From positions 1 through 64,000 of the forward strand of contig NZ_OY284437.1 of NCBI RefSeq assembly GCF_958304185.1: a DNA stretch of 64,000 bases, given 5' to 3'. Position 1 is the first letter of the stretch; each line of letters opens with the position of its first letter. The notes below the pieces were generated by a model that was not told the DNA's origin, searched no databases, and saw nothing but the letters and a program-made list of their open reading frames with translations. Source of the DNA: an uncultured Erythrobacter sp. (lineage in GTDB: Bacteria > Pseudomonadota > Alphaproteobacteria > Sphingomonadales > Sphingomonadaceae). Shown here in pieces: positions 1-64,000 of this stretch. A program made the translations under genes and the position numbers.

Positions 1-658
1 GGATCGAATGGCTGCTCAGCTTGGTCTCAAGCGACCGGCCAATCGGATCCACGAGACCAACGTCAGGAACGTTGAAGTAACGATACTTCAGACCGACATC
101 CCACGAATCGCTCAGGGGAGCGCGAACGCCCGCCAGCAACTGCCATGCGAAGCCGGTGTCCGAATCGTTCCACACGCCCGGGCCCTGCTGATTGACGCGG
201 CCGTCCATGTCGACACGAGCCACACCGACGCCACCGCCAGCGAAGGCCTGGATGCCGTCATCGGAGCCGAAATCGAACAGGCCGTTCAACATGAAGCTGA
301 GCGCGTTGACTTCGCCGGCTGCAATGCGGGTGCCGCTGAAGGTGCTGGAACCTACGGTCTGCGGGACAAGGACAAGACCCTGGTTGCCGGCCTGCACATC
401 ACTCAGGTCAGCGGCGCGATAGCTGGCTTCAGCTTCGAGCCGGAACGCACCAAAGTCATGGCCGACGACACCGCCGAAATCGTAACCCGTGTCATAGTTG
501 GCAACCGCGTTGTCGGCGACACCGTTAACATCGAGGCTCTGGTCTTCGACGAGCATCACGCCGCCATCACCCTGAATGTACCATTGGCCTTCACGGGCCA
601 TGGCAGGTGTGGTCAGCGCGGTCGAAGCCATCGCCATCCCAATGACGAGTTTGCGCAT
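1..658 (-). CDS. Outer-membrane beta-barrel protein, OmpA-like N-terminal domain (3' end outside window)
   Basis: The reading frame opens at ATG 658-656 and runs off the left edge after about 219 codons, so the C-terminus is not visible. Residues 1-22 form a typical Sec signal peptide ending in Ala-Met-Ala, followed by alternating hydrophobic strands rich in Gly, Phe and Tyr (Gly-Tyr-Asp-Phe-Gly-Gly, Gly-Gly-Gly-Val-Gly, Leu-Lys-Tyr-Arg-Tyr) as in eight-stranded OmpA/surface-antigen barrels. A GGGGA ribosome site lies about 10 nt before the start. Whether an OmpA peptidoglycan-binding domain follows cannot be seen. It is separated from the GTA genes by 168 bp and looks like an ordinary chromosomal gene. 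The barrel call is reasonably firm; the exact family is inferred. Confidence 0.8.
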   Translation of the reverse strand, partial: MRKLVIGMAMASTALTTPAMAREGQWYIQGDGGVMLVEDQSLDVNGVADNAVANYDTGYDFGGVVGHDFGAFRLEAEASYRAADLSDVQAGNQGLVLVPQTVGSSTFSGTRIAAGEVNALSFMLNGLFDFGSDDGIQAFAGGGVGVARVDMDGRVNQQGPGVWNDSDTGFAWQLLAGVRAPLSDSWDVGLKYRYFNVPDVGLVDPIGRSLETKLSSHSI

Positions 659-698
659 TCTAAAATTCCCCTTTGTATTGGACTTGAGGCACCGGCCG

Positions 699-727
699 TC
701 TCTATCTTTTCCCCTTGCATGAGGCAA
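699..727 (-). promoter_or_regulatory. Possible sigma70 promoter of the outer-membrane barrel gene
   Basis: Read on the minus strand, TTGCCT (727-722) and TAGAGA (704-699) are separated by 17 nt. The start codon is about 40 nt downstream. The -10 box is weak, so this is only a candidate. Confidence 0.35.
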
Positions 728-826
728 GCAATCAATGGCCTAATGGTGTTGCAAGAATGTCGCGAAGACATGCCTGTGGACAAAAATGCAATCGCAAAAC
801 AGGCCTGATTCCGCCAATCTGTGAGT

Positions 827-1291
827 TTAAGACACTTCAGTTGCCAGTATGCCCACTGCCAGCAACGCCTGTATCAGGGATGTGATCGCGGCGCGTGCTT
901 GGGTGTCGATAATGGTTCCGCCAGCAGGCTCGGCAGGAGCGGCGGCGCTTTCCCACTCCGACCGGTAGACGATGGAGTGGCCCGCCGACAGGTCAAACAC
1001 CTGCATGCCTTCGCGCGGCGCGACAAAGTGCCAAGCCCCGCCGATCCATACCGCAAGCTTGCCTTCCTGTCCGGCCCACGCGCTTGCCGCCTGGGCGGTA
1101 ATCCGGAAGCAGTCGCCTTCATTCGGGCTTTGCGGTGGGGCGGGATGTGAGGCCATGACAGTGCGTGGGTGCAAGGCGTCGATCAGGCAGAGGGCCTGGT
1201 TGACGAAAAACTCCTTCTGGGCCTGACCGGGGATCAAGAGTGGCAGGCCAATGGTCAGTGTGGTGCTGGCAAAGGCGATCGGATCGGACAT
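827..1291 (-). CDS. DUF2793 protein at the end of the GTA cluster
   Basis: A 154-residue protein begins at ATG 1291, chosen because a GGGAG ribosome site lies just upstream and the conserved part starts there; a longer frame to 1396 only adds Arg/Cys-rich shadow sequence. It contains the DUF2793-like pattern (Ile-Pro-Gly-Gln-Ala-Gln-Lys-Glu near residue 20, then Pro-Asn-Glu-Gly-Asp and a Trp-Ala-Gly-Gln-Glu-Gly segment). Proteins of this family occur next to the tail-fibre gene in alphaproteobacterial prophages and GTA clusters and are thought to be fibre or host-contact components, though the role is not established. It starts 16 nt after the tail hub gene stops and is the last gene of the cluster. 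Confidence 0.75.
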   Translation of the reverse strand: MSDPIAFASTTLTIGLPLLIPGQAQKEFFVNQALCLIDALHPRTVMASHPAPPQSPNEGDCFRITAQAASAWAGQEGKLAVWIGGAWHFVAPREGMQVFDLSAGHSIVYRSEWESAAAPAEPAGGTIIDTQARAAITSLIQALLAVGILATEVS

Positions 1292-1307
1292 GCAAATCTC
1301 CCGGTGT

Positions 1308-3491
1308 TCAGAACAATGAAGCGAGCAGCAGCGGCAGCGAGCGGTCGAAGGTGCCGACCTGCCTGACCCACAGCGGCGCCGGACCGTGCGCGGCAACCAG
1401 CGCCGTCCGCTCTGCTAAAGTCAGGCGCAGCCACGCGGCATCGCGCTGCCAGGCGGCATGCGGAGCATCGATAGGGCCGTAGCCGACGAGATAGGTCTCC
1501 CGCTCCTCAACCAGCGGCACTTCGACGCTGTCATCCCACCGCCATTGCCCGCGCCCGCGCCGGGTCCAGCCATACAGGCTCGCCTGATCGCCTTCGATGC
1601 GCACACGCGGATGGACGGGGCATGGCGGTCGGCGCGACACGCCCGCATTGGCGAGCGGCGCAATGATGGTTTCGGTATCTCCCGTCCCGATTGCAGCAAT
1701 ACGCGAGGTCGCAATGGGCGGGACCAACTGCGGATCAAGCGGGACCAGATTGTCGTCGATCACGATCACCTGTGTTTGTGCAGGGTGGCCCCGGGCAGCC
1801 TCCGGCTCGGTGCCGCCCCGTCCGCGCAGCAGCCCGGTCAGCCGCCAGCGACCTTCGCCTACAGGCTCGGCGCGGAGGAACTGCACCAGCTCACCGCCGA
1901 TGAGCACACGGTTGGCACCGGCGACAAGACCCGCAAGGTCGGTGTCCGCCAGATCAAAATCGCGTGCGACCAGATCGATCACCGCAGTCGCTGCTGGTTC
2001 GAACAAGAGCGCCGAGGAAGGATCGAGCGGCGCACCAAGCATTCCCATCACCGCGCGCTGCGTTCCCGTGGTGCCGAGATCGACCAGCGCGGTGCCCTGA
2101 ACGGCGAACAGGGCCGCCCCCCGCCATGCGCTGTTCGCGCCAGAAGCCGCTGCAAAGATCAGCGGATTGGCCGGGTTGCTGCTGGTATCGGGTGGGACTT
2201 CAAAGGCTGCAAGCAGGGTCGGCGGAATGACGAGATCGGTGGGCGACAGGCTCTCCCCCGGGTCGCTCTGACGCGCGGCACCGCCTGCGGGCGCGAGTCG
2301 CTCCAGCTCAAGCGCGATCCCGCGATCCAGCCATTCCCAGCTGCGCAACAACCAGTGGCCAGGCATATCCGGCAGACGCACGATGCGACCGGGCGTGAGC
2401 CGCGGATCGAGCTCACCGATTCGCCAGCTGACTGTCTCGTGCTGCCAGCGCGCGCGATTGGCGCTGTCATTGGCGAGGCTGCGCGCGCCGCTGGCGGTCA
2501 TCGTGGCGGGCAGGTCGATCATCAGCTCGCGGCCCGCTTGGCGGGCACCGGAAGCGCGCTGCACCCCGGTCTGATAGTCGCGATCCTCGTCGTAATAGCG
2601 CAGGGCAGCAGGGGAGCGTGCGGGCACACCAGCGCGCTGTTTGTGCGATGCTTCATCTTGCTGCCGGTCATCTGTCGCGAGTTGGCCGGGCAGGGTCACG
2701 ATACCCTCCCCAGCCGAGTCGCGAACAGCGATGGTGAGGCCCTCGCTGCCTGACATGCAGACCAGCGGAATCACCTGATCAATCGCCGCGAGCGTCGCTG
2801 CCAGTGGTCCACCCTCATCGGCAAACCCGCGCGCGTAGGCCAATGGCGCCGCAATGGCGGGGGCTGCCGCATCTGGCACCAGCTGCGCCAGCGACACGCT
2901 CTCATCCCCGCCATCGGCAAAGATTTCGAAACTGAGCGCGGGGATGCGGTTGCCGTAATCGCTCAGTTCGAGGTTCTCGAACACGACATAGGCGCAGTCA
3001 CGGAAAGCAGGTGCAGCCGGACCCTTGGCTGCGGCGATCAGCGGGTCGACCGGATCGTCTCCGAAGCCGCGATAGACGCGCAAAGTTCCGCCGACCTTAA
3101 GGTCATCCTGCGCGCCGCGCAGCAGGTTGCCATCGGCCCAGATCCGCCCGACTCGGTCAATCGGCGTGCTCGACAGCGCCACGGCAAAGGAGGCGGTGTA
3201 GGCATAGACCGTGGTCGAAGGCTGGCCCTTTCGGCCCTTCTCCTTGCGCTTGCTCTCAATCAGGTCTGTCGACCAGATCACCGTGCCGGGCACCCGCATC
3301 CGCCCGAACTGGCGCGGGATCGGCTGGCCATAGCTCGAGGTGCTGATCGCCAGATCGCGCAGGCGTGGCCCCTCGCGCCCGCCGGGGGCAAAGATACGCG
3401 AATCGATCTGCTGGCCGATCAACGCGCCGAAGGATGCGCCGATCGGGCCGCCAATCGCTGTACCGAGCGCTGTCAGAACTATCGTCGCCAT
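1308..3491 (-). CDS. GTA tail hub/host-interaction protein (g15 'megatron' type, short form)
   Basis: This 727-residue protein occupies the g15 position. It has a Gly-rich hydrophobic N-terminus (Ala-Ile-Gly-Gly-Pro-Ile-Gly-Ala), then the phage-tail signature region (Ser-Tyr-Gly-Gln-Pro-Ile-Pro near residue 54, Gly-Thr-Val-Ile-Trp near 69, a basic Lys/Arg patch near 80-90, and Tyr-Ala-Tyr-Thr-Ala-Ser-Phe-Ala-Val-Ala-Leu). This fits the Phage-tail_3 type domain of RcGTA g15. The Rhodobacter protein is about 1300 residues and carries a TIM-barrel glycosidase-like domain, which is absent here. It starts 3 nt after the NlpC/P60 gene stop. In the particle it should form the baseplate hub and distal fibre that contact recipient cells. 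Confidence 0.88.
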   Translation of the reverse strand: MATIVLTALGTAIGGPIGASFGALIGQQIDSRIFAPGGREGPRLRDLAISTSSYGQPIPRQFGRMRVPGTVIWSTDLIESKRKEKGRKGQPSTTVYAYTASFAVALSSTPIDRVGRIWADGNLLRGAQDDLKVGGTLRVYRGFGDDPVDPLIAAAKGPAAPAFRDCAYVVFENLELSDYGNRIPALSFEIFADGGDESVSLAQLVPDAAAPAIAAPLAYARGFADEGGPLAATLAAIDQVIPLVCMSGSEGLTIAVRDSAGEGIVTLPGQLATDDRQQDEASHKQRAGVPARSPAALRYYDEDRDYQTGVQRASGARQAGRELMIDLPATMTASGARSLANDSANRARWQHETVSWRIGELDPRLTPGRIVRLPDMPGHWLLRSWEWLDRGIALELERLAPAGGAARQSDPGESLSPTDLVIPPTLLAAFEVPPDTSSNPANPLIFAAASGANSAWRGAALFAVQGTALVDLGTTGTQRAVMGMLGAPLDPSSALLFEPAATAVIDLVARDFDLADTDLAGLVAGANRVLIGGELVQFLRAEPVGEGRWRLTGLLRGRGGTEPEAARGHPAQTQVIVIDDNLVPLDPQLVPPIATSRIAAIGTGDTETIIAPLANAGVSRRPPCPVHPRVRIEGDQASLYGWTRRGRGQWRWDDSVEVPLVEERETYLVGYGPIDAPHAAWQRDAAWLRLTLAERTALVAAHGPAPLWVRQVGTFDRSLPLLLASLF

Positions 3492-3494
3492 GAG

Positions 3495-3914
3495 CTAGCC
3501 TTCCTTATGAGGTGCGAACCGCCACTTGGCCTCGAACTGCCAGGCGGGATCGAGCGGCTGGAGCACCACGCGCCGCAGCCCGGCATGGGCGTGGATGACG
3601 GTCACCGCGTCAGCAGCGATCACCAGATGGTGCTGGCAATGCGCGAGTGCGATCAGCAGCACCTCTCCTGCGCAAATGGCGCCCGGTGCGGGCACCAGCC
3701 CTGAGCGGTGCGCGAGCGGCAACCACTGGGCGATATCGAGATTGCGCAGGCCATAGCCGCTCGGAACCACCGGACGCACACCGCTCGCCGCGAGCGCGGC
3801 CGAGACCAGCCCGACGCAGTCGAGTCCAGTCGCCGGATCGCGGCCGTGGAGCCGGAACGGACAGCCAATCAAAGCCCGCGCAGCCTCGGCCACCGCTTCG
3901 CCGGGCGCGGTCAT
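3495..3914 (-). CDS. GTA NlpC/P60-family peptidase (g14)
   Basis: A 139-residue cysteine peptidase. The catalytic cysteine is Cys33 in the Gly-Leu-Asp-Cys-Val-Gly-Leu motif, and likely histidines are His95/His96 and His108/His110. In RcGTA the equivalent tail protein is a cell-wall hydrolase that opens peptidoglycan during DNA delivery. The start overlaps the hub gene stop by 4 nt (ATGA). The length is typical for phage-tail P60 proteins, and all expected catalytic residues appear to be present. Confidence 0.9.
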   Translation of the reverse strand: MTAPGEAVAEAARALIGCPFRLHGRDPATGLDCVGLVSAALAASGVRPVVPSGYGLRNLDIAQWLPLAHRSGLVPAPGAICAGEVLLIALAHCQHHLVIAADAVTVIHAHAGLRRVVLQPLDPAWQFEAKWRFAPHKEG

Positions 3915-4720
3915 GGTTGGCCGTAGCGGGCGAGCAGGTCATTACCCGGCAGGAACGGCTCGCCACGGAAGTTTGCCGCATTCCCGAATCGCGCGGCGCA
4001 GGTGGCGATGGTATGGTCGCAGCCCTCGCGCAATTCCGCCCTTGTGCCGAGCGGGGTGCCAGCCACCAGCGGCCGGTCAAGCACCAGCCAGTCCCCCTCG
4101 GCATCAATGATTCCGAAGGCCACCCCGGTCTGCGGCCCAGCCATGAAGCGCAGCCGGCCATCGACATGACGCTCGCCATCGAGGCCCGCAAACCGCACCC
4201 GGTTGGCTTCGAGATCGATCGCGGCAACCGGCAGCACTGCGGTAAACCGCACCGCCGAAAGCCCGCACCCGCGCCCGCAGAACTCGGCGCGGCAGGTGGG
4301 GCTGGTGCGAGGCACGAGATCCTGTTCGAGCAGGCTCTTGGTGGAACGCAGCTCGGCCGAAAACTGGGAGCTGTCGTCCTCAATCCGCCCGATCTGCCCG
4401 GTGTAAAGCGTGTGGTGATCAAGGCTCATCCAGTCGACCGCACCGATGGCGATCGCGGCTTCATCGAACAGCCCGGCGGCCAATTCGTCCGCGCGGATTG
4501 AATCGTGGTTGAGCACGCCCTGCACCTCGGCGCTGTCATTGGCGAGTTCGGAGGTCAGGCGGATCGCGGCCGGGATCATGCCGGGGGCGGCAAGATGCCG
4601 GATGCCGCCGAAGCTGAGGTCGCGGTCATGGCTGGTGAAGGCCAGCGCCGCCCCGTCGCGGCGATAGATGCGCCAGAAGGTTGCCACTGTGTCGAGCTCG
4701 CGGTCAAAGAACACGCGCAT
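3911..4720 (-). CDS. GTA hub protein, DUF2163 (g13)
   Basis: A 269-residue protein with the DUF2163 beginning (Phe-Phe-Asp-Arg-Glu-Leu-Asp, then Thr-Ser-His-Asp-Arg-Asp-Leu). Five cysteines are placed for a metal or Fe-S site: Cys143, Cys148, Cys152 (Cys-Gly-Arg-Gly-Cys), Cys234 and Cys241, the last two inside the conserved C-terminal block that ends Asn-Phe-Arg-Gly-Glu-Pro-Phe-Leu-Pro-Gly. From memory, published RcGTA particle structures assign an Fe-S cluster to this hub. Its ATG shares one base with the upstream TGA (TGATG). It is trimeric baseplate material between the distal tail and the g15 protein. Confidence 0.9.
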   Translation of the reverse strand: MRVFFDRELDTVATFWRIYRRDGAALAFTSHDRDLSFGGIRHLAAPGMIPAAIRLTSELANDSAEVQGVLNHDSIRADELAAGLFDEAAIAIGAVDWMSLDHHTLYTGQIGRIEDDSSQFSAELRSTKSLLEQDLVPRTSPTCRAEFCGRGCGLSAVRFTAVLPVAAIDLEANRVRFAGLDGERHVDGRLRFMAGPQTGVAFGIIDAEGDWLVLDRPLVAGTPLGTRAELREGCDHTIATCAARFGNAANFRGEPFLPGNDLLARYGQP

Positions 4721-6396
4721 CAGGCGGACTCCCTGATTTCGATCAGCGGCACCGAGGGCGCTTCGCCGGCGGCGAAGTTCACCGCCGCAACATCAAGCCG
4801 GTCTTCGGCAAACCGCACCGGCACATCGAATCGGAAGCCAGCGCGGATTTCGGCCCCCTCAGGCGGAGCGGTGTGGAAGCGCAAGGTGCCTCTTTCGCCC
4901 AACGTCCAAGCGGTGCTGACCGCGCCGCCTACGCTCACCACCAGTGTTTCGGCGCGCGGACGGGTGATCGGGCGCACTTGCGGCTCGGCGCCGCCATAGG
5001 ACTTCACCAGCTGGAAATCGGCGCGCACCCCGTCGGCAATCCCGATCCGTTGATCGAGCATCGTCGGCACGCCCGTCATCCCGTTCGAGCTGTTGTCAAA
5101 CGGATCCATGATCCGGAACCCGCGCGCCGGACCGCGGCGGGCGCGGAAGAAGGCGATCAGTTCGGACAATTCGCCTTCCGAACGGATGCCGGGGCCGACA
5201 TCGAAATGCAGCCGGGCGTCCGACCACAGCGAGTTGCGCCGTTCATGCCCCGAGGCTGTGACCGCGATCGAGGTCGAAAACTCAGGCGCGACCGAGGCGC
5301 TGCGGCCCAACGCAAAGGGGTACAGCACGTTGTCGAAGGGTTCCATGGCTTGCTCCGGCGGAGGGGCGAGGCGGGTGTAGCCGTCGCGGTTGACCTGCGG
5401 CAGCGCCCAGACGTAGCGCCGGGTGATGCCGCGCGCGGCGGCCTCGCCCAACCCGCTGTCGATGCGCGCCCACATCACTTCCGCATCGGCAGGATTGAAC
5501 ACGAAACCGGCGAGATAATCCTGATCGGCGCGCGGATAGCCGAGCCGGGCATCGACCAAGGCATAGGCCGCCCGCCGGGACGCGTCGGCGCCAGCGGTGA
5601 GCCAGTCGTAATCTTCCAGCTGCAACCGATCGAAGGCCGGGGCCGCCCATCCGGTCGGGAGATTGGCCCGGTAAAGCTCGGGTGTGACGGGATCGAGGAT
5701 CGTCGGCGTAAAGGCGAGCAGCAGAACCTCGGAAGGCCCCTGCGCCGCAGCGCGCACGGCAGCACTCAAAGCGGCGGTCGACTGCGCCAGCAGCGCGCCC
5801 GCTGCATCGAGCAGCGCCTTCGCCGCCGCGTTCAACGGCGCGGCAATATTGGCGATGACCGGCGGATTGCCTCCGAAAGCCGCCTCGGCCGCCTCGTCGT
5901 AAAGGCAGATTTCCCGCGCGGGCGTAACCCACCACCACGGCTCGCCAATCTGAAAGCGGACTGGCAAATCCGCATCTTGGAGCAGGGCGACAAACTTCTC
6001 GGCCACCTCGGCCAGCCAGCCCATCGCCTGCGGATTGGCGGGCGACAGCAAGGTCGAAGGCGGCACCCACCCGGTCAGCGCCGGGGCACCGTTGGCGGTG
6101 CGTTGCTTCCAGCTTTCCGGGCAATAGGAGTCGAACAGCTCGTAGGAAAGCGAGGCAATGACCCCCAAGCCGCCCATCTGCGCCAGCGTGAACAGGTTGC
6201 GGTGCCAGACCAAAGCAGGCTCACACAACTCGCCCTGCGCCGAAGCCAGCAACCCGCCATCCGCCTGCCGCGCGAGCCGCATGAAGTGGCTCATCCCGAC
6301 ATAGTGGACGATATCGTCGCGGTAGCCGAGCCCGGTCACCGCGCGCAGCAGCCGTGCCGGGGTCTGGTTGTAGGCATCGTCATAAGCCGTCGCCAT
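4720..6396 (-). CDS. GTA distal tail protein: TIM-barrel-like N-terminus plus DUF2460 (g12 type)
   Basis: This frame encodes 558 residues. The C-terminal ~200 residues are the DUF2460/TIGR02217-like distal tail domain (Glu-Phe-Ser-Thr-Ser-Ile near 370, Phe-Phe-Arg-Ala-Arg-Arg-Gly-Pro-Ala-Arg-Gly-Phe, Leu-Val-Lys-Ser-Tyr). The N-terminal ~340 residues resemble a glycosidase-type TIM barrel, with a Gly-Glu-Pro-Trp-Trp-Trp motif in a position reminiscent of the Asn-Glu-Pro acid/base motif. The preceding frame (6400-7041) is in the same phase and separated only by TAG-CGG, so the two may be one interrupted 773-codon gene. No clear ribosome site precedes ATG 6396. The glycosidase-like fold is inference; the DUF2460 call is firmer. 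Confidence 0.8.
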   Translation of the reverse strand: MATAYDDAYNQTPARLLRAVTGLGYRDDIVHYVGMSHFMRLARQADGGLLASAQGELCEPALVWHRNLFTLAQMGGLGVIASLSYELFDSYCPESWKQRTANGAPALTGWVPPSTLLSPANPQAMGWLAEVAEKFVALLQDADLPVRFQIGEPWWWVTPAREICLYDEAAEAAFGGNPPVIANIAAPLNAAAKALLDAAGALLAQSTAALSAAVRAAAQGPSEVLLLAFTPTILDPVTPELYRANLPTGWAAPAFDRLQLEDYDWLTAGADASRRAAYALVDARLGYPRADQDYLAGFVFNPADAEVMWARIDSGLGEAAARGITRRYVWALPQVNRDGYTRLAPPPEQAMEPFDNVLYPFALGRSASVAPEFSTSIAVTASGHERRNSLWSDARLHFDVGPGIRSEGELSELIAFFRARRGPARGFRIMDPFDNSSNGMTGVPTMLDQRIGIADGVRADFQLVKSYGGAEPQVRPITRPRAETLVVSVGGAVSTAWTLGERGTLRFHTAPPEGAEIRAGFRFDVPVRFAEDRLDVAAVNFAAGEAPSVPLIEIRESA

Positions 6397-6399
6397 CCG

Positions 6400-7041
6400 C
6401 TAGCCGTGCGGGGGGACGAGTACGTCGCCCAGTTCCAGCATCGCCCGCGCGCCGTCGGCGACGATCTCTGACAGGGTGACCGAACCGCCAAACCGGGTGG
6501 GCAGGGGTGCGGCGCTTCCCCCGGAGAAGCCGGGTGCTACCAGCGAGATGAACATGCGGTCGATATCGCCGGGATGGATCGGCTCGCCGGGCAGGCCGTA
6601 GCCGCTTTCCAGCGCCGAAAACGGCAGGGTGATCTGCGCGTCAGTCGGCGTGCCTTGCGCGTAGTTCCACAACCGGATGTACCAAGTGCGGGGTTGCCCC
6701 GCAGCATCGCGGCCCTCGATCGTCAGCGTCGGCCCATTGGGTTGATCGAGCGCGATCACGCCATCCGATTGCCAGCGAAAGCGCAGCGTCGTGCGCGAAT
6801 AATCGCGGTCGGTCTGGTAGGCGAGCAGCGGGTGATCGAGCGTGTCGGCGCTCTCCCAGATCAGCCCAACCAGCTCGCCTTCATGATGCAGTTCGATGTC
6901 GACCCGCAATGAATCCGGGCCAGTCGTCACCACCGAGGCCATCGCGGGCCGGGGGAAGTTGACGGTCCAGAAGCGCGGATCGAAGCGCTGGATGAAGGTG
7001 CTTTCCTGTGCGCGGCGTTCGCGGGCGAGCCAGAATGCCAT
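6400..7041 (-). CDS. N-terminal part of the distal-tail/TIM-barrel protein, ends at an in-frame amber codon
   Basis: A 213-residue beta-rich protein with no cysteines and a jelly-roll-like pattern of short strands (Thr-Leu-Arg-Phe-Arg-Trp, Trp-Tyr-Ile-Arg-Leu-Trp-Asn-Tyr, Met-Phe-Ile-Ser-Leu-Val). It stops at TAG 6402-6400, and the next ATG is in the same frame two codons later. It could be a separate gene with translational restart, the front half of a gene broken by a nonsense mutation, or a read-through fusion. It lies between the tape-measure and distal-tail genes, where RcGTA has no extra gene. I do not recognise a named family for this half. Confidence 0.65.
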   Translation of the reverse strand: MAFWLARERRAQESTFIQRFDPRFWTVNFPRPAMASVVTTGPDSLRVDIELHHEGELVGLIWESADTLDHPLLAYQTDRDYSRTTLRFRWQSDGVIALDQPNGPTLTIEGRDAAGQPRTWYIRLWNYAQGTPTDAQITLPFSALESGYGLPGEPIHPGDIDRMFISLVAPGFSGGSAAPLPTRFGGSVTLSEIVADGARAMLELGDVLVPPHG

Positions 7042-7056
7042 CGGGAGTCCCCTTGC

Positions 7057-7632
7057 TCAGGCCTGTTGCAGCGCACGGCGCACGGCGCTTGCGATCTGGC
7101 GAGAGGAGCGCTGCATCGCGGTGGGTGCGGCTTGTCCGCGCGGAACGGCGACTTGGATCGCCACGCGAACATCGCGGCCCGGCGCGGCCATGCCGGTCTC
7201 GACCCGGCCGGCGGCGGTGGGCACGAACACCTCCGGCCCGCGCTCACCGACGAGATAGGCCCGACCCGGCGCCACCGGTCCGCCAGTTGCGCGGCCCGGC
7301 AGGCCGAACAGCGCGCCAATCGACTGGCCGAGCAGATTGCCCAGACCCCCGCCTCCACCGCTAGTGCCGCCGAACAGATTGCCGATCCCCGATTGCAGCG
7401 CATATCCGGCGATCTCGGCAAGCGCGCTGAAGGCCACGCGCTTCAGATCGTCGAACCCCAGGCTCCCGCGCCGCAGCGCGCCGAGCAGGCCGCGTTCGAG
7501 CACATTGCCCGCACGGCTGAATCCGTCCAGCAGCGAGCCATCGAGCGAACGGCGCATCGCTTCCACATCGCTGGTAAAGCCATCAGTGCTGGCGCGCACG
7601 TCGATCACCAGTTCTTCGAAATTGTCAGTCAT
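7057..7632 (-). CDS. GTA tail tape-measure protein (g11, short)
   Basis: The protein has 191 residues, close to the compact RcGTA tape measure and far shorter than in siphophages. It has an amphipathic N-terminal helix, a Leu-Leu-Gly-Ala-Leu-Arg-Arg-Gly-Ser-Leu-Gly-Phe-Asp-Asp-Leu segment, a Gly-rich run (about residues 89-97) and the C-terminal Ala-Thr-Gly-Gly-Pro-Val and Val-Gly-Glu-Arg-Gly-Pro-Glu-Val-Phe-Val-Pro motif common to tape-measure ends. The start overlaps the chaperone gene by 8 nt. It sets tail length and is expected to help membrane passage of DNA. Confidence 0.9.
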   Translation of the reverse strand: MTDNFEELVIDVRASTDGFTSDVEAMRRSLDGSLLDGFSRAGNVLERGLLGALRRGSLGFDDLKRVAFSALAEIAGYALQSGIGNLFGGTSGGGGGLGNLLGQSIGALFGLPGRATGGPVAPGRAYLVGERGPEVFVPTAAGRVETGMAAPGRDVRVAIQVAVPRGQAAPTAMQRSSRQIASAVRRALQQA

Positions 7633-7825
7633 CGGCGTCGCGCTCCATCATGCGGGCGATTGCCTCGCGGCTCGGCGGTGAAGGGGTGGTCGGGTCTTCT
7701 GGCGCAGCGAGCGCCATCGCCAGTTCCGCCGGTGTGGCGTTCCAGAAGTCGGCAGGTCGCCAGCCGAGCAGGCGTGCGGCGAGGGCGCACCAGCGGGCGG
7801 CGGCGCCACCGAAGGAATCGGTCAT
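7625..7825 (-). CDS. GTA small tail assembly chaperone (g10.1, TIGR02216/PF09550 type)
   Basis: A 66-residue protein starting at ATG 7825, which overlaps the preceding gene stop as ATGA; this coupling decides the start over longer in-frame alternatives. The Phe-Trp-Asn-Ala-Thr-Pro-Ala-Glu-Leu motif in the middle (Trp-Arg-Pro-Ala-Asp-Phe-Trp) is typical of these small chaperones, which coat the tape measure before tail tube assembly. The C-terminus is acidic (Met-Glu-Arg-Asp-Ala-Asp-Asp). Confidence 0.85.
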   Translation of the reverse strand: MTDSFGGAAARWCALAARLLGWRPADFWNATPAELAMALAAPEDPTTPSPPSREAIARMMERDADD

Positions 7826-8136
7826 GCCTCGCCTTGAAGCACTTGCGCGAGCACCGCACGCACCGGGGCGGTAGCTCCCACCAGCCCCATCGCCAGCACC
7901 GCCGTGCCAACCGCGATCCGTTCGGGACGGCCCTCGGCAGGCAAGCAATGCCACAGCAGCGATGTCATCTCGGTCAGGGTCAGCGCGCCGCCTGCTGCCC
8001 GTTCGACCAGCGCGAACAGCGAGCCCAGTTCAGCTTCAGCCAGCACCAGATTTTCGAAGCTCGGGCGCAGCACATAGCTTACCCCGGCGACTGTCAGCGC
8101 GCATTCGCCGCGCAAGGGATTGGCGGTGGCGGTCAT
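7822..8136 (-). CDS. GTA tail assembly protein (g10, GTA-gp10 family)
   Basis: A 104-residue protein matching the GTA gp10 pattern: an N-terminal Asn-Pro-Leu-Arg-Gly-Glu, a short beta segment, then Leu-Val-Leu-Ala-Glu-Ala-Glu-Leu-Gly-Ser-Leu and a helical C-terminus. It overlaps both neighbours by 4 nt, so it is translated with the major tail protein upstream and the small chaperone downstream. It probably acts in tail tube and tape-measure assembly rather than as a structural subunit. Confidence 0.85.
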   Translation of the reverse strand: MTATANPLRGECALTVAGVSYVLRPSFENLVLAEAELGSLFALVERAAGGALTLTEMTSLLWHCLPAEGRPERIAVGTAVLAMGLVGATAPVRAVLAQVLQGEA

Positions 8137-8540
8137 GCCGGCACCACCGGCCCGGAGCTTTCAAGCTGGAGCGTGTAGCTGCGCTCCCCATTGAAATCCC
8201 CGGCATAATCCAGCCGCTGCACCAGAAACCGCCCATGCAATTTCTCTCCATCCTCGAAGGACAGTTCGTAATTGTCGAGCGTCCCCGCGAGCGCATGGGC
8301 GCGCACGGTGGCTTCGGCGGTGCTGCCGAGGAAGATCCCTGCCGCGCTGACCGAGACCGAGCGGGTGCCCGCGCCTGACAGCAGGTCGCGCCAGCCGCCC
8401 GATTGCTTGTGGGTGACGACCACGGTGTCGCCATTGATCGACATCTGCGTCGTGCGCAGGCCAGCGATGGTCTGGTAGGCCGGAGGCGACGCTCCATCGG
8501 CGATCTTGAGCAGGAAGGCGGCGCCGGATTGTGCGGGCAT
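8133..8540 (-). CDS. GTA major tail tube protein (g9, TP901-1 family)
   Basis: The 135-residue sequence has the tail tube pattern: an N-terminal Gly-Ala-Ala-Phe-Leu-Leu-Lys, Gly-Leu-Arg-Thr-Thr-Gln near residue 27, Asp-Thr-Val-Val-Val-Thr, Trp-Arg-Asp-Leu-Leu-Ser-Gly-Ala-Gly near 52, Ser-Val-Ser-Ala-Ala-Gly-Ile-Phe, and a final Leu-Glu-Ser-Ser-Gly-Pro-Val strand. This is the most abundant tail component and forms the hexameric tube rings. The start codon is preceded by a GGAGAA ribosome site. Length and position are exactly as in other GTA clusters. Confidence 0.92.
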   Translation of the reverse strand: MPAQSGAAFLLKIADGASPPAYQTIAGLRTTQMSINGDTVVVTHKQSGGWRDLLSGAGTRSVSVSAAGIFLGSTAEATVRAHALAGTLDNYELSFEDGEKLHGRFLVQRLDYAGDFNGERSYTLQLESSGPVVPA

Positions 8541-8552
8541 AATGGCTTTCTC

Positions 8553-8942
8553 CTAAAGCGGGGCGAACAGGCGGAAACGGTATTCGAGCAAGGCGCCGCG
8601 GCGGTTGTCGGCGCGGGCCTCGCTGCGCGAACGCAGGAAGCGGATCGAGGCGAGTTCGAAGCCGGGCTGGAACGGTGGCAAATCCAGCACGCGCCGCTCA
8701 ATCGCGCTGAGCAGACCGGCATCGCCCGCCGTCAGGTCTGTGTAGCTCTCAAGTTCAAGCGCGACGCGGACCTCGCGGCCCGTGCGATCCTTGGTGCCCC
8801 AGTCGGTCGAGGCGCTGGCGGCGATACCCAGCCACGGCGGGGTGACGGAGAGCGGCGCCTCTTCCTCGATCGCGTTGATCGTTGCCAATGCGGGATCGGC
8901 GGCCAGCCAGGCGATCAGCGCGGCGCGCAGGTCATTTTCCAT
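8553..8942 (-). CDS. GTA tail terminator, DUF3168 (g8)
   Basis: A 129-residue DUF3168 protein: an N-terminal helix with Leu-Arg-Ala-Ala-Leu-Ile-Ala-Trp-Leu, a strand Trp-Leu-Gly-Ile-Ala-Ala-Ser, and a conserved end Ala-Leu-Leu-Glu-Tyr-Arg-Phe-Arg-Leu-Phe. ATG 8942 was chosen because family members begin there and GGGAG lies about 8 nt upstream. The first 11 nt overlap the end of the small gene upstream. It caps the tail tube and joins it to the head connector. Confidence 0.88.
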   Translation of the reverse strand: MENDLRAALIAWLAADPALATINAIEEEAPLSVTPPWLGIAASASTDWGTKDRTGREVRVALELESYTDLTAGDAGLLSAIERRVLDLPPFQPGFELASIRFLRSRSEARADNRRGALLEYRFRLFAPL

Positions 8943-9102
8943 CGCGGGGGTCTCCCAACAAATCGGGCCACAGCGCGTCGGCCGAATGCCAGTCCGAGCG
9001 CGCTGGCGAGCGGCGCTTGGTCGCAAGGCCTGCTGCGATCCGCGCGGCGCGGGCGCGCAGGCGCTGCACCAGTTGGTCTGCGCGGGCGGAGGCGCGGATC
9101 AT
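8932..9102 (-). CDS. Small basic protein in the GTA g7 (stopper) position
   Basis: A 56-codon gene found by its overlaps: ATG 9102 overlaps the g6 stop as ATGA, and its end overlaps the g8 start by 11 nt. The product is rich in Arg and Ala with one predicted helix (residues 5-30), ending Trp-Pro-Asp-Leu-Leu-Gly-Asp-Pro. It is about half the size of the RcGTA stopper protein, so either the stopper is reduced or this is an unrelated connector. Position supports a head-tail connector role; sequence alone does not. Confidence 0.6.
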   Translation of the reverse strand: MIRASARADQLVQRLRARAARIAAGLATKRRSPARSDWHSADALWPDLLGDPRDGK

Positions 9103-9656
9103 CCGAACCGCACGTCGCGCCACGGCCGCCACAGGGCGGTGACGCTGGCAGGCGGAACTGCACTGGCGCTGGCTCCGCTGGGGGCATCGCGGTGGCGGAA
9201 GTGATGGGCGGCGAGCCGGATGATGCCATGCCGCAACGGGGCGGGCAGTCCGCTCCAGTCCTCGGCAATTCCGACCACGAGTTGCAGCGCAAGGCCTTGG
9301 CCGTCCAACGGGCGACGCAGCTGGATGCAGGCCGAGCCTGAGATGCGCCATTCCAGCGCGTCCGCCAGCGCGGCGATGACCTCGCGGGTGCCGTCCGTTG
9401 TTATGAGTGCCGCGCCGGTCACCTCGCGAACGGGGCGGGAGACTAGCTCCTGCCATCCCCCCGCCAGCGGGATGAGTTCCTCGACCGTCTGCCGAAGTGG
9501 CGTCTTGCCGGTGAAGGCTTCGCAGATGGTCAGGCTGGCATGGAGCAGTTGCGCAAGCGTTTCGTCTTCGTTGGGGCGGTTGATCCCGAGCCAGTGCTTG
9601 AGCTCCGCCAACGCGGCGTCGCCTGGCACCGGGGGCTGCACGATAGTCCGCTGCAT
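9099..9656 (-). CDS. GTA head-tail connector/adaptor (g6)
   Basis: A 185-residue protein whose first half follows the phage head-tail connector helical pattern (Leu-Lys-His-Trp-Leu-Gly-Ile, Asp-Glu-Thr-Leu-Ala-Gln-Leu-Leu, Ala-Phe-Thr-Gly-Lys). ATG 9656 was chosen for its GGGAG site 8 nt upstream; a longer frame to 9770 would run through a 14-bp inverted repeat and lacks conserved sequence. The C-terminal part (Gly-Ile-Ile-Arg-Leu-Ala-Ala-His-His) is typical of connector proteins. It should bind below the portal and start the neck. Confidence 0.85.
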   Translation of the reverse strand: MQRTIVQPPVPGDAALAELKHWLGINRPNEDETLAQLLHASLTICEAFTGKTPLRQTVEELIPLAGGWQELVSRPVREVTGAALITTDGTREVIAALADALEWRISGSACIQLRRPLDGQGLALQLVVGIAEDWSGLPAPLRHGIIRLAAHHFRHRDAPSGASASAVPPASVTALWRPWRDVRFG

Positions 9657-9690
9657 CGCGGTGTCTCCCAGAATGTGATTCACAAGAAGT

Positions 9691-9743
9691 GCGCCCGCAT
9701 CGCTGGTGTCAGGCGTGGGAACGGCCTGGAGCGATGCGGGCGC
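9691..9743 (-). terminator. Large stem-loop downstream of the GTA capsid gene
   Basis: A perfect 14-bp inverted repeat (9691-9704 and 9730-9743) with a 25-nt loop that holds a further 5-bp pair. It sits in the 149-bp gap between capsid stop and connector start. There is no T-run after it, so it is more likely a Rho-linked or mRNA 3'-stabilising structure than a classical terminator. Confidence 0.55.
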
Positions 9744-9805
9744 GAGAGCCGGCGGGGGCGAAGGGGACACGCCGCCGCGCCGGGGGACGAGGTCTGGCGC
9801 TGGGC

Positions 9806-10960
9806 CTAGGCCTCGATCTTCAGCAGCTTGATCGCGTTGGAATCGAGTACCTTCCCGCCGATCCGCTTGGTCGCGTAGAAGTGCACGAAGGGCTTGTTGG
9901 TGTAGGGATCGCGGAGCACCTGCGTGGCACCGCGCTCCGAGATCAGATAGCCGGAGCGGAAGTTACCGAAGGCAATCGGGAAGGTGCCGGCGGCGACATC
10001 AGGCATATCCTCGGCCTCGACCACCGGGTAGCCGAGCAGGCGGTCGGGCTGGCCTTCGACCAGACCCGGCTGCCAGAGAAATGCGCCATCGACCGTCTTG
10101 AGCTTGCGGATCGCAGCCAAGGTCGCCGAGTTCATGACGAACACTGCGCCCTGGCGGTAACCGGCCTTGAGCATATGGATCAGGTCGATCAGCTTGGTGT
10201 CAGGCGCAGTGCCGAGCCCGGTGGCGTTGCCCGAGCCAGCATATTGCAACGTGCCAAATGCGCGCGCGGCGTCAGCGGTGGTGGCCTTGGCCGCAGTGAG
10301 GAAGCCTTCAGGCTGGTTGGTGCCGGTGCCTTTGACGAAGGCACTGCCTTCGGCGCGCGCGAACTCGACCGCAATCTCGCTGGCGAGCCAGGTTTCAATG
10401 TCGAACCCGGCATCGTCGAGCATCGCCTGGCTGGCGGCCGGATTGGCGTAGAGATCGCCCATCGGCGGGGCGATTTCCGCAAATTTGGGCGTGGCGGTCT
10501 CGGGCCGCGTGGCCACTTCGCTGACCCAGCCTGAGGCCGTGCCGCTGGTGGTGACCAGCTTGCGATAGCCTGCCGTCCCGGTCTGAACGACCTGCGCGAT
10601 AGCGCGGATCGGGCTGATGCTGGTGAGGGCATCTGCGATCAGTGCGTCGATCTGGCGCGGCACGGCAAAGCCGCCGTCAGCCGGAACGACCCCGCTGATC
10701 GACTTCAGCTCGGTCTCGCGCCCGCGCCGCAGATAACCATCGACGAAGCTCTTCACTTCGGCCGCATCGCTTGCCGGAGCGCTGCCGCCCATCGCCGGAC
10801 GGCTGGCCGCGCGGGCAACCTTGTCGAGCCGCGATTTCACCTCGTCAACATCGCCGCGCAGTGCGGTGATATCGGCTTGGGCCTGATCCTGCCGCGCCAG
10901 AAGATCGAAGCTGGCGTCCAGCGGGTCGTTGGCGGTCGTCGGAGTGGGGGTATTGTCCAT
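9806..10960 (-). CDS. GTA major capsid protein, HK97 fold (g5)
   Basis: A 384-residue HK97-family capsid. Residues 1-65 form a helical, partly coiled-coil scaffold-like delta domain (Leu-Leu-Ala-Arg-Gln-Asp-Gln-Ala-Gln-Ala) that the prohead protease would remove. The mature part has the Gly-Gly-Phe-Ala-Val-Pro motif, Glu-Ile-Ala-Val-Glu-Phe-Ala-Arg-Ala-Glu-Gly spine helix, Gly-Thr-Gly-Thr-Asn-Gln-Pro-Glu-Gly-Phe-Leu and the C-terminal Arg-Ile-Gly-Gly-Lys-Val. Strong hairpins lie before and after the gene, unlike the tightly overlapping neighbours, which suggests it is expressed as its own module. Confidence 0.95.
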   Translation of the reverse strand: MDNTPTPTTANDPLDASFDLLARQDQAQADITALRGDVDEVKSRLDKVARAASRPAMGGSAPASDAAEVKSFVDGYLRRGRETELKSISGVVPADGGFAVPRQIDALIADALTSISPIRAIAQVVQTGTAGYRKLVTTSGTASGWVSEVATRPETATPKFAEIAPPMGDLYANPAASQAMLDDAGFDIETWLASEIAVEFARAEGSAFVKGTGTNQPEGFLTAAKATTADAARAFGTLQYAGSGNATGLGTAPDTKLIDLIHMLKAGYRQGAVFVMNSATLAAIRKLKTVDGAFLWQPGLVEGQPDRLLGYPVVEAEDMPDVAAGTFPIAFGNFRSGYLISERGATQVLRDPYTNKPFVHFYATKRIGGKVLDSNAIKLLKIEA

Positions 10961-10985
10961 GGGCAGTGGCCTTTCGGTTGGGCAG

Positions 10986-11010
10986 AAAAAAGGCCGCCCC
11001 TGCGGCGGCC
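10986..11010 (-). terminator. Intrinsic-terminator-like hairpin between protease and capsid genes
   Basis: On the minus strand a 7-bp all-GC stem (11010-11004 with 10998-10992) closes a 5-nt loop and is followed directly by six T (10991-10986). This has the full form of a Rho-independent terminator inside the GTA operon, 26 nt before the capsid start. It could reduce read-through or act as a 5' stabiliser of capsid mRNA. Confidence 0.65.
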
Positions 11011-11039
11011 GGTGGAAAGAGAGTGTGTGGCGGGCGCGC

Positions 11040-11447
11040 TCAGGCGAGCAGATGGACCCGCGCCAGATGGTGGAGCGGGTTGGTCACGAGGCTGACTTCG
11101 AACAGGTCGATCTCCAGCAATTCGCGCCCCCGCTCAGATTGCCGCGCCGCACGGGTGCGGAAGCCGAAGCTGAGGCCGGTGACGTGGCCTGCCGCCAGCA
11201 GATGTGCCGCGCGGCTTTCGGGCCGGTCGATCCGGGCGATGACGCGCAGGCCGCGGGCATCCTCGGCGGCCTGTTCGATCACGCCGATCGGCTGATCTGG
11301 CCGGTGTTGCCAAAAAAGCGGCAATGGCCCCGGACGCGCCGCCAGCGTGCGGGCAAAGGCACCGCGCCGGATCGTGTCGCGCCCGGCATCGGCAATGTCG
11401 AACAGGGCGGCATAGCCGGCAAAGCGCAGCGGGGCGGGCGCGCTCAC
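11040..11447 (-). CDS. GTA prohead protease, HK97 family U35 (g4)
   Basis: A 135-residue serine protease. The start is GTG 11447, which overlaps the preceding stop as GTGA; the family pattern (Leu-Arg-Phe-Ala-Gly-Tyr-Ala-Ala-Leu-Phe) begins there. The likely catalytic residues are His48 (Trp-Gln-His-Arg-Pro) and Ser93 (Thr-Gly-Leu-Ser-Phe-Gly-Phe), with the following Leu-Phe-Glu-Val-Ser-Leu-Val-Thr motif. It matures the capsid by cutting the delta domain. It is compact compared with many phage homologues but keeps the core. Confidence 0.9.
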   Translation of the reverse strand: MSAPAPLRFAGYAALFDIADAGRDTIRRGAFARTLAARPGPLPLFWQHRPDQPIGVIEQAAEDARGLRVIARIDRPESRAAHLLAAGHVTGLSFGFRTRAARQSERGRELLEIDLFEVSLVTNPLHHLARVHLLA

Positions 11448-11749
11448 AGCCGGTCCCACATGCCGAACCGCACTGCGATCCCGATCAGCAGCAGCGCCAG
11501 CGCGCCGCGCACGATCCAGTCGACCAGCGCCTTCCACGCGCTGGTCTTGGCATCGCGCCACGCCCTCAGCAGTTCGCGCAATTCGACGAGATCGCTCTCC
11601 GCGCCCGCATCGCCGAGGCCGAGCCGTTCCAGCGCGCGGTCAGTGGCGAGCACGCTGGTTTCCTCGATGATAGCGCGCAAAGTGACCACTTCGGCCCCTT
11701 CATCGCGCGCCTGCGCCATCAGGCTGGCGAGGATGTCTTCTCGGCTCAT
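11444..11749 (-). CDS. Small GTA protein with a C-terminal membrane helix (g3.5 position)
   Basis: A 101-residue protein between portal and protease, overlapping both by 4 nt. Residues 1-75 are helical and acidic; residues 77-96 (Trp-Ile-Val-Arg-Gly-Ala-Leu-Ala-Leu-Leu-Leu-Ile-Gly-Ile) form one transmembrane segment. Similar small proteins, often labelled DUF6127, occupy this slot in sphingomonad GTA clusters; that label is from memory. The function is unknown. A tail-anchored protein in a head module might link assembly to the membrane or to lysis. Confidence 0.75.
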   Translation of the reverse strand: MSREDILASLMAQARDEGAEVVTLRAIIEETSVLATDRALERLGLGDAGAESDLVELRELLRAWRDAKTSAWKALVDWIVRGALALLLIGIAVRFGMWDRL

Positions 11750-12903
11750 GGGGCAGTCTCCTCAGGCGGCAGGCCCAGCATCTGGCGCTTTTCAGCGCGG
11801 CTCAGGAAATCGGCGTCCGAGACCTGCGACCACAGGCGCTCACGGTCTTCGGACAGGGCCGGAACCCGGTCGAGATCGATCCTGAGCTCGGCATCGGGAA
11901 ACCACGGGGCGAGGCCTTCGCGCAGGGCTGCAAGCAGCTTTTCGGCGAGTGGCAGCAGAGTCAGCCGCCACAGTGCGCGGCTTGCCTCGCGGTAATTGGC
12001 GTAGGTGTTGTCACCCGGCAGGCCGAGCAGCATCGGCGGCACGCCAAACGCCAGCGCGATATCGCGTGCCGCCGCGCTCTTGAGGGTCGCAAAGTCCATG
12101 TCGGCCGGCGTCAGCGCCATGCTCTGCCATTTGAGCCCGCCGTCGAGCAGCATCGGGCGGCCGGCATTGACCGCGCCCGAAAAGGCAACGTCGAGCTCGC
12201 GCTTCAGCCGGTCGAACTGTTCGAGCGTCAGCGCCGCGCCGTCCCCCGTTTCGTGAACCAGCGCGCCCGAAGGCCGCGCCGCATTCTCCAGCAGTGCGCG
12301 GTTCCAGACGGTCGCCGCATTGTGGATCAGCACCGCCTGCCATGCCGCCTGAAGCGCGCCTGCCCCGCGATGATCGTCGAGCGGGTGCATCGTGCGGATC
12401 GCGATCACGCCGGGCCACCCATCCTCATCCTCGACCGGCAAACGGCTGGTGTGGCCGCCGACGGTGTAATCATAGCCGCACGGCCAGCCATTGTGATCGA
12501 GCACCACCTTGACCCGGTCCGGGCGCAGCGCGAACAGCTCGACCGGCACACCGGCCGCGTCCTTGAGGATTTGCACATAGCCATTGCCGTGCAGCAGCAG
12601 GTTGGCCGCGAGCGTTTCGATCAGCGATTGGCCCGCGCTGGTCGCCGTCACCAGTGCCGCCAGACGCGGGTCGGAGCATTGGAGCGGCGCCTGCCCAACC
12701 CCCTCGGCCAGCAGCCGCACCGAACGCTGGGCAATCGGATTGGCCAGAAACCCCTCGGTGATTCCCTTGGTGTAATCGTAGCCCCGTAGCCCCAGGCCGG
12801 GATCAAATGCTGGCATCCAGCCCTGCATGGCGCCATGCGCAAGCGGCACGCGGGTGCGCTCCCCGCCCTTGAAGGCGGAGAGGATATTGTCGAGCAAAGC
12901 CAT
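11746..12903 (-). CDS. GTA portal protein (g3, HK97 family)
   Basis: A 385-residue phage portal. Recognisable features are the N-terminal wing, Asn-Pro-Ile-Ala-Gln-Arg-Ser-Val-Arg-Leu-Leu-Ala-Glu (residues 56-68), Leu-Leu-His-Gly-Asn-Gly-Tyr-Val-Gln-Ile-Leu near 104-114, and the C-terminal Ala-Phe-Gly-Val-Pro-Pro-Met-Leu-Leu-Gly followed by Asp-Asn-Thr-Tyr-Ala-Asn-Tyr-Arg-Glu-Ala. The dodecameric ring is the DNA entry and exit gate of the head. It starts 14 nt after the terminase stop and its end overlaps the next gene by 4 nt. Confidence 0.95.
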   Translation of the reverse strand: MALLDNILSAFKGGERTRVPLAHGAMQGWMPAFDPGLGLRGYDYTKGITEGFLANPIAQRSVRLLAEGVGQAPLQCSDPRLAALVTATSAGQSLIETLAANLLLHGNGYVQILKDAAGVPVELFALRPDRVKVVLDHNGWPCGYDYTVGGHTSRLPVEDEDGWPGVIAIRTMHPLDDHRGAGALQAAWQAVLIHNAATVWNRALLENAARPSGALVHETGDGAALTLEQFDRLKRELDVAFSGAVNAGRPMLLDGGLKWQSMALTPADMDFATLKSAAARDIALAFGVPPMLLGLPGDNTYANYREASRALWRLTLLPLAEKLLAALREGLAPWFPDAELRIDLDRVPALSEDRERLWSQVSDADFLSRAEKRQMLGLPPEETAP

Positions 12904-12917
12904 TGCAGTTCCTTCGG

Positions 12918-14243
12918 TTAGATCTGCCGCACGCTGGGGCGAAGCTGGCGCCCCAGCAGCAATTCAGTGAGCGCCCAGACGGCCGCATCGGCGCGGTCGG
13001 GGCTGTTGCCTGGGCCAGCGTAGGTGCCGCCCGCCAGCAAGCCGCACAGCTGATCTTCCAGCCGCGCGAACACGCCCACGTGTCTCACCCGCCCGGCGGC
13101 ATAGAGCGCTGCGACCGGCTCGGCCCGGGCGGCCTTGCCGCGGCTGGCGTGCACCAGCTTGATCGGCAGCGCCTGATTGGCGGCGCGCAGCACGCTTTCG
13201 ACCATCGCGCCGCCCTGATTGGCTTCGGCCACCACCCGGTCGGCGTTCCATTCGCGCGCGCTATCTGCCACCCGCTCAGCCCATACGGCCGGAGCGGCGC
13301 CGCTCACCGAGCAATCGGCCAGCACCCGCGCGATCCCGTCTTGTCCGAGTGCGGCGACGATGATCCCGCATTCGTCGCCATGCGCGCTGGCCGGGGGATC
13401 GACCGCGACGACGATCCGCACGGCTTCAGGCACCGGGCTATATTCGCGGGCCTGTTCGAGCAGCGCGCGGGTCCACAGCGCGCCTTCGACATCCTCCAGC
13501 AACTCGCCGTCGATCTCCTGCCGGGCGAGATTGCTCCCACCAAACTCGTTCGCGATCGCGGTGAGGAACCGCTCAGGCAAGTTGGCTGCATTTGCCAAGG
13601 TCGAACCGCGTGAGATCACGACCTCGCCCGATTGCTCCTGCCTGACCAATCGCTGCACGAGTGGCACCGCACGCGGCGTAGTGGTGACCATGATGCGCGG
13701 GTCAGGCCCTAGCCGCAGGCCCATCAGCAGGTTGTCCCAGCAGCGGGTTGCCCGTTCATGCGCCAGCGGCCACTTGCCGATCTCGTCACACCAGGCGTGA
13801 CTGTGCTGTGGGCCGCGCAGGCCTTCCGGCTCGGCAGCAGAGAATAGCTGCACCTGCGCGCCATTGGCGAACCGCACGCGGTGGAGCGAGGGTTCGAAGT
13901 GCGGCATCCGGTCAGGCGGGCAGACCGCCATCAGGCCGGATTCGCCCTCCACCATCACCGCGCGCGCTTCGGCCAGCGATGCGGCAACCAGCGCGATCCG
14001 GGCGGTCGGGTCCGCTTCGGCAATCTGGCGCACCCATTCGGCGCCGGCGCGGGTCTTGCCGAACCCCCGCCCCGCCATGATCATCCAGATGCGCCAATCG
14101 CCCTGCGGCGCGCATTGCGCGCGGCGCGCGAGCAGTTGCCAGTGAAACCGGAATTCGGCCTTCTCCTTGTGGTCGAGGGCATTGGCGATGAGCGGGCCGG
14201 CCTCCTCCTCGTCCTCGTCCATCCACTCAAGATCGGCGCTCAA
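12918..14243 (-). CDS. GTA large terminase subunit (g2)
   Basis: A 441-residue packaging motor. The ATPase has Walker A Gly-Arg-Gly-Phe-Gly-Lys-Thr (58-64) and a Walker-B-like Ala-Trp-Cys-Asp-Glu-Ile near residue 150. The C-terminal RNase-H-type nuclease domain carries Val-Ala-Val-Asp-Pro-Pro and Asp-Glu-Cys-Gly-Ile motifs near 265-280. All key residues appear intact, so head-full packaging activity is plausible. ATG 14243 overlaps the small-terminase gene stop by 4 nt. Confidence 0.95.
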   Translation of the reverse strand: MSADLEWMDEDEEEAGPLIANALDHKEKAEFRFHWQLLARRAQCAPQGDWRIWMIMAGRGFGKTRAGAEWVRQIAEADPTARIALVAASLAEARAVMVEGESGLMAVCPPDRMPHFEPSLHRVRFANGAQVQLFSAAEPEGLRGPQHSHAWCDEIGKWPLAHERATRCWDNLLMGLRLGPDPRIMVTTTPRAVPLVQRLVRQEQSGEVVISRGSTLANAANLPERFLTAIANEFGGSNLARQEIDGELLEDVEGALWTRALLEQAREYSPVPEAVRIVVAVDPPASAHGDECGIIVAALGQDGIARVLADCSVSGAAPAVWAERVADSAREWNADRVVAEANQGGAMVESVLRAANQALPIKLVHASRGKAARAEPVAALYAAGRVRHVGVFARLEDQLCGLLAGGTYAGPGNSPDRADAAVWALTELLLGRQLRPSVRQI

Positions 14244-14716
14244 CGCGCGCCGTCCGCGCGGGCGCGCTCGTGTTTGAGCCGCAGGCGGATTTCTTCGACC
14301 TTGCGATCGATCGAGGCGCGCACTTCTGCCGCGCTGACATTGCGTTGCTGCGCCATAGCCTGCGACGCGGTGTCGCGGTGCGCGGCGAGCAGGCGGATCG
14401 CGTTGGCGAAATCATAGCGGCCCGCATCCATCGTGGAATGATCGCCCTGCCGCAACCGGCGGACCACTTCCATTTCGAGATGGGTGTAGCCCTCCCACAA
14501 GGCGGCAAGCCACAGGGTGGCGAATGCGGGTTCCTCGCGCCGAACCTTGTAGGCGCGGCTGACACTGATCCCGGCCTTGGCGGCGGATTCGGTGACGTTG
14601 GAGCTTTCGGCAAGGTGATCGAGGAACAGCACCCGCCAATGGTTATTGACCCTTTTGGTTTCTCCTTCCCGCAGCTCGGGACGGATGAGGATGTGCTTGC
14701 CTCGCGGCTTGGCCAT
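14240..14716 (-). CDS. GTA small terminase-like protein (g1), first gene of the cluster
   Basis: The 158-residue product begins at ATG 14716, with a CCAGGAGAA ribosome site upstream; an extension to 14758 would enter the leader hairpin. It has a helix-turn-helix (about residues 41-60, Asn-Val-Thr-Glu-Ser-Ala-Ala-Lys-Ala-Gly-Ile-Ser) and a long C-terminal helix (110-150) that may oligomerise. The RcGTA g1 product is the TerS subunit and has lost specific pac recognition, in keeping with random packaging. The N-terminal basic tail (Lys-Pro-Arg-Gly-Lys-His) is notable. Confidence 0.82.
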   Translation of the reverse strand: MAKPRGKHILIRPELREGETKRVNNHWRVLFLDHLAESSNVTESAAKAGISVSRAYKVRREEPAFATLWLAALWEGYTHLEMEVVRRLRQGDHSTMDAGRYDFANAIRLLAAHRDTASQAMAQQRNVSAAEVRASIDRKVEEIRLRLKHERARADGAR

Positions 14717-14745
14717 GACGGGTTCTCCTGGCGCCAAAACGAACA

Positions 14746-14772
14746 GGCGGCACTCCACTGGGGAGCGCCGCC
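14746..14772 (-). promoter_or_regulatory. Hairpin in the 5' leader of the GTA operon (possible attenuator)
   Basis: An 11-bp stem with one mismatch (14746-14756 with 14762-14772) and a 5-nt loop lies 29 nt before the first GTA start codon. On the transcript it is followed by UGUUCGUUUU, a weak U-tract. It could act as an attenuator or protect the leader. Confidence 0.5.
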
Positions 14773-14803
14773 TGGGCGAATCGCTATTTCTCGATGATGC
14801 CCT

Positions 14804-14832
14804 TTCCTAACCGGAGAGCGCCACGATGTCAA
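14804..14832 (-). promoter_or_regulatory. Candidate promoter of the GTA operon
   Basis: On the minus strand TTGACA (14832-14827) and TAGGAA (14809-14804) are spaced 17 nt apart. The implied transcript has a leader of about 80 nt that includes the hairpin at 14746-14772. A perfect -35 with a moderate -10 suggests either basal or activator-assisted expression. Confidence 0.55.
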
Positions 14833-14863
14833 GAAAAATAACCAATATGGTTCGCAAAGGGGG

Positions 14864-16102
14864 TTAGATGATCCCGATTGCCTTACCTGCGCGTTCGAAC
14901 ATGCCGAGAATGGTCTGCACCTGATCGGCGGTATGCTCCGCGCAAAGCGAGCAGCGTAGCAGGGTCATCCCCGCAGGGGTCGCCGGGGGCCGCGCGAGAT
15001 TGACGTAGAGGCCTTCCTTGAGCAGCGCCTCCCACATCATCGCGCCCTTTTCGAGATCAGGCATGATGACAGCGATGATCGCGCTTTGCGGGGTTTCGGT
15101 GCCGAGCTTGAAGCCCAATGCCTTCAGCCCGCCGTGCAGCGTGCGGCTGTTCTCCCACAGATGCGCGCGCTTGTTGCCGCCGTGCATCAGCTTGCGGATC
15201 GAGGTGGCCGAGCTGGCCATGACGCTCGGCGGAAGCGCGGCGGTGAACACGTAAGGGCGGCACACCAGCCGCAGCACTTCGAACTTCGGGTGGTTGGAAA
15301 CGCAGAAGCCGCCGACCGTGCCGACGCTTTTGGAGAAGGTGCCGATGATGAAGTCGACGTCGTCCAGCACGCCCTGTTCCTCGGCGACGCCGCGGCCATG
15401 TTCACCGATGAAGCCCATCGAATGCGCCTCGTCGACCAGCACCATCGCGCCGTTTTCCTTGCAGACGCGCACCATTTCCTTGAGCGGGGCGACATCGCCC
15501 ATCATCGAATAGACGCCTTCGAGCACCACCAGCTTGCCCGCGCCTTCAGGGATGCGCTTGAGGCGCTTTTCCAGCGCTTCGACGTCATTGTGCTTGAACG
15601 GCACGACCTCGGCATTGCCCATCGCGCAGCCATCCCAGATCGAAGCGTGGCTATCGATGTCGAGGATGATGTAATCGCCCTTGCCCGCCAGCGTCGAGAT
15701 AATCCCGAGATTGGCCTGGTACCCGGTCGAGAAGACCATCGCGTGATCCATGGCGTAGAATTCGCGCAAGGCGGTCTCGACATCGCGGTGGTCGCGGAAG
15801 GTGCCGTTGAGCACGCGGCTGCCGGTCGTCCCCGCGCCGAAATCCTCCATCGCCTGCTTGCCCGCCGCGATTACGTCCGGATCGAAGGTCATGCCCATGT
15901 AGTTGTAAGTGCCGAGCAGGATCGTATCGCGCCCGTTGCAGATCGCGCGGGTGGGCGAGAGCACCTCTTCCATCACCAGATTGAACGGATCTTCCACCCC
16001 GGCGGCCAGCAAGGTCTCGCGGGTCTGGATGATCGGATCAAACTTCGACAGCAAGTCGATAGGTTCGGCGGCGCCAAGGGTCTCGGTCATAGCGGTCGCC
16101 AT
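14864..16102 (-). CDS. spt: Serine palmitoyltransferase (alpha-oxoamine synthase)
   Basis: A 412-residue PLP enzyme condensing L-serine with palmitoyl-CoA (or an acyl-ACP) to 3-ketodihydrosphingosine, the first step of sphingolipid synthesis. Motifs match the Sphingomonas enzyme: Leu-Gly-Thr-Tyr-Asn-Tyr-Met-Gly-Met, Asn-Gly-Thr-Phe, His152 in Asp-Ser-His-Ala-Ser, Asp224/His227 in Asp-Glu-Ala-His-Ser-Met-Gly, and the PLP lysine Lys258 in Gly-Thr-Phe-Ser-Lys-Ser-Val-Gly. The C-terminal Arg-Pro-Pro-Ala-Thr-Pro-Ala-Gly motif distinguishes it from 5-aminolevulinate synthase. An alternative start is Met5. It follows the ACP gene after 2 nt, so the ACP probably delivers the acyl chain. The presence of sphingolipids supports a sphingomonad host. 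Confidence 0.93.
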   Translation of the reverse strand: MATAMTETLGAAEPIDLLSKFDPIIQTRETLLAAGVEDPFNLVMEEVLSPTRAICNGRDTILLGTYNYMGMTFDPDVIAAGKQAMEDFGAGTTGSRVLNGTFRDHRDVETALREFYAMDHAMVFSTGYQANLGIISTLAGKGDYIILDIDSHASIWDGCAMGNAEVVPFKHNDVEALEKRLKRIPEGAGKLVVLEGVYSMMGDVAPLKEMVRVCKENGAMVLVDEAHSMGFIGEHGRGVAEEQGVLDDVDFIIGTFSKSVGTVGGFCVSNHPKFEVLRLVCRPYVFTAALPPSVMASSATSIRKLMHGGNKRAHLWENSRTLHGGLKALGFKLGTETPQSAIIAVIMPDLEKGAMMWEALLKEGLYVNLARPPATPAGMTLLRCSLCAEHTADQVQTILGMFERAGKAIGII

Positions 16103-16104
16103 TA

Positions 16105-16347
16105 TCAGCTATCCTGCAACTTGTGGACGGCCGCGACGAGCTGGCCCCAGTTTTCGATCTCGGCCTGTTGGTTCATCGAGATGATCACATCGAATTCGTC
16201 TTCGATCTCGGCGACGAAATCCATCACCGTCAGGCTGTCGAATTCGAGATCGCCAGCAAAGGTGGTCGCGCCCTCGATCGTGACGCCCTTTTTGTTGAAG
16301 GGTTCGATCAGCGTACGAATACGATCTTCGACTTCGGCGGGGGTCAT
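16105..16347 (-). CDS. Acyl carrier protein of the sphingolipid operon
   Basis: An 80-residue ACP with phosphopantetheine attachment at Ser38 (Glu-Phe-Asp-Ser-Leu-Thr-Val-Met). It is more basic in helix 1 (Phe-Asn-Lys-Lys-Gly) than housekeeping AcpP. Coupling to spt with a 2-nt gap indicates a dedicated role, as described for the Caulobacter sphingolipid cluster. A TTGACA box on the minus strand at 16435-16430, with a poor -10, may be its promoter and lies in the shared divergent region with the membrane protein gene. Confidence 0.9.
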   Translation of the reverse strand: MTPAEVEDRIRTLIEPFNKKGVTIEGATTFAGDLEFDSLTVMDFVAEIEDEFDVIISMNQQAEIENWGQLVAAVHKLQDS

Positions 16348-16483
16348 GGGCGGCTATGCTTTCTGTGCGTCGGTTGTCGGAGGGGCTATCACCCGGTAAT
16401 ACGGCTGCAAAGCGGCGGATGATGCAGCTTGTCAAGTTTTCGCCGCGCCGCAAGGGGCGGAGGAGCCTGTCCGGGGGGATATG

Positions 16484-17059
16484 ATGGCCGAAGATTTACC
16501 GCAGGCTGAACCGATCAAGGCATCGCCTTCGATGCCGTCGCCCACGGGATTTTCGAACCACGCGATCCATCTGGTGCGCACCACCCAGCAAATCAACATG
16601 ATGCTGAGCCAGATGGCCGACGCCAAGGCTTCGATCCTGATGGGAGCGACGTTCCTTGTCTTCACCATTGCCGTCGGGCAGGCGCGGGGCGGCGCCTTGC
16701 CGTGGTCGCTGGGTGTGCTGGCGCTATTCGCCTTCGTGTCGGCCATGTGCGCGGTGTTCGCCGTGCTGCCCTCGGTCAGCGGCCCGGATCAGGCGACGAG
16801 CAGCAACAGCAATCCGAACAAACTTTTCTTCGGTTACTTCACCCACATGGATGAAACCGAATGGACCGACAGCGTGCTTGACGACCTGCGCGCCGACGAA
16901 ACCGTATTCCGCGCGATGCTGCATGACATCTACCAGAACGGGCAGGTGCTCCAGCGCAAGAAGTACAAATACCTCGCCTATGCCTATAAGAGTTTCATGA
17001 CCGGCCTCACCCTGACAGCGATCACGCTAGCGGTGGAATATGCGGTGCGGTTTGCCTGA
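16484..17059 (+). CDS. Three-helix membrane protein resembling Pycsar effectors (DUF5706)
   Basis: A 191-residue protein. ATG 16484 is preferred over ATG 16481 because the GGGGGG ribosome site then has 5-nt spacing. An N-terminal cytosolic helix contains the family-like Ala-Asp-Ala-Lys-Ala-Ser-Ile-Leu (46-53), which runs into membrane helix 1 (about 50-66). Helix 2 spans 75-96, and helix 3 is at the C-terminus (171-190). This architecture matches the PycTM effector domain that forms pores when bound to cyclic CMP/UMP, but no pyrimidine cyclase is adjacent. It is divergent from the sphingolipid genes and may instead be a housekeeping envelope protein. The family match is from pattern only. Confidence 0.6.
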   Translation: MAEDLPQAEPIKASPSMPSPTGFSNHAIHLVRTTQQINMMLSQMADAKASILMGATFLVFTIAVGQARGGALPWSLGVLALFAFVSAMCAVFAVLPSVSGPDQATSSNSNPNKLFFGYFTHMDETEWTDSVLDDLRADETVFRAMLHDIYQNGQVLQRKKYKYLAYAYKSFMTGLTLTAITLAVEYAVRFA

Positions 17060-17074
17060 AGCCCGCGCTCGGAC

Positions 17075-18694
17075 TTAGGCCACCGCCGCGTCGGCAAGAG
17101 CCTGAGCGGTCTTGTAGTCGGGCTTGCCATTGTTGAGGCGGAGTGAGGTGTCGGTCAGCAGGTAAAGCCGCGGGATCTTGTAGCCGGCCAGCCCGGCGCG
17201 GGCATGGGCATCCAGCGCCTCACGCAAGCCCTCCGCCTCACCTTCGGGCTGCACCACCGCCACCACTTTGCGCCCGAACCGCGCATCGGGCAGGCTGACG
17301 ACCCGGACATCCTGCACCTGCGGATGTTCGAGCAGCACGGCTTCGACCTCCTCGGGAAAAACCTTCTCGCCGCCGGTGTTGATGCACATGTTGTCGCGGC
17401 CGATGAATTCGAGCGTGCCGTCCGATGCCCAACGTGCGCGGTCGCCCGTCATCAGCCAGCGTTGGCCGCCGATCTCGGGGAAGGTCTGGCGGTTCTTCTC
17501 GTCCTCGCCGAGATAGCCCAGCGGCAGCGGGCCGGTGCGCGCGACGATGCCGATGCCTTCGGTGCCGCGCGGGATTTCCTGCAAGTTCTCGTCAAACAGC
17601 TTCGTCTCGCGCCCCGGTAGCGGCTGGAATTTGCCCCCGCCGCTCGATCCGGCGGCCGTGGTGATGACGATGCCCGTGCCCGAGCTTTCCGAAGAGCCCA
17701 ACGCGTCGATAATAGTCAGCGTGGGGTGATGCGCAATCAGCCGGGCTTTAACCGCAGGCGAGAACACCGCGCCCGACGAAGTGATCGAGCGCAGGCTCGC
17801 CAGCACCTCGGCTCCGTCTCCGCGCGCATCCAGCCGGTCTGCCAGCGGCATGGCGAAGGCATCGCCGACGATGAAAATCCCGCGTGCGCCAATCCGCTTG
17901 ACCTCGTCCAACGCCAGATCGGCATCGAACTTCGGCCCCGGCAGCAGCGCTAACGTGCCGCCCTTGAGCAAGTGGATCACCGCCGTAAACTGCCCTGCGC
18001 CGTGCATCAGCGGCGAGAGCAGCAGCATTGGCGAATTGCTGGCCGGATGATCCGGGCCGATGCGGGCGGCTTCGGCCACCTGTTCATCGAGGCTCGTCGC
18101 CACCAGCGGCGGCGTGCCGGGCGGGCGCTGCCATATGCCGATGTTGAACGCACCCCACGCCTGGTCCATCGGCCACATCACCGCTTTTGGCATTCCTGTG
18201 GTGCCGCCGGTCGCGGTCAGGAACAGGGCTTCGGGATCATCGTGGATCGCGAAGTCTGCGGGGATGTCGCTGGCGCACAGATCGGCCCACGCATCGCCGC
18301 CGACATCCACGGTCAGCGCGCCTTCGGGCATCGCTTCAGTAGCGGCATCGGCAAAGTCGCTCTCGGTAAACAGCGTCTTCAATCCGAAGCGCGAGAAGAT
18401 GTCAGCCAGCTCGCGGGCCTTGTAATGGTAGTTCACATTGACCGGCACCAGCCCTGCTTTCACGCAGCCAAAATAGGCGAGCATATAGTCCGGCGTGTTG
18501 CGTAGCATCTGCCCGGCGATGTCACCGCGCTGCAATCCGCGCGCTGTCAGTCCGGCGGCGATCCGGTCGGTCACGGCATCAAACTCGCCCCAGCTTACCA
18601 CCCGCGGCCCGTGGACCAGCGCGGGCCGATCAGGCGGGACCGCTGCCGCCAAAGCTTTCAGGACCAATCCGAAATTCGCGCCCGCAAAAGCCAT
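17075..18694 (-). CDS. AMP-forming acyl-CoA ligase
   Basis: A 539-residue ANL-superfamily enzyme activating a carboxylic acid to its CoA thioester. It has the P-loop-like Thr-Ala-Thr-Gly-Gly-Thr-Thr-Gly-Met-Pro-Lys, the adenylate motif Ser-Ser-Glu-Ser-Ser-Gly-Thr-Gly, Met-Thr-Gly-Asp-Arg-Ala (Asp for ribose) and a C-terminal Leu-Asn-Asn-Gly-Lys-Pro-Asp-Tyr-Lys with the catalytic lysine. ATG 18694 is chosen over GTG 18703 because GAGGAGAG sits 8 nt upstream of it. Divergent from the LuxR-type gene, which may control it. Sequence pattern suggests a medium to bulky acid substrate; none can be named. Confidence 0.88.
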   Translation of the reverse strand: MAFAGANFGLVLKALAAAVPPDRPALVHGPRVVSWGEFDAVTDRIAAGLTARGLQRGDIAGQMLRNTPDYMLAYFGCVKAGLVPVNVNYHYKARELADIFSRFGLKTLFTESDFADAATEAMPEGALTVDVGGDAWADLCASDIPADFAIHDDPEALFLTATGGTTGMPKAVMWPMDQAWGAFNIGIWQRPPGTPPLVATSLDEQVAEAARIGPDHPASNSPMLLLSPLMHGAGQFTAVIHLLKGGTLALLPGPKFDADLALDEVKRIGARGIFIVGDAFAMPLADRLDARGDGAEVLASLRSITSSGAVFSPAVKARLIAHHPTLTIIDALGSSESSGTGIVITTAAGSSGGGKFQPLPGRETKLFDENLQEIPRGTEGIGIVARTGPLPLGYLGEDEKNRQTFPEIGGQRWLMTGDRARWASDGTLEFIGRDNMCINTGGEKVFPEEVEAVLLEHPQVQDVRVVSLPDARFGRKVVAVVQPEGEAEGLREALDAHARAGLAGYKIPRLYLLTDTSLRLNNGKPDYKTAQALADAAVA

Positions 18695-18827
18695 CAGCTG
18701 CACTCTCCTCTGTCACTTTCGCTAGCCCCCCAGGCCGCCCGTTTCCCCTACGTAAATAATGAGGACAAACGGAAAAATTGCGCTAGTGTCCCGAATCAGA
18801 AAACAATGAGAGGAGCAAGGCCTGATA

Positions 18828-19637
18828 ATGGCTACTAATGTTGTCGAACTGCGCACGCCGCAAGGCCGCGAGTCGCTCGAACGGCTGCTCGATTCTGTCA
18901 CCATCACCTGTCCCGAGGATATTCACGATGCCGCGCTGAACCTCGCCCGCATCGCGCAGGAGCGGGGAATGCAGATCGCAGTGTGCGATGACATTTCCTC
19001 GAAGGAGCCGATGGTCGATGCCGATGGCACGATCCTCAACGCCGATATCTTCCGCTGGCTGGATGATGGTGCTCGCTGGTGGGAGGATCACCGTCTGGCG
19101 CTGCATTCGCCCCTGCCGCGCGCCTGCCGCTATGAAAGCGAGCCGTTCTGGGTGAATGCGCAGGGCTTCAACACCCGCTGGCGCAATCATTATTTGGCAG
19201 AAATCGACCTCAACGATTTTGAAAAGCGCTCCTTGTGCAAGGCCGCGATCGTGGTGCCGGTGCATCTGCCGTTCGGCCAGATTTCGGCGAGTAGCTTCAT
19301 TTCGATGGAGCGCGAGAAGGAAGACCTCTCGGCTGAATTCGCCGAATATGGCGCGCTGTTCGCGATGGTTACGCGCTGCTTTGTCGCCGGTTACGTGCAG
19401 GCCAACCGCACCAAGCGGCGCATCCCGTCGGACTGCGTGCTGTCCAAGCGTGAGGTTGAATGCCTGCGCTGGGCCGCGATCGGCAAGACCGACAAGGAGA
19501 TCAGCATGATCCTCAACCGGTCACACGCCACGATCCGCTACCACATCCACCGCGCGGGCGAAAAGCTCGACTCGGTGAACCGCGCGCAGACGATCTTCAA
19601 GGCGGGGCAGCTGGGTTACCTTGGGGCTTCTGACTGA
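18828..19637 (+). CDS. LuxR-family transcriptional regulator (solo)
   Basis: A 269-residue regulator. Residues 1-195 resemble an autoinducer-binding-like sensor (Trp-rich Phe-Trp-Val-Asn-Ala-Gln-Gly-Phe-Asn near 107-115, Val-Pro-Val-His-Leu-Pro-Phe-Gly near 143). Residues 205-262 are a LuxR/GerE helix-turn-helix (Leu-Ser-Lys-Arg-Glu-Val-Glu-Cys-Leu ... Thr-Ile-Arg-Tyr-His-Ile). No LuxI-type synthase is in the window, so it probably senses a metabolite. GAGAGGAGC precedes the start. It lies between the CoA ligase and the VOC/Rieske genes, so control of these catabolic genes is a reasonable inference. A CTAGTGTC box (18783-18790) may be its -10 region. Confidence 0.85.
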   Translation: MATNVVELRTPQGRESLERLLDSVTITCPEDIHDAALNLARIAQERGMQIAVCDDISSKEPMVDADGTILNADIFRWLDDGARWWEDHRLALHSPLPRACRYESEPFWVNAQGFNTRWRNHYLAEIDLNDFEKRSLCKAAIVVPVHLPFGQISASSFISMEREKEDLSAEFAEYGALFAMVTRCFVAGYVQANRTKRRIPSDCVLSKREVECLRWAAIGKTDKEISMILNRSHATIRYHIHRAGEKLDSVNRAQTIFKAGQLGYLGASD

Positions 19638-19645
19638 TTTTCATT

Positions 19646-19744
19646 CCCCCGCCCCGGGCTTGACCCGGGGCCCCGCTGTCGTTTCTCTGGTGATGCGATC
19701 GAGCAGGTAGGAAGCTGGGCCCCGGGTCAAGCCCGGGGCGGGGA
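19646..19744. repeat. GC-rich inverted repeat (type A, copy 1) between convergent genes
   Basis: Two ~28-nt arms built around CCCGGGCTTGACCCGGGG and its complement flank a 35-40 nt variable centre. Each arm is itself a palindrome. The element fills the gap between a plus gene ending at 19637 and a minus gene ending at 19753, so it likely acts as a two-way terminator. A second copy lies at 58048-58130. Confidence 0.85.
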
Positions 19745-19752
19745 TTCGCCTT

Positions 19753-20289
19753 TTACCCCAGCTTCCGCAGCGGCTCGCTTCCGTCCCAGCCCACACCTGC
19801 TGCCTTGATCATGCCGAACAGGTCCGGCCCGTCCGTGGCCTGCTGGAGAATCTCCACCAGCGTCCCCGGCCCGCTACCCGGATCGACATAGATCACCTGA
19901 CTGGTGCCGAAATTGCCCTCGATCACCACTTCGGCGCCCGCTTCGTCGCAAACCCGGCGCGCCTCGGCGATGTCGTCGACCAGAATGCAAACGTGGTGCA
20001 GCCCGTTGCCGGTCGAGCCATATTCGCCGCGATAGATCGACGGGTGATCGTCGCGCGGGCGGATCAGTTCAATCTGCAAGTCGCCCCAATAGGCCAGCGC
20101 GAGATCGAACACAGCATCAGTCGGTTGCCCTCGATATTTCATGCCGTCGAGGTGGATGCCTTCGATGATGTAGAACGGGCCGACGCCCATCACCTGCGTC
20201 CAATGCGCCACCGCTGCATCGAAATCCTCCGGCACGAAAGCCAGCTGCATGATGTCGCCCAGCGCGGCGATCTTTCCCGGCAAAGCCAT
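19753..20289 (-). CDS. VOC-family (glyoxalase/dioxygenase fold) protein
   Basis: A 178-residue vicinal-oxygen-chelate protein with two beta-alpha-beta-beta-beta units. Likely metal ligands are Gln or His in Asp-Ile-Met-Gln-Leu-Ala-Phe (about 16-19), Gln/Glu in Leu-Gln-Ile-Glu-Leu-Ile, His in Gly-Leu-His-His-Val-Cys, and Glu in Gly-Thr-Leu-Val-Glu-Ile-Leu. ATG 20289 is used; a TTG 12 nt earlier would overlap the GGAG ribosome site. A related protein at 58131-58655 has the same C-terminal Gly-Trp-Asp-Gly ending. Such proteins in catabolic clusters are isomerases, lactonases or extradiol-type enzymes; the reaction here is unknown. Confidence 0.8.
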   Translation of the reverse strand: MALPGKIAALGDIMQLAFVPEDFDAAVAHWTQVMGVGPFYIIEGIHLDGMKYRGQPTDAVFDLALAYWGDLQIELIRPRDDHPSIYRGEYGSTGNGLHHVCILVDDIAEARRVCDEAGAEVVIEGNFGTSQVIYVDPGSGPGTLVEILQQATDGPDLFGMIKAAGVGWDGSEPLRKLG

Positions 20290-20409
20290 ATTCCTCTCCA
20301 ATCCGCTAGGGTGACCCCTTGCCGAGACTGTGTGATATTCCCTTCACGAGACACTGCACAAAGTGCGAGGATGAGGACGGGGACACCCCCGAAAGGACAT
20401 CGAAGGCCG

Positions 20410-21837
20410 ATGAACGAGATCAAGGATATTGCCCGCGCTGATCGCTGCCCGGGGATCAGCTACACCGATATGCTCAACGGCGACACGCGGCGTCCGCCCG
20501 ATTACCTGTTCGAGGAAACCACCATTGAGATGGGGGACGAGCCGCTGTCGGTTGCGCCCTATATCTCGGAAGACTTCGCGCGTCAGGAACGCGAGAAGCT
20601 GTGGCCCAACGTCTGGCTGTTCGCCGCGCGTGAGGATGAATTGCCCGATCCGGGCGACACAGTGGTGTTCGACATCGCGGGCAAGAGCTTCCTGCTGATC
20701 CGCCAGAAGGATGGCGGCGTGAAGGCGTTTTACAACGCCTGCCTCCACCGCGGGCGCAAACTGCGCACCGAAAGCGGCAATTCGGTGCAGCTGCGCTGCC
20801 CGTTCCACGGCTTCACCTGGCGCAATGACGGGAGCCTGAAGGAAATCCCCTGCGCGTGGGACTTCAAGCACCTCGAAGGCAAGGACATGGACCTGCCGCA
20901 GGCCCGCGTCGAGCTGTGGCAGGGCTTTGTCATGCTCACCGAGAACCACCGCCTGCCCGATTTCAAGACCTGGCTCGGCCCGGCGGCGTCGCATTACGAG
21001 CGCTATGACTTCGGCAATCGCTACACCGGCATGTGGGTACAAAAGAGGATTCCGGCCAATTGGAAGGCGACCGCCGAGGCCTTCATGGAAGCCTGGCACT
21101 CGGTCACCACGCACCCGCAACTGCTCGCCTTCCTCGGCGATGCGAACACGCGGTACGATCTGATCGGTGATCACTTCAATCGTGCGATCACGCCCTCGGG
21201 TGTGCTCAGCCCGCACGTGAAGGGCAAGAATTCCGATTATGTGCTGGAAAAGATGAACGAATTCTCTGGCGGGGCGGACGCGCGTACCAATCGCCGCTTC
21301 AATGCCAGCGAAGAACCGGCTGAAGGCTATGACGCAGGCGATCCGCTGGGCGCACGCAAGATCCTCGCCGATGCCGGGCGTAAGGGCTTTGCCGAGAACT
21401 ACGGCTATGATTATTCGGACGCCTCGGACACCGAGATTCTCGACAACTTCACCTATAACATCTTCCCCAATTTCGCCCCGTGGATCGGGTTCCTGCCCAC
21501 CTTGGTCTATCGCTGGCTCCCCGGCGACACGCCCGACTGGTGCATCATGGAAATCCGCCTGCTGTTCCCGACCCCCAAGGGTCAGGAACGCCCCCGCGCC
21601 GTCACGCCGACCTATATCCCCGATGACGAGCCCTTCGCTTGGGCCAACGACATCATGGGCCCGCAGCTCGCTAATGTGTTCGATCAGGACATGGCGAACC
21701 TGCCATTCGTGCAGGAAGGCATGAAGAGCATGAAGGAAGGCCTGATGGAGCTGGGCCACTATCAGGACAGCCGCGTGCGGCATTTCCAGACAACGCTGAT
21801 GAAATATGTGAACGGGGAGCTGCCTGCGGCTAAGTAA
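20410..21837 (+). CDS. Rieske non-heme iron oxygenase, alpha subunit (first of two)
   Basis: A 475-residue ring-hydroxylating oxygenase. The Rieske 2Fe-2S site is Cys111-x-His113 with Cys130-x2-His133. The mononuclear iron site includes the His-x4-His pair in Glu-Ala-Trp-His-Ser-Val-Thr-Thr-His. ATG 20410 is the first start giving the family N-terminus; upstream in-frame codons have no ribosome site or conservation. No beta subunit, ferredoxin or reductase is adjacent, so it is probably a homotrimeric alpha-only enzyme using shared electron carriers. It heads an operon with the SDR (6-nt gap) and the TIM-barrel gene. Confidence 0.9.
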   Translation: MNEIKDIARADRCPGISYTDMLNGDTRRPPDYLFEETTIEMGDEPLSVAPYISEDFARQEREKLWPNVWLFAAREDELPDPGDTVVFDIAGKSFLLIRQKDGGVKAFYNACLHRGRKLRTESGNSVQLRCPFHGFTWRNDGSLKEIPCAWDFKHLEGKDMDLPQARVELWQGFVMLTENHRLPDFKTWLGPAASHYERYDFGNRYTGMWVQKRIPANWKATAEAFMEAWHSVTTHPQLLAFLGDANTRYDLIGDHFNRAITPSGVLSPHVKGKNSDYVLEKMNEFSGGADARTNRRFNASEEPAEGYDAGDPLGARKILADAGRKGFAENYGYDYSDASDTEILDNFTYNIFPNFAPWIGFLPTLVYRWLPGDTPDWCIMEIRLLFPTPKGQERPRAVTPTYIPDDEPFAWANDIMGPQLANVFDQDMANLPFVQEGMKSMKEGLMELGHYQDSRVRHFQTTLMKYVNGELPAAK

Positions 21838-21843
21838 GCGGCC

Positions 21844-22596
21844 ATGGGCTTCTCCTTCGATCTCACCGGGCGCACGGCGCTCATCACCGGCGCGTCTTCG
21901 GGGCTGGGCACCCGCTTCGGGCGCATTCTGGCGGCGAGCGGCGCGAATGTGGCGCTGGGCGCGCGGCGGGCGGACCGGCTGGCGGCATTGGCGGGCGAAA
22001 TCGGCCCGTCAGCCGCAGCTGTGCAGATGGACGTCGCGCGTGAGGCTGACATCATCGCCGGGTTCGACGCTGCCGAGGCGGCGTTCGGCCCGGTGGATAC
22101 AGTGATCGCCAATGCCGGGGTGGACGGCGCAGGCATGGCGACCACCATCTCCGAAGAAGAGATCGAACAGACCCTCGCGATTAACTTGAAAGGCGCGATC
22201 CTGACCGCGCGCGAAGGCGCCAAGCGGATGATGGCGCACGGCGTCACCAAAGGCCGGATCGTGATGATTGCCTCGATCACCGCGTTTGAACCCTCACCCG
22301 GCCTCGTCGCCTATGCCGCGAGCAAGGCAGGCGTGGTTCAGGCGGGGCGGACTTTGGCGCGCGAATGGGCGCGGGCCGGGATCAACGTCAACACCGTCTC
22401 CCCTGGCTATATCCGCACTGCGATCAACGATGCGTGGTTCGATACCGAGCCGGGCAAGAAGCAGATCGCGAAGTTCCCCAAGCGGCGGTTGATGGGCGAG
22501 GAGGGGCTCGACGCGATGATGCTGTTCCTGTGCTCGGATGCGTCGGAGTTCGTGACGGGGACGAATTTCGTCCTCGATGACGGACAGACGTTGTGA
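21844..22596 (+). CDS. Short-chain dehydrogenase/reductase
   Basis: A 250-residue classical SDR with the NAD(P) motif Gly-Ala-Ser-Ser-Gly-Leu-Gly (about 16-22), Asn-Ala-Gly-Val, the catalytic Ser in Ile-Ala-Ser-Ile-Thr and Tyr-Ala-Ala-Ser-Lys. The Ala-Arg-Arg-Ala-Asp after strand 2 hints at NADP preference. It likely oxidises or reduces the product of the upstream Rieske enzyme. Its end overlaps the next gene as GTGA. Confidence 0.9.
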   Translation: MGFSFDLTGRTALITGASSGLGTRFGRILAASGANVALGARRADRLAALAGEIGPSAAAVQMDVAREADIIAGFDAAEAAFGPVDTVIANAGVDGAGMATTISEEEIEQTLAINLKGAILTAREGAKRMMAHGVTKGRIVMIASITAFEPSPGLVAYAASKAGVVQAGRTLAREWARAGINVNTVSPGYIRTAINDAWFDTEPGKKQIAKFPKRRLMGEEGLDAMMLFLCSDASEFVTGTNFVLDDGQTL

Positions 22597-23387
22597 GCCG
22601 CCTGATCTCGCTCGCCGCCGGGATCATGCCCGAAGCGACCCCGGCACAGCTGATCGAAGCCGCCGCCGCCAGCGATTTCGACTTCGGCGGCATGTGGGCC
22701 GAGCGCGAGACTTGGACGCCCGCCACCACCCAAGCGATCCGCGCACAGGCGCGCGATGCGGGCGTCGCACTGCTCGACCTCGAAGTCGCCTGGATCATGC
22801 CCGGCGCGCCCGATCCGTGGCTGACCGAATTGGTCCATATCGCTGCTGAACTGGGCGCCAGAAACCTCCTGTGCGTTTCCAGCGATCCTGACATGGCCGC
22901 CACCACCGCCAAGTTTCAGGCGATGGTGGACACGGCCAAAGGCACCGAGGTCAGGGTCAATCTCGAATTCGGTATCTTCACCGAGGTGAAGACGATCCAC
23001 ATGGCCCGCGCCGTGCTGGAAGCGGTTGAGGGCGATGCCAAGGGCCTGCTGGTCGATACGCTCCACTGGTCGCGCTCGGGCGGCACGGCTGAGGACCTCG
23101 CAGCGATCCCGCGTGAATGGCTCAGCTACTGCCAACCCTGCGACGCGCCTGCGGCCGGCCCTGACCTCACCAGTTTCGATGCGATCATCGACGATGCGAT
23201 CAACCGCCGGATGCCGCTCGGCCACGGCGGGCTGGCGCTTGGCGCGATGGTCGACGCGCTGCCCGATCACTTGCCGATGGCCATCGAGGAGCGCTCAGCC
23301 GCCCTGCGCGATGCCTTCCCCGATCTCAATGAACGCGCCCGAGAATGCGCCCGCACCAGCCGCGCGTGGCTTGCCGAGCGGGCGTGA
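22593..23387 (+). CDS. TIM-barrel sugar-isomerase-like protein (AP endonuclease 2 fold)
   Basis: A 264-residue protein starting at GTG 22593, coupled to the SDR stop by 4 nt. Strand-end acidic and His residues (Leu-Glu-Val-Ala-Trp, Asn-Leu-Glu-Phe-Gly, Val-Asp-Thr-Leu-His-Trp-Ser-Arg-Ser-Gly, Leu-Gly-His-Gly-Gly) follow the xylose-isomerase-like barrel, where Glu, Asp and His bind a divalent metal. Members in catabolic operons act as isomerases or hydratases. The exact reaction is unknown. Confidence 0.75.
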   Translation: MSRLISLAAGIMPEATPAQLIEAAAASDFDFGGMWAERETWTPATTQAIRAQARDAGVALLDLEVAWIMPGAPDPWLTELVHIAAELGARNLLCVSSDPDMAATTAKFQAMVDTAKGTEVRVNLEFGIFTEVKTIHMARAVLEAVEGDAKGLLVDTLHWSRSGGTAEDLAAIPREWLSYCQPCDAPAAGPDLTSFDAIIDDAINRRMPLGHGGLALGAMVDALPDHLPMAIEERSAALRDAFPDLNERARECARTSRAWLAERA

Positions 23388-23390
23388 CGC

Positions 23391-23753
23391 TCAGACCAGC
23401 GCGTTGACGGCGCTCATGAAGGGCCCGATCGAGACCGGCTTGGAGAGATAGCCCTCCGCGCCCGCAGCCCGGATCCGCTCCTCGTCGCCCTTGGCAGCAA
23501 AGGCTGTCACCGCCAGCACCGGAATGCCCGAAAGCCTGCGATCACGCTTGGCCGCTTCGATCAGATCGACGCCGGAAATGCCGCCCAGCTGGATGTCCAT
23601 GATGATGAGATCAGGCGAGGTATCGCGCGCGGTTTGCAGCACCAGATTGCCGTCCGCCACCGGCTCGACCTCGAAGCCGTTGGCGCGCAAAACGTCACAG
23701 AACAATTTCCTGTTGAGGTCATTATCCTCGACAACCATGATCCGCTTTGTCAC
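23391..23753 (-). CDS. divK: DivK-type single-domain response regulator
   Basis: A 120-residue CheY-like receiver with no output domain. Acidic pocket Asp10 (Val-Val-Glu-Asp-Asn-Asp-Leu-Asn), phosphoacceptor Asp53 (Met-Asp-Ile-Gln-Leu), Thr in Ala-Val-Thr-Ala-Phe-Ala and Lys in Leu-Ser-Lys-Pro-Val are present. The Val-Thr-Ala-Phe-Ala-x-Lys-Gly-Asp-Glu-Glu-Arg-Ile-Arg stretch is characteristic of DivK of the alphaproteobacterial cell-cycle phosphorelay (with DivJ, PleC, DivL). It ends 4 nt after the convergent TIM-barrel gene and is divergent from DUF3572. Confidence 0.85.
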   Translation of the reverse strand: MTKRIMVVEDNDLNRKLFCDVLRANGFEVEPVADGNLVLQTARDTSPDLIIMDIQLGGISGVDLIEAAKRDRRLSGIPVLAVTAFAAKGDEERIRAAGAEGYLSKPVSIGPFMSAVNALV

Positions 23754-23808
23754 TGCTCGCCCCGCATGCCGACCGCTGTAAGACTAACCTTGGATAAAGG
23801 ACAGGACA

Positions 23809-24084
23809 ATCCCACCTCGCGCCCCATCCGAGCCGCTGAACCCGCAGACACTGGCACTGGCGGCGCTGGGCTGGGTGCTGGAATGCGAGGACCGGGCGGC
23901 GCGCTACCTTGAATTGACCGGCCTCGATCCCGATTCTCTGCGGACAGGGCTGGGCGATCCGATGATCCTTGCCTCCGCGCTTGAATTTCTCGCCAATCAC
24001 GAACCCGATCTGATCCGCGCGGCCGAAGCTCTGGCTGTCACGCCTGAGGAACTGGTCGCCGCCAAGGACGCTTTGCAATCATGA
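23809..24084 (+). CDS. DUF3572 protein with no standard start codon at its conserved N-terminus
   Basis: The conserved frame runs from at least 23827 (Glu-Pro-Leu-Asn-Pro-Gln-Thr-Leu-Ala-Leu-Ala-Ala-Leu-Gly-Trp) to the stop at 24084 and matches the DUF3572 pattern (Asp-Arg-Ala-x-Arg-Tyr-Leu-x-Leu-Thr-Gly-Leu-Asp-Pro-Asp). The frame is closed by TAA at 23785-23787, and between that stop and the conserved region there is no ATG, GTG or TTG. The first possible standard start, GTG 23875, would delete about 20 conserved residues. ATC 23809, with AAAGGACAGGA just upstream, is the best unconventional candidate. The end overlaps the HAD gene as ATGA. Function unknown; the divergent arrangement with divK is noteworthy. 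Confidence 0.7.
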   Translation: MPPRAPSEPLNPQTLALAALGWVLECEDRAARYLELTGLDPDSLRTGLGDPMILASALEFLANHEPDLIRAAEALAVTPEELVAAKDALQS

Positions 24085-24701
24085 CCCGCCCGCTGATTAT
24101 CTCCGATTGCGACGAAGTGCTGCTGCACATGGTCGCCCCGTTCAAGGATTGGCTGGAGACATCGCAAGGCGTCAGCTTCAACCTCGAAGGCCACAATTTC
24201 GCCGAGGCTTTGCGCTGGCAGGCGAGCGGCGAAGTGCTGGCCCCGCCCGATATCTGGAAGATGCTGCGCAGCTTCTTCGATAACGAAATGGATTCGCAAA
24301 AGCCGATTGCTGGCGCGGTTGAGGGGATCAACACCCTCGCCGAAAAGGCTGATATCGTGATCCTGACCAATCTGGTCGATGCCCACCGCGATGCGCGGGC
24401 CGAGCAGCTGGCCAAGGTTGGCATCAACGCCCGCGTGTTCACCAATCAGGGCCCGAAAGGCCCGGCGTTGAAGGCGATCATTGACGAATATGCGCCCACG
24501 CGCGCGCTGTTCATCGACGATCTGGCTCAGCACCATGCCTCGGTCGCCGAGATCACGCCGCATGTCACGCGGCTGCACCTGTGCGGCGAACCGATGATCG
24601 CTCATGCGATTGATTGCGCCCACAAATCAGGCCACGCCGAAGCCCGGATCGACCGCTGGGACGAGGCCCTGCCGTGGCTACTGGAACGACTGGAGGATTG
24701 A
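24081..24701 (+). CDS. HAD-superfamily hydrolase
   Basis: A 206-residue haloacid-dehalogenase-fold protein. Nucleophile and general acid are Asp9 and Asp11 (Ser-Asp-Cys-Asp-Glu-Val); motif II Thr is in Ile-Leu-Thr-Asn-Leu-Val; motif IV is Phe-Ile-Asp-Asp-Leu. A helical cap lies between about residues 20 and 80. Probable phosphatase of unknown substrate. Coupled by overlap to DUF3572 and followed after 2 nt by RidA, so it belongs to a housekeeping operon 23809-27020. Confidence 0.8.
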   Translation: MTRPLIISDCDEVLLHMVAPFKDWLETSQGVSFNLEGHNFAEALRWQASGEVLAPPDIWKMLRSFFDNEMDSQKPIAGAVEGINTLAEKADIVILTNLVDAHRDARAEQLAKVGINARVFTNQGPKGPALKAIIDEYAPTRALFIDDLAQHHASVAEITPHVTRLHLCGEPMIAHAIDCAHKSGHAEARIDRWDEALPWLLERLED

Positions 24702-24703
24702 AC

Positions 24704-25159
24704 ATGACGATTGCCGCGAAACTTGCCGAGCTCGGCATCACGCTGCCCAAAGCCGCAGCCCCCGTTGCCAGCTATGTGCCGGTGGTGGTGCATGGCGGCA
24801 TGGCCTATGTTTCGGGCCAATTGCCGTTTGTCGATGGCGTGGTGGTCAAGGGCCGCTTGGGCGATGATGTCAGCATTGCCGATGGTCAGGCCGCTGCCCG
24901 TGCGTGTGCTTTGATGATCGTCGCCCAGCTGGAAGCGGCCGGCCTGCTTGAACAGGTCGAGCGGATCGTCAAGCTGGGGGCCTTCATCAATTGCACCGCC
25001 ATTTTCACCGACCAGCCCGAAGTCGCCAATGGCGCATCGGACCTGATGGAGCAGGTGTTCGGCGGCGCCGGGCAGCACGCCCGCGCAGCCGTAGGCGTCC
25101 CCGCTCTGCCGCGCGGCGCGGCGGTTGAGGTTGATGCGATTGTCGCGCTGAAGGCATGA
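24704..25159 (+). CDS. ridA: RidA-family enamine/imine deaminase
   Basis: A 151-residue YjgF/YER057c/UK114 protein of the longer subgroup. The family motifs Val-Ser-Gly-Gln-Leu-Pro, Leu-Val-Lys-Leu-Gly-Ala-Phe (here Ile-Val-Lys-Leu) and the C-terminal His-Ala-Arg-Ala-Ala-Val-Gly-Val-Pro-Ala-Leu-Pro with its substrate-binding Arg are visible. It probably hydrolyses reactive 2-aminoacrylate. ATG 24704 begins the conserved region. Overlaps the GDPD gene by 4 nt. Confidence 0.85.
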   Translation: MTIAAKLAELGITLPKAAAPVASYVPVVVHGGMAYVSGQLPFVDGVVVKGRLGDDVSIADGQAAARACALMIVAQLEAAGLLEQVERIVKLGAFINCTAIFTDQPEVANGASDLMEQVFGGAGQHARAAVGVPALPRGAAVEVDAIVALKA

Positions 25160-25884
25160 GCGCAAGCCGCGCTCCCGAATGGCTGACCGCGTGGGAATAT
25201 GCTCACCGGGGGCTGCACGGAGCAGGCGTGCCGGAGAACTCGCTGGCGGCGGCAGAGGGCGCAATTGCGGCAGGGCTGGGGATCGAATGCGATATCCAGA
25301 TGTCCGCCGACAATGTGCCGATGGTGTTCCACGACTGGGCGCTGGAGCGTCTCACCGGTGCGGACGGCATGGTGGCGAGCCGCACGGCTGACGAGCTTGA
25401 AGCGCTCGCCCTGCTCGGCACCGACCAGCATCCCGTGCGGCTTGCCCACTTCCTTAATCTGATCGCAGGCCGTGTGCCGCTGCTGATCGAGATCAAGTCG
25501 CTGCCGGGCTACGACGTCGCTCGCTCGTGCGCAGTGGTTGCGCAGGATTTGACGGACTATGCGGGCGAGGTCGCCGTGATGAGCTTCGATCCGCGTGTTG
25601 CCGCGTGGTTCGCGCACAATGCCGCTGAGACCGTGCGCGGGCTGGTCGGGACGGACAGCCTCAAGAACGGCTTTGAATGCGTTTGGCGCCAGTCAGAGGT
25701 GTTGGCGCAAGCGCAGCCGGATTTCCTCGCCATTGATGTTCGTGATCTGCTCTGGCCGGAGGCGGCGGCGTGGCGCGAAGTGGGCCGCCCACTGCTGACA
25801 TGGACGGTTCGCTCGCCCGAAACGCGCGCGGCTGGCCTCGCCCATGCCGATGCAATAATCGCCGAAGGCGCGGGGCTGGCGTGA
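25156..25884 (+). CDS. Glycerophosphodiester phosphodiesterase
   Basis: A 242-residue GDPD TIM barrel that cleaves glycerophosphodiesters to glycerol 3-phosphate and an alcohol. Catalytic and metal residues are visible: His17-Arg18, Glu27-Asn28, Glu44-x-Asp46 and His59-Asp60, plus Glu-Ile-Lys-Ser in the middle strand. No signal peptide, so it is cytoplasmic (UgpQ-like). Overlaps RidA (ATGA) and the next gene (GTGA). Confidence 0.9.
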   Translation: MSASRAPEWLTAWEYAHRGLHGAGVPENSLAAAEGAIAAGLGIECDIQMSADNVPMVFHDWALERLTGADGMVASRTADELEALALLGTDQHPVRLAHFLNLIAGRVPLLIEIKSLPGYDVARSCAVVAQDLTDYAGEVAVMSFDPRVAAWFAHNAAETVRGLVGTDSLKNGFECVWRQSEVLAQAQPDFLAIDVRDLLWPEAAAWREVGRPLLTWTVRSPETRAAGLAHADAIIAEGAGLA

Positions 25885-27020
25885 GCGACGCCGAACTCAC
25901 CGTCCGCATTGCTTCGTCCGTCGGTAGCTTCGACCGCGAGGAATGGAACGCGCTGGGCGGGACTGACAATCCCTTCGTCAGCCACGAATTCCTGACCGCG
26001 ATGGAGGATTCCGGCAGTGTCGGCCCCGGCACCGGATGGGAGCCTGCGCCGATTGCCATCACCGATGATGCGGGCAAGCTGCTCGCCGCCATGCCGTCCT
26101 ATGCCAAGGGGCACAGCCAAGGCGAATATGTGTTCGATCACGCCTGGGCGGACGCGTGGCACCGCGCGGGCGGGCGATACTATCCCAAGCTCCAGATCGC
26201 CGCACCCTTTACGCCTGCGACTGGCCCGCGCTTGCTGCTGTCCGACCCGAGCCTCGCCCCGCATCTGCTGAAGGGCGCGGAGGCGGTGTGTCTCCAGAAC
26301 AAAATGTCCTCGGCCCACGCGACCTTCATCACACCCGAACAATTGCCGCTGTTCGAGGAAGCGGGCTGGTTGCCGCGTGCCGATATCCAGTTCCACTGGT
26401 TCAATCGCGGCTATGCCAGCTTTGATGACTTCCTCGCCGCGCTGTCATCGCGCAAGCGCAAGGATTTGCGGAAAGAACGCGCGGCGGCGGTCGACGGCTT
26501 AACGATCCGGCACTTCACCGGCGCGGACATCACCGAATCGCATTGGGACGCGTTCTGGATCTTCTACCAAGACACCGGCGCGCGGAAATGGGGCCAGCCT
26601 TACCTGACCCGCGAGGCCTTCAGCCTGCTGGGCCAGCGGATGGGGGATCGGATCATCCTGATCCTCGCCTATGACGGGGATGAAGCGATTGCAGGCGCGC
26701 TCAACTTCGCCGGGCGCGATGCGCTTTACGGGCGGTATTGGGGCTGCACCCGCGAGGTGCGGTTCCTGCATTTCGAGCTGTGCTACTATCAGGCCATCGA
26801 CATCGCGATTGCGCGCGGGTTGCCCTGTGTCGAGGCGGGCGCGCAGGGCGGACACAAGCTGGCGCGCGGTTATGAACCGGTGCAGACGTTTTCGGCCCAC
26901 TGGATCGCCGATCCCGGCTTCCGCAGCGCGGTAGCCGACTTCCTCGAACGCGAGCGGGCAGGCGTGGCGAGCGATCAGCTCTACCTCGGCAGTCGCACGC
27001 CGTTCAGGAAGGGTGACTAA
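25881..27020 (+). CDS. FemAB-like/GNAT acyltransferase (PF04339, DUF482)
   Basis: A 379-residue protein beginning at GTG 25881, overlapping the GDPD stop as GTGA. The family pattern is clear: Asn-Pro-Phe-Val-Ser-His-Glu-Phe-Leu, Tyr-Ala-Lys-Gly-His-Ser-x-Gly-Glu-Tyr-Val-Phe-Asp, Tyr-Tyr-Pro-Lys-Leu, Arg-Lys-Arg-Lys-x-Leu-Arg-Lys-Glu-Arg, and Tyr-Gly-Arg-Tyr-Trp-Gly. It has two GNAT-like domains. Annotated broadly as peptidoglycan-related, but the substrate in alphaproteobacteria is unknown. Confidence 0.85.
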   Translation: MSDAELTVRIASSVGSFDREEWNALGGTDNPFVSHEFLTAMEDSGSVGPGTGWEPAPIAITDDAGKLLAAMPSYAKGHSQGEYVFDHAWADAWHRAGGRYYPKLQIAAPFTPATGPRLLLSDPSLAPHLLKGAEAVCLQNKMSSAHATFITPEQLPLFEEAGWLPRADIQFHWFNRGYASFDDFLAALSSRKRKDLRKERAAAVDGLTIRHFTGADITESHWDAFWIFYQDTGARKWGQPYLTREAFSLLGQRMGDRIILILAYDGDEAIAGALNFAGRDALYGRYWGCTREVRFLHFELCYYQAIDIAIARGLPCVEAGAQGGHKLARGYEPVQTFSAHWIADPGFRSAVADFLERERAGVASDQLYLGSRTPFRKGD

Positions 27021-27026
27021 CCCGCC

Positions 27027-27371
27027 TTACGCGGCGCGCTGGCGACCTTCGGCGAGCCACTGGCGCGCGCGGCGCTGGGCTTCGGCGATTTCGCGTGCGG
27101 TCATCTCGTCGGAGATATCGGCGCGGCAATGGGCGGCATCTTCATGTCCGCGCGCAGCGGCCAGATTGAACCACTTGTGCGCTTCAATCAGATCGCAAGT
27201 GGCGCCGTTGCTTCCGGTCGAGAAGGCCACACCCAGATCGAAGCAGGCGCCCACTTGACCCTGGCTCGCCGCAGCCAGCCAAGCGCCCAGCATGGTCTCG
27301 CCCGAAATGTCTGCTTTCCGCAGCGCTTCGTTACTCCGTGAAGCCTTCGCGCTGATTGCGATGATTGTCAT
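27027..27371 (-). CDS. Short Sel1-repeat protein
   Basis: A 114-residue protein from ATG 27371 with GGGGA 8 nt upstream. Two helical Sel1/TPR-like units are visible (Trp-Leu-Ala-Ala-Ala-Ser-Gln-Gly-Gln-Val-Gly-Ala-Cys-Phe-Asp-Leu-Gly and Ala-His-Lys-Trp-Phe-Asn-Leu-Ala-Ala-Ala-Arg-Gly). No signal peptide. Probably a cytoplasmic scaffold. It is convergent with the acyltransferase gene, 6 bp apart, and followed upstream by a 276-bp region before dksA that holds no gene I can support. Confidence 0.8.
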   Translation of the reverse strand: MTIIAISAKASRSNEALRKADISGETMLGAWLAAASQGQVGACFDLGVAFSTGSNGATCDLIEAHKWFNLAAARGHEDAAHCRADISDEMTAREIAEAQRRARQWLAEGRQRAA

Positions 27372-27515
27372 GATTTGGTCCCCGTCAGTCACCAGATCGC
27401 CCCCAAGCGACCTTCCGTGAGACCAGAAGTGCGGCTGTTATGGTCAAAAATTAGTTAACGCCGCTTGCACTTTGTCGCGGCACGGCTTTTGCCCCCACTT
27501 CATTCCCAAACCCGC

Positions 27516-27544
27516 TTGTGCGCTCTCAGGGCCTTGCCTATAGG
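27516..27544 (+). promoter_or_regulatory. Probable promoter of dksA
   Basis: TTGTGC (27516-27521) and TATAGG (27539-27544) are separated by 17 nt. The transcript would have a leader of about 97 nt. No other good promoter-like pair was seen between the Sel1 gene and dksA. Confidence 0.5.
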
Positions 27545-27647
27545 GCGCGCATTGCTTCAGCTTGCTGGGACCAAGTGAGCCAATGAAAAAATTCAGGGCG
27601 TCAGGACGCGAAGGTCTTCCCAGCGGCTCACGGGATGAGACACCTTG

Positions 27648-28106
27648 ATGCCAATTTCCGCGTCTGACGACATCGACGTCCTCGAAAAGGCCAAGCGCCT
27701 TCTGGCTCCGGACTATGTCCCGAGCGAGGACGAGGAATATATGAATGAACGCCAGCAGACCTATTTCCGGATGCTGTTGCTCGAATGGAAGCGTTCCATC
27801 CACTCCGCCGCCGGGCAAACGCTGCAATCCTTGCAGGATGGCCCGATCCGCGAAGCCGACCTCACCGACCGCGCCTCGAGCGAAACGGACTGGGGCATCG
27901 AACTGCGCACCCGTGATCGTCAGCGCAAGTTGGTCGCCAAGATCGACTCCGCGCTGCGCCGGATCGATTCGGGCGACTACGGCTATTGCGAAGTCACCGG
28001 CGATCCGATCGGGCTGCGCCGGCTGATCGCCCGGCCGGTCGCGACCATGACGGTTGAGGCGCAGGAAGCGCACGAACGCCGCGAAAAGATCTCGCGCGAC
28101 GATTGA
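27648..28106 (+). CDS. dksA: RNA polymerase-binding transcription factor DksA (single-cysteine zinc-finger form)
   Basis: A 152-residue DksA. The coiled-coil tip Asp71-x-x-Asp74-Arg-Ala-Ser that reaches the polymerase active site is present, and the C-terminal helix is normal. The globular domain keeps only one of four zinc cysteines (Cys114, with Thr117 in the second position), the form usual in alphaproteobacteria. Its partner signal would be ppGpp in the stringent response. ATG 27648 is preferred over the TTG directly before it. Monocistronic. Confidence 0.92.
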   Translation: MPISASDDIDVLEKAKRLLAPDYVPSEDEEYMNERQQTYFRMLLLEWKRSIHSAAGQTLQSLQDGPIREADLTDRASSETDWGIELRTRDRQRKLVAKIDSALRRIDSGDYGYCEVTGDPIGLRRLIARPVATMTVEAQEAHERREKISRDD

Positions 28107-28295
28107 GCGGTAATCTCCTTTTGGAACCTTGTGCCGCGCTGGGACGCCTCAGCACAAGCCACGGTTCTCAGGGCAGATTTTTACCTCGCGTTAACCGCGA
28201 ATGCCGCACCAGCAGTGGCGCATTGTGGCGTGGCGGCTTAGGCTGCGTCATCTGATCTGCTTGATTGAAGTTCCGCTGAGGAGGCGATCCTTAAA

Positions 28296-28673
28296 ATGAC
28301 AGGAGTTGAGACACGCAGTGTCGCACGCGACAGCCTGTTTTTGCTGGCCGAAATTCGGGTCGAGCAAAGCGCGGAGACTCACCGTGCGCGGGTGCGCAAT
28401 CTTTCGGATGGCGGGATGATGGGCGAAGGCCAGCTGCGCGTTCAGCGCGGCCATCGCGTCGTGGTCGAGCTGCGCAATATCGGCGCTGTGAACGGCACCG
28501 TCGCCTGGGTGCAGGATAACCGCTTCGGGGTCGCGTTCGATGAGGAAATCGATTCCCAGCAGGCGCGCCGTCCGCTCCAGACCACCGAAGGTCACGAAGC
28601 CGCCATCGTCAAGCCGTTGTGGAGCCACCGCGCGCCGCCGCCGCCCGAGCCGAGCACGCTGCGCAAGATTTGA
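28296..28673 (+). CDS. PilZ-domain protein
   Basis: A 125-residue single-domain protein. PilZ signatures are the N-terminal Arg region (Arg-Ser-Val-Ala-Arg-Asp-Ser), Arg-Asn-Leu-Ser-Asp-Gly-Gly-Met (the D/N-x-S-x-x-G box), and Gly-Thr-Val-Ala-Trp-Val. The canonical RxxxR is weak (Arg-x-x-x-Arg spans Arg7 and Arg11), so c-di-GMP binding is possible but not certain. A Pro-rich tail (Pro-Pro-Pro-Pro-Glu-Pro) follows. A strong AGGAGG site lies 11 nt before ATG 28296. Confidence 0.8.
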   Translation: MTGVETRSVARDSLFLLAEIRVEQSAETHRARVRNLSDGGMMGEGQLRVQRGHRVVVELRNIGAVNGTVAWVQDNRFGVAFDEEIDSQQARRPLQTTEGHEAAIVKPLWSHRAPPPPEPSTLRKI

Positions 28674-28750
28674 GCGTATTGCGGGCTTTGCCCCGCTGCG
28701 TATTCCACCACAAGCTGACCGCCGCGTTTCAACCTGCTAGGCAGGCTGCG

Positions 28751-30214
28751 ATGCGATTCTGGTTTCCTCTGATTGCTGCACTGGCGACATGGTCCTGCGG
28801 CCCATCTGGCGGCGGCGGACCGGTCGCAGTCGCGGTCATCGGCGCGCCTGACGATCCGTTCGAACAAGGCGTGCGCCTTTCACCAGCCGCTCAGCACATG
28901 CGCGCTGCCACCCGCGAGGGACTGGTCGCGCTTGATCCGGTGGGTCAGGTGGTCCCCGCCATCGCCGAACGCTGGATCGTGACCGAGGACGGCCTCAGCT
29001 ATATCTTCCGCCTGCGCGACAGCACTTGGCCTGGTGGTGACGAGATCACCGCGGCTGATGTCCGCGAACAATTGCGCGCCGGGCTTGTCCGGCTGCGCGG
29101 CACCTCGTTGGGGCTCGATCTGGCCAAGGTGCGCGACATCCGGGCGATGACCGGGCGGGTGATCGAAGTGCGGCTCTCCTCGCCAATGCCCGATTTCCTG
29201 CGCCTGCTGGCGCAGCCCGAACTCGGGCTGGTGCGTGGCGGCACCGGGGCAGGGCCGATGGCCATGTCGCGCGACGAAGAGAGCACAATCGCCCGCCTCA
29301 CGGCGCTTCCGCCCGAATCCCGCGGCCTGCCTGCGCGCGAGGATTGGGAAGACATCGCCCGCCCGGTTGAGGTGCGGGCGCTATCGGCGCGCAATGCCGT
29401 GGCGGCGTTCGCGGGCGGTGATGTCGATCTGGTGCTCGGCGGCACCCTCATCGATTTCCCGCTGGCCGAAGTCGGGCCGCTATCGCGCGGCACGATCCAG
29501 GTCGATCCGGCGCTTGGCCTGCTGGGCCTGGTGGTGCGGCGCGAGACCGGGTTCCTCGCCGATCCCGCCCGGCGCGAAGCCTTGTCGATGGCGATTGACC
29601 GGACGGCGCTGATCCGCAGTTTCGGGCTGGCTGGCTGGCGTGAGAGCAGCTGGGTGGTGCCATCCGAGATATTCACCGACGCGCCCTATCCCGAAGATCG
29701 CTGGAATGGCGCTTCGATCGAGGCGCGCCGCCGCGCTGCGGCCGCAAGAGTCAGCGCCTGGGCCGGGCCGGGGCGCGAGGCAACCGTGCGCCTCGCTTTG
29801 CCGTCTGGGCCGGGGGGCGATCTCCTGCTGCGGGAATTGGCATCGGCCTGGGGCGAGATTGGCGTGTCTGTGCGTCGGGCCGGCAAGGGCGAGGCCGCCG
29901 ACCTCGAGCTGCGCGACACCTTGGCGCGGTACACTTCGGCACGCTGGTATCTCAATCAGTTCAACTGCGGTCTCAATGCGGGCCTGTGCGCACCCGAAGC
30001 CGACGAGCTGGTGCGCCAGTCCCTGACCGAGCGTGATGCCGCTGCGCGCGAACGGTTGCTCACCGAAGCCCATGCAGCACTCGTCGAACGGGAAGTCTAC
30101 ATCCCGCTCGGCGCGCCCGTGCGCTGGTCGCTCGTACGCGGCACAATCCGCAATTACCTGCCCAACGTCTGGGGGATGCACCCCTTGTTCCCGCTGTCAG
30201 AGCCCACCACTTAG
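28751..30214 (+). CDS. ABC transporter substrate-binding lipoprotein, family 5 (orphan)
   Basis: A 487-residue peptide/nickel-type binding protein (SBP_bac_5): Thr-Arg-Glu-Gly-Leu-Val, Ile-Ala-Glu-Arg-Trp, Tyr-Ile-Phe-Arg-Leu-Arg-Asp, and Ala-Leu-Ser-Met-Ala-Ile-Asp-Arg. The N-terminus is a short hydrophobic signal with a non-canonical lipobox ending Trp-Ser-Cys16. No permease or ATPase gene is nearby, so it either serves a remote transporter or has another role. ATG 28751 is the start that gives a signal peptide; the longer in-frame extension has none. Confidence 0.82.
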   Translation: MRFWFPLIAALATWSCGPSGGGGPVAVAVIGAPDDPFEQGVRLSPAAQHMRAATREGLVALDPVGQVVPAIAERWIVTEDGLSYIFRLRDSTWPGGDEITAADVREQLRAGLVRLRGTSLGLDLAKVRDIRAMTGRVIEVRLSSPMPDFLRLLAQPELGLVRGGTGAGPMAMSRDEESTIARLTALPPESRGLPAREDWEDIARPVEVRALSARNAVAAFAGGDVDLVLGGTLIDFPLAEVGPLSRGTIQVDPALGLLGLVVRRETGFLADPARREALSMAIDRTALIRSFGLAGWRESSWVVPSEIFTDAPYPEDRWNGASIEARRRAAAARVSAWAGPGREATVRLALPSGPGGDLLLRELASAWGEIGVSVRRAGKGEAADLELRDTLARYTSARWYLNQFNCGLNAGLCAPEADELVRQSLTERDAAARERLLTEAHAALVEREVYIPLGAPVRWSLVRGTIRNYLPNVWGMHPLFPLSEPTT

Positions 30215-30219
30215 GGGGC

Positions 30220-30648
30220 ATGGTAATAGAGCAACCCCGCCGCCCCGAGCCGATGACCTTCACGCTGCCCACTGGCACCGATCCTGCATCGGTGCGCGCG
30301 CGGGTGGTGGCGATGGAAAAGCTGCTCGAACGCAGTTTCACTATCCCCGGCGTCAATATGCCGGTCGGGCTGGATGCGCTGATCGGATTGGTACCGGTGC
30401 TGGGCGAGATCGTGACCACCGCGATGGGCGCTTACATCATCTGGGAAGCGCGCAATCTTGGCCTGTCCAAGTGGAAGCTGGCGCGGATGGGGGCGAACGT
30501 GTTGTTCGACACCGCGATTGGCGCAATCCCGCTGGTGGGCGACGCGGTGGACCTTGTGTTCCGGTCCAACACCAAGAACCTCAAGATCATCCTCAAGCAC
30601 ATCGACAAGCATCACCCGGAAACGCGGGTGATCGAGGGACGAACCTAG
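30220..30648 (+). CDS. DUF4112 membrane protein
   Basis: A 142-residue protein with the DUF4112 pattern: basic N-terminal helix, Gly-Leu-Asp-Ala-Leu-Ile-Gly-Leu-Val-Pro-Val-Leu-Gly-Glu, then Gly-Ala-Ile-Pro-Leu-Val-Gly-Asp-Ala-Val-Asp-Leu. Two hydrophobic hairpins suggest membrane association. Start uncertain: ATG 30220 has GGGGG only 1 nt away; Met12 (30253) is an alternative. Function unknown. Confidence 0.8.
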   Translation: MVIEQPRRPEPMTFTLPTGTDPASVRARVVAMEKLLERSFTIPGVNMPVGLDALIGLVPVLGEIVTTAMGAYIIWEARNLGLSKWKLARMGANVLFDTAIGAIPLVGDAVDLVFRSNTKNLKIILKHIDKHHPETRVIEGRT

Positions 30649-30690
30649 CGGGAGTTTCCTCAGGGCAACGGGCGCGCTAGGAGCGCAGCT

Positions 30691-31482
30691 ATGAGCGCTG
30701 ACGTTACCTATGCGAGCTACCTCGACCTTGGCCGCATCCTCGCCGCCCAGCACCCTGCGTCCGATGCGCATGACGAGCTGTTGTTCATCATCGTCCATCA
30801 GGCAAGCGAGCTGTGGCTCAAGCTGTGCCTCCACGAACTGACCGCCGCGCGCGAGTGTATCGAGGCGGATAATCTGCGTCCCGCTTTCAAGATGCTGGCG
30901 CGAGTCGCGCGGGCGCAGCAGCAATTGATCCAGAGCTGGGACGTGCTTAGCACCATGACTCCGCATGATTACTCCGCAATCCGCCCGCATCTGGGCGCAT
31001 CGAGCGGGTTCCAGTCGGCACAGTACCGGATGATGGAATTCATGCTCGGCGGGCGCGATGGCAAGCACGTGCGGCTCCACAAGAGCAACGCCGACTGGGC
31101 TGAGCGGCTGGAGGCGGAGCAGGGGCGGGCGAGCCTTTATGACGCGGCGATCCGCCTGCTGGCGCGGCGCGGGTTCGCGATTGATGCAGGCGCTCTGGAG
31201 CGTGATCCGGCGGGGCCCTATACCCCCAACGCCAGTGTCGAGGCAGCGTGGGCGGAGATCTACCGCGATCCGCAGCCGCACTGGGATCTGTATGAACTCG
31301 CCGAAAAGCTGGTCGATCTGGAATACCATTTCCAACGCTGGCGCTTCGGGCATCTGAAAACGGTCGAGCGCATCATCGGCTTCAAGCGCGGCACCGGCGG
31401 CACGCCGGGCGTGCCCTATCTCGAAGGCGTGCTGAAGCAGGCCTTCTTCCCCGAATTGCTCACCGTTAGGACGGCGATATGA
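30691..31482 (+). CDS. kynA: Tryptophan 2,3-dioxygenase
   Basis: A 263-residue heme dioxygenase opening the indole ring of L-tryptophan to N-formylkynurenine. Family motifs: Tyr-Ala-Ser-Tyr-Leu-Asp-Leu at the N-terminus, Phe-Ile-Ile-Val-His-Gln-Ala-Ser-Glu-Leu-Trp, Gly-Phe-Gln-Ser-Ala-Gln-Tyr-Arg, and Arg-His/His-Leu-Lys-Thr-Val-Glu-Arg with Gly-Thr-Gly-Gly-Thr near the C-terminus. It overlaps kynU by 4 nt, forming a kynurenine operon. Confidence 0.93.
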   Translation: MSADVTYASYLDLGRILAAQHPASDAHDELLFIIVHQASELWLKLCLHELTAARECIEADNLRPAFKMLARVARAQQQLIQSWDVLSTMTPHDYSAIRPHLGASSGFQSAQYRMMEFMLGGRDGKHVRLHKSNADWAERLEAEQGRASLYDAAIRLLARRGFAIDAGALERDPAGPYTPNASVEAAWAEIYRDPQPHWDLYELAEKLVDLEYHFQRWRFGHLKTVERIIGFKRGTGGTPGVPYLEGVLKQAFFPELLTVRTAI

Positions 31483-32702
31483 CCCCCGAAAGCCGCGCCG
31501 CCGAGTTCGACGCTGCCGATCCGTTGGCGGGCTATCGCGAGCGGTTCACTCTGCCGGAGGGCGTGATCTATCTCGACGGCAACTCATTGGGAGCGCTGCC
31601 CAAGGCTACCCCGGCGGCACTGGCGCGGCTGGTGGAGAGCGAGTGGGGCGAGGGGCTGATCCGCTCGTGGAACAGCGCGGGCTGGTTCGACATGGCGAGC
31701 CGCATCGGCGCCAAAATCGCACCCCTGATCGGCGCCGCACCGCATGAAGTGATCGCCTGCGATTCGACCAGCGTGAACCTGTTCAAGCTGATCGCCGCCG
31801 CGTTGGGCATGAGGCCGGGCCGCAAGGTGGTTCTGTCCGAACCGGGCAACTTCCCGACCGATCTCTACATGATCGCCGGGCTGGAAGCGCAGGGCCTCGC
31901 CACTAGGCGGCTGGCCGAGCGGGACACGCTCATGCAGGCGCTGGACGGCGATGTGGCGCTGCTGATGCTCACCCACGCCCACTACAAGACCGGCGCGCTG
32001 CACGACATGGCGGCGCTTACCCGCGCCGCGCATGGGGCAGGCGCGTTGGTGCTGTGGGACTTGTCGCATTCGACCGGAGCACTGCCGATTGATCTGAACG
32101 CCGTCGGCGCGGATTTCGCTGTGGGTTGCGGCTACAAATACCTGTGCGGCGGGCCGGGCGCGCCCGCCTTCGCCTTCGTCGCCCAGCGGCATCAGGTAGA
32201 CTTGCAACAGCCGCTGACCGGTTGGTTCGGCCATGCCACGCCCTTCGCCTTTACCGACGATTACGCAGGCGCACCGGGCATCGACCGGCTGCAATGTGGC
32301 ACGCCGCCGGTGCTGGGGCTGGCGGCGCTTGAGGTAGGGGTCGATCTGATCGCGGAGATCGGTGTGGCGCGGCTCTACGGCAAATCGCAGGCGCTGTCGG
32401 AGTTCTTCCTCGAAAGCCTGATGGCGCATGACGTGCACCTTGACCTCGTCAGCCCGCCCCGCAGCGCCGAGCGTGGCAGCCAACTCTCGTTCCGCCATCC
32501 CGAGGCCTACCCCATCTGTCAGGCGCTGATCGCACGCGGCGTGATCGGCGATTTCCGCGCGCCTGATGTGCTGCGACTGGGCTTTGCACCCGCCTACCTG
32601 AGCTTCGCCGACATCGCCGCCGCCGCGCGCCATCTGGCCGAGGTGCTGGCAACCGGCGAGTGGCAGCGCCCGGAATTCAACCAGCGTAGCGCGGTGACAT
32701 GA
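31479..32702 (+). CDS. kynU: Kynureninase
   Basis: A 407-residue fold-type I PLP enzyme cleaving L-kynurenine to anthranilate and alanine. PLP lysine is Lys220 in Gly-Cys-Gly-Tyr-Lys-Tyr-Leu; Asp-Gly-Asn-Ser-Leu-Gly near residue 33 and Asp194 in Trp-Asp-Leu-Ser-His also match. A kynurenine formamidase gene (kynB) is not present in the window and must lie elsewhere or be replaced. Followed by a coupled 28-codon frame and a hairpin. Confidence 0.92.
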   Translation: MTPESRAAEFDAADPLAGYRERFTLPEGVIYLDGNSLGALPKATPAALARLVESEWGEGLIRSWNSAGWFDMASRIGAKIAPLIGAAPHEVIACDSTSVNLFKLIAAALGMRPGRKVVLSEPGNFPTDLYMIAGLEAQGLATRRLAERDTLMQALDGDVALLMLTHAHYKTGALHDMAALTRAAHGAGALVLWDLSHSTGALPIDLNAVGADFAVGCGYKYLCGGPGAPAFAFVAQRHQVDLQQPLTGWFGHATPFAFTDDYAGAPGIDRLQCGTPPVLGLAALEVGVDLIAEIGVARLYGKSQALSEFFLESLMAHDVHLDLVSPPRSAERGSQLSFRHPEAYPICQALIARGVIGDFRAPDVLRLGFAPAYLSFADIAAAARHLAEVLATGEWQRPEFNQRSAVT

Positions 32703-32785
32703 CTGGCCTGATGGAGTGGCTCGGCGCGCAGCGCCGCAAGGCCGACCGGCCGCCCGCAGCGGGCGCGGCTATGCCGCGCGTCTAG
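32699..32785 (+). CDS. Possible 28-residue peptide coupled to kynU
   Basis: ATG 32699 overlaps the kynU stop as ATGA and opens a 28-codon frame ending at TAG 32785. The product is basic and Ala/Pro-rich with Met-Glu-Trp-Leu at its start. Only the overlap supports it; it may be a chance frame. Confidence 0.25.
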   Translation: MTGLMEWLGAQRRKADRPPAAGAAMPRV

Positions 32786-32791
32786 CGAGGA

Positions 32792-32813
32792 TGAAGGCGC
32801 GGACGCGCCTTCA
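32792..32813. terminator. Short perfect hairpin between convergent genes
   Basis: A 10-bp inverted repeat (TGAAGGCGCG and its complement) around a 2-nt centre, or 8 bp with a 6-nt loop. It separates kynU from the convergent SDR gene and is probably a two-way terminator, though neither side has a T-run. Confidence 0.5.
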
Positions 32814-32816
32814 CAA

Positions 32817-33716
32817 TCAAACAGCGCGTTCGGCTTTGTCCTTCTCGTTCGTCCCCTTGATCATGGCGCGCATCTGATCCCATTCGGCATCGCCCAGCGC
32901 GTGGAGCATCGGGTAGAAGGTGCCGCCATTGGCCTGGAAGCCCGCGCCGTCGATGGCGATCGTCTGGCCGTTCACATATTCCGCGCCTTGCCCCATCAGG
33001 AACACGGCGAGGTTGGCGAGTTCGTGCATCTCGCCCGCGCGGCCCATCGGGTTAAGGTCGTTCTTCGAATTGCCGCCCTGCCCGCCGGGCGACAGGCGTG
33101 CGCTCATGCCTTTGGTGGGGAAGAGGCCGGGGGCGATGGCGTTGAAGCGCAGCCCATAGCGGCCCCATTCGGTCGCAAGGCTCTGGGTCATGGCGTTGAT
33201 CGCGGTCTTGGACATGGCGGATGGCACCACGAAGGCGCTGCCGGACCACACCCAGGTGGTGAGGATCGAGAGGAAGCTGGCCTTCTTCTTCTCCGCGATC
33301 AGCCGTTTGCCGATGTCGAGCGTGACATAGAACGTCCCGCGCATCACGATGTCGGCGATGGCGTTGAAGCCGTTGACCGACAGATCCTCGGTGCGGCTGA
33401 TGAAGTTGCCTGCCGCGTTGTTGACAACCCCCGTCAAAGCCCCGCCATCGGCCCAGATCGCATCGACCATCGCGTGGATCGCATCGGCATCGCGGATGTC
33501 GCAGGCCATGCCGACGATCTTGCCGCCATGGAGGGCGGTCAACTCGGCGGCTGTCTCATCCAGCTTGTTCTGGCGGCGACCGCAAATGTAAACGGTCGCG
33601 CCCAATTTCAGGAAGGCTTCCGCCATTTCGCGCCCAAGGCCCGTGCCGCCGCCGGTGACGAGAACGCGCTCGCCCGCCATCAACCCGTCGCGGAACATCA
33701 GTTTTGAAGCGTCCAT
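32817..33716 (-). CDS. SDR of the 2,4-dienoyl-CoA reductase type
   Basis: A 299-residue SDR with Gly-Gly-Gly-Thr-Gly-Leu-Gly for NADP binding and Asn-Asn-Ala-Ala-Gly-Asn-Phe. The usual catalytic Tyr of Tyr-x3-Lys is replaced by Ser (Pro-Ser-Ala-Met-Ser-Lys-Thr-Ala), the arrangement seen in dienoyl-CoA reductases rather than alcohol dehydrogenases. Such an enzyme would reduce double bonds in CoA thioesters during beta-oxidation, which fits the dehydrogenase and thiolase genes upstream. It is separated from them by a palindromic repeat at 33737-33838. Confidence 0.82.
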   Translation of the reverse strand: MDASKLMFRDGLMAGERVLVTGGGTGLGREMAEAFLKLGATVYICGRRQNKLDETAAELTALHGGKIVGMACDIRDADAIHAMVDAIWADGGALTGVVNNAAGNFISRTEDLSVNGFNAIADIVMRGTFYVTLDIGKRLIAEKKKASFLSILTTWVWSGSAFVVPSAMSKTAINAMTQSLATEWGRYGLRFNAIAPGLFPTKGMSARLSPGGQGGNSKNDLNPMGRAGEMHELANLAVFLMGQGAEYVNGQTIAIDGAGFQANGGTFYPMLHALGDAEWDQMRAMIKGTNEKDKAERAV

Positions 33717-33736
33717 TTCTCAGCGTCCTCTTGTTT

Positions 33737-33838
33737 CGTCATTGCGAGCGAAGCGAAGCAATCCATGGACTTCTGTCTCGCCCACTCGCAACGTCAGGTC
33801 ATGGATTGCCGCGCCACCTGCGGCGGCTCGCAATGACG
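33737..33838. repeat. Palindromic element with CGTCA/TGACG ends (type C, copy 1)
   Basis: A 102-bp inverted repeat beginning CGTCATTGCGAG and ending CTCGCAATGACG, with inner arms around CAATCCATG and CATGGATTG. It lies between two genes of the same direction. Copy 2 is at 49541-49631. Confidence 0.85.
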
Positions 33839-33851
33839 ACGTGCCGGGGCC

Positions 33852-35060
33852 TCAAAGCCCCAGCACGGTCTTGGCGATGATGTTCTTCTGCACCTCGTCC
33901 GAGCCGCCGAAGATCGTCGCGGCGCGGTTGTTGAGGTAGCGGCCCATCGCGGTCTGGGCATATTCGCTGCCGACCGGTTCGGGCGCCTCATTGCCATAGA
34001 GTGGGCGCTCCAAGGGCAATTGCAGCGCGTCCGGCCCGAGCAGCTCCAAACGCAGCACATCGACCTGCTGGCCGATGTTCGAGCCGAGCAGCTTCACCAG
34101 TGACGTCTGGGGCCCCGGCGCGCGGCCCTTGGCGAGTTCGGCGAGGATGCGCAGTTCGGTGATCTCCAGCGCCTCGGCCTCCAGCCGGACGCGGGCCAGC
34201 CGGTCGCGGAAGCGCGGATCATGCGCCAGCGCGCCATTGACCCCCGAAGGCTGGGTTTGCGCGAGATTTTCCAGCCGCTCGATCGATTGCAGCAAGCGCG
34301 GGGCATAGCACGATCCGCCGCGTTCGTTCTCCAGCAGGAACTTGGCGATACTCCAGCCTTGGCCTTCTTCGCCGATGCGGTTTTCCGCAGGCGTGCGGGC
34401 ATCGGTGAAGAACACTGCGTTCACTTCGTGATCGCCGGACATCGAGTGGATCGGCGTGACCGACACCCCCGGCTGGTCCATCGGCACGAGCAGGAAGCTG
34501 ATCCCGGCCTGCTTCTTCACGGTCGCATCAGTGCGCACCAGCGCGAAAATCCAGTCGGCATGATGGGCGTGAGTCGTCCAGATCTTGGAGCCGTTGATGA
34601 CATACTCATCGCCATCGAGCCGCGCCGCGGTCTTGAGGCTCGCAAGGTCTGAGCCGCTGCCCGGCTCCGAATAGCCCTGACACCAGTAATCATCGCCCGA
34701 CAGGATGCCGGGGAGGAAGCGGGCCTTTTGTTCGGGCGTGCCGAATTCGCAGATCACCGGGCCGACGAGGCGCAGGCCGAGGATCGCCAGCGACGGCGCG
34801 CCCGCCAGCGCGCATTCCTTTTCGAAGATGAACTTCTGCGTCGGGCTCCAGCCGGTGCCGCCGTCTTCCTTGGGCCAGTGCGGAGCGACCCAGCCCTGGC
34901 GGAACAGGATGCGGTGCCATTCCATCCCGATATCGGGCTCGACGAACACCCCCGGCGTGCGGCGTGCCCCGTCGCGCAGCCGTGCGGGCAGGTTGTCATT
35001 GAGAAACGCACGCACCTCTTCGCGGAAGGCGATGTCCTCGGGGGAGAAGTCCATATCCAT
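33852..35060 (-). CDS. Acyl-CoA dehydrogenase (larger partner)
   Basis: A 402-residue FAD-dependent dehydrogenase that introduces an alpha-beta double bond into a CoA thioester. FAD and substrate motifs: Gln-Gly-Tyr-Ser-Glu-Pro-Gly-Ser-Gly-Ser-Asp, Trp-Thr-Thr-His-Ala-His, and the C-terminal Ile-Phe-Gly-Gly-Ser-Asp-Glu-Val-Gln. ATG 35060 starts at the conserved Asp-Phe-Ser-Pro-Glu-Asp. With the smaller dehydrogenase at 38210-39292 in the same operon it resembles the alpha2beta2 dehydrogenases of steroid side-chain degradation; this pairing is inferred. Confidence 0.88.
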   Translation of the reverse strand: MDMDFSPEDIAFREEVRAFLNDNLPARLRDGARRTPGVFVEPDIGMEWHRILFRQGWVAPHWPKEDGGTGWSPTQKFIFEKECALAGAPSLAILGLRLVGPVICEFGTPEQKARFLPGILSGDDYWCQGYSEPGSGSDLASLKTAARLDGDEYVINGSKIWTTHAHHADWIFALVRTDATVKKQAGISFLLVPMDQPGVSVTPIHSMSGDHEVNAVFFTDARTPAENRIGEEGQGWSIAKFLLENERGGSCYAPRLLQSIERLENLAQTQPSGVNGALAHDPRFRDRLARVRLEAEALEITELRILAELAKGRAPGPQTSLVKLLGSNIGQQVDVLRLELLGPDALQLPLERPLYGNEAPEPVGSEYAQTAMGRYLNNRAATIFGGSDEVQKNIIAKTVLGL

Positions 35061-35098
35061 GTCAGTCGAGTCCCACTTCTCGTAATCCGTCCAGCCGC

Positions 35099-35854
35099 TT
35101 AGGCCCCGTCGCGCATTGCCCAAAGTATCGTACGCCGCAGCAAATCATAATAGACATCATAATTCCACGCGCACATTTCCTTATGCGGGTAGAAATCGGC
35201 CATGCCGGGCAGGTCATAATGCCCGCGGCAGTGGCCCAGTGCGTTGTAAACGATCTGCCCTTCGCCGATATCCCTCGTATAAAGGATAGGTACGGTGGTG
35301 GACGGCCATTGGCTGTGCGTGAAGCCGGTCGCCTCGCCTTCGAAGGTGGTCTGCATCAGGGTTTCGATGGTCGCAGTGGTTTTGGACAGGTACAGCTCGT
35401 CCACCACTTCAAAATTTTCGATCCCTTTGGTCAGCTCGTGATCCTTGTTCACGACCTCAACCGGGAATTTGCCGATTGGTGGGTGCGCGACGAACTGCGT
35501 GCCGAGCATCTCCATCACGTCCGGGCGATCATCGGGCGCATCGACCAGACCTTCGGCGGTGAAGACCAGGATCGAGTTGGTGCCGTGAAGCGCCATCCAC
35601 TTGCCGCCCTTTTCCATCCACGCCTTGATCTGCGCGGCCTGTTCAGGCGTTGGCATCAGATCGCAGGTATAGGTGATGAGGAAGCGGCACTTGTCGAGCC
35701 GTTCGAGCCCCGAATAGTCGCAGGCCACCGTAGTGCGGATATGCGGGTGTTCGGCCAGCAGCTTGAGGATCTCGATCCGCGGGAAGTCGATATCGTGATA
35801 CTTGCCCGCGGCGATGAAATGCGCGTCGATCCGGGTGGCGGGTTGTTCGGCCAT
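35099..35854 (-). CDS. ThuA-like domain protein (first of two)
   Basis: A 251-residue protein of the ThuA/class I glutamine amidotransferase-like fold. Visible features are Phe-Leu-Ile-Thr-Tyr-Thr-Cys-Asp-Leu, Trp-Met-Ala-Leu-His-Gly-Thr-Asn-Ser, Val-Val-Asp-Glu-Leu-Tyr and Asn-Ala-Leu-Gly-His-Cys. ThuA proteins of sugar clusters have no settled biochemistry. Here the gene sits inside a beta-oxidation-type operon, 2 nt after an SDR, and a second, quite different ThuA protein lies at 41012-41788. A role as a hydrolase or isomerase of a catabolic intermediate is a guess. Confidence 0.82.
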   Translation of the reverse strand: MAEQPATRIDAHFIAAGKYHDIDFPRIEILKLLAEHPHIRTTVACDYSGLERLDKCRFLITYTCDLMPTPEQAAQIKAWMEKGGKWMALHGTNSILVFTAEGLVDAPDDRPDVMEMLGTQFVAHPPIGKFPVEVVNKDHELTKGIENFEVVDELYLSKTTATIETLMQTTFEGEATGFTHSQWPSTTVPILYTRDIGEGQIVYNALGHCRGHYDLPGMADFYPHKEMCAWNYDVYYDLLRRTILWAMRDGA

Positions 35855-35856
35855 GA

Positions 35857-36627
35857 TTAGCTCCTGATGCTCCCGCCGCCATCCACGGTGAAATCGCAGC
35901 CCGTGGTGAAACTCGCATCATCGCTGGCGAGGAAGACGACCGCGCGGGCGACTTCCTCCGGCTCGCCAATACGGTTCATCGGGTGGGTGGCGGCAAAATT
36001 GGTTTCGATGTTCTCGGGCGTGTCGGCGCCGGAGAACTTGTAGCGATTATACATCGGCGTGCGGATCGCGCCGGGGTGGACCATGTTGGCGCGGATCGGC
36101 AGGCCCCGCGCGGCCAGATCAAGCGCGACCGATTGGGTGAGACCGCGCAGGCCGGTCTTCGACGCTGAGTAAGCGGCAACGAAGGCTGCCGGGCGCAGTG
36201 CGATCATCGAGCCGATATTGACGATGGCGCAAGGCTCACCGCTGGCTTCCATCGCCGGGATCGCAGCGCGCATTCCGTAGAACGGGCCGTGGAGGTTAAT
36301 GTCGATGGTGCGGTGCCACACGTCGAGATCGCCATCGGGCACGTTGCCGGGTTCGGAGATGCCCGCAATGTTGCACAGGACTGTGAGCTTGCCGAACTGG
36401 CCGCGCGTGGCGGAAACGGCAGCTTCCCATTGGTGCAAGTCACGCACATCGAGCAGGCAGGCCGCCGCACGCTCGCCCAGTTCAGCGGCCAAGTCTTGCG
36501 CCTTTTCCAGCTGCACATCGCCCAGCATCACGCTGCCGCCCTCGGCGATAATCAGCCGTGCGACCGCAGCCCCGATCCCCTCCGCGCCGCCTGAGATCAG
36601 CGCGACCTTGCCCCGCATGCGGCTCAT
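35857..36627 (-). CDS. Short-chain dehydrogenase/reductase
   Basis: A 256-residue classical SDR: Gly-Gly-Ala-Glu-Gly-Ile-Gly cofactor loop, Asp after strand 2 (Gly-Asp-Val) favouring NAD, Ser in Ile-Gly-Ser-Met, and Tyr-Ser-Ala-Ser-Lys. Its start overlaps the thiolase stop by 4 nt. It probably performs the 3-hydroxyacyl-CoA or ring hydroxyl oxidation of the pathway. Confidence 0.9.
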   Translation of the reverse strand: MSRMRGKVALISGGAEGIGAAVARLIIAEGGSVMLGDVQLEKAQDLAAELGERAAACLLDVRDLHQWEAAVSATRGQFGKLTVLCNIAGISEPGNVPDGDLDVWHRTIDINLHGPFYGMRAAIPAMEASGEPCAIVNIGSMIALRPAAFVAAYSASKTGLRGLTQSVALDLAARGLPIRANMVHPGAIRTPMYNRYKFSGADTPENIETNFAATHPMNRIGEPEEVARAVVFLASDDASFTTGCDFTVDGGGSIRS

Positions 36628-37775
36628 TCGCGTTCCAGAATGGCGACGCCCGAAAGCCCCGGCGCGCCGTAGACATGGCTATAGCCGAACCGCGGTTTTC
36701 CGGGCACCTGCCGTTCGCCGCCGCGCTGGCGCAGCTGGGTGACGTTTTCGTAAATCTGCCGGAGACCCGAAGCCCCCACGGGCTCGCCGCAAGCAAGGCA
36801 GCCGCCATCGGTGTTGACCGGCAGCTTGCCGCCAATCTCCGACCAGCCATTGGCGAGCCATTCTTCCTGATCGCCATCCTTGCAGAAGCCGTTTTCGGCC
36901 ATGTGCATGATCTCTGCGCCGCTTTCGGTGTCCTGAAGCTGGGCGACCGAGATGTCCTCCGGCCCGACCCCGGCTTTCTCGAACGCGGCTTTCGACGCGA
37001 GGACGGTGGGCTTGCCGCCTTCCTCAATACTGATGCCGGCCTGGAACACCTCGAAGGAGTTGGGCGGGCGGGTTTTGACCGAGACCGCGCGGATTTTCAC
37101 TCCGTCGGCGCCCAGTTCCTTCATCTTCTTCTCGCTGGCGAGGATCAGCGCCACCGCGCCTTCTGCGGGCGAGCAGAACATATATTTGGTCAGCGGATCA
37201 TTGATCATCGGCGCGTTGAGGATGGTCTCCAGATCGACCGGGCTGCGCCGCCATGCGTGGGGCGTCAGGGTGCCATTGCGAAATGCCTTTTCCGCGACCC
37301 GGCCCAGCGTCGTGCGGCTGATGCCGTGCAATTGCATATAGCGCTGGATCTTGAGCGCGAAGAACTGCGTGGTCAGCATCATGCCGGTCTGGCCGTACCA
37401 TTCGGGCAGGCCGTAATCGGCAGGCTTGGCGTTGAAGGCCCCGCGCGGGTGCTTGTCAAAGCCAACCGCCAGCGCGAGGTCATACATCCCGCTCGCAATC
37501 GCTTGCTGCGATGCGGCGAGCGCACTGCCGCCGGTCGCGCAACCATTGGCGACATTGGTGAAGGGCAGGCTGGTCAGTCCCAGCTCGTTGACCATGATAT
37601 CGGCATTGCCCGCCGCCGCGCTGCCACCATAAGCGCATTCGATATCGGGCCATTCCAGCCCGGCATCGCTGAGCGCCTCGCGCACCGCATGGACCCCCTG
37701 TTCGCGGCCTGACCGGCCGTCTGTGCGCCCGAAGGGGTGGATGCCTGCGCCGATGATATAGACGTTCTCGCTCAT
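36624..37775 (-). CDS. Thiolase-fold enzyme (SCP-x/Ltp type)
   Basis: A 383-residue thiolase. Cys79 in Asn-Gly-Cys-Ala-Thr-Gly-Gly is the nucleophile. The usual C-terminal Gly-His-Pro motif reads Cys-Gly-Glu-Pro-Val-Gly-Ala-Ser-Gly, so the His is Glu, as I recall for Ltp-like lipid-transfer thiolases. It overlaps a DUF35 gene by 4 nt; such pairs form thiolase or retro-aldolase complexes (compare Ltp2 with its DUF35 partner in steroid side-chain degradation). The reaction is therefore either thiolysis or aldol cleavage. Confidence 0.85.
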   Translation of the reverse strand: MSENVYIIGAGIHPFGRTDGRSGREQGVHAVREALSDAGLEWPDIECAYGGSAAAGNADIMVNELGLTSLPFTNVANGCATGGSALAASQQAIASGMYDLALAVGFDKHPRGAFNAKPADYGLPEWYGQTGMMLTTQFFALKIQRYMQLHGISRTTLGRVAEKAFRNGTLTPHAWRRSPVDLETILNAPMINDPLTKYMFCSPAEGAVALILASEKKMKELGADGVKIRAVSVKTRPPNSFEVFQAGISIEEGGKPTVLASKAAFEKAGVGPEDISVAQLQDTESGAEIMHMAENGFCKDGDQEEWLANGWSEIGGKLPVNTDGGCLACGEPVGASGLRQIYENVTQLRQRGGERQVPGKPRFGYSHVYGAPGLSGVAILERE

Positions 37776-38197
37776 GCGGCTTTACTCTCGATTGCGGCGA
37801 CCGGGCGGAAGGCGAAGGTGTCGTGTGTCATGTTGAACGGCACGATGCAGAATTCCAGCTCCATGCCGAGATGCAGGTCTTCGAGCCGCGCATCGACGAT
37901 GCGGCTTTCGACGATCACCTCACCGGGCAGTTCGACATAGCCGAGCAGGAACGGCTGAAAATCGGGCGGGCCTTCGCCGGGGCCGCTGCCGGGGCCTTCA
38001 TAGGGCTCCTTGGGCAGGAAGCCCTGCGAAGTCCACGACCACAGCTTGCCCCGGCGTGACAGCTTGTAGGGCTCGACGTCCTTCGCTGCATCGCCGACCG
38101 GCATCGGGAACACCACTTCGCCAGACGGCCGCCTGCCGCCGATCAGGTGCGGTTCCAGCCCGTCGCTCCACAGGTTCGGGTCGATCTTCTGTCCCAT
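37772..38197 (-). CDS. DUF35 OB-fold protein without zinc-ribbon cysteines
   Basis: A 141-residue partner protein of the thiolase. The region where the rubredoxin-like CxxC...CxxC zinc ribbon normally lies (Leu-Ile-Gly-Gly-Arg-Arg-Pro-Ser-Gly-Glu-Val-Val-Phe-Pro, about residues 18-32) has no cysteine. The following OB-fold part (Leu-Gly-Tyr-Val-Glu-Leu-Pro and Val-Glu-Ser-Arg-Ile-Val) is intact. It would serve as a binding platform in a complex with the thiolase. ATG 38197 is used; Met at 38203 is an alternative. Confidence 0.78.
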   Translation of the reverse strand: MGQKIDPNLWSDGLEPHLIGGRRPSGEVVFPMPVGDAAKDVEPYKLSRRGKLWSWTSQGFLPKEPYEGPGSGPGEGPPDFQPFLLGYVELPGEVIVESRIVDARLEDLHLGMELEFCIVPFNMTHDTFAFRPVAAIESKAA

Positions 38198-38209
38198 GTC
38201 CAAGCCCCC

Positions 38210-39292
38210 TCAGGCTGCCAAAGCATATTCGGCGAGCACGGTGTCAATGTCACCGAACAACCGGGCGAGCACCAGCACGCGCTTCAAAGCATGGCCGATT
38301 GCCAGTTCGTCCGTGATCCCCATCCCGCCGTGCATTTGCACCGCTTCCCGCGCAATCGCGTCGACGTTTTCGCCGATGAAGGCCTTGGCCCCGGCGGCGG
38401 CGCGCTGCCACTTGGCGGCATCGGCGCGGTCAGTCAGCGCCGCGCGCAGCAGCATCGACCGGGCCTGTTCTTCGCGCGCATAGCAATCGACCAGCCGGTG
38501 CTGGAGCGCCTGAAAACTGCCGATGGCAACGCCGAACTGCTCGCGCTCCTTCACGTAAGTCAGCGTGTCATCGAGCAAGCGCTGGCCCAGCCCGACCATC
38601 TCGGCGGCAGCATAAAGCCGCATTTCGGCAGCGACGGCAGCAAGCCCCTCGGCATCCAGCGCCAGCTTGGCAGCGGCAGGGGTGCGGGTCAGTTTCAACT
38701 CGCCCGCTATGCTGCCATCGGCAAGGCGATAGGCGCGCACTTCCAGCCCCGGCGCGCCCTTCGGCACGAGGAAACAGGCCGTCTCTCCGCCCATGTCGGC
38801 GGTGACGATAAACAGGTCGGCGATCAGCGCGCCCATCACCATCGTCTTTTCGCCGGTGAGGGTGAAGCTATCCTCAGCGCCATCGGCCTTCATGCCCTTG
38901 GCCTTGAGGCTGTAGCGCTGGCCGCGCTCGGTCCAGGCGAGGGTGGCGATCGTCTCTCCCGCCAGCACGCCTTCCAGCGCCTCGGTCGCGCCGCCGCGTT
39001 CCAGCAGCAGCGCCGGCAGAATGCCGTGTTCGAGCAGCGGATCGGGCGCATTGGCCTTGCCGATGGCTTCCGCCACCAACGCCAGATCCACCGCCGAGCC
39101 GCCCATGCCGCCCGCATCCTCGCCCGCGGCGAGCGCGATGAGGCCCATTTCGGCCAATTGCTGCCAGCGCGCACGGTCATAACCGGTGGGCGAGAGCCGC
39201 AGCTTGCGCCGGGCTTCCACATCGATCGGCGCGGCGAACCGCTCGACCGAGGTCACGAACATCTGCTGTTCTTCGGAAAGGTCGAAATTCAT
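38210..39292 (-). CDS. Acyl-CoA dehydrogenase (smaller partner)
   Basis: A 360-residue acyl-CoA dehydrogenase, shorter and less conserved than the one at 33852-35060. It keeps Arg-Glu-Gln-Phe-Gly-Val-Ala-Ile-Gly-Ser-Phe-Gln and the C-terminal Gln-Met-His-Gly-Gly-Met-Gly-Ile-Thr-Asp-Glu-Leu but the FAD loop is weak. This is the usual look of the non-canonical subunit in heteromeric dehydrogenases. It starts 5 nt after the P450 and precedes DUF35 by 12 nt. Confidence 0.85.
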   Translation of the reverse strand: MNFDLSEEQQMFVTSVERFAAPIDVEARRKLRLSPTGYDRARWQQLAEMGLIALAAGEDAGGMGGSAVDLALVAEAIGKANAPDPLLEHGILPALLLERGGATEALEGVLAGETIATLAWTERGQRYSLKAKGMKADGAEDSFTLTGEKTMVMGALIADLFIVTADMGGETACFLVPKGAPGLEVRAYRLADGSIAGELKLTRTPAAAKLALDAEGLAAVAAEMRLYAAAEMVGLGQRLLDDTLTYVKEREQFGVAIGSFQALQHRLVDCYAREEQARSMLLRAALTDRADAAKWQRAAAGAKAFIGENVDAIAREAVQMHGGMGITDELAIGHALKRVLVLARLFGDIDTVLAEYALAA

Positions 39293-39297
39293 GTGCG

Positions 39298-40539
39298 TCA
39301 GGCTTTCCGCGTGAACGTAATCGGCAGGTGGGTCACCCCGCGCAGCAGGATGTTGGGCAGGATGCGGATTTCATTTTCGTCCGCCACCGCGAAGTTATCG
39401 AGCCGTTCGAGCAGCTCGTCGAAAGCAACCAGCATCTCCTTGCGGGAGAGCATGTTGCCCACGCACATATGCGGCCCCTTGCCGAAGCTGAGGTGCGTGC
39501 GGGCATTGGTGCGTTCGATGTCGAAGCGGTCGGGATCGGGGAAGCGCTTGGGATCGCGGTTGGCCGCGGCATAGCGCAGCTGCACCACGCTGCCCGCCGG
39601 GATCGCCATGCCGCCAAGCTCGGTGTCCTGCTTGACGATGCGCCACATTCCCGCCGTCGGTGTTTCGTAGCGCAGCGCTTCTTCGACGAGGTTGCCGATC
39701 ACCTTGGGATCGCGCCCGCCGGCTGCCGCCTTGGCCTTGGCCATCTGGTCAGGGTTGCGGATCAGCTGGAGCAATCCGCCTGCCAGCGTCGAGGTGGTGG
39801 TCTCGTTCCCCGCCACCATGAACTGCTGCATCAGCGACATGATTTCGGGGTCAATCAGCGGGGTTTCCCCCTCGATCCGTGCTTCGACCAGATCGGTCAG
39901 CAGATCGTTGCCGCCATTGGCGCGGCGGTCGTCGATCAGGCCCTTCATGTAGTGCTGGAATTCGACGAGGCTGCGCGCGCATTCGAGCTTGCGGTCGTGA
40001 TCGACCATCTGGCTGAAACGGTCGACCGCGGCGTCCGACCAACGCTTGACCCGCTTGGGATCGTCATCAAGCCCGATTTGTCCGGCGATCATCGCTACCG
40101 GCAAGGGCACGCCGAATTCCTCGACGAATTCGCATTCCCCCCGGTCGGCAAAGGCCTCGATCAGGTCGATCGATTTCTGCCGCATATCGGCCTCGATCGC
40201 GTTCACACGCGGGGCGGAAAAGGCGAGGTTCACCAGCTTGCGGTTGCGGGTGTGGACGGGATGATCGGCGGTCAGCAGGGTCGGCAGGTCAGGCCAGCCC
40301 TCTGCCAGAATGGCCTGAATATCCTCATCCGCCTCGCGCCCCATCAGCGCGGTGAAATCGTTTGAGAAGATTTCCGGCTTGGTGGTCGCCTCGCTGCACA
40401 GGTCGTAGCTGTAGACGACGTAGGTATTCATGCCTTCGAGAAGTTCGATCGCAACCCCGGCCTCGTGCATGGCGCGGTAATGGTCGAACGGATCGATCAG
40501 CGTTTCAGGCGCAAACACGTTGCCTTGTGGCTTGTTCAT
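39298..40539 (-). CDS. Cytochrome P450 (first of three)
   Basis: A 413-residue soluble bacterial P450. Heme ligand Cys359 in Phe-Gly-Lys-Gly-Pro-His-Met-Cys-Val-Gly; I-helix Ala-Gly-Asn-Glu-Thr-Thr; ExxR in Glu-Glu-Ala-Leu-Arg. No membrane anchor, so it uses a ferredoxin system, none of which is in the window. It heads the operon P450, dehydrogenase, DUF35, thiolase, SDR, ThuA, dehydrogenase (40539 down to 33852), which suggests hydroxylation of a side chain or ring before CoA-dependent breakdown. Confidence 0.93.
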   Translation of the reverse strand: MNKPQGNVFAPETLIDPFDHYRAMHEAGVAIELLEGMNTYVVYSYDLCSEATTKPEIFSNDFTALMGREADEDIQAILAEGWPDLPTLLTADHPVHTRNRKLVNLAFSAPRVNAIEADMRQKSIDLIEAFADRGECEFVEEFGVPLPVAMIAGQIGLDDDPKRVKRWSDAAVDRFSQMVDHDRKLECARSLVEFQHYMKGLIDDRRANGGNDLLTDLVEARIEGETPLIDPEIMSLMQQFMVAGNETTTSTLAGGLLQLIRNPDQMAKAKAAAGGRDPKVIGNLVEEALRYETPTAGMWRIVKQDTELGGMAIPAGSVVQLRYAAANRDPKRFPDPDRFDIERTNARTHLSFGKGPHMCVGNMLSRKEMLVAFDELLERLDNFAVADENEIRILPNILLRGVTHLPITFTRKA

Positions 40540-40637
40540 GTGAGGCGGCTCCAGACCCTTGGATATTATGGCGCAAGCCTAGCCATGACCCCGCCTCCGT
40601 TGCGATGCGCGTTTGTGTTAGGATTGCACGGAGCACA

Positions 40638-41015
40638 TCATCCGGCGGCAAATTCGCGTACAAATTCAGCCATGTCGAAATAGTCGCGCCACGCGGTGAT
40701 GTGGCCGTTTGCGTCGATCTCGAAAGTGCCCATCACCCGGACTGCGGCGCGGCGGCCGTCCTTGAAGTTGAACGCGTCCGTGCGCTCGGTCAGGACGGTG
40801 TTGCCGTTTGCCGCGATGGCGTGGGTCTGCCAGTCGCACGACGCGATATCGGCCAGAAATCCGGCGACCATTTCGCGCATCGCTGCGGTGCCGTGGACCG
40901 GTTCCATCGGGATATTGTGGTAGATGATATCCTCCGCACACAGCGCGAGCATCGCGTCGATGTCGCAGGCGTTCCAATGGCCGATGAAGGCCTCGACGGT
41001 TTGCTGGGGCGTCAT
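40638..41015 (-). CDS. Limonene-1,2-epoxide-hydrolase-like enzyme
   Basis: A 125-residue NTF2-fold protein that aligns closely by eye with Rhodococcus limonene epoxide hydrolase. Every active-site position is present: Tyr32 and Asn34 (Tyr-His-Asn-Ile-Pro), Arg78-x-Asp80 (Glu-Arg-Thr-Asp), Trp109 and Asp111 (Trp-Arg-Asp-Tyr-Phe-Asp). It should hydrate an epoxide to a diol. The P450 next to it could form the epoxide. ATG 41015 overlaps the ThuA stop by 4 nt. Confidence 0.88.
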   Translation of the reverse strand: MTPQQTVEAFIGHWNACDIDAMLALCAEDIIYHNIPMEPVHGTAAMREMVAGFLADIASCDWQTHAIAANGNTVLTERTDAFNFKDGRRAAVRVMGTFEIDANGHITAWRDYFDMAEFVREFAAG

Positions 41016-41788
41016 GCGGTTCCTCCTGAGGTGTAGTCGAGCGCCTGTGCCAGCATTTGCCGGACATGCGGGTTGGCATAGGTCGCCGGGCCATCGCCGC
41101 ATTGCAGGTAGATAAGCGGGGCGGGGCAGGTGCGGCTTTCCCAGCCGATGCAGTTGCTGCCCGGCGGGTGATCCCAGCCTTCGCGGCTGAACATCGCGCC
41201 TGCGACGGCATTGGCGGCGGAGTAGAAATTGTCGGCGGTGAAAGCGAACCCCTCGGCCCGCATCAGCGGGATGATGGCGCTTTCGTCGATGGGGCAGAGA
41301 TAGACCTCGTCGGTCACCGGGAAGCTGGCGGGCAACCCGCGCGTCACGGGGTGATCGGCGATGACATGGGCGTCATAGGCGACATCATGGCGATAGCCGG
41401 AATCGGGCCACGCTTCGCCCTGCCACTGGCCCGGTTGGTAGAGGAACCCTCCGCCCAACCACTCATGCCATTCCGGCCACTCGGCCCACCCGGCCAGCGC
41501 GTGGTGCAGGGCCACCGCTCCTTTGCCTGACGCAAACCGCGTCGTGATCGCTTCGCGGAACGCAGGCGAGGGCGGGCGCATCGTCACCGTGCCATCGGCG
41601 AAGGTGTAGCCTGCCATGTCGTAGAACAGCAGGGCATCAGCCGCCGTAATCGCCTCGGCCGCGTCAGCTTCTCCGCCTTCGGGGTGGATCAGGCGGGTGA
41701 TGTCCCAATCGCCAAGCGCAGCGAGCAATTCGGCAAAGGGGCCTTCCTCGTAGGGATGGCCCCCCGACAGAACCAGCAACGAGCGCAT
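41012..41788 (-). CDS. ThuA-like domain protein (second of two)
   Basis: A 258-residue protein starting Leu-Leu-Val-Leu-Ser-Gly-Gly-His-Pro-Tyr, with Leu-Phe-Tyr-Asp-Met-Ala, Val-Ala-Leu-His-His-Ala-Leu-Ala-Gly-Trp and Asp-Glu-Val-Tyr-Leu. It differs strongly from the ThuA protein at 35099-35854 in the centre (Trp-rich 100-125), so the two are not recent duplicates. It is coupled to the epoxide-hydrolase-like gene (ATGA) and to the MDR gene upstream (TGATG), so the three proteins probably act in sequence. Confidence 0.8.
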   Translation of the reverse strand: MRSLLVLSGGHPYEEGPFAELLAALGDWDITRLIHPEGGEADAAEAITAADALLFYDMAGYTFADGTVTMRPPSPAFREAITTRFASGKGAVALHHALAGWAEWPEWHEWLGGGFLYQPGQWQGEAWPDSGYRHDVAYDAHVIADHPVTRGLPASFPVTDEVYLCPIDESAIIPLMRAEGFAFTADNFYSAANAVAGAMFSREGWDHPPGSNCIGWESRTCPAPLIYLQCGDGPATYANPHVRQMLAQALDYTSGGTA

Positions 41789-42798
41789 CAGGCGATCTTG
41801 AGGATCATCTTGCCGTCATTGGTGCCTGCAAACAGCCGCATGAAGCTGTCGAAGGCGTGCTCCAGCCCTTCGTCAATATGCTCGTCGATGGTGAGCTTGC
41901 CCTGCGCGGCCCAGACACCCATCTGCGCAGCCCCCTCGGCGAAGCGGGGAACATAGTCGGCGACTAGCAACCCGCGAATATGCGCACGCTTGACGATCAG
42001 CTGCCACAGGTTGCGGATGCCGCGCGGCTCGGTGTTGTATTCGCTGATGAGGCCGCACAGCCCGACGCGCGAATGGAGGTTGAGGTTCATCAGCCCCGCA
42101 TCAAGGATGATCCCGCCGACATTCTCGAAGATCACGTCGACGCCGTCCGGACAGGCCTCGGCGATGGCGGCGGTCAAGGCGGCTTCATCCTTGCCGCGGT
42201 AGTCGATTGCGGCGTCGAAGCCGTATTTCTCGATCAGGCGCGCGCACTTGGCCGGGCCGCCCGCGATGCCGACCGCGCGGCAGCCGTGAATCTTGGCGAG
42301 CTGGCCCACCAGCGATCCCACTGCGCCCGCCGCGCCGCTGACCAGCACGGTTTCACCCGCTTTCGGCTCGCACACCTCAAGGAAGCCGAAATAGGCGGTC
42401 ATGCCCACCGCGCCGAAGATCGACAGGTAGTTGGTGACGCTCGGCACTAGGGTGGGGTCAATCGGCTGAGTGAACCCGCCGACCGCGCTGACCGAGTAGT
42501 CCTCCAGCGCATTGAGGCCCATCACCCACTGGCCGGGCGCGAAACCTTCTGCCCGGCTTTCCTCGACTACGCCGATGGTGCTCGCGCGCACCGGATCGCC
42601 CAAGGGAATCGGCGGCATGTAATTGCCTTCCGCATCCATCCACCCGCGCATCGCCGGATCGAGCGAGGCGTAGTGGTTGCGGATCAGGAACTGGCCCTCT
42701 TCCAGCGCGGACGTCGGTTCGGTGATGAGCTCGAAGTCTTCTTTGACGGGCGTGCCATCAGGGCGGCGTTGCAGCAGGAAACGGCGGTTGGTGGGCAT
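41788..42798 (-). CDS. Zinc-free MDR reductase, NADP-dependent (CurA/prostaglandin reductase type, first of three)
   Basis: A 336-residue medium-chain reductase: Asn-His-Tyr-Ala-Ser-Leu-Asp-Pro-Ala-Met-Arg-Gly-Trp, Gly-Ala-Ala-Gly-Ala-Val-Gly-Ser cofactor loop, Gly-Gly-Pro-Ala-Lys-Cys for NADP phosphate, and Phe-Glu-Asn-Val-Gly-Gly. No zinc-ligand cysteines. Such enzymes reduce activated C=C bonds of enones. It is first in the operon with ThuA and the epoxide hydrolase. Confidence 0.9.
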   Translation of the reverse strand: MPTNRRFLLQRRPDGTPVKEDFELITEPTSALEEGQFLIRNHYASLDPAMRGWMDAEGNYMPPIPLGDPVRASTIGVVEESRAEGFAPGQWVMGLNALEDYSVSAVGGFTQPIDPTLVPSVTNYLSIFGAVGMTAYFGFLEVCEPKAGETVLVSGAAGAVGSLVGQLAKIHGCRAVGIAGGPAKCARLIEKYGFDAAIDYRGKDEAALTAAIAEACPDGVDVIFENVGGIILDAGLMNLNLHSRVGLCGLISEYNTEPRGIRNLWQLIVKRAHIRGLLVADYVPRFAEGAAQMGVWAAQGKLTIDEHIDEGLEHAFDSFMRLFAGTNDGKMILKIA

Positions 42799-42822
42799 GG
42801 TTGTCCTTAAGGGTTCGAGAAA

Positions 42823-44961
42823 TCAGGCCGGTTCGAGCTTCACCGGAATGGCGCTTTGCAGAGACTGCCCGGTGATTGGATCGTAATCGACCACCTCGCT
42901 CACCAGCCGGTTGGTCGAGGAGCCACGTTCCCGCACATCCTCTTTGGTCGCATCGGCATCGCCGTAGGCATGGGCCATCGAGATGATCCCGCGCCGCACC
43001 TTGTCGCTCGCCTTCACCACCCCGTGGATCGTGGCGTGGGGCGAGGTGATCGCGACCAGCCCACCTTCCTCCAGCCCCAGCGCGGCAATGTCATCGGGGT
43101 GGATATAGGCGGGGTTGGTAGTGGTCTTGGCCTGCAATTTCTTGAGCGGGTGGCCGATCGAGTTGAACCGCGTCTTGGAACGGCGGCTGATCAGCCGGTA
43201 ATCGAACCCTTCGCGGGCTGCGCGGTTTTCGGCATATTTCCCGATCTCCGATGGCATTGCGCCGACCGCCAGATCGAAGCGGTGAAATTCGCCTTCATCG
43301 ACCGGCTGAACCATCGGGTGAACCTCGGGATAGATCACCGCCGCTCCGCCATTGGCGGCGCAATCCGCACGCACTTGGCTGGGCGTGACGAGGCAACCGG
43401 TCACGGCGAGATCGAGGAATTCCTGCTTGGTCGGCTTGCGATCCATCGGCAGTGGGCCGCCATTGAGGTTCATCTGGATGCCCAAGTGATGCGCCAGCGT
43501 CCAGAACATCTCATATTCGTCGATGCAGTCGCCGGGAGCGGCTACCACCGCTTCGGTGTAGCGGGCGTAGGGCTCTTCGTGCCACCATTCGGACAGGCTG
43601 GTGATGTCCTCACGCTCAAGGCACTGCGAGGGGGCGAGGACGACATCGGCGCGCTTGGCGCTGGCGCTCATCCACGGATCGATCTGCACGAACAGCTCAA
43701 GATCATCGAGCGCGCGGACCATCTTGGCCTGATCGGGGAAGCCCACCACCGGATTGCCACCGACTGAGATCAGCGCGCGCACCTGGCCCTCGCCGGGGGT
43801 GAGGATTTCATCGGCCAGCACGTTGCAGGGCATTTCCCAGCCCAGTTGGCCCAAGCCCCGGAAGCGCGATTTCGGCATCCCTTCCGCGCCGAACATCGGC
43901 ACCGGCGGCGCAACCTGCGCGCGGCGGGCGTTCTGGTAGGGGCTGAAGACACCCGGGATCGCGGCCTTCTCGCCCTCCTGCTTGAAGCGGGCGCAGATCG
44001 TATTGAGGCTGACGACGAGATATTCGGTCAGCGTCCCGTTGCCTGCCATTTCCGGTCCGGTGCCGGTCACTGCGCAGCCCTTGGAGCCAGTCGCGAACAT
44101 TCTGGCGGCGGCGACAAGCTGATCCTTGTCGAGCCCGGCACGTTCTGCTGCGACTTCCGGCGGAAAGGCTTTCACGGCCTCTGCCAGCTCGTCAAACCCA
44201 TCGACATGGGCGGCGACGAAATTGCGGTCATACAGCCCTTCGCTGATGATGACGTTGAGCATCCCCGCCAGCATCGCCGGATCCTCACCCGGCTTCACCG
44301 GTAGGTAGATGTCGGCCAGCCGCGCCACATCGCTTTCGCGCGGATCGGCGACGATCAGCTTGAGGCCCTTGGCCTGCTGGTCACGGATGCGGCGCGAAGG
44401 GCTGAAGGGCGGCACGCCGCCGACCGGTGAATAGTGCGAGACGATCGGGTTGTTACCGATGAACATCGCCACGTCGCTCTCGCTGAACGTATTCGGCCCT
44501 GCCATCCACTTGCCGTAGCGCGCGGTGGTGAACACCTTGGCGGGCTGATCGAGCGTCACCGAGGTGTAGAAATTGCGGCTCCCCACCGCGTTGGCAAAGC
44601 TCAATGAGGCGGACATGGCCGCGCTGTTCTGAAATCCGCCCGATCCCATGAAGACCGCCACCGAGTTCGGGCCATGCTGGTCAATGATGCGGCGCAGTTC
44701 GGACGCCACATGGGCGAGCGCTTCGGGCATCGGGGTCGAGACGAATTCGCCCTCGGCGTTCCTCACCAGCGAATGGTGCAGGCGGTTGTCTGAATTGTGC
44801 GAATCCGGCAGCTCGCGGCCCTTCATGCAGGTGTAGCCGCCGTAAGCCGGATCATCGGGATCGCCGCGCACCTCAATCACCTTACCGTCAGCAACGTCCA
44901 CCTCCATCGCGCAATTGGCGTGGCAGAAGCGGCAGAAGGTCTTGTGAGTCTCGACGCCCAT
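42823..44961 (-). CDS. Molybdopterin-dependent oxidoreductase with one 4Fe-4S site (DMSO reductase superfamily)
   Basis: A 712-residue catalytic subunit from ATG 44961 (GGGAGA site upstream). Cys10, Cys13, Cys17 and Cys45 hold a 4Fe-4S cluster, followed by Lys47. Further domains are the two molybdopterin-binding regions (Asn-Asn-Pro-Ile-Val, Gly-Gly-Asn-Pro-Val-Val) and a C-terminal beta-barrel (Ala-Tyr-Ile-His-Pro-Asp-Asp). No Tat signal, so it is cytoplasmic. No electron-transfer subunit is encoded beside it. The molybdenum ligand cannot be fixed; the stretch Thr-Ser-Val-Thr-Leu-Asp near residue 142 contains candidates but no Cys. The substrate is unknown. mobA lies 1.2 kb away. Confidence 0.88.
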   Translation of the reverse strand: MGVETHKTFCRFCHANCAMEVDVADGKVIEVRGDPDDPAYGGYTCMKGRELPDSHNSDNRLHHSLVRNAEGEFVSTPMPEALAHVASELRRIIDQHGPNSVAVFMGSGGFQNSAAMSASLSFANAVGSRNFYTSVTLDQPAKVFTTARYGKWMAGPNTFSESDVAMFIGNNPIVSHYSPVGGVPPFSPSRRIRDQQAKGLKLIVADPRESDVARLADIYLPVKPGEDPAMLAGMLNVIISEGLYDRNFVAAHVDGFDELAEAVKAFPPEVAAERAGLDKDQLVAAARMFATGSKGCAVTGTGPEMAGNGTLTEYLVVSLNTICARFKQEGEKAAIPGVFSPYQNARRAQVAPPVPMFGAEGMPKSRFRGLGQLGWEMPCNVLADEILTPGEGQVRALISVGGNPVVGFPDQAKMVRALDDLELFVQIDPWMSASAKRADVVLAPSQCLEREDITSLSEWWHEEPYARYTEAVVAAPGDCIDEYEMFWTLAHHLGIQMNLNGGPLPMDRKPTKQEFLDLAVTGCLVTPSQVRADCAANGGAAVIYPEVHPMVQPVDEGEFHRFDLAVGAMPSEIGKYAENRAAREGFDYRLISRRSKTRFNSIGHPLKKLQAKTTTNPAYIHPDDIAALGLEEGGLVAITSPHATIHGVVKASDKVRRGIISMAHAYGDADATKEDVRERGSSTNRLVSEVVDYDPITGQSLQSAIPVKLEPA

Positions 44962-45063
44962 CGTGGTTCTCCCTTTATCTGTGCAAACTACCACAGGGGG
45001 CGAACCACTCGACTGACACTTTTGTCCGTGGAGAGGTGGGTTTCGCACCTGCATTAGCCTCTT

Positions 45064-45154
45064 CGTCACCCTGAACTTGTCTCAGGGTCTATTTCTCCTC
45101 ACGCACCGGCGGAATGGATGGCAGGATGGATGCTGAAACAAGTTCAGCATGACG
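45064..45154. repeat. Palindromic element with CGTCA/TGACG ends (type B, copy 1)
   Basis: 91 bp made of two small hairpins (around CCCTGAACTTG and CAAGTTCAGCA) and flanked by CGTC and GACG. It lies in the divergent region between the molybdoenzyme and MDR genes, where a terminator role is unlikely. Copies are at 51344-51435 and 61233-61323. Confidence 0.85.
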
Positions 45155-45180
45155 GAAAATTCAAATTCGGAGAGTGACTT

Positions 45181-46185
45181 ATGCCGACCACCACCCGCCA
45201 ATGGCTCTTGAACGGACACCCGCGCGGCCGCGGGATCGAGATCGAGAACGACTTCAAGCTGGTCACCACCGAACTTGGCGATCCTGCGCCCGGTGAGATG
45301 CTGCTGAAGCTGCATTACCTCGGCTTCGATCCGGCGCAGAAGGGCTGGATGGAGAACATCGCGGACTACGTTGCGCCCATGAACATTGGCGATGTGATGC
45401 GCGGCAGCGGGATTGCCGAAGTGGTCGCGTCCAACGGCGGGCGCTTTGCCGTGGGCGACATGCTGTTCGGCACGACCGGCTGGACCGAATACCTCGTCAC
45501 CGACGGCAAGGAGCTGACCAAGGTCGAAACCGAAATCTCGCCCACTGCGGTGCTCTCGGTGCTCGGCACCACGGGCCTCACCGCCTATTGCGGGCTGTTC
45601 AAGGTCGGCAAGCCCGTGGCGGGCGATACCGTGTTGGTCAGCGGCGCGGCAGGCGCGACGGGCAGCATCGTCGGCCAGCTCGCCAAACTCGCCGGGTGCC
45701 GCGTGGTCGGGATCGCGGGCGGTCAAGACAAGTGCGACTGGCTGGTGCGCGAGGCGGGGTATGACGCCGCGATCGATTACAAGGCGGACAATGTGAAGGC
45801 CCAGATCAAGGAACTTTGCCCGCGCGGTGTCGACGTCATCTACGACAATGTCGGCGGCAAGATCTTGAACGATATGCTCGCCTGCATTGCCACGAATGCC
45901 CGCGTGGTGATCTGCGGCGGGATCAGCCGGTATGAGACCGGCTCGCTTCCCGCTGGCCCCGAGAATTACTTCAACCTCGTCTTCCGGCGCGGGACCATGG
46001 CGGGCTTCATCGTGCTCGACTGGGCGAGCGAATTCCCCGGCATCCGCAAGCGGCTCGAAGGCTTCGTCAAGGATGGCAGCCTGAAGTATCAGGAAGACAT
46101 CCAGCACGGCTTCGAAAACGCGCCGCAGACCTTGCAGCGGTTGTTCGCCGGCCTCAATCGCGGGAAGCAGATGCTGAAGCTTTAG
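45181..46185 (+). CDS. Zinc-free MDR reductase, NADP-dependent (second of three)
   Basis: A 334-residue CurA-like reductase with Tyr-Leu-Gly-Phe-Asp-Pro-Ala-Gln-Lys-Gly-Trp, Gly-Ala-Ala-Gly-Ala-Thr-Gly-Ser, Gly-Gly-Gln-Asp-Lys-Cys and Tyr-Asp-Asn-Val-Gly-Gly. The NADP-phosphate Lys is kept. It stands alone on the plus strand, opposite the molybdoenzyme. About one third to one half identical by eye to the other two MDR proteins in the window, so it is an older paralogue. Confidence 0.9.
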   Translation: MPTTTRQWLLNGHPRGRGIEIENDFKLVTTELGDPAPGEMLLKLHYLGFDPAQKGWMENIADYVAPMNIGDVMRGSGIAEVVASNGGRFAVGDMLFGTTGWTEYLVTDGKELTKVETEISPTAVLSVLGTTGLTAYCGLFKVGKPVAGDTVLVSGAAGATGSIVGQLAKLAGCRVVGIAGGQDKCDWLVREAGYDAAIDYKADNVKAQIKELCPRGVDVIYDNVGGKILNDMLACIATNARVVICGGISRYETGSLPAGPENYFNLVFRRGTMAGFIVLDWASEFPGIRKRLEGFVKDGSLKYQEDIQHGFENAPQTLQRLFAGLNRGKQMLKL

Positions 46186-46191
46186 GAGGGG

Positions 46192-46722
46192 TCACCCCGC
46201 CAAATCCTCCGGCCTATTGACGTTCATCAACGCGGCGGGAAGGTCGACCCGCCGCGCGGTGATGGCATCGGCGAAGCGGTAGAGTGACCGCCCTCCGCCG
46301 CTCAGAAAGGCTTCAAGCGCCGGAAAGTCTGCTACCGGCCACAGCCCCACAACCGGCTGGCTCTCCACAATCGCCGCGCCTTCGCCAGCCAGCAGCGCAG
46401 CCAGATCATGCGGCAGGTCCGGCACATCAACCCCGGCAGAGAGCACGAAGGCGAACCCCTGCGCCTCGGCATGGCGCAGCGCCGCTGCCAAACCGCCGAG
46501 TGGGCCGAGCCCAGCCTCGGGCCAGTCGGGGATGCAGGCAAACCCTGGCTCATCACGCCCGCACACCACCAGCGTATCGCATTGCGCCAGCAGCGCTGCC
46601 GCCACCCGATCGATCAGCCGCTCGCCCTGATACAGCGCCTGCGCCTTATCGCTGCCGAACCGCCGCGCTTGTCCGCCGGCGAGGATCGCCCCGAGGACTT
46701 TAGTCAAACGCCTCGGTCGCAT
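46192..46722 (-). CDS. mobA: Molybdenum cofactor guanylyltransferase
   Basis: A 176-residue enzyme converting molybdopterin and GTP to bis-MGD. N-terminal Leu-Gly-Ala-Ile-Leu-Ala-Gly-Gly-Gln-Ala-Arg-Arg-Phe-Gly-Ser-Asp-Lys is the nucleotide-binding signature, with Gly-Pro-Leu-Gly-Gly and Asp in Ala-Gly-Val-Asp-Val-Pro downstream. The start is uncertain: ATG 46722 or TTG 46707, both overlapping the preceding gene. Its placement near a DMSO-reductase-family enzyme suggests cofactor supply to it. Confidence 0.88.
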   Translation of the reverse strand: MRPRRLTKVLGAILAGGQARRFGSDKAQALYQGERLIDRVAAALLAQCDTLVVCGRDEPGFACIPDWPEAGLGPLGGLAAALRHAEAQGFAFVLSAGVDVPDLPHDLAALLAGEGAAIVESQPVVGLWPVADFPALEAFLSGGGRSLYRFADAITARRVDLPAALMNVNRPEDLAG

Positions 46723-47041
46723 TGCCCTCGGCATTATAGACAGGGCCTTCCGCATCGACCCGGTACTTGGCGCTCACCGCGCCGGTGATGCCGAACTGAC
46801 CGATATGATCGCGCATTCCGGTATAGGCCGGGTCCTTGAAATGGGCGGCGAGGGCTTCTTCGCTCTCCCATTCCTCGAACACGTTCACGCGCGCCGGGTT
46901 CATCGAACAGGCGCTCCAGTCGTAGTGGATGCAGCCCTTTTCGGCGAGCGCCGCTTCGATATGCGGGCGGGCGGTGCGCAGCGCTTCTTCGCGCTGGGCG
47001 GGGTCGAGGTCGATCTGCGCGGAAATCAGAATCTTGGCCAT
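46700..47041 (-). CDS. Antibiotic-biosynthesis-monooxygenase-like (ABM) protein
   Basis: A 113-residue ferredoxin-like-fold protein: Ile-Leu-Ile-Ser-Ala-Gln-Ile-Asp, Lys-Gly-Cys-Ile-His-Tyr-Asp-Trp, Val-Phe-Glu-Glu-Trp-Glu-Ser, His-Phe-Lys-Asp-Pro. Such proteins are cofactor-free monooxygenases or small binding proteins. It lies 8 nt after the SnoaL gene and overlaps mobA by 23 nt. Confidence 0.8.
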   Translation of the reverse strand: MAKILISAQIDLDPAQREEALRTARPHIEAALAEKGCIHYDWSACSMNPARVNVFEEWESEEALAAHFKDPAYTGMRDHIGQFGITGAVSAKYRVDAEGPVYNAEGNATEAFD

Positions 47042-47049
47042 GTGCCGAA

Positions 47050-47460
47050 TTACCCCTGAGCGCCGAATTCGGCGATGATTTTGAAGGTGCGGCTGGTGAA
47101 AACCCAGCGCCCGTCGATTTTGGCGAGTTCGTCTTCGTAGAGACCGCCGACATGGCGCGCAGGCGCATCCTTCGGCTTCAAAATTTCCTGCGTCTGCACC
47201 CGCGATTTCGCGGTGTTGCCGGTGACTTCGATCATGCAGGGCACGCATTGGAAGCTCACCGCCTCAAGGCCTCCCATTGCACCGTTCCAGAAGCCGACGA
47301 TCGCGGCCTTGCCCTTGGTCTTGTGGCCCATCAGATCCCAGTCGGCATCGTCGGCCCACACGCTCCCCCAGGTGTCGGCATCGAAGCGCACCACGCCATC
47401 GGCATAGGTGCCATTGAGTTCGACGATCGCGACGCGATCCTCCAGCGGTCCGGTAAACAT
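47050..47460 (-). CDS. SnoaL/NTF2-fold protein
   Basis: A 136-residue cone-shaped alpha+beta fold protein. Features: Leu-Glu-Asp-Arg-Val-Ala-Ile-Val-Glu-Leu near the start, Trp-Gly-Ser-Val-Trp-Ala-Asp-Asp-Ala-Asp-Trp-Asp-Leu and the terminal Trp-Val-Phe-Thr-Ser-Arg-Thr-Phe. This fold includes ketosteroid isomerase, polyketide cyclases and dehydratases; the activity here is unknown. ATG 47460 has GGGAGAG upstream. Divergent from the SDR at 47585. Confidence 0.8.
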   Translation of the reverse strand: MFTGPLEDRVAIVELNGTYADGVVRFDADTWGSVWADDADWDLMGHKTKGKAAIVGFWNGAMGGLEAVSFQCVPCMIEVTGNTAKSRVQTQEILKPKDAPARHVGGLYEDELAKIDGRWVFTSRTFKIIAEFGAQG

Positions 47461-47584
47461 TGCGCGCTCTCCCACGATTATGGCGCTGCTATCGAGCGGG
47501 GTGCGCAAGCGGACAATGGACACTTTTGGGAAGGGTGAGCGTGGCGGGATGCGTGGTAGTCCCTTCGCCCAGAGGAGAGACATA

Positions 47585-48394
47585 ATGGGACAGTTAGAGG
47601 GCAAGACCGCAGTGGTGCTGGGCGCAGCGTCGGAGGGCAATATGGGCCAGACCGTCGCCCGCCTGTTTGCCAAGGAAGGCGCCAAGGTGATGGTGGCGGG
47701 CCGCAAGGAAGCGCCGCTCGCCGCGCTCGCCGCTGAAATCGGCGGCGAATATGCCCTGTGCGACATCAGCAGCCGGGCCGAGGTGAACGCGATGGCCGAC
47801 AAGGCAGCCGCCACCTTCGGACGCGTCGATATCGCGATCAACACCACGGGCTGGGGCCTGCTCGCCAGCATGGAGGAGATCACCGAGGAACAGCTCGACC
47901 AGATCGTCGACCTCCAGTTCAAGGGCGTGCACCACTTCCTGCAAGCCTTCGTGCGGGTGATGAGCGCGCAAGCCCCGACGGGCGGATCGCTGATCTCGCT
48001 CTCATCGGCGACCACCAAGGCGATCATCACCAACCACGCGGCCTATATTGGCACCAAGCGCGGGTCCGAGGCGCTGATCGAGTGTGTCGCGAATGATTAC
48101 GGGCATCTGGGGATCAAGGCGAACACCGTCTCCCCTGCCTTTACCGATAGCCCGATGACGCATGACAGCTTCCAGGTGCCGGGTCTGACCGATGCCTTCC
48201 TGCCGCGCTATCCGATGGGACGGCTCAACACGGTGGACGATGTCGCCCATGCCTGCCTGTGGCTGAGCACCGATCAGGCCTATGTCACCGGCGCAAATAT
48301 CCAGCCCAATGGCGGGCTGATCATGCGCGGCAATCCGCAAGCGGGCGATGTTGCGGCAGCGATTGGCGCGGCGATGGCGAAGTTGCAGGGATAG
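47585..48394 (+). CDS. Short-chain dehydrogenase/reductase
   Basis: A 269-residue SDR with an atypical cofactor loop Gly-Ala-Ala-Ser-Glu-Gly-Asn-Met-Gly, Asn-Thr-Thr-Gly in place of Asn-Asn-Ala-Gly, Ser in Leu-Ser-Ser-Ala and Tyr-Ile-Gly-Thr-Lys. ATG 47585 has GAGGAGAG upstream. Possibly a 3-hydroxy-acyl-CoA or ring-alcohol dehydrogenase. Divergent from the SnoaL-fold gene. Confidence 0.88.
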   Translation: MGQLEGKTAVVLGAASEGNMGQTVARLFAKEGAKVMVAGRKEAPLAALAAEIGGEYALCDISSRAEVNAMADKAAATFGRVDIAINTTGWGLLASMEEITEEQLDQIVDLQFKGVHHFLQAFVRVMSAQAPTGGSLISLSSATTKAIITNHAAYIGTKRGSEALIECVANDYGHLGIKANTVSPAFTDSPMTHDSFQVPGLTDAFLPRYPMGRLNTVDDVAHACLWLSTDQAYVTGANIQPNGGLIMRGNPQAGDVAAAIGAAMAKLQG

Positions 48395-48749
48395 ACCGAA
48401 GTTGACAAAGTTGACAGGGTGTCAAGCGCCGCATTCCGATATTTCATAAGTAATTCGAGATAGTTACGCCCGAAAAGCGAAATTGACACATCGCATGGCT
48501 GCGGGGGGGGTGCTGCTTCGCGCAGCCTCAGCTTCGGGTCGGCGGACGATGGGAAAGAGCGGCGCAGGGTGTAGCGCCAACCGGGGGTGTAGGAAACCGG
48601 TGGGCGCGGCGATGGCGACGTTGCGGGGGTGGAGTCTGACGCCGTCATCCCGGCGAAAGCCGGGATCGCTCGCAGCTTGGCGCTTGCTGATAGCGGTCCC
48701 GGGTCAAGCCGGGATGACGGGGGATGCTTGCGGCTGTTCGCGCGCGACC
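48395..48749. other. Gene-free 355-bp intergenic region with palindromes
   Basis: No supported reading frame lies here between two convergent SDR genes. It holds a small palindrome TTGACA-GGG-TGTCAA (48411-48425) just after the first stop, an AT-richer stretch (48430-48495), a run of eight G (48503-48510) and the type D repeat at 48643-48719. Confidence 0.7.
48643..48719. repeat. Palindromic element with CGTCA/TGACG ends (type D)
   Basis: A 77-bp inverted repeat beginning CGTCATCCCGGC and ending CCGGGATGACG, with an inner CCGGCGAAAGCCGG hairpin. It shares only its termini with types B and C and lies between convergent genes. Confidence 0.85.
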
Positions 48750-49526
48750 TCAATATTGCGCCGTCCCGCCGTCAACGCTGATCTGCTGGCCGGTGATCCC
48801 GGCCCCGGCCTTGCTGGCGAGCAGCACTGCCACAGCGGCCACTTCCTCAACCGTGTTCGGCCGCTTGATCGCCGAATCCGCCGCGAACATCGCGATCATT
48901 TCATCAAGCTCCATGCCCATCGCCTTGGCGGTGGCGGGGCCGTTGTTCTTGATGATGTCGGTGATGACGATGCCGGGGCAGATGGCGTTGACCGTCACGC
49001 CGTTCACGCCGACTTCGCGGGCGACGCTTTTGGTCATGCCGTTCACCGCGTGCTTGGCGGCAGAGTAGGCGGTCAGCACCGGCTTGCCGTGCTTGCCCTC
49101 CATCGAGGAGATGTTGATGACCCGCCCATCGCCCTTGGCGATCATGGTCGGCAGCGCGCGGCGGGTGGCCCAGAAGGTCGAATAGACGTTCCACTTCATC
49201 GCTTCGTCAAAAGCGTGATCCGACAGGTTCACCAACGGCTGCAAATCCCCCGCGCCGCCGGCGTTGTTCACCAGAATGTCGATCGTGCCGAAATGCGCTA
49301 TGGTCTGGTCGATGAAGCCTTCGAGATCGGCCTGCTCCATCACGTCGCCTGCGATGAAGATGGCGTTGTCGCCGGCACCTAGTTCTTCCAGCACCTTGGC
49401 GCCTTTTTCGGGATTGCGGGCGAACAGAGCGACTTTCCCGCCCTCGGCCAGAAACGCCTCGGCGATCCCCCGCCCCATGCCCGCCGTGCCGCCGGTGATG
49501 GCGGCGATTTTTCCTGCCAGTTTCAT
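48750..49526 (-). CDS. Short-chain dehydrogenase/reductase
   Basis: A 258-residue classical SDR: Gly-Gly-Thr-Ala-Gly-Met-Gly, Asn-Asn-Ala-Gly-Gly, Ile-Ser-Ser-Met and Tyr-Ser-Ala-Ala-Lys. ATG 49526 is followed by the conserved Met-Lys-Leu-Ala-Gly-Lys; the longer open frame upstream is only the translated type C repeat. An Asp-Val after strand 3 is normal. Divergent from the KstD-like gene. Confidence 0.9.
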   Translation of the reverse strand: MKLAGKIAAITGGTAGMGRGIAEAFLAEGGKVALFARNPEKGAKVLEELGAGDNAIFIAGDVMEQADLEGFIDQTIAHFGTIDILVNNAGGAGDLQPLVNLSDHAFDEAMKWNVYSTFWATRRALPTMIAKGDGRVINISSMEGKHGKPVLTAYSAAKHAVNGMTKSVAREVGVNGVTVNAICPGIVITDIIKNNGPATAKAMGMELDEMIAMFAADSAIKRPNTVEEVAAVAVLLASKAGAGITGQQISVDGGTAQY

Positions 49527-49540
49527 ATTGCTTCCTCTCT

Positions 49541-49631
49541 CGTCATTGCGAGGAGCCGCAGGCGACGCGGCAATCCAGACCGTCACGCGAACGCTCTGGA
49601 TTGCCGCGCCGCTTCGCGGCTCGCAATGACG
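49541..49631. repeat. Palindromic element with CGTCA/TGACG ends (type C, copy 2)
   Basis: 91 bp, starting CGTCATTGCGAG and ending GCTCGCAATGACG, with inner arms CAATCCAGA and TCTGGATTG. It lies in a divergent promoter region between an SDR gene and the KstD-like gene, only 15 bp from the SDR start codon. Confidence 0.85.
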
Positions 49632-49713
49632 GGTTAGAAAGCATCGCGCGCGCAAACGCACCTTGCCAAAATGACGGGTTGCCGCCGATGCGCTGGGCAG
49701 CGTCTATGGCGGC

Positions 49714-51333
49714 ATGGAACAAGTAGACGTCATCATCCTCGGCACCGGCGCGGCGGGCATGACCGCTGCGCTCGCCGCCCATGAAGCAGGCGCGCGGGTC
49801 GCGCTGATCGAACGGGGGGACCGGATCGGCGGCACCTCGGCGATTTCGGGCGGGGTGATCTGGGTTGCCGACAACCCCCGGATGCGCGAAGCGGGCATGG
49901 CCGACAGCCGCGAGGACGCGCTCGCCTATTTCCACAGCCTCGATCACGGCGATCTGGTGGACGAAACGCTGCAAGCCTTCGTCGACAAGGGGCCTGAGGC
50001 GCTAGGTTTTCTGGAGGATATCGAGGCGCTGAAGGTCGCGGTGCTGCCGGGTTACCCCGACTATTACCTCGACCGCCCCGGCGCGAAGCCCGAAGGCTCC
50101 CGCGCGCTCGACCATGATCTGTTCGCCCTCGGGGAGCTTGGCGAATGGGCGGCGAAAATCTACGCCATTGAGGAGCCCAAGCCGCTGATGCTGCGCGAGA
50201 CGCCCTTGGGCGGAGCGACCGCGATGCCGCCGATTGAAGTGCTGGGCCAGCGTATGGCCGCGCGGCAATGCGGCTTCGGGCAGGCGATGGTGGCGCGATT
50301 GCTCAAGGCCTGTCTGGCGCGCGGGATCGCGCCGATCATGGGCGTCGAAACCAAGCGGTTGGTGCGGGACGGCGAGCGGATCACCGGGATCGAAGGCACG
50401 CGCGATGGTCAGCCCTTCGCCATGACTGCACGGCGCGGGGTGATTCTCACCACCGGCGGGTTCGAATGGGACGAGGACTTGCGCCAGACCTTCCTGCGCG
50501 GCCCCGTCACCGCCCCCGCCAGCCCGCCGACCGGCAAGGGCGAGGGGCTGAAGCTGGCGATGGCGGCGGGCGCGAAGCTCGGGAACATGACCAGCGCGTG
50601 GTGGGCACCGACCTTGGTGACGCCCGATGCGCCCTGGGCCAGCGGCGAGCAGCGCGCGCAGATCATCCTGATTGAGCGGACGGTGCCGCATGGGATCATG
50701 GTCAACCGCTCGGGCGAGCGTTTCTGTAACGAGGCGGCGAATTATTCGGCCTTGGGCGGGGTGTTCCACCAGTTCGATCCGGCGAGCTATGACTACGCGA
50801 ACCTCCCCGCCTATCTGATCTTCGACGCGCGATATGCCGAGCGCTACCCCTTGGGCACGCGCCAGCCGGGCCAGCCGATCCCCGATTGGGTGATGCGGGC
50901 CGATACGCTCGAAGGGCTGGCGGCGCAGATCGGCGTCGATGCGGCGGCGCTTACTGAAACCGTGGCGCGCTTCAACGTCCATGCGGATGAAGGCCACGAT
51001 CCCGATTTCGGGCGCGGGACGAGCGCCTATGATCACTTCTACGGCGACCGCTCGCGGGAAGGCACCGCGGTTACACTTGGCGCGATCCGCGAAGCACCGT
51101 TCTACGCGGTGGAGATCGCGTCAGGGTTGCTCGGCACCAATGGCGGCCCGCGCACGGACGGGCAGGCGCGGATTCTGGGGCATGACGGCGCGCCGATCCC
51201 CGGCCTGCTCGGCGCGGGCAATGCCATCGCCTGCCCCACCGGCGGGATTTACGCTGGTGCGGGCGGGACGTTGGGGCCAGCGCTGACCTTTGGCTATATC
51301 GCGGGGCGGACTGCGGCTTTGGCGAATACTTAG
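49714..51333 (+). CDS. FAD-dependent 3-ketosteroid-dehydrogenase-like flavoprotein
   Basis: A 539-residue flavoprotein of the fumarate reductase/KstD family. FAD site Gly-Thr-Gly-Ala-Ala-Gly (10-15), Glu-Arg at the end of strand 2, Gly-Gly-Thr-Ser-Ala-Ile-Ser-Gly-Gly-Val-Ile-Trp, and C-terminal Gly-Gly-Ile-Tyr-Ala-Gly-Ala-Gly-Gly-Thr-Leu-Gly-Pro. It would introduce a double bond next to a ring ketone. Assignment to steroid Delta1- or Delta4-dehydrogenation is not possible from sequence alone. Single gene with its own divergent promoter region. Confidence 0.85.
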   Translation: MEQVDVIILGTGAAGMTAALAAHEAGARVALIERGDRIGGTSAISGGVIWVADNPRMREAGMADSREDALAYFHSLDHGDLVDETLQAFVDKGPEALGFLEDIEALKVAVLPGYPDYYLDRPGAKPEGSRALDHDLFALGELGEWAAKIYAIEEPKPLMLRETPLGGATAMPPIEVLGQRMAARQCGFGQAMVARLLKACLARGIAPIMGVETKRLVRDGERITGIEGTRDGQPFAMTARRGVILTTGGFEWDEDLRQTFLRGPVTAPASPPTGKGEGLKLAMAAGAKLGNMTSAWWAPTLVTPDAPWASGEQRAQIILIERTVPHGIMVNRSGERFCNEAANYSALGGVFHQFDPASYDYANLPAYLIFDARYAERYPLGTRQPGQPIPDWVMRADTLEGLAAQIGVDAAALTETVARFNVHADEGHDPDFGRGTSAYDHFYGDRSREGTAVTLGAIREAPFYAVEIASGLLGTNGGPRTDGQARILGHDGAPIPGLLGAGNAIACPTGGIYAGAGGTLGPALTFGYIAGRTAALANT

Positions 51334-51343
51334 ACCCAACCTC

Positions 51344-51435
51344 CGTCACCCTGAACTTGTTTCAGGGTCCATCCCTCCACCTGCTCGGTCCGTTCTGTGA
51401 CGCGCGATGGATGCTGAAACGAGTTCAGCATGACG
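51344..51435. repeat. Palindromic element with CGTCA/TGACG ends (type B, copy 2)
   Basis: 92 bp, same layout as the copy at 45064-45154, starting 11 bp after the KstD-like gene stop and lying before a convergent gene end. Possible two-way terminator. Confidence 0.85.
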
Positions 51436-51452
51436 AGTGTGGTTTGGGTGAA

Positions 51453-52790
51453 TCACTCCCCCACCCAGCGATCAATCGTATCGTGGAAGAACCGCACCCG
51501 GGCCTCTTGCCCCGCCAGATGCCCGCCCTTGTAGCCGCGTGAGCGCAGGCCCTTCTGCTGCTCGCTCCAGATGCTCACGTCCTGATCGATGCCCGGGCCG
51601 CAGCTCAATTCGCCGACCTTGCCGCGCTTGTGCGGGACGGGGATGGTGCGATCGACCTCCTCGCCCATCGAGTAGGAGTAATACCGGTCCGCGCCTTCGG
51701 GGAACCAGGTGAAATACCACATGTCGAAATAGCACCGCTCGGGATCGGTCGGGTGCGGATCGGCGCGCAGCCAGATGCAGCCGTCGGGCTTGAGGCTGAA
51801 GCTGATGTTGGGGAAGATTGTGTAGTGGAAATGATCGGTCAGCTGCGCATCATGGAAGTGGCTAAAGTCATAACCCTTCTCTGCGCCCAGTTTGCGCTTG
51901 GCTTGCTGGATCGCCTCGCGGGTGCGCAGCGGATCATCGCGGAAATCTTCGGGGTCGAGGCCCCAATAGGTCAGCTCCTTCGCCATCATTTCGAGCACGG
52001 TGTCGGTGTGACCGCGCAGGCTCCGCGCTGGGCGTGATCCCGGCATGAACATCCGCGCATGGCCCTCAGGCGCGTAGAGATCGAACTGACAGTCCTTGTA
52101 GCTCTGCTCCATCACAAACCGGGTCTGCGGGTGGACGAAGGGGAGGTGGTAGCTCTCGTTGAAATTGTCCTGCACGCACTTCCAGTTCCAGTCGCCTTCC
52201 AGCGTGACCCAGTGGGTGCGGTGCATCTGCTCCATCCGGTAGCCTTCGATCTGGTGCGCGACGGGGCCGAGATGCTCGGCGAGCGGCTTGGCGTGGGGAT
52301 CGAGATTGACCCAGACGAAGCTGGCAAACACCTCGCACCGCACTTCCTCCAGCTTGACCTTGCCGCAGGGGGAGCCGTCCGCGAAATCTTCCGGACAGGG
52401 GACGAAATTGAGCTCGCCTTCATGGGTGAAGCGCCAGCCGTGGTAGGAACAGGCGATCCGCTTGGAATGGCCCTCCTCCTCCATGACGAGGCGTTTGCCG
52501 CGGTGCGGGCAGACATTGTAGAACGCCCTGATCTGCCCGTCATCGCCGTGGGTGACGAGGATGCTTTCGCGGCCGATGTCATAGGTGAAGAAGTCGCCGG
52601 GCTTGGCGACCTGGGCTGCAAGCCCGCCGATCAGCCAGGTCTTGGTCCAGATCCCCTCCCACTCGCGGTCCATGAACTCGCGCGACCAGTAGCGGCTGCC
52701 TGCGATCGGCTTGGCCGACAGCGCGGGCATCGGCTGCGGGGTGGTATCGATCCGTTGGGGGGCGGTGTCGGGGCGGAGTAAAGTGGCCAT
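51453..52790 (-). CDS. Rieske non-heme iron oxygenase, alpha subunit (second of two)
   Basis: A 445-residue oxygenase. Rieske ligands Cys94-x-His96 and Cys114-x2-His117; mononuclear iron His-x4-His in Asn-Glu-Ser-Tyr-His-Leu-Pro-Phe-Val-His. It belongs to a different subgroup from the protein at 20410-21837 (Ser-Tyr-His-Gly-Trp instead of Pro-Phe-His-Gly-Phe). ATG 52790 lies 1 nt after the P450 stop. It is the last gene of the operon CMD, P450, Rieske. Confidence 0.92.
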   Translation of the reverse strand: MATLLRPDTAPQRIDTTPQPMPALSAKPIAGSRYWSREFMDREWEGIWTKTWLIGGLAAQVAKPGDFFTYDIGRESILVTHGDDGQIRAFYNVCPHRGKRLVMEEEGHSKRIACSYHGWRFTHEGELNFVPCPEDFADGSPCGKVKLEEVRCEVFASFVWVNLDPHAKPLAEHLGPVAHQIEGYRMEQMHRTHWVTLEGDWNWKCVQDNFNESYHLPFVHPQTRFVMEQSYKDCQFDLYAPEGHARMFMPGSRPARSLRGHTDTVLEMMAKELTYWGLDPEDFRDDPLRTREAIQQAKRKLGAEKGYDFSHFHDAQLTDHFHYTIFPNISFSLKPDGCIWLRADPHPTDPERCYFDMWYFTWFPEGADRYYSYSMGEEVDRTIPVPHKRGKVGELSCGPGIDQDVSIWSEQQKGLRSRGYKGGHLAGQEARVRFFHDTIDRWVGE

Positions 52791-52791
52791 A

Positions 52792-54060
52792 TCAGCGTGC
52801 CTTCGCTTCAAAAGTGATGTGGAGCTGCTTCAGGGAACGCAGCAGGAAGTGCGGGTGGTAGCTGAAGTCGTTCAGCCCTTCGGCAAAGTGCATGTCCTCG
52901 AACCGGTCGACCACCGCCTGGAACCCCCATGTGAGTTCGCGCCGGGCGAGCGGGGCGCCGAGGCAGTGGTGTGTGCCCGAGCCAAAGGCCATGTGTGCAC
53001 CCGCCTTGGGCCGATCGAGATCGAGCTTTTCGGGACATTCGAAGAAGCGCTCATCGCGGTTGGCCGCACCGTAGCGGACGTTGACGACCGAGCCTGCGGG
53101 GATCGTCACCCCGTCCAATTCCACGTCCTTGTGAGTGAAGCGCATGAGTGACTGCACCGGGCTTTCCAGCCGGAGCACCTCCTCGACGAAATTGCGCATA
53201 TATTTGTCGGGATCGGTTTTCAGCTTGTGCCACACGTCCTTGTTTTCGATCAGCAGCTTCATCCCCGCTGCGAGCGCATTGGTGGTGGTTTCCGAGCCGC
53301 CGACGAAGGTATCCGCCATCATCTCGGCGTGGAGTTCCTCGTTGTTCAGCGGACGGCCCCAGCCATCAATCACGGTGTTGACCAGCACGCTGATGAGCGA
53401 CCCATCAGGATGGTCGCGCAGGCGCTCGAAGATCGGCTGGAAGTAATGCTGCGCCTCGATCTCGCGGTCGACCATTTCGAGGTGCTTGTCCTCGGGCAGC
53501 ATCAGGGAAATGCGGTGGAAGAAGGCGTCGGTCCAGCCCTTGATCCGCCACATATCCTCGCGCGCGGCGCCCATCTGCTCGCCGATGATGAACAGCGGCA
53601 GCGGGACGCAGAACTGGCGCACCCAGTCGCAGTGGCCGTCTTGGGCGAATTCATCGATCAGCTCGTAGGCGAGGGTTTCGACGCGCGGGTCGATGGCCTT
53701 GATGCGGCTGGGCTTGAACGCCTCGTTGAACATCGCGCGCATCTGCTTGTGGTTGGGGTCATCGCGTCCGGCGAGCGTTGGCGCGGGCAGCCAGCCTTTC
53801 TCGCGGAAGCGTTCGGCAACCTTGCGCCCGCGCTCCATGTCGGTCGGATTCGCGCGCATCAACTCGTTGGCAGCGGTCGAGGGGAAGCGCGCCGGGTCCA
53901 TCAGCACCTCGCGCACATGGTCATACCGGCTGATGACGAAAATCTGCGTGCCGGGGATGTTGTAAACCGGGGCCTCATCGCGCAGTTGCTTGTAGGCATC
54001 GTAAGGGCACTGCTGGAGCGCCGGGTCGAACAGGTTGATCTGGGGCGGCGAGTTCATCAT
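52792..54060 (-). CDS. Cytochrome P450 (second of three)
   Basis: A 422-residue P450: heme Cys366 in Phe-Gly-Ser-Gly-Thr-His-His-Cys-Leu-Gly-Ala-Pro, I-helix Gly-Gly-Ser-Glu-Thr-Thr, ExxR in Glu-Glu-Val-Leu-Arg. Tandem ATG codons at 54060 and 54057; the first overlaps the preceding stop as ATGA. Tight coupling with a Rieske oxygenase suggests both act on the same molecule or share an electron supply. Confidence 0.93.
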   Translation of the reverse strand: MMNSPPQINLFDPALQQCPYDAYKQLRDEAPVYNIPGTQIFVISRYDHVREVLMDPARFPSTAANELMRANPTDMERGRKVAERFREKGWLPAPTLAGRDDPNHKQMRAMFNEAFKPSRIKAIDPRVETLAYELIDEFAQDGHCDWVRQFCVPLPLFIIGEQMGAAREDMWRIKGWTDAFFHRISLMLPEDKHLEMVDREIEAQHYFQPIFERLRDHPDGSLISVLVNTVIDGWGRPLNNEELHAEMMADTFVGGSETTTNALAAGMKLLIENKDVWHKLKTDPDKYMRNFVEEVLRLESPVQSLMRFTHKDVELDGVTIPAGSVVNVRYGAANRDERFFECPEKLDLDRPKAGAHMAFGSGTHHCLGAPLARRELTWGFQAVVDRFEDMHFAEGLNDFSYHPHFLLRSLKQLHITFEAKAR

Positions 54061-54659
54061 CGCACCTGAATCTTGTCCGCACCCCAAGGCGCGATTGTCT
54101 CGGCGGTCTGGAAGGCTTCGGGCAGTTCCTCGACCATGTGATACGTCGCCGCCAGCCTGCCGAAGCCGACGAAGAACGCCACTGTCATACCGAGTTCGAC
54201 AATCTGCGCCTCGCTGAAATGATTGCGCAGATCGGCATACATCGCGTCGTCGATCGCCAAGTGATCGGTTGCCATCAGCTCGCCGTACCGGATCGCGACC
54301 TTCTCGGCGGCGGAGAGGTTTTCGGCCTCCTGCGGGCGTTCGAGCGAGCACACCAGCCCCTCGGTCACGCCATCCGCCACCGCATCGGAGTAGCGGATCG
54401 CCATGCACGAACGGCACTGGTTGAAGAACGCAACCCGCAGCCGCACCAGCTCCACCAGCCGGTCAGGCAGGGTGCGGTTGCGCTTCAGCGCCCCGCCAAA
54501 CCCCATCAACCCGAGCGCCTGTTCCGGGCAATGCGCGAAATAGCGGGTCAGACCCTGTTCGAGATCGGTCAGGTTGTCGGGCTGGATCGCTTTGACCAGC
54601 CGTTCGTCCCATTGCTCCGGCGCCAGTTTGGCAATTCGGCTCACAGCGGTCTCTCCCAT
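54057..54659 (-). CDS. AhpD-fold carboxymuconolactone-decarboxylase-like protein
   Basis: A 200-residue protein with the redox-type Cys82-x-x-Cys85 in Asn-Gln-Cys-Arg-Ser-Cys. The position three residues after the second Cys, His in AhpD, is Arg89 here. Role uncertain: peroxidase-like or decarboxylase. First gene of the CMD, P450, Rieske operon. A palindrome TTCGC-TAA-GCGAA (54735-54747) in the divergent region before it may be an operator. Confidence 0.85.
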   Translation of the reverse strand: MGETAVSRIAKLAPEQWDERLVKAIQPDNLTDLEQGLTRYFAHCPEQALGLMGFGGALKRNRTLPDRLVELVRLRVAFFNQCRSCMAIRYSDAVADGVTEGLVCSLERPQEAENLSAAEKVAIRYGELMATDHLAIDDAMYADLRNHFSEAQIVELGMTVAFFVGFGRLAATYHMVEELPEAFQTAETIAPWGADKIQVR

Positions 54660-54757
54660 TGGCGGGCCTCACAAAATAGCCCGTTTCCGTAAGGTCGACG
54701 CTGCGGGACAAGGCGCACATGAGCAATTGGCGGATTCGCTAAGCGAAGCGCCCCGCG

Positions 54758-56083
54758 ATGGGAGATGCGGCTGTGCAGTCTGGTATCGAAGGCGCGCCGC
54801 AGAGCCTCGCCGAAGTCGATTTGTTCGCCCCCGGCGCGCAGGAACATTGGTATGCGGCCTATGCAATCTTGCACCGGGACGCTCCGGTGCAGCGGCTCCC
54901 CGGTGAGGGTCTGACGCCCGATAGCGACGCTTTCGTCCTCACCAAATATGATGATATCAAGCGGGTGGTGCGCGATTGGGACCGCTTCCCGCCGACATTG
55001 TCGCTGCTGGTCGCGCATATCCAGCAATCGGGCGAGATGCCCACCCACCTGCCCGATATCGACGCGATGGTCGCCTCGATCGTGTCGCTGCGCCCCGATC
55101 CGGACACATGGCGCGCGCATCGCAAGGAGCTGACCGATCCGTGGGTCGGCCCCGGCTGCACGCGCCATGCCGCGATGATCACGGCCCACGTCGATGATCT
55201 GATCGCCGGGATGCTGGAGAAGGCGAAGCGCGGGGAGCCGGTGGATTTCGTCGCCGATTTCGCCCGCCCCCTGCCGCAGCGGGTGATGGCCGATGTGCTG
55301 GGCTTCCCGCACGCGGACATCCCCCGGCTGGAGCAATGGGGCAATGCGCAGGTCATGTCCTATGTGATCGGGACGACCCACAAGAACATCCTCACTCCTG
55401 ACCAGAGTGCCGAGAAGTTCCGGCTGCTGGCGGGGATGAAGGAATATGTGGCGGAGAAAACGCGCGAGAAACGCGCCGCTCCGCAGGATGACATGGTGAG
55501 TTTCCTCACCCAGATCGAATACCAGCCGCTGGGCCGCAAGCTCACCGACGACGAGATCAACGGCGTGGTTTATGCGATGGTGATCGGCGGGCTGGAGACG
55601 ACCCAGTATGCCATTGCCGAACAGGCGCAATTGCTGTGCGAACGGCCGGGGATGTTCGGCACTTTGCGCGGCGACCGTGCGGCAATCCGCACCTTTATCG
55701 AGGAAGGGATGCGGCTACGCTCACCCACGCAAGGTCTCTCGACCCGCATCTGCGCGCATGACGAGGTGTTCCAGGGTGTCGCAGTGCCTGCGGGTTCCAT
55801 GCTCCACCTGCGCTGGGCTGCGGCGAATATCGACGCCGAGGAGTTCGAAGACCCGCTCGACCTGAAGCTCGACCGCAAGGCGGCGACCCGGCACCTCGCC
55901 TTCAGTCAGGGACCGCGCTCATGTCCGGGATCGAACATTTCGCGGCTCGAACAGATGATCGCGTGGGAGCGCCTGTGCGATGCCTTCGCCGACCTTGCCT
56001 ACGCACCCGGCAACGACTTCCGCCATCAGGGCGGGATCATGCTCGGCATCCACCGGCTGCTGCTCAACCTCACACCCGCCTGA
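54758..56083 (+). CDS. Cytochrome P450 (third of three)
   Basis: A 441-residue P450 distinct from the other two. Heme Cys389 in Phe-Ser-Gln-Gly-Pro-Arg-Ser-Cys-Pro-Gly; I-helix Gly-Gly-Leu-Glu-Thr-Thr; ExxR in Glu-Glu-Gly-Met-Arg. It begins an operon with an ABM-like protein and a SnoaL-fold protein (14-nt gap and ATGA overlap). Divergent from the CMD, P450, Rieske operon, with about 100 bp between them that must hold both promoters. Confidence 0.92.
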   Translation: MGDAAVQSGIEGAPQSLAEVDLFAPGAQEHWYAAYAILHRDAPVQRLPGEGLTPDSDAFVLTKYDDIKRVVRDWDRFPPTLSLLVAHIQQSGEMPTHLPDIDAMVASIVSLRPDPDTWRAHRKELTDPWVGPGCTRHAAMITAHVDDLIAGMLEKAKRGEPVDFVADFARPLPQRVMADVLGFPHADIPRLEQWGNAQVMSYVIGTTHKNILTPDQSAEKFRLLAGMKEYVAEKTREKRAAPQDDMVSFLTQIEYQPLGRKLTDDEINGVVYAMVIGGLETTQYAIAEQAQLLCERPGMFGTLRGDRAAIRTFIEEGMRLRSPTQGLSTRICAHDEVFQGVAVPAGSMLHLRWAAANIDAEEFEDPLDLKLDRKAATRHLAFSQGPRSCPGSNISRLEQMIAWERLCDAFADLAYAPGNDFRHQGGIMLGIHRLLLNLTPA

Positions 56084-56097
56084 ACGGAGACGCTTCG

Positions 56098-56499
56098 ATG
56101 GCCACATTGCTCGCCCATATCCAGATCCAGCCCGGCAAGGAGGACAAGTGGGAAGCGATCATGCACGACATGGTCCACCACACTTTCGGCACCGAAGAAG
56201 GCGTGATCCGTTACGAGTACTGGAAGGGGCAGGAGCCGCTTTCGTATTACTGCCTGCTCAGCTTCAAGGACAAATGGGCGTTCTATCACCACCAGATGTC
56301 CGACCACCACGAAGGCCACGATTTCGCCGACGTGCTGGCGGGGATAAGACTTGAATATATCGACCCCGTCGATGGGGCAGGGGGAGGGCTGCCGCCGACC
56401 GAAGACCCGCCACTGCCCGCTGATGCAAGCGAAGCGATGCGTACGGCGCAGGAACGCTTCCCGCTCGACATTCCGGCATGGTGGAGCGCGCGGGCATGA
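56098..56499 (+). CDS. ABM-like (dimeric alpha-beta barrel) protein
   Basis: A 133-residue protein. Residues 1-95 have the dimeric alpha-beta barrel pattern (Leu-Leu-Ala-His-Ile-Gln-Ile-Gln-Pro-Gly-Lys-Glu-Asp-Lys-Trp, Val-Ile-Arg-Tyr-Glu-Tyr-Trp, a His-rich His-His-Gln-Met-Ser-Asp-His-His). A Pro-rich linker and a short helix end the protein. It could bind metal through the His cluster. Overlaps the SnoaL gene by 4 nt. Confidence 0.75.
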   Translation: MATLLAHIQIQPGKEDKWEAIMHDMVHHTFGTEEGVIRYEYWKGQEPLSYYCLLSFKDKWAFYHHQMSDHHEGHDFADVLAGIRLEYIDPVDGAGGGLPPTEDPPLPADASEAMRTAQERFPLDIPAWWSARA

Positions 56500-57017
56500 A
56501 CGTTGAGGCCGTGCTTCAGGAACTGCTCGACAAGCAGGCGATCCAGGAACTGATCGCGCGCTATTCGCGCACCTTGGACTGGGTCGATGATGCGGGGCAG
56601 GCGGGTTGTTACTGGCCCGATGCGGCGGTGGATTACGGGTTCTTCAAAGGCACGGCGGCGGATTTCGTGCCGGTGGTGATGGCGGTGGAACGCTCGACCG
56701 GGCGGCGCTGGCACTTGTTGTCGTCGCTGGCGGTCAAGCTGACCTCGGCGACGACGGCGGAGGGCGAATGCTACGGCATCGCATTGGGCTTCCGGCGCGA
56801 GGATGAGGCCGAGCCCTATAGCGGCAACATGTATGGCGGGCGCTATCTCGACCAGTATGAGAAGCGCGACGGGGAATGGCGGATATCGAGCCGCCGCTAC
56901 ATCATGGACTGGACGATGGCGATGCCCGACCAGCCCGACGCCAGCCCCAACGCCGAATTCCCGTTGCCGATGCTCGACCTCCGCGAAAGCGGGCATCCTG
57001 ATTACCGGGTGATGTGA
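56496..57017 (+). CDS. SnoaL/NTF2-fold protein
   Basis: A 173-residue protein with the SnoaL_4-like start (Glu-Leu-Leu-Asp-Lys-Gln-Ala-Ile-Gln-Glu-Leu-Ile-Ala-Arg-Tyr), Trp-Pro-Asp-Ala-Ala-Val-Asp-Tyr-Gly and Trp-Arg-Ile-Ser-Ser-Arg-Arg-Tyr. Likely dehydratase, isomerase or lactone-related. A 12-bp hairpin follows its stop. ATG 56496 is fixed by the ATGA overlap. Confidence 0.8.
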   Translation: MNVEAVLQELLDKQAIQELIARYSRTLDWVDDAGQAGCYWPDAAVDYGFFKGTAADFVPVVMAVERSTGRRWHLLSSLAVKLTSATTAEGECYGIALGFRREDEAEPYSGNMYGGRYLDQYEKRDGEWRISSRRYIMDWTMAMPDQPDASPNAEFPLPMLDLRESGHPDYRVM

Positions 57018-57021
57018 TGGT

Positions 57022-57051
57022 TTTCTCCCCTCCGCACGGGGAGGGGAGAAA
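57022..57051 (+). terminator. Hairpin after the third P450 operon
   Basis: A perfect 12-bp inverted repeat (57022-57033 with 57040-57051) and 6-nt loop lies 4 nt after the SnoaL-fold stop codon. No T-run follows it on the plus strand. Confidence 0.55.
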
Positions 57052-57140
57052 GAAAGTGGGCTAACGCTGCCCCCTGCGAAAATGGCGAGGGTGCCGTTAC
57101 GGCAGGCTCGGGCTAGTCTCATCGCCAAGGAGAGAGCTTC

Positions 57141-57674
57141 ATGTCGACCACCCCGCGCGTATCCTCGGCCATTGCTGGCGAACCGGCGCATTTCGGGAGC
57201 GTGCTCGCGCACCAGCCCGCCATCGCGGAGAGCTTCTTTGCGCTCTATGGCCGGTTCTGGGGCTCGGACGTGCTGGCGGCGCGGATCAAGGAGGTCGCGC
57301 GGATGCGCAATGCGCGCGTCACCGAATGCGGGTTCTGCCGAAATGTCCGCTTCGACAAGGCCGTGGCCGAGGGGCTCGGCGAGGAGGTGGTCGATGACAT
57401 CACCGATGGCTACGAAACCTCGGACAAGCTGACCGCTACCGAAAAGGCGGTGCTGAAATTCACCGACGCGCTGATTCATGATCCCGACCTGCTGACCGGC
57501 GATGCGAAGGCGGCTTTGCAGCGCCATCTTACGCCGGCGCAGATCGCCGAATTGGGGCTGGGGGTGACACTGTTCCTCGCGCTCGCCAAGGCGCTGATCA
57601 CGTTGGGGCTGGAGCCGGAGGTGATGGACCGCACCGTGCTGCCCACGCCTGCCGTGCTGGAGGCCGCAGAATGA
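57141..57674 (+). CDS. AhpD-fold carboxymuconolactone-decarboxylase-like protein
   Basis: A 177-residue protein with Cys63-x-x-Cys66 (Glu-Cys-Gly-Phe-Cys-Arg) and Arg70 where AhpD has His, the same substitution as in the protein at 54057-54659. It overlaps a related but cysteine-free protein by 4 nt. GGAGAGAG precedes ATG 57141, and a CTAGTCTC box (57113-57120) may be the -10 region. Confidence 0.85.
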   Translation: MSTTPRVSSAIAGEPAHFGSVLAHQPAIAESFFALYGRFWGSDVLAARIKEVARMRNARVTECGFCRNVRFDKAVAEGLGEEVVDDITDGYETSDKLTATEKAVLKFTDALIHDPDLLTGDAKAALQRHLTPAQIAELGLGVTLFLALAKALITLGLEPEVMDRTVLPTPAVLEAAE

Positions 57675-58039
57675 GCGCCGTCTGCGCCGCTCTGGCGAGC
57701 GATCCGGTGCTGGCAGCCCACTATGCCGATTTCCGCGCGAAAGCCGAAGGCGCGCTCGACCCCGCGCTGGTGGCGCTGGTTCGGCAGGCGGTGGCGCAGG
57801 TGCACGGTATCGACAGCGCGCCGATTGACGAGAGCGCGCTCGACCCCGCAACCCGCGCGGCCATCGCCTATGCGCGGCGGATGCCGTTCGAGCATACCGC
57901 GATCACCGACGCCGAAGCCGCCGCAATGGTCGCGCATCTGGGCGAGCCGGGGTTTGTCGCCTTCTCGGTGGTGACAGCGCTGGCGGACGCGGAATGCCGC
58001 GCGGAGTTGGTGGGTCTGCCGGAGTTGGCGGGGGGTTGA
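57671..58039 (+). CDS. Degenerate AhpD-fold paralogue without CxxC
   Basis: A 122-residue helical protein. The segment Val-Arg-Gln-Ala-Val-Ala-Gln-Val-His-Gly (37-46) aligns by eye with the helix that precedes the CxxC of AhpD proteins, but Cys-x-x-Cys is absent (Ile-Asp-Ser-Ala). Start overlaps the active-site-bearing neighbour as ATGA, so the two may form a hetero-oligomer. The family link is tentative. Confidence 0.65.
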   Translation: MSAVCAALASDPVLAAHYADFRAKAEGALDPALVALVRQAVAQVHGIDSAPIDESALDPATRAAIAYARRMPFEHTAITDAEAAAMVAHLGEPGFVAFSVVTALADAECRAELVGLPELAGG

Positions 58040-58047
58040 TTCCATCC

Positions 58048-58130
58048 TCCCCACCCCGGGCTAGACCCGGGGCCCAGCTGTCTTCCGGCGGCCGAGGAAG
58101 CGGGGCCCCGGGTCAAGCCCGGGGTGGGGA
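58048..58130. repeat. GC-rich inverted repeat (type A, copy 2) between convergent genes
   Basis: Arms CCCACCCCGGGCTAGACC and its near-complement flank a 23-nt centre. It fills the gap between convergent stops at 58039 and 58131, just as copy 1 does at 19646-19744. Confidence 0.85.
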
Positions 58131-58655
58131 TTAGCTTAGCTCCCGCAGCAAATCCGTTCCATCCCACCCTTTCGCCGCCTCAGCCACGAAATCGTAGAAC
58201 CCCGTCAGCTGCGCGGTCGGCTCATACAATTCCAGCATATGCCCCAGGCTCGCGCGGGTATCGACGAAGGCAAATGCGGTGCCCGTCTGCGTCACCGAGA
58301 GCTGTGCCAGCGGCACGCCCTCGGCGGCGAACCGCGCGATCTCGGCCTCAAGGTCATCCACGAACAGCGCCGCGTGATGCAGCCCCTCTTTGCCCGATCC
58401 CCACGGAAACATATCGTGCAGCGCGCTGGGATCAGGATTGTGCTGCACCACCAGCTCCACCATCACGCTGCCCCATTGGCCATAGGCGCTCGAGTGGTCG
58501 AACGGCCGCTCCACCCCGCGATGCTGCGAGGAGGCGAGCACCACGTTCCTTAGCACGAAGAATGGCCCCGAGCCGAACTGCCGGTGATGCGCCGCCGCTG
58601 CCGCTTCAAGGTCGTTGACCTTGTAGGCCAGCTGGCGAACCGGCAACCCGGTCAA
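58131..58655 (-). CDS. VOC-family protein with TTG start
   Basis: A 174-residue protein similar in layout to the VOC protein at 19753-20289 (Gly-Ser-Gly-Pro-Phe-Phe-Val, Leu-Val-Val-Gln-His, Gly-Leu-His-His-Ala-Ala, Leu-Glu-Leu-Tyr, C-terminal Gly-Trp-Asp-Gly-Thr-Asp). The best start is TTG 58655, overlapping the ligase stop as TTGA; no ATG lies at the conserved N-terminus. Likely metal ligands His, His and Glu. Coupled to the CoA ligase, so it probably acts on the same substrate. Confidence 0.78.
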   Translation of the reverse strand: MTGLPVRQLAYKVNDLEAAAAAHHRQFGSGPFFVLRNVVLASSQHRGVERPFDHSSAYGQWGSVMVELVVQHNPDPSALHDMFPWGSGKEGLHHAALFVDDLEAEIARFAAEGVPLAQLSVTQTGTAFAFVDTRASLGHMLELYEPTAQLTGFYDFVAEAAKGWDGTDLLRELS

Positions 58656-60244
58656 TTGACCGCCCGGTCCCTGCCCACCCAATAGGGCGCGCGCAGTTCG
58701 CGGCGCAGAATCTTCCCCGAGGGGTTCCGCGGCAGCGCCGGGATGAAATCGACCGTCTTGGGGCACTTGTAACCCGCGATCAGCGTGCGGGCGTGGGCGA
58801 TCAGCTCCGCCTCGCTCAATTCCTCACCCGGCTTCACCACCACGCAGGCCTTCACCGCCTCGCCCCACTTGGGGTCAGGCACGCCGATCACGGCGACGTC
58901 CGCCACCTTGGGATGCGAATAGAGCGCGTTCTCGACCTCGGCGGGATAGACGTTCTCGCCGCCCGAGATGATCATGTCCTTCACCCGGTCGTGGATGTAA
59001 AGGTAGCCGTCCTCGTCCAGATAGCCCGCGTCGCCGGTGCGCAGCCAGCCTTCGGCATCGATGGTCGAGGCGGTGGCGTCCGGGTTGTTCCAGTACCCGC
59101 GCATGTTCTTGGACGAGCGCGTCGCGATTTCGCCGACGGTGCCCACCGGAACCGGGTTGCCCGCTTCGTCGATGATTTTGAGCTCGACACCCGCGAGCGG
59201 CTTGCCCACGCTCCGCATCCGGGGCGAGCCTTCGGGCACGTGATCCTCGGGATCGAGCGCGACGATTGTCCCACTTGTCTCGGTCATCCCGTACATCTGC
59301 ACAAAGCCGCAGCCGATCACCCGCATCGCCTCGCGCATCAGCTCGAGCGGGATCGGAGAGGCGCCGTAGGTGATGTATTTCAAGCGGCTGAAATCGGTCT
59401 CGGACACGCGCGGGTGGTTCAGCAGAATCTGGATCGCGGCGGGCACGAGGAAGATCTTCGAGATGTTGAAATTGGCGATCAGGTCCAATGCCTTGGTCGG
59501 ATCATATTCCGGCAGGACGATGGAATTGGTGCCCGCGACCATCGTGCCGATGCCCGTGCCGGTGCCGCTGATATGGAAACACGGCATGGCGAGCAGCGTG
59601 ACATCGCCCGGGATCGGCTCCTGCCAGCCGCGCATCTCTTCGCCGCTGGCTGTCGCATCGCGGCTGGAGAGGATCGAACCGTGGGTCATCACCGCGCCCT
59701 TGGGCTTGCCGGTGGTGCCCGAGGTATAAAGCTGCAACGCATCGTCTTCGGCGGCTACGCGGTGGGCGGGCGGCGTGGCGGGGAAGCCGTCACGCCAGGT
59801 CCGATAATCGGTGCCTGCGAAGTCCGGCGCGTCGATGCCGATCACCTGTTCGACCCGTGAGCAGTCTGCATGGATGCCGCTGAGCACCTCGGCAAAGCCT
59901 TCGCCGATGAACACCACGCGGGCCTGACAATTATCGAGGATATAGGCGACCTCCGGCGCGGCGAGGCGCCAGTTCACCGGGGTCATCACCGCCCCGATGC
60001 GCGCCGCGCCCAGGAAGGCTTCGAAATAGAGCGGATGGTTCTTGCCGAGGAAGGCCACGCGCTCGCCCGGCTTGACGCCCAGAGCCGCCAGCCCGTTCGC
60101 CGCCCGGTTGGCGCCTTCGTCAAGCTCGGCGAAGCTGATCTCCTCGCCCGCGTAGGTGAAAGCGATAACGTCCCCCTTACCGCGCGCGTGATCACGCACG
60201 ACGTCGCAAAAGGACTCCGCTGCCAATGCTGTGTTCTCTCCCAT
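58652..60244 (-). CDS. AMP-forming acyl-CoA ligase (FadD type)
   Basis: A 530-residue ANL enzyme: Tyr-Thr-Ser-Gly-Thr-Thr-Gly-Lys-Pro-Lys-Gly P-loop, Tyr-Gly-Met-Thr-Glu-Thr-Ser-Gly, Arg-Thr-Gly-Asp-Ala-Gly-Tyr and Asn-Pro-Ser-Gly-Lys-Ile-Leu. It is of the long-chain/aromatic acid type and more typical than the ligase at 17075-18694. ATG 60244 begins the conserved part. Divergent from the thioesterase at 60330, with which it could form an activation and editing pair. Confidence 0.9.
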   Translation of the reverse strand: MGENTALAAESFCDVVRDHARGKGDVIAFTYAGEEISFAELDEGANRAANGLAALGVKPGERVAFLGKNHPLYFEAFLGAARIGAVMTPVNWRLAAPEVAYILDNCQARVVFIGEGFAEVLSGIHADCSRVEQVIGIDAPDFAGTDYRTWRDGFPATPPAHRVAAEDDALQLYTSGTTGKPKGAVMTHGSILSSRDATASGEEMRGWQEPIPGDVTLLAMPCFHISGTGTGIGTMVAGTNSIVLPEYDPTKALDLIANFNISKIFLVPAAIQILLNHPRVSETDFSRLKYITYGASPIPLELMREAMRVIGCGFVQMYGMTETSGTIVALDPEDHVPEGSPRMRSVGKPLAGVELKIIDEAGNPVPVGTVGEIATRSSKNMRGYWNNPDATASTIDAEGWLRTGDAGYLDEDGYLYIHDRVKDMIISGGENVYPAEVENALYSHPKVADVAVIGVPDPKWGEAVKACVVVKPGEELSEAELIAHARTLIAGYKCPKTVDFIPALPRNPSGKILRRELRAPYWVGRDRAVN

Positions 60245-60329
60245 GTTGGCAAGGATAGGCCCTGGCGCTGCGCCTGTCATTGGCACAATTCATAGCGGCG
60301 CGCGCCGCAGGCGGCGTTAGGGTGCGGGG

Positions 60330-60734
60330 ATGGATATTCCTCCGGGCTTTGAACCGGCCGGTTTCACTCCCGGCTTTCTCGACCATGGCGGGCCTTACTA
60401 TCTCGGGCCTGCTTCGGAGGGCGTGAGGGTGGTGGGCCTCAAGATCATGCCGCACCACATCAATTATCAGGACGCGGCGCATGGCGGGGTGATCTCGACC
60501 TTCGCCGATGTGGCGCTGAGCCACGCGGTCTATGATGCCGAGCTGCCCCGGCTGGCGCCTTCGACCGTGACGCTGACGGTGAATTATCTGAGCGGCGCGC
60601 GGCTGGGCGATTGGCTGGAAGCGCGGGTGCGGATCGACCGGCTGGGCGGGCGTACGGCCTATACCTCGGGCGGGATATGGCGCGGCGATGAGCAGATCGC
60701 GACGATGAGCGGGGTGTTTGCGTTTCGGCGGTGA
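60330..60734 (+). CDS. Hotdog-fold thioesterase (PaaI type)
   Basis: A 134-residue thioesterase with the PaaI signature His-Gly-Gly-Val-Ile-Ser-Thr-Phe-Ala-Asp (about 51-60), where Asp is the catalytic acid. It would hydrolyse acyl-CoA to release stalled intermediates. Its last 180 bp (60555-60734) are repeated at 61039-61218 with four substitutions and no indel. The gene itself is complete. Confidence 0.9.
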   Translation: MDIPPGFEPAGFTPGFLDHGGPYYLGPASEGVRVVGLKIMPHHINYQDAAHGGVISTFADVALSHAVYDAELPRLAPSTVTLTVNYLSGARLGDWLEARVRIDRLGGRTAYTSGGIWRGDEQIATMSGVFAFRR

Positions 60735-60742
60735 GAGGGTTG

Positions 60743-60964
60743 CTCGCGGAGATCGCAGAGGAGCAGAGGCCGCGGAGAAGATTACGCGGCATAGCCGCGG
60801 ATTGGTTCGCGCCAAGCCGCAAAGAGGCCAAGATGTTGGATGTCATCGCGGCCATGCGCTCCCTCTTGGCCCCTTGGCGACTTGGCGCGAACCATGATGA
60901 AAGCGCCGCTGCCGCGGCGGGAGTGATACCTCCGCGGCCTCTGCACCTCTGCGATCTCCGCGAG
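60743..60964. mobile_element. 222-bp nested palindromic element (MITE-like, no coding capacity)
   Basis: Outer arms of 35 bp (60743-60777 and 60930-60964) match with one mismatch; inner arms of 30 bp (60803-60832 and 60865-60894) also pair, with a few mismatches. It carries no supported gene. It lies 8 bp after the thioesterase stop, in the intergenic part of the first unit of a tandem duplication; the second unit lacks it. No target-site duplication was obvious. It looks like a miniature mobile element of unknown family. Confidence 0.7.
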
Positions 60965-60977
60965 AAACCCCTTTCTA

Positions 60978-61047
60978 CTACCCCAACCACCGCCTCACGG
61001 CCGCCGTCGAGGGATCGCGTTCGTCGCGATACCCCGCCGCGCCTTCG
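60978..61047 (-). pseudogene. 70-bp fragment of the SnoaL gene 3' end
   Basis: Identical except one base to 61342-61411, the last 70 bp of the SnoaL-fold gene including its stop codon. It has no start and joins directly to a thioesterase fragment at the shared GCGCCTTCG. Remnant of a tandem duplication. Confidence 0.88.
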
Positions 61048-61218
61048 ACTGTGACGCTGACGGTGAATTATCTCAGCGGCGCGCGGCTGGGCGATTGGCT
61101 GGAAGCGCGGGTGCGGATCGACCGGCTGGGCGGGCGTACGGCCTATACCTCGGGCGGGGTATGGCGTGGCGATGAGCAGATCGCGACGATGAGCGGGGTG
61201 TTTGCGTTTCGGCGGTGA
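61039..61218 (+). pseudogene. 180-bp fragment of the thioesterase gene 3' end
   Basis: Copy of 60555-60734 with four substitutions over 180 bp and the same stop codon. It has no start codon of its own or ribosome site and lacks the catalytic motif. Non-functional relic of a tandem duplication. Confidence 0.92.
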
Positions 61219-61232
61219 CGTGTCTCTACCGT

Positions 61233-61323
61233 CGTCATGCTGAACTTGTTTCAGCATCCATTTCTCCGCAGGCGAGGCTGGTGCGGGCGGAGAGATGGAC
61301 CCTGAAACAAGTTCAGGGTGACG
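61233..61323. repeat. Palindromic element with CGTCA/TGACG ends (type B, copy 3, inverted)
   Basis: 91 bp, inverse orientation relative to the copies at 45064 and 51344 (the TGCTGAACTTG hairpin comes first). It lies in the intergenic part of the second unit of the duplication, where the first unit has the 222-bp palindrome. Confidence 0.85.
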
Positions 61324-61341
61324 AAGAATGGGAAAGAGCCC

Positions 61342-61881
61342 CTACCCCAACCACCGCCTCACGGCCGCCGTCGAGGGATCGCGTTCGTCGTGATACCCCG
61401 CCGCGCCTTCGGGTGTGTCGGAGAGGTCGACGCCCTCCACCACCCGGAATTCGCGCCAGTCATACAGGCCTGTGCGCTGGGCAATCCTCCACACACCGCC
61501 CCGCTTTTCGAAACGGTCGACATAGCGCCCCGCCACGATCGCGGAATAGATCACGCCCTTGTCCGGAAACACCGCCGCCAGCGGGTAGCCCGGCGGGACG
61601 GTGTGCATCGCGGTCATGTAGGTTTCCGTGTGGCAGACCGTCTCGCTCTCAAACCCGAACACCGTCTGGCCAAGCTGGTGCTGGGTCGCAAGGCACGGGT
61701 CGATCACCGCGCGCGCCTGTTCCACGAACCCGCGCCAATCGCCCTCGATGGTGCCGAATCGGAAGATCGCGTCCGCATGGAACAGATGCTCCATTATCCC
61801 CCAGCGCCGTCGGTCGATTGCATGGGCATAGGCGGCGAGAATGTCGCGGATGGCTTCGCGGTCGTCGAGGGTTCCGGTCAT
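61342..61881 (-). CDS. SnoaL/NTF2-fold protein
   Basis: A 179-residue protein starting Asp-Asp-Arg-Glu-Ala-Ile-Arg-Asp-Ile-Leu-Ala-Ala-Tyr-Ala-His-Ala-Ile-Asp, with Trp-Arg-Gly-Phe-Val, His-Gln-Leu-Gly-Gln and a typical Trp-Arg-Ile-Ala-Gln-Arg strand. The N-terminal Tyr, His and Asp resemble the scytalone-dehydratase/SnoaL_4 group. Function unknown. Its start overlaps the MDR gene stop by 4 nt, and its last 70 bp were duplicated at 60978-61047. Confidence 0.82.
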   Translation of the reverse strand: MTGTLDDREAIRDILAAYAHAIDRRRWGIMEHLFHADAIFRFGTIEGDWRGFVEQARAVIDPCLATQHQLGQTVFGFESETVCHTETYMTAMHTVPPGYPLAAVFPDKGVIYSAIVAGRYVDRFEKRGGVWRIAQRTGLYDWREFRVVEGVDLSDTPEGAAGYHDERDPSTAAVRRWLG

Positions 61882-62879
61882 GTGTCCAGCTCCACGATCA
61901 CCTTGCCGATATTGCCGCCGGTGAACAGCTTGGCATAGGCGCTGAGGGTGTTTTCCAGCCCCTGCGTCACGTCATAGGGCATGACGAGCGCGCCCGCCTC
62001 AGTCCAGTCGCGCAGGCGACGGGTGAGGGCGGGGCCTTCGTGCATGAAGTCGGGTGAGAAGAACCCCTCGATCCTGAGCCGCCGCATCAGCACCTGATCG
62101 AATTCGCGGGGGCTCGTGCGCCCGCCGCCGGTGTAATCGGCGAGCAAGCCGCACACCGCGATGCGGCCATAGTGGTTCATCCGGGTCAGCACCTGATCGA
62201 GCAGCGCTCCGCCGACATTGTCGAAGTAGATGTCGAAACCGCCCGCTGCGTCGAGCTGCCCGCCCACATCCGCAGCCTTGTAATCGACCGCTCCGGCGAT
62301 CCCCAATTCATCGGTCAGGTAAGCGCACTTCGCAGCGCCGCCCGCAATCCCCCACGCCTCGCAGCCGAGCAGCTTGGCGACCTGCACCGCGAGTATCCCC
62401 GTCGCCCCGGCGGCGGCGGAGACCAGCACCCGGTCGCCCGGCTTGGCTGCGCCGGTCTGTTCAATACCCCATAGTGCGGTCCAGCCGTTCATCCCCAGCG
62501 GGCCGAACCACGCGCGGCGGTCGGTGACTGTGGGGTCGAGCACAATCGCGCCGGACATAACCGCATCGACCGTGCTGATATCCGCCCATTGCCCGAAGGC
62601 GCGCACCAGATCGCCGGGCGCAAAGCCATCGGCGCGGCTTTCGATTACCTCGCCCAGCACCAACCCCGACATCGGGATTCCGAGCGGGAGCGGCGGCTGA
62701 TACCCGTCCTCACGGTCGGTCAGCCACATCCGGGTGCCGGCATCCATCGACAGGTGCGAATTGCGGATGCGGATTTCGCCTGTCCCCAGCGGGGCGAGCG
62801 GCGCCTCGTCCAGCTCCAGCGCGGCGGCGAAATCAGTGCCTTCGGGGCGGCGCGCGATGCGCCAGAAACGGTTCTGCAT
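61878..62879 (-). CDS. Zinc-free MDR reductase, NADP-dependent (third of three)
   Basis: A 333-residue CurA-like reductase: His-Leu-Ser-Met-Asp-Ala-Gly-Thr-Arg-Met-Trp, Ala-Ala-Ala-Gly-Ala-Thr-Gly-Ile, Gly-Gly-Ala-Ala-Lys-Cys and Phe-Asp-Asn-Val-Gly-Gly. No zinc cysteines. It is first in a two-gene operon with the SnoaL protein and divergent from the NmrA gene. Confidence 0.9.
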   Translation of the reverse strand: MQNRFWRIARRPEGTDFAAALELDEAPLAPLGTGEIRIRNSHLSMDAGTRMWLTDREDGYQPPLPLGIPMSGLVLGEVIESRADGFAPGDLVRAFGQWADISTVDAVMSGAIVLDPTVTDRRAWFGPLGMNGWTALWGIEQTGAAKPGDRVLVSAAAGATGILAVQVAKLLGCEAWGIAGGAAKCAYLTDELGIAGAVDYKAADVGGQLDAAGGFDIYFDNVGGALLDQVLTRMNHYGRIAVCGLLADYTGGGRTSPREFDQVLMRRLRIEGFFSPDFMHEGPALTRRLRDWTEAGALVMPYDVTQGLENTLSAYAKLFTGGNIGKVIVELDT

Positions 62880-63024
62880 CCCACCACATTCCGGGCGCTG
62901 CGCCGCTACGGCAACCCCGCCTTTTCGCTAGGGGCCAAACCCGTGCGGCTATCAATTTGGCGCGGTGCGTGAAGGGAGGGCGCTTCCTAGTCTGCCCGTC
63001 AATCATAATACGGGAGAGACACGA

Positions 63025-63972
63025 ATGGCACTTATCACAGTGATCGGCGCAAGCGGCCGGCAAGGCCTGGCGCAGGTGCGTCAGGCGCTTGCCGCCGGGT
63101 ACGATGTGCGCGCCATCTCGCGCCGTCCGGACGCGCTGGAGGGCGCGCCGGTCGAGGGGGTGGAGCGGGTCGAGGTGCGGTCGATGGATCTCTACGACAC
63201 CTCAACCTTCGCCGAAGCGCTCGAAGGCAGCGATTACATCTTCTACACCCACCCGCTGCAAGCCCGCGCGGACCGTGCCTATCTGATCGGCGAGGTCGGC
63301 AAGGCCGCCGCGCATATCGGCGTGAAGCGCGTGGTGTGGAACACTTCGAGCTGGATCCCGGACAAGCCGGGCGATCCCTTCACCTATGGCGAGAACACCA
63401 AGGGCATCAACGCCCTGTGGCGTTCGGGCGCGCCGGGGACGGTGTTCGGTTCGGTGCTGTTCATGGACAATCTGCTGACCAACTGGGCGCGGCCGTTCAT
63501 CGTCAATGAGGGCCGGTATGTGTATCCGCACAACCCCAACCTTCAGGCGAACTGGATCAGCCTTGATGACGTCGCCCGCTTCATGCTGGCGAGCCTCGAG
63601 CGGCCCGACATGGAAGGCGCATGGCTGAATATCGGCGGGCCGGAGCGGCTGGTCGGCAAGCAGGTGACGCAGTGCCTGTCGGAAGCTCTGGGCAAGGAGA
63701 TCACATACGATCCCTGCACCCCGGAAGAATTCGGCCGCTATCTGGTCGAAGCGGCGGGCGACACGATGGCCCCGGAAATGCGCGACCAATTCGCCAAGGG
63801 CATCCAGGCCTTCTACGAATACAACAACGACGCCCCGACCAAGCCCTTCGCGGTCGACATGGACCACGTCTACGAGCGCTTCCCGGAACTGGAAGGCAAG
63901 CTCGAGCCGCTGGGCGAATGGACCAAGCGGCAAGAATGGGGCGAGAGCAACTATCGGCCCGCGTTTGGGTGA
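63025..63972 (+). CDS. NmrA-like NAD(P)-binding protein (atypical SDR)
   Basis: A 315-residue extended SDR of the NmrA/HSCARG group. Gly-Ala-Ser-Gly-Arg-Gln-Gly cofactor loop at residues 8-14, Ser-Arg-Arg-Pro after strand 2 (NADP-type), and Asn-Ile-Gly-Gly-Pro-Glu-Arg in the C-terminal part. No catalytic Tyr-x3-Lys, so it may sense redox state or act as a reductase. ATG 63025 has GGGAGAG upstream; CTAGTCTG (62987-62994) may be its -10 box. Confidence 0.85.
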   Translation: MALITVIGASGRQGLAQVRQALAAGYDVRAISRRPDALEGAPVEGVERVEVRSMDLYDTSTFAEALEGSDYIFYTHPLQARADRAYLIGEVGKAAAHIGVKRVVWNTSSWIPDKPGDPFTYGENTKGINALWRSGAPGTVFGSVLFMDNLLTNWARPFIVNEGRYVYPHNPNLQANWISLDDVARFMLASLERPDMEGAWLNIGGPERLVGKQVTQCLSEALGKEITYDPCTPEEFGRYLVEAAGDTMAPEMRDQFAKGIQAFYEYNNDAPTKPFAVDMDHVYERFPELEGKLEPLGEWTKRQEWGESNYRPAFG

Positions 63973-64000
63973 TGCTTTTGTAGCGGGGGCGCCTCCGCGC

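Follow-up and report, generated by a model that had tools for sequence, protein, structure and literature searches.

A tandem duplication with two unrelated hairpin spacers between convergent thioesterase and SnoaL-like genes of an Erythrobacter genome, probably derived from an exchange between two alleles

Why does a short tandem duplication at the boundary of two convergent genes carry two intergenic spacers that bear no resemblance to each other? The question is raised by a locus in a stretch of 64,000 nt (positions 1 to 64,000 of contig NZ_OY284437.1, hereafter the window) from an uncultured Erythrobacter sp., the genome of which belongs to the Erythrobacter/Porphyrobacter group and is assembled in 5 contigs. 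A thioesterase (TE) gene on the plus strand and a SnoaL-like gene on the minus strand converge here, with one full-length open copy of each, and the region between them comprises the following features together with the genes themselves.

60330..60734, plus strand: intact TE gene, 134 aa, 4HBT family (PF03061, E 7.3e-15; from the ORF list)
60555..60563, no strand: parental junction word in the TE gene
60555..60734, plus strand: last 180 bp of the intact TE gene, repeat copy 1
60735..60977, no strand: spacer A, nested palindrome with the flank CTTTCTA (from the repeat search)
60978..61047, minus strand: orphan 3' end of the SnoaL gene, 70 bp, one substitution
61039..61047, no strand: microhomology junction, GCGCCTTCG
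61039..61218, plus strand: orphan 3' end of the TE gene, 180 bp, copy 2, four substitutions
61219..61341, no strand: spacer B, a pair of CGTC-tagged palindromes inverted relative to each other, with flanks
61342..61881, minus strand: intact SnoaL-like gene, 179 aa (PF13577, E 8.7e-24)
61403..61411, no strand: parental junction word in the SnoaL gene

The initial annotation of this DNA had described a repeated TE end of 180 bp with four substitutions and a repeated SnoaL end of 70 bp with one, and a repeat search recovered both. The TE direct repeat (60555-60734 and 61039-61218, 180 nt) is 98% identical, with the substitutions at 60566, 60590, 60675 and 60683, while the single substitution of the SnoaL direct repeat (60978-61047 and 61342-61411) lies at 61027, and the alignment of the latter extends to 79 nt with additional mismatches past the junction. 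When we scanned for direct repeats with a minimum length of 45, a seed of 15 and a distance of at most 3000, these were the only two families within the 64-kb window. The junction had been placed at a word present in both genes, and GCGCCTTCG is indeed the sole 9-mer that the TE and SnoaL genes have in common on the plus strand. The sequence 5' of this word at the junction is SnoaL and the sequence 3' of it is TE, and such a switch at a shared 9-mer is the pattern left by an illegitimate, microhomology-guided join. Calculated over all position pairs of both genes, at least nine matching bases are found at a random junction with a frequency of 4.6e-5. The proposal that microhomology made the tandem duplication is supported by these results, and the genes contain no longer match than the one used by the join.

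The two spacers are mutually unrelated, as had been noticed from the sequence, A being a nested palindrome and B a different palindrome pair. The outer arms of spacer A (60737-60777 and 60930-60970) enclose the inner arms (60803-60833 and 60864-60894), so that the nested palindrome between the genes stands as described, but its length had been given as 222 bp and the outer arms span 234 bp. The arms of spacer B are located at 61232-61269 and 61287-61324. The predicted folds have energies of -164.3 kcal/mol (z -12.4) for A and -68.5 kcal/mol (z -9.5) for B. By eye, spacer B has CGTC at one end of a 20-40 bp palindrome that is repeated in the genome, and the CGTC tag is absent from spacer A. At least 23 near-full-length copies of B are present elsewhere in the same genome among the places listed; according to a crude home-made ORF caller, the 24 copies including that of the window comprise 13 between tandem genes, 3 between convergent genes, 2 between divergent genes and 6 overlapping an ORF. 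A RAYT gene (Y1 transposase, PF01797) was not found in this genome, and five of the 14 control genomes were positive. Rfam at gathering score gave no match in 58000-64000. A role of A and B as terminators for the convergent genes is not claimed here, since no intrinsic-terminator consensus was found in 60300-61900 and the B copies are mostly between tandem genes. As a separate observation by eye, the nested layout of outer and inner stems seen at 60737-60970 also occurs in three related loci with differing arm sequences (L014, L016 and L091), and comparison of the A spacers of the window and of the relative G047 showed some matching changes in both arms. From the recurring layout and the matching arm changes, it looks as if the hairpin of A itself were maintained.

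We then compared the locus in related genomes. A total of 114 genomes, the own genome included, were searched, of which 104 match some part of the region, and the searches for A and B scored the 6-7 best candidates per genome. The comparison covered 63 distinct related loci with both genes, drawn from the searched genomes, named genomes and further stretches, with identical sequences merged and with 11 loci in which no TE gene was found beside SnoaL left out; spacers were measured in 62 of the 63, the TE gene of L032 being cut by the end of its stretch. The duplication was seen in none of the 62 related loci with a measurable spacer, which are mostly from other species. In 36 of the 63 loci TE and SnoaL overlap by 4 bp and leave no spacer, 10 further loci have a gap of at most 34 bp, and 14 have a spacer of 100-246 bp. 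In two more distant relatives, L073 and L089, the gaps measure 799 and 802 bp and each contain a long open frame, of about 265 codons; the words that these gaps share with the gene ends are at most 11 nt long, a value given without a shuffle control. In L029 and L035 (G086 and G087), the overlapping stops CTAG have grown into short tandem runs, for example TCTAGCCTAGCCTAGC.

The filled slots differ in what they hold. B is present in the orientation of the window in G034 (MAG UBA7686), G038 (TH134), G071 and G008 (E. donghaensis), and inverted in G004, G026 and G032. The slot is A-like in G047 (Porphyrobacter sp. SLTP), G018, G025 and L091, the likeness in G018 and G025 being confined to parts of the outer arms; a C-rich palindrome occupies it in G055 and G045, and another hairpin in G097. 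The comparison with relatives that the initial annotation had called for thus yields the unduplicated locus in both forms, with related species carrying either A alone (TE-A-SnoaL in G047) or B alone (TE-B-SnoaL in G034, G038, G071 and G008). Among the matches listed, spacer A finds its closest counterpart beyond the window in the same slot of G047 (89% over 184 bp), and the other listed matches of at least 80 nt reach at most 79%, some shorter ones being higher, such as 85% over 60 nt. G047 is the only relative with a closely similar A; a core of 85 nt is identical to that of the window and CCTTTCTA adjoins the SnoaL end after A in both, whereas the outer arms in G047 are divergent, with 25 nt missing. 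Outside the window, the four highest-ranking matches of B among those listed fall in the same slot of G034 (98%), G038 (95%), G071 (98%) and G008 (93%), and the best copy at another site among the matches listed, which is in the own genome, reaches 91%. Agreement extends to the bases that separate element and gene, those after the TE stop reading CGTGTCTCTACCG in copy 2 of the window and CATGTCTCTACCG in G034. When we recombined the locus in silico across the TE repeats, the resulting B-form aligned to G034 with 995 of 1068 positions identical and 0 gap columns, and recombination across the SnoaL repeats gave an A-form whose highest-scoring alignment was that to G047, with 1039 identities and 28 gap columns.

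That each spacer is closest to the same slot of relatives, among the matches listed, supports an origin from two alleles. It had been argued earlier that a single ancestral spacer gave rise to both, which would require that one of the two, if not both, was subsequently replaced or filled. Such a step is unneeded given the relatives with a single A or a single B and the matching non-element bases beside the elements, which favour reading A and B as two alleles that the duplication brought together. We therefore consider it probable, from sequence comparison, that the locus is a heteroallelic tandem duplication produced when an A-allele and a B-allele recombined illegitimately in a single exchange. 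Two versions, TE-A-SnoaL and TE-B-SnoaL, would have coexisted in the species or in its recent ancestry. A cell with one version would have taken in DNA of the other; extensive homology in the flank would have allowed the two to pair at one end, and the opposite end would have been joined illegitimately at GCGCCTTCG. The expected product is [full TE]-A-[SnoaL 3' 70 bp]/[TE 3' 180 bp]-B-[full SnoaL], in which each gene would keep one intact copy, both spacers would survive and about 240 bp of gene-end debris would remain. A single event of this kind would account for the junction, for the gene ends that occur twice and for the lack of relation between the spacers, and the puzzle of a single ancestor disappears because there would be two ancestors. 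The species itself is represented by one genome and the carriers of A only and of B only are related species; we infer, rather than observe, the single step, the import of DNA and the coexistence of both alleles in this species. The genome encodes PF03772 (ComEC type) and PF02481 (DprA type), and PF13547 (GTA_TIM) was not found in it. Both flanks of the locus align with relatives, but a donor sharing the lineage would leave no mark of the crossover point.

The divergence of the copies bears on the age of the event. Over 244 compared columns, which exclude the stop codons, the two copies differ from each other at 5, whereas the copy sets of the window differ from the four sisters at 14-28. The TE rows of G042 and G074, which are out of register owing to a different stop position, were left aside. 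The Poisson probability of five or fewer differences is 0.0055 at 14 expected and 0.0028 at 15. In addition, the copies share 2+2 bases that are absent from all four sisters. Both halves thus appear to belong to the own lineage, which disfavours an interspecies donor for one half. Since the copies share own-lineage bases and differ less than species do, the duplication appears to postdate the separation of the species, provided that gene conversion has not renewed the copies. The individual substitutions do not sort with carriers of A or B, which counts against the two-allele account. At the four TE sites, copy 1, which lies beside A, reads CGAC, a combination found in 5 of 27 relatives including the B-bearing G071 and in no bearer of A, and copy 2 reads TCGT, which is found in none of the 27. 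At site 60566, copy 1 agrees with G047, and copy 2 agrees with the B-bearing G034 and also with the A-like G018. The one change in the SnoaL fragment is private (0 of 27 relatives).

We also placed the loci on a tree of 61 rows, from which L032, L073 and L089 were left out. The window, G034, G038, G047 and G018 form a clade (support 100/99) in which A-type and B-type spacers are mixed, and the B carriers G071 and G008 fall outside it. The spacer states require 13 changes on the tree without the row of the window; with this row they require 14, a number as low being reached in 33 of 200 shuffles, so that clustering of spacer states on this tree was not detected. Of 107 sites compared between the B spacers of the window and of G071, just 2 differ, against a divergence of about 15% in the two genes (P 1.6e-5 under one clock for both), which suggests that spacers move between lineages. 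The gene ends beside the spacer of G071 are 80-86% identical to the window clade versus 72-74% to its tree neighbours LE388 and G031; this is suggestive, and only suggestive, of a recombination tract around B in G071, as some other rows are equally near.

Other histories could lead to the same arrangement. A swap of one spacer into an existing duplication is possible: an ordinary tandem duplication with identical spacers would have come first, and one spacer would then have been exchanged by homologous recombination with a strain of the other allele. The spacer exchange between lineages suggested by the B of G071 and the 85-nt core of A identical to G047 are in line with this course, but it costs an additional event, a crossover must fall inside the orphan fragment of 70 bp or 180 bp, and the duplicated intermediate occurs in 0 of the 62 measured loci (mostly other species); we regard it as unlikely. 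If instead the duplication were ancient and already present in the common ancestor, collapse across the TE or the SnoaL repeat would yield the B-form or the A-form of the sisters, which later lost one spacer. The low divergence between the copies relative to that between species, the four shared own-lineage bases and the presence of B outside the clade, in G071 and G008, argue against this, and the account, which survives only if gene conversion acted, seems very improbable to us.

It is hardly credible, in our judgement, that an empty locus was duplicated and that A and B were then inserted independently. The many spacerless loci with overlapping genes (36 of 63) would provide a starting point, but both spacers and their adjoining bases match the same slot of relatives above any other listed copy, the slot is filled in each of the four rows nearest on the tree, and no strain with the duplication plus an empty slot was seen, nor were target-site duplications confined to this genome noticed around A and B. 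A mixture of A- and B-strains sequenced together would give the same picture as the observed one through a chimera formed by assembly or amplification. This explanation is highly improbable for a genome in 5 contigs that is 99.99% complete and 0.05% contaminated. Moreover, an overlap of 9 bp is far below any usual assembly word, and hence a molecule with the junction should have existed.

When we examined three other spacers, a non-random choice in which two hold a B copy and one adjoins the locus, in all three cases one or more of the closest sisters (G034, G018 and G047) had a quite different palindrome. The genomes comparable were four of six for window 51334-51452, six of six for contig 5 at about 212,113-212,234, and six of ten for window 58040-58130. 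The flanks of these spacers are 87-96% identical to those of the sisters; other genomes have the same palindrome, and some relatives have none. Based on these comparisons, spacer exchange looks general in this group. Two of the slots deserve description. The spacer at 51334-51452, between convergent genes, holds an inverted B, and its slot holds other palindromes in G034, G018, G047 and G071; G047 resembles G071 in its palindrome, and the flanks have 87-96% identity. The convergent spacer at 58040-58130 contains a CCCCGGG-type palindrome that is common to G034 and G004 and shortened in G018, whereas G047 and G074 have a CGTCATTGCGAG-type palindrome and G071 has none, 4 of the 10 loci being not comparable.

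A further idea, which we rate as rather improbable, is that spacer switching proceeds through the duplicated form as a semi-stable intermediate. A and B are adjacent here, each flanked by a repeated gene end. Recombination across the TE repeat would give TE-B-SnoaL and recombination across the SnoaL repeat would give TE-A-SnoaL, with the genes intact and without a scar. When we looked for gene-end words as scars of duplication in the 14 filled spacers (100-246 bp), none was above shuffles; in each spacer at least 38 of 100 shuffles, made with a crude two-base-block procedure, reached the observed word. With no scars in these 14 slots, two-spacer intermediates gain no support there, and a clean collapse of the duplication would leave no scar. 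If two-spacer intermediates are a common route of hairpin exchange in the genus, the present genome would have been caught at the halfway stage.

The proposed exchange resembles several known processes. Homology-facilitated illegitimate recombination (HFIR), in which homology anchors the imported DNA and a short match serves for the join, has been reported as the integration of 3-10 bp segments in S. pneumoniae, A. baylyi and P. stutzeri (PMC6382021), and the present locus has a 9-bp microhomology at one junction, within the 3-10 bp that characterize HFIR. The difference is that the import here would be an allele of the same locus and would result in a tandem duplication with two spacers. HFIR has also been proposed as the origin of the arrays of orphan T6SS immunity genes in Vibrio cholerae, where a new module stands beside the old one and the old partner is retained as an orphan (PMC5361080); the kept and added parts of the arrays described there are coding, whereas those of the present locus are non-coding hairpin spacers, with gene 3' ends as the debris. 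Intergenic region switching is established, and this process, together with horizontal regulatory transfer, gives related genomes non-homologous spacers at one and the same gene pair (PMC5890482), as we found among the 63 loci; however, switching replaces one spacer, while both spacers share one chromosome here. In S. pneumoniae, genetic exchange by transformation leaves two copies of a region in merodiploids, but the duplications reported there range from 107 kb to >900 kb (PMC3784515) and the present one is 484 bp. As to the elements, each arm of B has CGTC followed by a short palindrome, the pair being inverted, as in CGTC-tagged REPs (PMC3733652), and by eye several of the spacer elements of the group have the form of CGTC plus palindrome described in that paper. 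Erythrobacter is not named in its main text, and spacer A has no tag.

Among the titles and opening lines of abstracts in short lists from searches of the open-licence literature, not aimed exactly at this arrangement, there was no description of a two-spacer duplication. The kinds of event, HFIR and intergenic-region switching, are already known, and what would be new is an allele exchange that kept both spacers. The locus looks like a clean natural fossil of the two processes together. Illegitimate joining and spacer switching are usually inferred separately, and here one junction appears to preserve both parents, and the order of events can be read because each parental spacer is still present in relatives. 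A genus in which hairpins in the same slot differ in kind between sisters is also convenient for studying non-coding swaps that spare the adjoining genes.
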